Assembly: GCA_024243835.1 (NCBI GenBank)
Contig: JALPMN010000517.1
Coordinates: forward strand, 1 to 14,296
Length of the DNA stretch: 14,296 nt
From: Enteropsectra breve
Lineage: Eukaryota; Microsporidia
Direction: 5' to 3'
The translations under genes were made by a program, and so were the position numbers. Each line of letters begins with the position of its first letter. Within the stretch, counting starts at the first letter, position 1. Positions 1-14,296 of the stretch are shown in pieces. The notes under the pieces were generated by a model that did not search any database, was not told the DNA's origin, and was given only the letters and a program-made list of their open reading frames with translations.

Positions 1-1094
1 TTTTTTTATTAGTTCTTTATAAATATTCATTATGAAAGAAGCCAAAACTTTATAATATTTCTTTAAATTCTCAGTAAATACAAATGATAAAATAGTTAAA
101 TGGTATGAATGCATCTGTATTTTACATACTTATAAATATCTTAGATTTTCAAATAAATTACAATGCCCCGTCAGTTAATAGTATAAATAAGTAGATTTGG
201 AAAACTTATCTAAAATTTATATATCGCAGCATATTATTAGTGATGTTTAAATAGTCCGTTTATGAATCAATAGGGATTGGCATTTATATTTTCTCCATAT
301 AAGTTTTGAGACAGCTTGGTTTTTAATATCGCATTTAGATTATTTTGATTTTATAGCATCTAGACATATTATTTAAATTAATGTTTTAACACTATTTACC
401 TGAGCGAGCATTAGATGCCTATTTTCATATGATGATCTTATCTTAATAGTCTTCTGACAATTAACTAGATATTGTTATCCCCACCAATAGTACAGTTATT
501 TTCTATATTATCAAAAGTAAATATAATCACTAGTAAATATATAACTCACTCGTCAACTTTTATTATATAACCGGTATTTGCGCATAGTACTTTACTTTAT
601 TTAATAAATATTTGTTTTTTTAATTTTTTAAAGGTCGGATATATCTATGGAAGTTTCAAATATTTTAAAAATACCTATTTGCAAGCTCCATTATTAAAAT
701 ACACATAATTCTTAAAACAGTACATTTGCAATATTTAAGCCTTCAAAAATAACATCTAACATTGAATGAAGTATTATGGTTACTTATCCACTTTCGTATC
801 ATCTTTTATCCTTCAGTCCCTTTCTTTCCCCAAGGTCCCTTTCTTTCACTTCGGTCCCCTTCTTTCACCAGGGTCCCTTTATTTCATATTTTACCAATTT
901 TTACTAGAGTACAAATATAGCTAAATGGTATATCAAGGTAAAAATAATAAAGAGTAGAATGTTGCTGCTCTGTATTCTTTAGTAATGGCATGAGACAGTA
1001 AAAGATTTTAATGAATAATTAAACTTTGGCCGTAGTGCGTCTTCAGCAATAAAATAAACTAAGTAAGTGGGCAACCAACGAAAAATTTAGATGG
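1..1094. other. AT-rich non-coding stretch
   Basis: Very AT-rich sequence with only short chance ORFs. No tRNA, rRNA or conserved coding region was recognised on either strand. The only structured element is the pyrimidine-rich tandem repeat at 817-890. A 52-codon ATG ORF (766-924, +) runs across that repeat, but the repeat period is not a multiple of three and is read in a different frame in each copy, so the ORF is probably a by-product of a stop-poor repeat. The 3' end of the minus-strand gene at 1095 marks the right edge. Confidence 0.6.
817..890. repeat. 19-bp tandem repeat, 4 imperfect copies, pyrimidine-rich
   Basis: Units start at 817, 836, 855 and 874, exactly 19 bases apart, with consensus TCCCTTTCTTTCACCAGGG (the last unit is more diverged). 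The plus strand is strongly C/T-biased over about 75 bases, which stands out against the A/T-rich surroundings. It may be a minisatellite; a regulatory or structural role cannot be judged from sequence alone. Confidence 0.8.
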
Positions 1095-1994
1095 CTATCT
1101 CTCCTGCTCGTACATTAAAAACTGGACTGCATTGGCACTTAAACCACATAGCATTTTCATTTTTGCTTGTCTTTCTGCAGGCTCTTTAAAAACTAAGACC
1201 TTCTGTTTGCATTCACCACTAAAAATACCGCCGCTTTCCTGATATAACACTGCTTTTAGCACATATTTTACTTCAGTAGTCGAGTCCCTGCTTGTATAAA
1301 CAAAGCATGGCTCAAAGGCATTTCTGGCAATGGCTTCTCCCTGATAGAAAACAGGGTTAAAAATAATATTTTTCGGGAGTATCGTGTCTTTGAAAATACA
1401 ACAGTCCTTCTGCAAAATTGCCCGTAGATTTGTCATTGTTTTCTTCATAAGAACGTTGGCATTTACGTTATAATCAATGAGAGCACACTTATCAAAATTC
1501 TCGCCTATGCCACTAAATGGCCAGTTATAAACTATACTGGTATACAAAAGAGTGTTTTCTAGTGTTTCTCCAGTGATTAAGTTTTTTAAACCCACTCTAC
1601 ATTTAATTTCAAAAAGCTTATTTTTATCAGATCTTTCTCCATCCAGGGCTTTAGAAAGCAGGACGACCAGAAGATTTTTTTCTGACGGACGTTCAACCAC
1701 TGCCTGAATTATTTGTTCATATAAAAGAGCAAGTTTTTCCGAAGAGCTTTCGGTCTTATAACTTTGCACAACTTCATGAATCAACCGGTGGATAGGCTTG
1801 CTATTAGCCTCGATTAGCTCGCCTATATTAGAAGCTGCAAGCAGAAATTTTATGGCACTTTCACAGTTACCGTATGTATAAGAAGGATCGTTGGGCACTA
1901 GCGTTTTTCCACTGGATACCTCAGAGGTATAGCATGCTAACCCTAAAATAAGGCAAAAAAGAATTTTGCTGAGCTTCTTTTGTTTGTTTAACAT
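1095..1994 (-). CDS. Secreted protein with USP (deubiquitinase)-like motifs
   Basis: A 299-aa product from the ATG at 1994. An upstream in-frame ATG at 2066 would give 323 aa, but the downstream start places a classic signal peptide first (KKLSK, then the hydrophobic run ILFCLILGLAC), so I prefer it. No other membrane segment is seen. Weak motifs occur in the order expected for a C19 ubiquitin-specific protease: GNCESAIKFLL at about 43-53 (Cys-box-like, Cys44), FEIKC..V at 128-134 (fingers-like), LPKNIIFNPVFYQ at 206-218 (compare LPxxLIIxLKRF), and YVLKAVLYQESGG then SGEC at 244-262 (compare YxLxAVxxHxG and GHY). The catalytic-His position reads Glu in GEC, so activity is doubtful. The length suits a minimal USP domain. 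The motif match is by eye and could be coincidental; otherwise this is a secreted protein of unknown function. The next gene downstream is on the opposite strand. Confidence 0.8.
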   Translation of the reverse strand: MLNKQKKLSKILFCLILGLACYTSEVSSGKTLVPNDPSYTYGNCESAIKFLLAASNIGELIEANSKPIHRLIHEVVQSYKTESSSEKLALLYEQIIQAVVERPSEKNLLVVLLSKALDGERSDKNKLFEIKCRVGLKNLITGETLENTLLYTSIVYNWPFSGIGENFDKCALIDYNVNANVLMKKTMTNLRAILQKDCCIFKDTILPKNIIFNPVFYQGEAIARNAFEPCFVYTSRDSTTEVKYVLKAVLYQESGGIFSGECKQKVLVFKEPAERQAKMKMLCGLSANAVQFLMYEQER

Positions 1995-2800
1995 TCGATA
2001 TAGGATAAAAATAGTAAACACATAATATTTGATCTTAATTGTGGGGTTTGACTGAGAAAAGATCATTCTGCAAAAGGTTGTAAATAATTAAGGTTTGTGA
2101 CTATTTTAAAGCTGAATAAAATCTGCTCGTTTGGGTTTTTTCTTGATTTGAACGCATACATACTTTGTCCCATTGGGCCAATAGTCTAAATGATAGCATT
2201 TTGCGTACTGCTTCTAAGCATGCAAGAAAATGAAATTATCTCGGCATTTACATCCAGTGAAGATGAGCACAAATCATGGAAGTTCAACAATTTAATATGT
2301 TAAACCCCTTCAAGCATAAAGCTTTCAACATTCAGGAGTTTTTCGTACAAAAATTAGCGCAATGAGTTTTAAAAAATATGAATCTGAAATATTTTCATTT
2401 CAGTTTTAATCTGAATAGGATAATGAAGGCACTGAATGGATATGGCATTAAAAAACGAAACAATGCTAGCAGCATAGCTTTTTAGATAGTTGCGTAAGTC
2501 TTGATGGATAAAACCTTATCAAAGCTTTGTTTAGCTAGATATTTTATATTTTTTCGTCGGCTCGATGCTATGATCTTAATCTTTTAATTAATTTGATTTT
2601 AATTTGTAAATTAAATTAAAATTCAAGGCAAATTGTCCATGCCAATACATATAAAAGAAAACAATCATTTGTTTGTGTATGATTTAGACTACTAAGATAA
2701 AAATTTATCTCATTAGTAAAATTCTTTCCATCATTACCTTTGATTCTCATCTGAAATACTATCAAATTAAAAGTATTTAAGCAAAAATTTGTTGCATGTT
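1995..2800. other. AT-rich non-coding stretch
   Basis: No convincing gene. Contains a very AT-rich imperfect inverted repeat around 2593-2625 (TTGATTTTAATTT facing AAATT...AAATTCAA). A 37-codon ORF (2190-2303, +) begins with nine hydrophobic residues but is too short and too unlike the microproteins to call. The region separates the minus-strand secreted protein from the plus-strand microprotein cluster and should hold promoters for both directions. Confidence 0.5.
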
Positions 2801-2965
2801 ATGGGTCAGGTCAGAATAGCCGTTATACTGTTTCTCTTGGTAATGATGATACTAATTGTTACTGCTCAAAACTTTGATTTATACTATGAGATGATTAGAA
2901 AGGCGAAGTTAAGGAATGTCTTGAGACGTAAACTGCATCAAGGCAGTCATGATAGCTATGAATAA
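2801..2965 (+). CDS. Microprotein 1 (54 aa, hydrophobic N-terminus, basic tail)
   Basis: A complete 54-codon ATG-to-TAA ORF. Residues 1-5 (MGQVR) carry one positive charge, residues 6-22 form an uninterrupted hydrophobic segment (I to A) suited to a signal peptide or single membrane span, and an aromatic residue follows at position 25 (Phe, where most relatives have Trp). The tail from 26 on is basic and helix-like (MIRKAKLRNVLRRK). VTA|Q at 20-23 would be an acceptable signal-peptidase site, leaving about 32 residues. It is the first of seven similar ORFs on this strand, 55 bases before the next. No family recognised; function unknown. Confidence rests on the shared architecture of the set. 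Confidence 0.5.
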   Translation: MGQVRIAVILFLLVMMILIVTAQNFDLYYEMIRKAKLRNVLRRKLHQGSHDSYE

Positions 2966-3013
2966 ACATTATTTTAAACTAATGCCTGTTGTATTATAAA
3001 TTTTTACTAAGTA

Positions 3014-3018
3014 CCCCC
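3014..3018 (+). promoter_or_regulatory. CCC-type motif before microprotein 2
   Basis: A run of five C at 3014-3018 ends two bases before the ATG at 3021, in a strongly A/T background. It resembles the C-runs before the Cdc73, 8925 and formin starts and the CCC-like start-proximal signals described in microsporidia. It supports this tiny ORF being expressed. Confidence 0.35.
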
Positions 3019-3020
3019 AG

Positions 3021-3155
3021 ATGGGTAAAAACGCAATTCTTAGTATGCTTATTATTTTGACAGCTCTGTTAACAGTTGTTTCGGCGAATTGGTACAGCAG
3101 CTGGTTCGATTTTCTGAAGATAGAGCCGCAAAATGCTAGTGATGGAGAAGAATGA
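3021..3155 (+). CDS. Microprotein 2 (44 aa, hydrophobic N-terminus, Trp24)
   Basis: A complete 44-codon ORF starting right after a C5 run. MGKN is followed by a hydrophobic segment at 5-22 (A to A), then NW at 23-24, a second Trp at 28 and a tail that is acidic at its end (DGEE), unlike the basic tails of its neighbours. VSA|N at 20-23 fits a signal-peptidase site and would release a 22-residue peptide. It shares the MG start and hydrophobic-aromatic layout with the ORF at 2801. A minus-strand open frame over the same bases lacks an ATG and looks like a shadow. Function unknown. Confidence 0.5.
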   Translation: MGKNAILSMLIILTALLTVVSANWYSSWFDFLKIEPQNASDGEE

Positions 3156-3465
3156 GCTCGCCAAAATAAAACACAAATCTCATTATGTCTTCTATGAAAT
3201 GCAATTAGAATAAACACATTTCTAAAGACGTGCTATAATTCAACTAAAACTTTGACTAAGCTCTTCTTTTACAATTGAATTAGCGTTTAAAAAGTATTTA
3301 ATTAAAACAGGACTAAGTATTTGCTACTTTAGAATTAAGCATAAGATTCGTAAAAGTTAGCTAAGTGCTCTATTCCAATTCTATTCCTTATAGTCATTAA
3401 CACAAATGGAATATAAGATTCTGTCTCATCATGATTTGAATGATGTCAGTTTAATATTATAAATA

Positions 3466-3654
3466 TTGATTTTTATAATATTTCATTTAATTATACTTCA
3501 TACCGAATTCAAAGTGATCTTCACCGGCTTTAAGATTAAGACACTATTTAATCTGGGCTATAAAGCTATGCAGAGCGATTGGATCTTATTTTGGCTAGCC
3601 TATATTACTTACATCAGAAAATATCACACTTATAAAATACAGAGAAAGAACTGA
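3466..3654 (+). pseudogene. Possible relic or variant of the microprotein family
   Basis: An open frame of 62 codons with no ATG at its upstream end; it is bounded by TAA at 3460-3462 and starts with TTG. Its only ATG is at 3568 and would give a 28-residue peptide with Trp5, Trp9, a hydrophobic stretch and a basic end (RKYHTYKIQRKN). The 5' part is also hydrophobic (IFIIFHLIIL). It ends three bases before the ATG of the next microprotein. It may be a decayed family member or a chance frame in A/T-rich DNA; I cannot decide between them. Confidence 0.15.
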
Positions 3655-3657
3655 TCA

Positions 3658-3810
3658 ATGCTGAAAATAAGAACGATAGTTCTGCTTATTATGTTCCTGG
3701 TGCTTGCTAATACGCATGTTTTCTGGCAAACAATGTTTACACGACATGTGAGAAGAAAGGCAAAGCTCGAGAGATTAAACAGAAGGAAAAATGTAGAAGG
3801 ATATAATTAA
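3658..3810 (+). CDS. Microprotein 3 (50 aa), close paralogue of microprotein 4
   Basis: A complete 50-codon ORF. MLKIRT is followed by a hydrophobic segment at 7-17 or so (up to LVLA), Trp23, and a strongly basic tail (RHVRRKAKLERLNRRK within 29-44). The start of the protein, TWQ-type region and spacing match the ORF at 4336: about 20 of the first 40 residues are identical by eye, with no gaps, and both genes have TGATCA directly before ATG. Differences are mostly conservative, which argues that it is translated. It is a single-span membrane protein or a secreted cationic peptide (LVLA|N is a possible cleavage site). Function unknown. Confidence 0.6.
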   Translation: MLKIRTIVLLIMFLVLANTHVFWQTMFTRHVRRKAKLERLNRRKNVEGYN

Positions 3811-4335
3811 AATAGGCATACAGTATAAAATATCTCTTAAAACATAGCATCTAAATACAAACACCCTATTTTTTAAGTCTCTAGAATAAAATCTTCATAA
3901 AAAATCTCTAAAAAGCATATTGTGTTTAAGTGAGCTTCCAGCACTAATTTTGAAGGGATTGTGCTTATTTAGTGCATGCATATTAGTAATAAAATAACTG
4001 TAAATGAATGTAGACTTTGGTTTAAAAGAACGCAAAGTACTATTTCTGGTACTAAGATGGCGATAAAATAAAAAAAGAATAAAGCGGTTGCTTATAAATT
4101 AATTCTGATCAGAAAGTAAATAATCAACAGTTGTTGTTGGAAGCTCCACACTTGCTAATTAATAAACTATAGCGTTAACAATAGATATAAACTATTAATA
4201 TTAATCGGCTATAATATTGAACTAAGGGCATTAAGATCATAACAGCCAAATGCCAGTGCCAATGAAATGATTTATCTTTCTTTATATGGAATCAGGAAGA
4301 TTCTAAGCTATAAAAAATAATAGAAAAGATGATCA
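3811..4335. other. Non-coding spacer between paralogous microproteins
   Basis: About 525 bases of A/T-rich sequence. Only ORFs of about 30 codons or fewer were seen (for example a 31-codon frame near 3977) and none has the hydrophobic-Trp layout. No RNA gene recognised. Confidence 0.4.
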
Positions 4336-4485
4336 ATGCTCAAGATAAGAACGATAATTCTGTTTATTATGCTGGTTGCCCTTGCATGCACATACCACTC
4401 TTGGCAGACAAGGTTTGCAATGCATATTAAAAAATATGAGAGAGCCGAGAAACTAAGTAGGCAAGACAACGCTGCTCAATATTAA
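4336..4485 (+). CDS. Microprotein 4 (49 aa), close paralogue of microprotein 3
   Basis: A complete 49-codon ORF. It begins MLKIRTI like the ORF at 3658, has a hydrophobic run at 7-18, Trp23 followed by Gln-Thr in both paralogues, and a charged tail (HIKKYERAEKL at 30-40). The aligned start, gap-free similarity of about half the residues, and shared TGATCA before ATG indicate a duplication. The 5' sequences further upstream look much less similar than the coding parts. ALA|C is a possible signal-peptidase site. Function unknown. Confidence 0.6.
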   Translation: MLKIRTIILFIMLVALACTYHSWQTRFAMHIKKYERAEKLSRQDNAAQY

Positions 4486-4712
4486 TTAAATTTGAGCGAA
4501 TAAACAAGTGTTTGTCTTTTCCTTATTAAAAAGGCTATATCTTATATATAAACATATATTCATAAAGATACTTAAGCTACTTGTATGGCAGTGAGTTTAA
4601 CTGCCCATTTCAATGCGTATTCTCTATTACAGTGATATCAGAAATTAAAAATGGTGATTTAATTGGTTATGATCTTTAAACTAAAGCAAAATGTTTGCAG
4701 AAGTCATATACC

Positions 4713-4871
4713 ATGATTAAGCTAAGGATACTCGGAGTGTTTTTCTTCTTTATTCTATTTACCGTTGTAATACCGAAATGGACAGAAGAACAACTAGAGA
4801 AAATAAGGGAGTTTGTCATGCGTGAGTTCTTTTACAGAATGAAGTCAAAAAAGAAAGCACCTTCAGCCTAA
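4713..4871 (+). CDS. Microprotein 5 (52 aa, Trp23, amphipathic basic tail)
   Basis: A complete 52-codon ORF. MIKLRI resembles the MLKIRT start of the previous two, followed by an aromatic-rich hydrophobic run at 6-20 (GVFFFFILFTVVI), then PKW with Trp at 23, exactly as in microproteins 3, 4 and 7. The tail first alternates charge (TEEQLEKIREF) and ends in a Lys cluster (KSKKK at 44-48). The Pro-Lys before Trp does not fit signal-peptidase cleavage, so this one looks more like a retained membrane anchor. Function unknown. Confidence 0.55.
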   Translation: MIKLRILGVFFFFILFTVVIPKWTEEQLEKIREFVMREFFYRMKSKKKAPSA

Positions 4872-6170
4872 GCTAATTAAAGATATAAAACAGTTTTTTA
4901 AACAACTTATTTTGGTTACCTGTTGAGTCAAGGCTATACGCTATTTTATAGAATTGATGTTAGGATACCTTTTTCAAACTCTATCATTAAATTGAACAGG
5001 TTAGTAAGCCAGTGAGCACAAAGCAAAGAGGAGATGCCGTAAAACATGGCATTTGCCGGTGGTCCCTCTATAAAAATTTCAAGTCTATAATCTTTACTCT
5101 TTGTATTACAGAAGTCAAGGTTTAGGCCAGAAAGTGTATTTAAAGAACGATTAGATATTTTCTATAGCTCGAATATTTAAAATATATGACACGAAATGGA
5201 TTATGATAGGTAAATGTGATTGTATCAGGATATAGTTATTCTAAGCAGTCCTCACAACGCAAAAACCTGAATTTGGCAATTCTAATATGGAATGCTGCAT
5301 ACACTAATAGTAGTGAAATAATGGATACTGCTGTTGCAAACTCGACTATTATTAATGACTAATAGCCAGTGGGCTAAATTATTGAGGTTTTAGTTCTAAA
5401 AATTTTTATTTGAATACAGTACTCTCTAAGTATATTTAGTTTTAATAAATAGCAAATAAACGTATTCTGAAACAAGTCCTAATGCGTTTGATGTTTTGAT
5501 GCTAAAGCACAATGCTGATGACTACTCTGCGACAGTTAAAAAAGAGTTATTTCTCATTATGAGAGCAGATATTCCTAACTTGAAATAATAGGTCGTTATA
5601 GGAAACTGTAGGCAATAAGATTTATCAAAGTGTCAATTCGATGATGCTGGCTATAAACTATGCCGAATTTTATATACGTTAAAAATTTAAGCGCTTTCGG
5701 CATTCAAACAAAACGTTCAACTTGGTTTCGCCAATACCATTAAAGAAACAGCAGTGGTGCCTCTCGTTTTAGAACCAACAGTGATGATCAATTTAATGAC
5801 AAATAATAACATGAATTCCTTTCTTTATACGAACTGCATTAAAATAAGGGTATTCAAACGTATTCTCTCATATTTAAGAGTCTATATAGCTATATAGTCG
5901 TATTAACTACACCTTAAGCTCAGGCTTTTCTTCAGTTTGATTGCAGCATCATTTTAATTTAAAAGCTGATGATGTTTTCCAAAAATAACTGATTTAAATG
6001 ATAAATGGCTGTTTTAGCAAAGTAAAACACATTGCGCTTTTAAAACTCATATCAACCATGATTTATTCATTAAAGTATCTTTTTAATTCAAAACGCCAAA
6101 CGATATGACAAATTTTGAGATCTTAAAATATGTGATCTCTTCAAATATAATAACATGTCAACCAGCAGCA
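4872..6170. other. Long A/T-rich stretch without a recognised gene
   Basis: About 1.3 kb in the middle of the microprotein cluster. Plus-strand ATGs lead only to frames of 37 codons or fewer and none shows the hydrophobic-Trp layout; a partial look at the minus strand also gave nothing. No RNA gene or repeat family was recognised. The in-frame ATG at 6105 belongs to a longer version of the next gene. Eroded family members could be hidden here but I see no direct sign of them. Confidence 0.4.
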
Positions 6171-6311
6171 ATGATCACACTAGCTGTAAGTCTTTTTGTT
6201 TTCTTGCTGCTGTTTAGCATTGTCTATTCTTCCTGGGATGGCATGATGGAGGTGCATAGGAAGAAAATAATCAAGGAAATGCTGGACCAAATGAATGTGA
6301 AAGTTTCGTAG
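6171..6311 (+). CDS. Microprotein 6 (46 aa, Trp22)
   Basis: The frame is open from an ATG at 6105 (68 aa), but starting at the internal ATG at 6171 gives a 46-aa product with the same architecture as the others: a hydrophobic run at 2-19 (ITLAVSLFVFLLLFSIVY), SSW with Trp22, then a basic amphipathic helix (VHRKKIIKEMLDQM). I prefer this start because it places Trp where the relatives have it; the 22 extra upstream residues contain no similar signal. A GTAAGT...TTTAG stretch at 6186-6217 resembles a small intron, but its removal would shift the frame to an early stop. Function unknown. Confidence 0.5.
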   Translation: MITLAVSLFVFLLLFSIVYSSWDGMMEVHRKKIIKEMLDQMNVKVS

Positions 6312-6409
6312 CAAAAGTAAAAGACCCTTTAATTACATGCTATTATTCATAATCAATAATATAATTTCCTTCTTGATTGAGGTATTTTTAAAAATAATAA
6401 AATTTGCCT

Positions 6410-6565
6410 ATGCATAAGTCTCTGCGTATTGTTTTCGTTGCACTGCTTGTGCTGGTCACGCTAGTAAGTTCCAACTGGCAGATTCTTATTAGGAGAAGGC
6501 TTGAACACTTGGCAAGCTACAACAAGACTCTGGACGCGCTTTACAAAAACTTCGTGCCTCAATGA
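6410..6565 (+). CDS. Microprotein 7 (51 aa, Trp23, basic tail)
   Basis: A complete 51-codon ORF, 98 bases after the previous one. MHKSLR gives a positive N-terminus, 7-19 is hydrophobic (IVFVALLVLVTLV), then SSNW with Trp23 and a basic start of the tail (RRRLEH at 28-33). VSS|N is a reasonable signal-peptidase site, which would leave a peptide of about 30 residues. Its base composition is richer in G/C than the surrounding spacer, like real genes in this window. It lies about 200 bases upstream of the Cdc73 gene on the same strand. Function unknown. Confidence 0.55.
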   Translation: MHKSLRIVFVALLVLVTLVSSNWQILIRRRLEHLASYNKTLDALYKNFVPQ

Positions 6566-6768
6566 ATAAAGTGCTCTATCTAACGCAAAATTTATTTTTT
6601 TCGTGTGTCAAATTCTCAATCTACAAAATATTATTGTTTTTCTTTGGATATTTATAATATGCATATTATCGTTTCCCTCTGGTTAATCCCTGGCTATTGG
6701 GTCTCTTTTCTCATATTTGCACCAAATTCTTAGTTTTTTACAGAAATTTAAAATCCGCCTCTGCCTCG

Positions 6769-6771
6769 CCC
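6769..6771 (+). promoter_or_regulatory. CCC motif directly before the Cdc73 start
   Basis: GCCC ends immediately before the ATG at 6772. It matches the start-proximal C-runs at other genes here and supports this ATG over any upstream non-ATG codon in the same open frame (the frame is open back to a TTG at 6697). Confidence 0.35.
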
Positions 6772-7500
6772 ATGGACATTCTAAAGAGGGCCAGCAGCAG
6801 CATTGAGTCATGCAAAATAACCCAAGATAGTGTTTTTGTGAATGGAGTCAAGTACTCAGCACACACGGCCGTGGTGTTCCCCTCGAAAAAATCCAAAGAG
6901 TACAATCTCGCTGCGGTTCTGTTCTTCCTTATTAACTCTGAAATACCACTTGCAGATTATATGGTAAAATGCAAAAAAGAGGGAATGCAGGCAATAAGCT
7001 ATCCAGACCAGGCATCAATACGGATGGATATCGCCAACTACAAGCCAAGCCAGGTTCGGGGATTCTTTGTCTCGCCATTCCACACGCACCACAGCAAAAA
7101 CTACGAAATACCACCGCTGAGTGAAGCCCACTATATTCTGGTGCCGAGCGATGCACTCAGTCCCGTGAACAAGCAAAATTTGGCTGCGCTCTTGACTGAG
7201 GGAAAGCTTTGCACCGGTCTTTCTCTCAAGGAGGATCCAGCATTCACCTACAATGGCACAAAATTCAAAATTGCAGATTCCACATTTGGATTCTCATCTC
7301 AGGACTGGCACACGGTTGCCGCCGTGTTCCTGCACGACAAAGAGACACAGCTGCGCCAGTACGGCATCAGTCTCCCTAAAGAGATTCCTAAGTTCTCGCT
7401 TGCGTATGAAAGTGGCTGTACGAAGCTTAAGCTCCAGAACAACAATCTTCTAAACCTAAAGGAAGTGTGGAATGAGATACTTTCAAGCTTAAAATACTGA
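6772..7500 (+). CDS. CDC73: Minimal Cdc73/parafibromin, Paf1 complex subunit
   Basis: A 242-aa protein. Cdc73 is a subunit of the nuclear Paf1 complex, which travels with RNA polymerase II and supports elongation and co-transcriptional histone modification. The N-terminal half (about 1-90) follows the Cdc73 N-domain: a leading helix MDIL, the strand FVNGVKYSAHTAVVF, then EYNLAAVLFFLIN at 43-55, which matches the YYTLDSILFLLNN-type segment of animal homologues. The C-terminal half (about 118-242) is the Ras-like Cdc73_C domain: YILVPSDALSPVNKQNLAAL at 121-140, FKIADS at 165-170, and the diagnostic QDWHTVAAVFLHD at 177-189 (family QDWDRVVAVF), ending with VWNEIL. The long linker of yeast and human proteins (about 390 and 530 aa) is almost gone. 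The ATG at 6772 is chosen because the homology begins there. A 24-codon ORF at 6659-6733 lies just upstream in another frame. Confidence 0.85.
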   Translation: MDILKRASSSIESCKITQDSVFVNGVKYSAHTAVVFPSKKSKEYNLAAVLFFLINSEIPLADYMVKCKKEGMQAISYPDQASIRMDIANYKPSQVRGFFVSPFHTHHSKNYEIPPLSEAHYILVPSDALSPVNKQNLAALLTEGKLCTGLSLKEDPAFTYNGTKFKIADSTFGFSSQDWHTVAAVFLHDKETQLRQYGISLPKEIPKFSLAYESGCTKLKLQNNNLLNLKEVWNEILSSLKY

Positions 7501-7987
7501 AAAGCAAATTTATTCACAGTGCAATAGCAAAATAATGAATTTTTATTTACAGGACAGATGTAAATATTACCATTTGAACGGCGCTAAAGAATGCTTGTAT
7601 AAATTGAGGTATCATAATTATAAATAAAATGAATTTAAATTAACCTTTATTAATAACTCTATCGAATATGATGCACTCACCAACCTGAGTTAAAAATAAT
7701 TAAATAAAATGGTAGAACGCTTTTGTTAAAAGATGTAGCACCTAAACTAACACTATTTATTGGTGGGCAGCCAACACATATTAATAAAGAGGCGGCGGAA
7801 AGCAAAGCTTAAGATTATGCTAAGAGTGAATCCCTAAAAGTTACTGTGAGACGATTTGAGTAACTAAGTTTTTTAACACTATTAAATGATATTAGAGTAT
7901 AAAAAGATAAATATTTATCATCTTTAATTTAGTACGTTTAAATAATTCTTATTTAGAATATGAAATCTAAAAATATTCCATTTATGC
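7501..7987. other. Spacer between convergent genes
   Basis: About 490 bases of A/T-rich DNA between the 3' ends of the Cdc73 gene and the minus-strand membrane protein. Only frames of a few codons follow the ATGs on the plus strand. No RNA gene, terminator-like hairpin or repeat was recognised. Confidence 0.4.
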
Positions 7988-8566
7988 TCAGAAGAAAAGC
8001 GGGAACAAAATACAGAAATACCCAACATACATCAGCAGCGAAATAACAGTAAAAGAAGTGCGGTGCTGGTCGGACTGGAAGGTTCTTGAGGAAAGGATAA
8101 CATCACGGGCAACATACTCAGTCCCAATGGCAAAGGCCAGGAACGTGAGGTAGTGGAGAGAGGGCACCAAGGCGTCTATAATAATAACGAGCGGTGCATA
8201 AAGGGAGTATAGAAGAATGGCATACATATACTTTATGAAGAAGCGGTGCCCGTCGTTGAGGATATCGGAGTAAACGGTGGCCCCAATGAACGAGAAGACT
8301 AGCGTTGAAAGGCAGGCGAGGAGTGGCATTATTATGCTGTAGAAAAAGAAAACCAGCTTGAAAATCTTAACATGCAGCACCAGTGTCAGTAAATAGGCGA
8401 GTATTAGGGCAGTGCTCAGTGCTGTAAAGACGATGCCTACATGGATGTACGAGATGCTTATGTTGTTCAGGTCTATTCTTTGGAAGATGAGTGCATTGGC
8501 CATGTCTTGCTCAACTCTTTTTAGCACATTTGATGCAATATCTGTGAGTTTTGTTTCGCTTTCCAT
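7988..8566 (-). CDS. Five-span membrane protein, probably Yif1/Yip1-like
   Basis: A 192-aa protein starting at an ATG at 8566. A polar, probably cytosolic N-terminus of about 38 residues is followed by hydrophobic segments at about 40-66, 68-98, 113-134, 137-158 and 172-192, and the chain stops inside the last one. Five spans after a soluble N-terminus, with the C-terminus at the membrane, is the Yip1 superfamily plan (Yip1, Yif1, Yip3-5: ER-Golgi proteins that work with Rab GTPases in vesicle transport). The segment DLNNISISY before span 1 recalls the DLYxPLM segment of Yif1, and the polar loop before the last span fits Yif1. No single diagnostic motif is decisive, and another polytopic ER/Golgi protein is possible. 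An exact 13-bp box shared with the gene at 13803 directly precedes its ATG. Confidence 0.75.
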   Translation of the reverse strand: MESETKLTDIASNVLKRVEQDMANALIFQRIDLNNISISYIHVGIVFTALSTALILAYLLTLVLHVKIFKLVFFFYSIIMPLLACLSTLVFSFIGATVYSDILNDGHRFFIKYMYAILLYSLYAPLVIIIDALVPSLHYLTFLAFAIGTEYVARDVILSSRTFQSDQHRTSFTVISLLMYVGYFCILFPLFF

Positions 8567-8579
8567 ATAAAGGTTTTAT
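8567..8579 (-). promoter_or_regulatory. ATAAAACCTTTAT box before the Yif1-like gene
   Basis: On the minus strand, ATAAAACCTTTAT ends immediately before the ATG. The same 13 bases occur at 13779-13791, 11 bases before the ATG of the EF-hand gene. It may be a core promoter or start-site element; two copies are too few to be sure. Confidence 0.3.
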
Positions 8580-8916
8580 AATTGTTTGTTTAAAATTTGC
8601 ATAATTTTCATGAATTGCTTAAGGCCATAATAAACACTATTAATGCAATAAATAGCATTCTCCTTTCATTATATAATATTTTCTCGCATAATTAAACTAA
8701 TATAGTTTAAATATACATTCTATTATTTTTTATATTTATTTTATGCTTTTTGGCGATATTATTGCAGAAATCTATATTATGCTTTAAGCTATAATTTATT
8801 CTTTTATACACTGAGATTTAGTTTAGAAACACTATAAAATTACTTTCATTATTATTTCTCAGCCTTGCTGTCAAAATAATTCAGATTTATTCACAAATGA
8901 AAATAAACTTATGCCA
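8580..8916. other. Divergent intergenic region, A/T-rich
   Basis: About 340 bases between the divergent starts of the Yif1-like gene and the 8925 gene, so it should contain both promoters. It is almost pure A/T with several TATA-like runs (for example near 8730-8745). Nothing more specific can be supported. Confidence 0.4.
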
Positions 8917-8920
8917 CCCC
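8917..8920 (+). promoter_or_regulatory. CCCC motif before the 8925 gene
   Basis: CCCC is four bases upstream of the ATG at 8925, in otherwise A/T-rich DNA, as at the formin and Cdc73 starts. It supports this start. Confidence 0.35.
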
Positions 8921-8924
8921 TCGG

Positions 8925-9299
8925 ATGAATTATGAAAAATTTAAAATACAAAGAAAACCAAATAATTTCACCAAGATAGAGGATGCTCTGGACAAGCTGC
9001 TTAAGGATATGAGCAGGGTAGAAAGAGCCTGTGCAGACAGAAATGCCACGGACTTTCCCACTGCCACAATGTACAGCATAATCAACGGGTGCAAATTCAT
9101 AGAGGAGAGTGTTCTGGATAAAAAGATAGACAGACAGTTTTTCAGTGAGATGCTGGAGAGTGGTGATGTTTTTGGAACTTTCAGCAAGAAGATCGGAGAA
9201 ATTAACGAAGAGACCCTTAACTTTGAGACTAAGAAGGAGTATTTCAGGATAGTCCATAGCAAGCTGATGGAAATAAAAGAGAGTCATTTTTCAGACTGA
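8925..9299 (+). CDS. Unrecognised small helical protein (124 aa)
   Basis: A 124-aa, highly charged protein with no signal peptide or membrane segment. The sequence is probably almost all helical, with heptad-like stretches at about 15-40 (FTKIEDALDKLLKDMSRVE) and 68-118. Two minus-strand frames cover the same bases but have no C-run start signal and look like shadows. The G/C content is clearly higher than the flanking spacers, and a CCCC motif precedes the ATG, both supporting a real gene. I do not recognise the family. Small helical subunits of nuclear assemblies (for example Mediator or kinetochore proteins) can look like this, but nothing specific supports such a role. It diverges from the Yif1-like gene and converges on the nucleotidase gene. 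Confidence 0.7.
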   Translation: MNYEKFKIQRKPNNFTKIEDALDKLLKDMSRVERACADRNATDFPTATMYSIINGCKFIEESVLDKKIDRQFFSEMLESGDVFGTFSKKIGEINEETLNFETKKEYFRIVHSKLMEIKESHFSD

Positions 9300-9320
9300 A
9301 ACCAACCATAATAATAAGAA

Positions 9321-9405
9321 TTTCCCATCTGATAATATTTATAGAAATATACAAATGAAGGAGCCCAATAAATAATATTCTGTTTCCATCTGATAGTATT
9401 TATTT
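9321..9405. repeat. Two copies of a 20-bp CCATCTGATA-type repeat
   Basis: TTCCCATCTGATAATATTTA near 9322 and TTTCCATCTGATAGTATTTA near 9383 are the same 20-base element with two substitutions, 61 bases apart. They lie immediately upstream of the 19-bp minisatellite, whose units contain the related ATCTGTATGATA, so the two may share an origin. Confidence 0.6.
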
Positions 9406-9422
9406 AAGAAAGGATGAAATAT

Positions 9423-9517
9423 TATCTGTATGATAACGTAGTACCTGTATGATAAAGTAATATCTGTATGATAAAGTACTAACGTATGATAAAGTAGTAT
9501 CTGAAGGATAAATTATT
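9423..9517. repeat. 18-19-bp tandem repeat, 5 copies
   Basis: The consensus is ATCTGTATGATAAAGTAGT. Units are phased at 9426, 9445, 9464, about 9482 (one base deleted) and 9501, with the last more diverged (CTGAAGGATA). The array lies just past the 3' end of the minus-strand nucleotidase gene (stop at 9538) and between convergent genes. It is a minisatellite, probably without coding role. Confidence 0.8.
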
Positions 9518-9537
9518 TGGCAGTTTATTGTTTTCTT

Positions 9538-10479
9538 CTAAACACTCTCTTTAGACAGTTCTATGGGATAGTTCTGATTTATCTCCAGGGCCTTGCCAAG
9601 GGCCCATGTCAGATTGTGCCCCTTTAAGCTCTGTGTGATGTTTAAATTGGACCCTCCCTTTATCCCGAGATTCTTTAAAATTTCTATTCCCAGATACATC
9701 TGTTTGCACTCAAGGCTTGCCTGCCCCTTGCACTTCCCATTGAATATCTGCTGCATCCCGTTGAGAGAGTTTAAATTGCCGTATCTCCCGAAGATGTTGA
9801 AAAAGGCACTCAGAAGAACCAGACGGGTGCTTGGTGGCGATATTTTCAGCTGATCGATGGTGCGCAGCGCAAAGAGGTCTCTGATGCACTTGTAAGGGGC
9901 AGGGCCCATGTGGCACAGCAGCGAGTTGATATTCGCAGGAACACCTGGCTGTAAGTAGCAGCAGCTGCTGTCCATAAAGCCAACACTGTACGAATTTATG
10001 TGAATGGTGCTCTTGTTTTTATCTACAACCTGAAGAGACCGCCCGCCCATATCAATCAGTGCAAAATCAGACGTTTCTGGAGAAAGAAACTCAAAGGCCT
10101 TCAGAACCAGCATGCTCTCATCGGTGCCTTTGATAATTTTTATTTCCTTGAGATTAAACTTGGAAAGCAGCCCTTGGATGATATTTAGATACTGCTGCTG
10201 TTGGTTGGTGCTGAGTCCCCTAAATCCTGCTGTTCCGTAGAAACCTATTGGAATGCCTGCCGTGAGTTTTGCACTGGAAATTAGCTTTCGAAGCGTATTC
10301 TCAACATTTGCTGCACTCATCAGATGCATTCCGCCGTCTGAGTGATACAGGAGAGACTTGCGGAGAGTGTGGTTCGCAAAATGATACATTGTCAGCCGTG
10401 TTCCGGTGCTTCCTGCATCGAATATTCCCACAATCCTGGCGCACAGTCCCATCACAAGAAGACATATTTTCAGCATCAT
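9538..10479 (-). CDS. Secreted GDA1/CD39-family nucleotidase (apyrase)
   Basis: A 313-aa protein from the ATG at 10479 (the open frame extends to a GTG, which I discount). Residues 1-15 (MMLKICLLVMGLCAR) form a signal peptide with no further membrane span. The apyrase conserved regions are in order: ACR1 DAGSTGTR at 21-28, ACR2 GTAGFRGLS at 82-90 (usually ATAGLR), ACR3 GTDES at 118-122 with the expected catalytic Glu121, ACR4 DMGGRSLQV at 143-151 (usually DxGGAStQ), and an ACR5-like LTWALGKAL at 290-298. These enzymes hydrolyse nucleoside di- or triphosphates; in fungi they act in the Golgi on GDP/UDP, in some parasites they are secreted. It is much shorter than the usual 450-550 aa. Eight Cys residues lie after the signal peptide or within it, plus several N-glycosylation sequons. 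Substrate and location (Golgi or exported) cannot be told. Confidence 0.88.
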   Translation of the reverse strand: MMLKICLLVMGLCARIVGIFDAGSTGTRLTMYHFANHTLRKSLLYHSDGGMHLMSAANVENTLRKLISSAKLTAGIPIGFYGTAGFRGLSTNQQQQYLNIIQGLLSKFNLKEIKIIKGTDESMLVLKAFEFLSPETSDFALIDMGGRSLQVVDKNKSTIHINSYSVGFMDSSCCYLQPGVPANINSLLCHMGPAPYKCIRDLFALRTIDQLKISPPSTRLVLLSAFFNIFGRYGNLNSLNGMQQIFNGKCKGQASLECKQMYLGIEILKNLGIKGGSNLNITQSLKGHNLTWALGKALEINQNYPIELSKESV

Positions 10480-10610
10480 GGCCTCTAAATGCTGGTTTCC
10501 TATAGTGCCGCGTTGAAACACGTTTTATTAAAGACCTGTCCTGAAACTGAATCCTCAGGCTAAAATATAATGCATATGATTATTTTGAACATATGTATTG
10601 AAAATAAATG

Positions 10611-10841
10611 TTATAAGAATCTATATTCTTCCAATTCATTTTATAAATTATAGTTTGGAATAGCCTAATTATTATAGGAATCATTATTTTTATAATTCAT
10701 TTTACAAATTATAGTTTAGGATAGCCTTATATCATAATAGGAATATTATAAGAATCTATATTCTTACAATTCATTTTATAAATTATAGTTTAGAATAGCC
10801 TTATATCATATTATTATAAGAATCATTATTTTTATAATTTA
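10611..10841. repeat. 61-74-bp tandem repeat, 3.5 copies
   Basis: Units begin with TTATAAGAATC-type sequence at 10611, 10672, 10746 and 10814 (partial), giving steps of 61, 74 and 68 bases. Each full unit continues with TATTCTT or TATTTTT, then AATTCATTTTATAAATTATAG, then TTTRGAATAGCC. The unit length varies because of insertions after the TAGCC part. Two subtypes alternate: CTATATTCTT in copies 1 and 3, CATTATTTTT in copies 2 and 4. This suggests amplification of a two-unit block. Confidence 0.8.
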
Positions 10842-10985
10842 AGGGCATCATCTTTAAACTGATTTGCGTTCTATTTATATCAGTATGTCCTCTATTAAGT
10901 ATGATATCAGTTTGTTTTTAAATTGAGTAAAAATAACTGTTTGTTGTTGTATTAAGTTTCAGATAACAAAATTATTACATCCTTG

Positions 10986-10989
10986 CCCC
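10986..10989 (+). promoter_or_regulatory. CCCC motif before the formin start
   Basis: CCCC ends three bases before the ATG at 10993, within an A/T-rich leader. Same layout as at 8925 and 6772. Confidence 0.35.
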
Positions 10990-10992
10990 AAA

Positions 10993-13551
10993 ATGCCTGA
11001 GAAAATGATTTATCCGCTGGAGCAGCATGATGGCATCCTGGAGCAGGGGCTGAGAAAGTACAGCGAGGAGCCGCACAAAGAAGCCGTGGGAGAGAAGCCG
11101 TTCAACATAAACACAAGATTCGCAGAAATAATTGCATCCATGGGATACTCTGAAAAAGAAATGGAAACACTGAAGCAAAAATGGAGTGTAAATAAAAAAG
11201 TACAGACGATCGTATCAGTGCAGAGCAACAAGGAAAAAAGGGCTAGAATCGCCGAGTATATGGGGGAACTGCTTCAGAGGCACTCGCTCGTAACAGCGCT
11301 CTTCTTAAAATTTACAATTGAACAAACGCTCAGTGAAAATGCTGCGGAAACTACTGATATTTTCAACAAAAATAGCGGTATGGAAATGATTGAATTTTCG
11401 CTCGGATCGAAAAACAGGCAGTTTCTCAGCACAGTCATCGAAGTGCTTATTATGCTAAAGATAAAAATCGATATTGCAAAGCTCTTAAAGATATACGAAC
11501 ACCTGGATATCAGCATATTTTCTGAGTATCTTCTGGTTGCTGACGGCATCGAGGCTCTCTACTTGCCTGAAGATACATTTTTCTCAGCGGAGGATAAAAA
11601 CAGCGGAATTAGAAAATCAGCAAATACGAAGGAAACAAAGTATGATAGTTTGTTTGAAAATATAAACAAATTGTCTATTTCTAAATATAAAAAGAACAAC
11701 AGGCATGAACATGATTCAAAAAAACTCTGCCTCTGTGGAACATTTTTGAGCAGAATGGTAAATGATATACTCGCTCTCGATAGTATGGGGAATGAAATGA
11801 TGTTCCTGGTGCAGCACAAATGTCCGTTACACCAGCTTATTAGCTTTAAAATGCTAGAGGACAGCAAAAAGAAGTTTAAGAATCCTCAGCTTTATGCTAC
11901 TCTTGCATCCACGCTGATAGCCTATTATCGAAGCATTGTAGGCACTACAGATGTGCAGGATATTCCACAAACGAAAAGTGATAATAAAACTAGCGCGGAT
12001 AGAAAGGATAATCTTTGTTTAATTAAGCAAAATAACATAGAAAACGCTGCAGTGGATAGCTTAAATGAGCATATTCAGAAAATAGAGAATGAGCTGCAGC
12101 TTAAGCGAGAGGCTATCTATAAACTAAAACAGGAAAATAACGATGGTGAAGCTAAGCTTAAGGCATCCCAGAAAGAAAACCAAAATGCTTTGAAAGAGAT
12201 TACTGTGTTGAAAGATGCAAATGAGGAGCTTCTGAAGAAATTAAAACAGGCTGATGAAGCTAAAGAGAGTGCACGCAAAAGCATGGCACCTGAAAGCAAG
12301 GACCAGCAGTGTGGGCAGAAGACCTTGAATAATATCTCATCAATTAACAGTGCTTCAACTACTAGTGATGCAATTAAAACTGATGTGCAAGACAAAATGA
12401 ACAAAAATGTTCAGCAGATGGTTGTGCTGTCTGATACACCACATAACGCCAAAACTGATAGCATTAAAGTGGAAAATCCAAAGCTTGACAGTACAGCGAA
12501 TAATAAAAGTGCGCCTGAGGTTGCAGCACCAGCAAAGTCAAAGCTTGGAGGACGCTTTGGAAACCGCGCCAAAGCAGCGCCTGCATTCAAATCTAAGTTC
12601 AGTGAAAAGAAGTACAAAGGAATTGCCTGGAAGAAAACAAATAAAGCAGCAGGCTCTATTTTCAGCAAAACATCCTACCAGGATACGGAAAAATCATTCT
12701 CCTTCGATGACTTTAAGAACTATGAAGTAACAGAATCAGCCCTGAATAAAACGGTAGCCAAGGAAGCTTCTACTAAAAGCAGCGCAGCATCCCTCCCAGC
12801 ACAGAAATTCATTTGGGATGACAAAAAAAGCTATTCCCTGAATATTGCGCTCGGAAGAATCAAACTGTCCCACTATGAGCTGCTAGATAAAATAAATAGC
12901 AAAACGATTAACAACGACAATCTTGTGGATCAGCTCATTAAGTATTTCCCCACAGAAGAGGAATTCAAAAATATAAAATCAAATGAGGTGGAAGGACGAG
13001 CTGAAAAATTTTTCAAAAACATAGAAAACCTGCAGAAAGTTTACTCCTCTCTCTGCTTGATGAAATTTTTAGGCAAATTTAAGCAGAGGGCATATGCCGA
13101 GATAATCAAGGAGCTTAACACGATGTATCAAGGAGTTTTGGGGAGTGAAGAGCTGGTTAAAATGTTCAGCTGTTTGTTGGTCATTGGAAATACTCTGAAT
13201 ATAAACACATTCAATGGCAATGCTGAGGGATTCTCACTCGAGAGCTTGGAGAATTTCAAGGAAAAGAAAATACTTGACTTGCTGAAAGCAAAAGTAAACA
13301 AAGAAAAGATGATTGCCGAGATGAAACTACAAAACAATAAAAACAGCATTAATCTAATTATGGACGAGATTAAGGAGATAAGGAGCCTGTTCAATGATGA
13401 TTTTGTAGACGAAGAAAATTCAGCGAAGTTCTATGAACTAATTTCTGCATATGACGAAATGATGAAGAATTTTAAAAATCTGCAGGTTTATTTCAACGAG
13501 ACGGGCTATGAGCTGGTAGAAAAAATACAAGACTTTATTTCACTGATATAG
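10993..13551 (+). CDS. Formin (FH2 actin nucleator) lacking a polyproline FH1
   Basis: An 852-aa protein. Formins nucleate and processively elongate unbranched actin filaments as FH2 dimers. The FH2 core spans about 605-850: FIWDDKKSYSLNIALGRIKL at 606-625, LIKYFPTEEEF near 648-658, IGNTLNINTFNGNAEGFSLE at 731-750 (family GNxLNxG...AxGFxL), and YFNE at 833-836. A lasso-like KYKGIAWKK lies at 540-548, with an unusually long, Ser/Lys-rich linker before the core. The N-terminal part (about 40-320) is helical and fits a Diaphanous-type GBD/FH3 regulatory region (for example EMETLKQKW at 56-64). A coiled coil covers about 353-428. The stretch 430-540, where FH1 belongs, has only scattered prolines and no polyproline tract, so profilin-actin delivery by this protein is doubtful. 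The chain stops at the end of FH2 with no C-terminal tail for a DAD. The start is supported by the CCCC motif. Confidence 0.92.
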   Translation: MPEKMIYPLEQHDGILEQGLRKYSEEPHKEAVGEKPFNINTRFAEIIASMGYSEKEMETLKQKWSVNKKVQTIVSVQSNKEKRARIAEYMGELLQRHSLVTALFLKFTIEQTLSENAAETTDIFNKNSGMEMIEFSLGSKNRQFLSTVIEVLIMLKIKIDIAKLLKIYEHLDISIFSEYLLVADGIEALYLPEDTFFSAEDKNSGIRKSANTKETKYDSLFENINKLSISKYKKNNRHEHDSKKLCLCGTFLSRMVNDILALDSMGNEMMFLVQHKCPLHQLISFKMLEDSKKKFKNPQLYATLASTLIAYYRSIVGTTDVQDIPQTKSDNKTSADRKDNLCLIKQNNIENAAVDSLNEHIQKIENELQLKREAIYKLKQENNDGEAKLKASQKENQNALKEITVLKDANEELLKKLKQADEAKESARKSMAPESKDQQCGQKTLNNISSINSASTTSDAIKTDVQDKMNKNVQQMVVLSDTPHNAKTDSIKVENPKLDSTANNKSAPEVAAPAKSKLGGRFGNRAKAAPAFKSKFSEKKYKGIAWKKTNKAAGSIFSKTSYQDTEKSFSFDDFKNYEVTESALNKTVAKEASTKSSAASLPAQKFIWDDKKSYSLNIALGRIKLSHYELLDKINSKTINNDNLVDQLIKYFPTEEEFKNIKSNEVEGRAEKFFKNIENLQKVYSSLCLMKFLGKFKQRAYAEIIKELNTMYQGVLGSEELVKMFSCLLVIGNTLNINTFNGNAEGFSLESLENFKEKKILDLLKAKVNKEKMIAEMKLQNNKNSINLIMDEIKEIRSLFNDDFVDEENSAKFYELISAYDEMMKNFKNLQVYFNETGYELVEKIQDFISLI

Positions 13552-13778
13552 CCATTAGCCTAAGAAGCAGTTTGAGTTTGTCCAAATGATAAGATTAAAT
13601 AAGTGCATTGGTTTAAGCCAAATATATTGCTATACAATAGTGAAAGCAACTTTAGCTTATATTTTACGTGCTCGTAACAGTGTACTTAAATACAAATAAA
13701 TATGATAGTATGAACAAGTGTAAGCACTATCCCTTTAATTCTTTATTTATTAAAATACTTTCTGTTTAAAAAATATAA

Positions 13779-13791
13779 ATAAAACCTTTAT
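13779..13791 (+). promoter_or_regulatory. ATAAAACCTTTAT box before the EF-hand gene
   Basis: An exact 13-base copy of the element that precedes the Yif1-like gene on the other strand. Here it ends 11 bases upstream of the ATG at 13803. Confidence 0.3.
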
Positions 13792-13802
13792 TTACTCGTC
13801 AT

Positions 13803-14171
13803 ATGGAGGGCTACAAAGATAAAATCTTCGAGAGATTTACAAGTGGAAAAGGCACTGCAGAAGATAGGATGAGGGCAATTGGATATCCCAGCATTATAAT
13901 GAAGGCTGAAGGAGCACTGGAGGAGCCTAAAACATCTGCAGAATTTCAAGCACAGCTAGAAAAGATAAATGGAATTGATAGAGAAAGCATGGAGAACAAG
14001 CTGAAAAAGTGTTTTAAGGCCTACTTGAAGAGAGGAGACTTGAGACAGATTCTTAAAAACGGAAACAGTGGCTTTTCAGAGGAAGAGCTGGATGAAGCCT
14101 ACAGAGTGCTTCCTGTTGATGAGGATCATGGCATCATGCTGAGTGAGTTTGTTAGTTTCATGTATCAATAA
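13803..14171 (+). CDS. EF-hand protein resembling a myosin essential light chain
   Basis: A 122-aa soluble protein, shorter than calmodulin (about 149 aa). The N-terminal lobe has IFERFTSGKGT at 8-18 and DRMRAIGYPSIIMKAEGAL at 21-39, which follows the pattern of the first lobe of myosin essential light chains (phenylalanine helix, short G-loop, MRALG). The C-terminal lobe has KCFKAYLKRGDLRQILKNG at 69-87 and FSEEELDEAYRVLPVDEDHG at 91-110, ending EFVSFMYQ. The last loop (DEDHGIMLSEF) appears one residue short of a canonical 12-residue Ca-binding loop, and the other loops lack the acidic pattern, so calcium binding is unlikely. It lies 250 bases downstream of the formin on the same strand. A divergent calmodulin or centrin is the alternative. 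Confidence 0.8.
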   Translation: MEGYKDKIFERFTSGKGTAEDRMRAIGYPSIIMKAEGALEEPKTSAEFQAQLEKINGIDRESMENKLKKCFKAYLKRGDLRQILKNGNSGFSEEELDEAYRVLPVDEDHGIMLSEFVSFMYQ

Positions 14172-14296
14172 ACAGAGGCATTATCTTTTCGTTTTTCTTA
14201 ATATTTAGATGGTGTACTTTTATTTAGTCCTTGTTCAACTGTTTAAGCACAAAAATATAAAACTCAGCGTGTGCAATCCATAGCTAGTGGTACAAT
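14172..14296. other. Right-end spacer
   Basis: A/T-rich sequence after the EF-hand gene. A 24-codon ORF at 14209-14283 (+) is hydrophobic at its start (VYFYLVLVQLF) but has no Trp and is too short to call. Confidence 0.3.

Follow-up and report, generated by a model that had tools for sequence, protein, structure and literature searches.

In the genome of the microsporidian Enteropsectra breve, a gap of 4.6 kb between two longer ORFs encloses an array of seven short ORFs on one strand. The rRNA of this genome (contig C151, 8520–9923) identifies it as microsporidian. The question this locus raises is whether these ORFs are genes and, if so, what kind of protein they encode. The window is the whole stretch of DNA analyzed here, i.e., the 14,296 nucleotides of contig JALPMN010000517.1 (assembly GCA_024243835.1). 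A sequence-only reading of it had proposed a tandem family of microproteins, secreted or membrane-bound, that annotation had overlooked. This is also the reading best supported by our analysis, on the basis of an excess over chance, the confinement to one strand, genome-specific start signals, a constrained paralogous pair, and a second pair on another contig.

Layout of the array and plan of its products

All seven ATG ORFs lie on the plus strand, and their lengths and the positions of their aromatic residue (Table 1) agree with the 44–54 codons and residues 22–25 described earlier. The same is true of the N-terminus, described as usually positive (first eight residues net positive in six of the seven; 0 in 6171), and of the tail, described as mostly basic (net positive in all except 3021). 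Every window product has an N-terminal hydrophobic segment; the run reported for it was found in all seven, though its length, given as 14–18 residues, becomes 12–22 residues when measured as an uncharged run by the definition used here. GC content is 0.36–0.45 in the ORFs vs. 0.28–0.31 in the spacers between them. In other loci of the genome, 60 complete intergenic segments were measured, and the gap is longer than any of them (longest, 2742 nt); the comparison drew on loci mostly truncated at 10 kb and excluded segments touching a locus end. An Rfam search of the window gave no match at the gathering score.

Table 1. Features of the array, with the number of local ATGs (of 179) whose start score is as high and the number of decoys (of 1000) that score as well in leave-one-out profiles.
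Feature	Positions	Strand	Basis and description	Local ATGs	Decoys
AAATTT element of microprotein 1	2785..2790	+	Read from sequence		
Microprotein 1	2801..2965	+	ORF, 54 aa; Phe25 in place of Trp; tail NFDLYYEM after hydrophobic segment	2	89
AAATTT element of microprotein 2	2998..3003	+	Read from sequence; start model		
CCCCC, CCC-like start signal just 5' of ATG 3021	3014..3018	+	Read from sequence		
Microprotein 2	3021..3155	+	ORF, 44 aa; Trp24; acidic tail, net -4	0	5
Microprotein 3	3658..3810	+	ORF, 50 aa; Trp23; tail net +7	1	0
Microprotein 4	4336..4485	+	ORF, 49 aa; Trp23	11	0
Microprotein 5	4713..4871	+	ORF, 52 aa; Trp23	42 (not distinctive)	57
Microprotein 6	6171..6311	+	ORF, 46 aa from internal ATG of 68-codon ORF opening at 6105; Trp22	3	1
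AAATTT element of microprotein 7	6400..6405	+	Read from sequence; start model		
Microprotein 7	6410..6565	+	ORF, 51 aa; Trp23	9	4

Excess over chance and strand bias

Between positions 2101 and 6600, the plus strand contains five ORFs of the array type with Trp (W ORFs) when the first ATG is used and six when any ATG is allowed, while the minus strand contains none. The shuffled-sequence check suggested by the sequence-only reading was run as 6000 Markov simulations (orders 1–3, 1000 each under each of two ATG rules); these gave a mean of 0.001–0.007 W ORFs and a maximum of two, and the earlier judgment that seven such ORFs on one strand are unlikely by chance therefore stands by a wide margin. 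The accompanying claim that nothing similar occurs on the other strand holds for 40–60 codons but not for 30–110 codons, where the gap contains one hydrophobic minus-strand ORF, a frame of 31 codons at 5812 that lacks Trp and has a poor start signal. The excess does not depend on the Trp. With this residue ignored and the first ATG used, six hydrophobic ORFs of 40–60 codons were observed vs. 0.07–0.09 in simulations and an expectation of 0.37 derived from 62.7 kb of the genome's real non-ORF sequence (Poisson 2.6e-6), i.e., about 65–85 and 16 times these rates, respectively. No W ORFs of the array type were found in the other 155 kb of sequence examined.

Start signals

AAATTT is enriched upstream of the long ORFs of this genome, and positions -7 to -1 are C-rich across a set of 63 long ORFs; CCC-like signals are also named in an earlier publication (PMC10815200). 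A start-site model, for which 67 ORFs from outside the window served as training set, ranked six of the seven array ORFs within the highest-scoring 4.3% of 3903 background ATGs, the exception being 4713. Compared to 179 local ATGs, the array ATGs scored significantly higher (Fisher 8e-6; rank test 7e-7). The model favors the start at 6171 over that at 6105, which scores poorly. Individual elements are sparser in the array than in the training set: three of the seven ORFs have an AAATTT-like element vs. 54% of training ORFs, and two have a C-rich patch (at least three in five) vs. 55%. Synonymous-codon scores of the array ORFs were mixed (2801 negative, 4713 near zero).

Kinship and constraint

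In a search of the organism's own genome, the products of 3658 and 4336 matched with 47% identity (E 6e-10), and by this alignment the two ORFs are paralogues. In leave-one-out profiles, no decoy equaled 3658 or 4336, each score being helped by the presence of the other ORF in the profile. Together with the low decoy counts of 3021, 6171, and 6410, these profiles make common descent of five of the seven ORFs a well-supported conclusion, while they link 2801 and 4713 only weakly to the rest. Pairwise z values reached 4.3 for 2801 and 3021, 3.5 for 2801 and 3658, and 5.3 for 4713 and 6171; such values call for caution, as 6171 reaches z 3.2 against a lone ORF at another locus (L008 4315; 56 aa, charged tail) for which no paralogue was found and which is not counted here as a member.

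The pair 3658/4336 shows a higher retention of residues than neutral drift would produce: its amino-acid identity was matched in 15 of 3000 neutral simulations, with dN at 0.38 and dS at 1.0–2.8. Within this pair, divergence is greater in the tail than in the hydrophobic part, with dN at 0.48 from residue 23 onward vs. 0.26 ahead of it. An ungapped 95-nt repeat (72%) spans the start of the two ORFs. Duplicated upstream DNA was also considered and rejected; in gapped comparisons, neither the 300 nt upstream nor the 300 nt downstream aligned better than shuffled sequence, and shared flanking DNA is therefore not claimed for this pair.

A second tandem pair with the same protein plan lies on contig C3 of the same genome, and both of its ORFs carry AAAATTTT and CCCCA before the ATG. 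Its products are identical at 25 of 42 residues, a level matched in one of 3000 neutral simulations; the excess of third-position changes was not significant (p 0.10). Conservation here runs opposite to that in 3658/4336, with the tail better kept (17 of 24 residues from residue 19 on vs. 8 of 18 before). The C3 products reached pairwise z values of up to 4.3 in 14 comparisons with the window ORFs, and E values of 0.53 and 3.6 against the seven-sequence profile. These scores are only suggestive of kinship with the window family.

Searches and predicted structure

A word-based search of 5.8 billion proteins recovered no database homologues of the array products; in the same database a protein neighboring the array likewise matches only itself, so that microsporidia may be sparsely covered there. 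None of the nine products (seven from the window and two from C3) reached a curated Pfam cut-off or matched Pfam at E 0.001, the best score being that of 4336 to DUF2681 (17.3 bits vs. a cut-off of 28; E 0.006). The family found comprises at least seven members in the window and two possible ones on C3, as seen by a genome-wide search that scored one or two candidates per microprotein query and a profile scan of 155 kb, the window, and five short loci.

AlphaFold2, run on 3658 with the other six, predicted one helix across residues 2–49 (pLDDT 85). The hydrophobic moment of the tail was significantly above that of shuffled tails in none of the nine products (lowest p 0.10; Fisher p 0.37 for the seven), and an amphipathic-helix mechanism for the tail was therefore dropped.

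Discussion

We favor, with a probability of roughly 0.6, the reading that the array consists of about seven real short genes, tandem-duplicated and diverged, whose single-helix products are targeted to the ER and carry a tail acting as a host-facing effector. Tandem duplication and quick divergence would have given rise to independently started, very short genes, each encoding a microprotein of 44–54 residues. The basic N-terminus (in six of the seven) and the uncharged segment would direct the product to the ER, acting either as a signal peptide or as a signal anchor, with the aromatic residue (Trp in six of the seven) marking the end of that segment. The tail of 21–30 residues, mostly basic, would be the variable working part, most likely ending up on the surface of the parasite or inside the host cell. 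Since the products are apparently built to enter the secretory pathway, they may be overlooked host-facing proteins; beyond ER entry, we infer that they are released or anchored, are exposed to the host, and act as effectors. Signal peptides or TM segments are described as overrepresented among host-exposed microsporidian proteins, as are large families and clade-specific genes (PMC5423893).

The most serious competitor, which we consider possible yet rather unlikely, retains the genes but not the release of their products: these would be microproteins that span a membrane once, their Trp sitting at the interface, and that function within the parasite itself, as regulators or small subunits in its ER, plasma membrane, or organelles. 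It draws on the uncharged run of 12–22 residues, which is closed by an aromatic residue and flanked by basic residues in most products, on the unbroken predicted helix, and on the better conservation of the hydrophobic part in 3658/4336. Among the small CDSs reported by Belkorchia (2015; PMC4589312), likewise, single TM segments were given for five of 32 and a signal peptide for one of 32. Permissive -3/-1 sites, present in all seven products by a loose rule, and the better-kept tail of the C3 pair speak against it, and a tandem, fast-diverging, multi-copy array would also be unusual for a housekeeping subunit. All three points are nevertheless compatible with anchoring.

That the ORFs are decayed remains, i.e., signal-peptide ends of truncated longer secreted family members, appears improbable. 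Large secreted families do occur in microsporidia (PMC10393165), the neighboring ORF at 1095–2066 has five other diverged matches in the genome, and the spacers are long. Against this, all seven ORFs are of similar length, six have their own start signals, and paired copies are under constraint; moreover, when the long ORFs of the examined loci were compared with the gap by tblastn, a single weak match turned up (E 0.016, minus strand), and blastn of the gap against these loci gave none. Least credible of all are chance hydrophobic ORFs in A/T-rich DNA. Other short hydrophobic ORFs do exist (five of the 74 ORFs of 40–60 codons in the 62.7 kb of non-ORF sequence, as well as the 31-codon ORF in the gap), but 11 of 14 hydrophobic ORFs of 30–110 codons outside the window have negative start scores, and the array shows paralogy and constraint. 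For the set as a whole, the simulations and the real-sequence background rule chance out; a single member (4713 or 2801) could be spurious.

Among known systems, the array is best read as a variant of the lineage-specific secreted families of microsporidia. Like NemLGF and other large families (PMC5423893; PMC10393165), it is multi-copy, has a putative N-terminal targeting segment, diverges fast, and has so far yielded no homologue; clade specificity is reported as a property of most such families (Reinke 2017, PMC5423893; Wadi 2023, PMC10393165). The same studies require a large family to have 10 or more members per genome, with at least 50% of members, or a two-fold enrichment, having a predicted signal peptide or TM segment, whereas we found seven members and two possible ones. 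The array products also differ from these families in size: at about 50 residues, they do not reach the 100-residue limit applied by Wadi (2023), whose Nematocida pipeline, as described, retained proteins shorter than 100 aa only when UniRef90 or Pfam gave a hit at E 0.001 (PMC10393165). Proteins of the size encoded by the array would be lost at this step unless such a hit supported them, which agrees with the earlier remark that the ORFs lie below common annotation cut-offs.

The small CDSs of Encephalitozoon resemble the array in their short length (25–84 aa, median 55, in E. cuniculi), in having been overlooked, and in their upstream start signals; they were found via transcriptional and translational signals beside small ORFs, with AAATTT-like or adenine-rich elements above a CCC-like motif in four (PMC4589312). 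Belkorchia (2015) accepted small CDSs on upstream start signals, conservation of ORF and signal across species, and transcription by RACE; in the array, every ORF except 4713 scores high in the start model built from the same genome. Those CDSs differ in having been selected for cross-species conservation and in including one predicted signal peptide, and the main text of that paper has zero occurrences of "tandem" or "paralog" (PMC4589312). Ricin-B-lectin-like secreted proteins of Spraguea lophii also form clusters from tandem duplication, but they are reported to belong to a broadly conserved lectin-like family, and the S. lophii proteins listed as secreted are longer, at 101–935 aa (PMC3749934).

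We tentatively suggest, at somewhat less than even odds, that the array and the C3 pair represent a hidden class of tandem, ER-targeted microproteins of about 50 residues, a fast-evolving host-facing repertoire that is absent from published host-exposed sets because of annotation length filters. Catalogues of microsporidian host interaction depend on annotated proteins. Should arrays of this kind prove to be translated and exported, these catalogues lack a layer of the parasite-host interface, and a scan for start signals would offer a direct route to listing them in other microsporidian genomes.

Seven microprotein ORFs on one strand

The seven plus-strand ORFs of common plan that the sequence-only reading had placed between 2801 and 6565 were all recovered, with lengths and aromatic positions as claimed. 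All seven frames exist, although the ATG at 6171 lies within a longer ORF opening at 6105, where the start score is far lower. In 2101–6600, a hydrophobic segment with Trp at 22–24 occurs in five plus-strand ORFs counted from the first ATG, or six from any ATG, and in none on the minus strand. At a limit of 30–110 codons, one hydrophobic minus-strand ORF (5812, 31 codons, poor start score) does appear in the gap that holds the array.

Chance is a poor explanation, as that reading had also proposed: Markov simulations of order 1–3 gave a mean of 0.001–0.007 Trp-plan ORFs and a maximum of 2, compared with the 5–6 observed. Because the Trp rule was first noticed in these data, a fairer test omits it; six hydrophobic ORFs of 40–60 codons (first ATG) are then observed against 0.07–0.09 simulated. 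Real background (62,682 non-ORF bases from 16 other loci) contains 5/74 hydrophobic ORFs of 40–60 codons, a rate that predicts 0.37 per 4,630 b and gives a Poisson probability of 2.6e-6 for the observed count; since one of the five is a microprotein of contig C3, this rate is, if anything, too high.

Start signals also set six of the seven ORFs apart. Across 63 ORFs ≥200 aa long from the 16 loci and the window, positions -1 to -7 before the ATG are C-rich and AAATTT is enriched approximately 5.6-fold within 60 nt upstream, consistent with the CCC-like and AAATTT-like signals that available portions of two papers describe for microsporidia (PMC10815200; PMC4589312). A 35-position start matrix, whose training set was 67 ORFs from outside the window and included none of the seven, placed six of the seven in the top 0.1–4.3% of 3903 background ATGs and 4713 at 22.7%. 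As a set, the seven starts also tended to score above the 179 other local ATGs (Fisher 8e-6; rank test 7e-7). An AAATTT-like element precedes 3/7 (54% of training ORFs, 10% of background ATGs) and a C-rich patch 2/7 (55% and 17%). In our judgement, the probability that this gene set is real is about 0.95.

Features of the window and of other loci of the genome; the Pfam matches belong to window genes. Local ATGs, number of 179 others (both strands) scoring as high; decoys, number per 1000 doing as well against the leave-one-out profile, values for 3658 and 4336 being aided because each is in the other's profile
Feature	Location	Strand	Local ATGs	Decoys	Details
Microprotein ORF	2801	+	2	89	
Microprotein ORF	3021	+	0	5	
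Microprotein ORF	3658	+	1	0	
Microprotein ORF	4336	+	11	0	
Microprotein ORF	4713	+	42	57	
Microprotein ORF	6171	+	3	1	
Microprotein ORF	6410	+	9	4	
Stretch inside array	4872–6104				1.2 kb without microprotein ORF; GC 0.313 (remaining gaps 0.28–0.29)
323-codon ORF	1095–2066	-			299 aa from ATG at 1994; hydrophobic start
Short tandem array	811–886				in spacer; units 19/38 b
Short tandem array	9423–9512				in spacer; units 19/37 b
Short tandem array	10611–10839				in spacer; units ~74 b
Cdc73 C-terminal (Pfam)					31.9 bits, slightly below cut-off 32.8
GDA1/CD39 nucleoside phosphatase (Pfam)					32.5 bits, cut-off 24.9
FH2 formin domain (Pfam)					77.2 bits, cut-off 34.8
EF-hand pair (Pfam)					21.1 bits, below cut-off 30
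C3 microprotein ORF	L006 3633–3779	-			49 codons
C3 tandem partner	L006 3996–4121	-			60% identity over 42 residues
C3 pair	L006 3633–4121	-			past downstream copy's stop, sequence like upstream copy's tail runs on in another frame
Lone ORF	L008 4303–4485	+			60 codons; hydrophobic start, tail highly charged; no paralogue in genome search
Hydrophobic ORF	L010 3285–3443	+			52 codons; start score good (3.36); no Trp at 22–24
Spacer	L017 1685–4426				sole spacer >2 kb among 60 measured outside window; GC 0.36

Kinship and constraint

Own-genome searches, in which one or two candidates were scored per query, matched 3658 to 4336 (47% identity, E 6e-10) and gave self-matches only for the other five. 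Segment shuffling (600 shuffles per pair), applied to the seven, one C3 ORF and the lone L008 ORF in all 36 pairings, gave z scores of 13.4 for 3658–4336, 5.3 for 4713–6171, 4.3 for 2801–3021, 4.2 for 4336–6171 and 4.1 for 4336 with the C3 ORF; 6171 and the L008 ORF, for which kinship is not claimed, also reach 3.2. Between 3658 and 4336, the residue is kept in 23/49 aligned codons despite 57 base changes, retention equalled in 15/3000 neutral simulations that stayed open. Their dN is 0.38, with dS close to saturation (2.8, NG86; 1.0, LWL85); third-position excess, tested alone, was not significant (p = 0.10). As dN is 0.26 for residues 1–22 and 0.48 beyond, the tail evolves faster in this pair.

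A C3 ORF of the same build emerged from scanning the 16 loci, and a genome search with it found its tandem partner. The earliest opening of the partner's frame is at 4172 (77 codons); we took the ATG at 4121 (60 codons) as its start because the start signals lie there. Both C3 ORFs are preceded by AAAATTTT, with CCCCA immediately 5' of the ATG. The pair keeps 25/42 residues (1/3000 neutral simulations as good), with identity of 17/24 from residue 19 on versus 8/18 before. Its neighbour is an ORF of 525 codons that begins with a hydrophobic stretch and shows weak, sub-threshold PHD-like similarity. Possible links of the C3 pair to the window ORFs are p ≤ 0.0075 in 3/14 pair tests and, by eye, a [QK]TxFxxH motif common to its two products, 3658 and 4336; a profile built from the seven window sequences, however, does not single out the C3 pair (E 0.53 and 3.6). 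No further convincing members were found among 707 ORFs of 30–120 codons (window, 16 loci and five short loci).

Genomic setting and annotation

The genome comprises 3.96 Mb in 155 contigs, and the window is the entire 14,296 b contig C59. At the rRNA locus, the microsporidian SSU model is the best match within its clan (882 bits); searched alone, it also matches 9/14 bacterial and archaeal controls, and the within-clan comparison is therefore the decisive one. The 323-codon ORF has five other, diverged matches in the genome (two on C112, one each on C141, C98 and C14; 21–31% identity, E 2e-7 to 0.003), of which that on C98 contains one stop; together they make up another gene family of secreted appearance.

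None of the nine products (seven window, two C3) scored above cut-off in Pfam, and the titles and abstract openings among the literature matches listed mention no microsporidian family of tandem genes in this size class. In the portions available, Wadi 2023 (PMC10393165) predicts genes with Prodigal and discards proteins <100 aa unless they have a UniRef90 or Pfam match, and MicroAnnot (PMC10815200) sets a default ORF minimum of 240 nt and also searches short CDSs for similarity to small genes already known. A new family of such microproteins would probably escape both.

Predicted targeting and role

The seven products share a signal-peptide- or signal-anchor-like segment followed by a tail of 21–30 residues, which, in keeping with its description as mostly basic, is net positive in 6/7. 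Given an alignment of the other six, AlphaFold2 modelled 3658 as a single helix (residues 2–49, pLDDT 85, pTM 0.45), a prediction that does not discriminate between cleavage and anchoring. Permissive -3/-1 sites occur in 7/7 under a loose rule. An amphipathic tail was tested as a mechanism and not supported.

The products are very probably ER-targeted. Such microproteins would act as host-facing effectors, a role we consider somewhat favored: their host exposure is suggested because host-exposed microsporidian proteins, in the available part of one account (PMC5423893), generally have a targeting signal, family membership and clade restriction.
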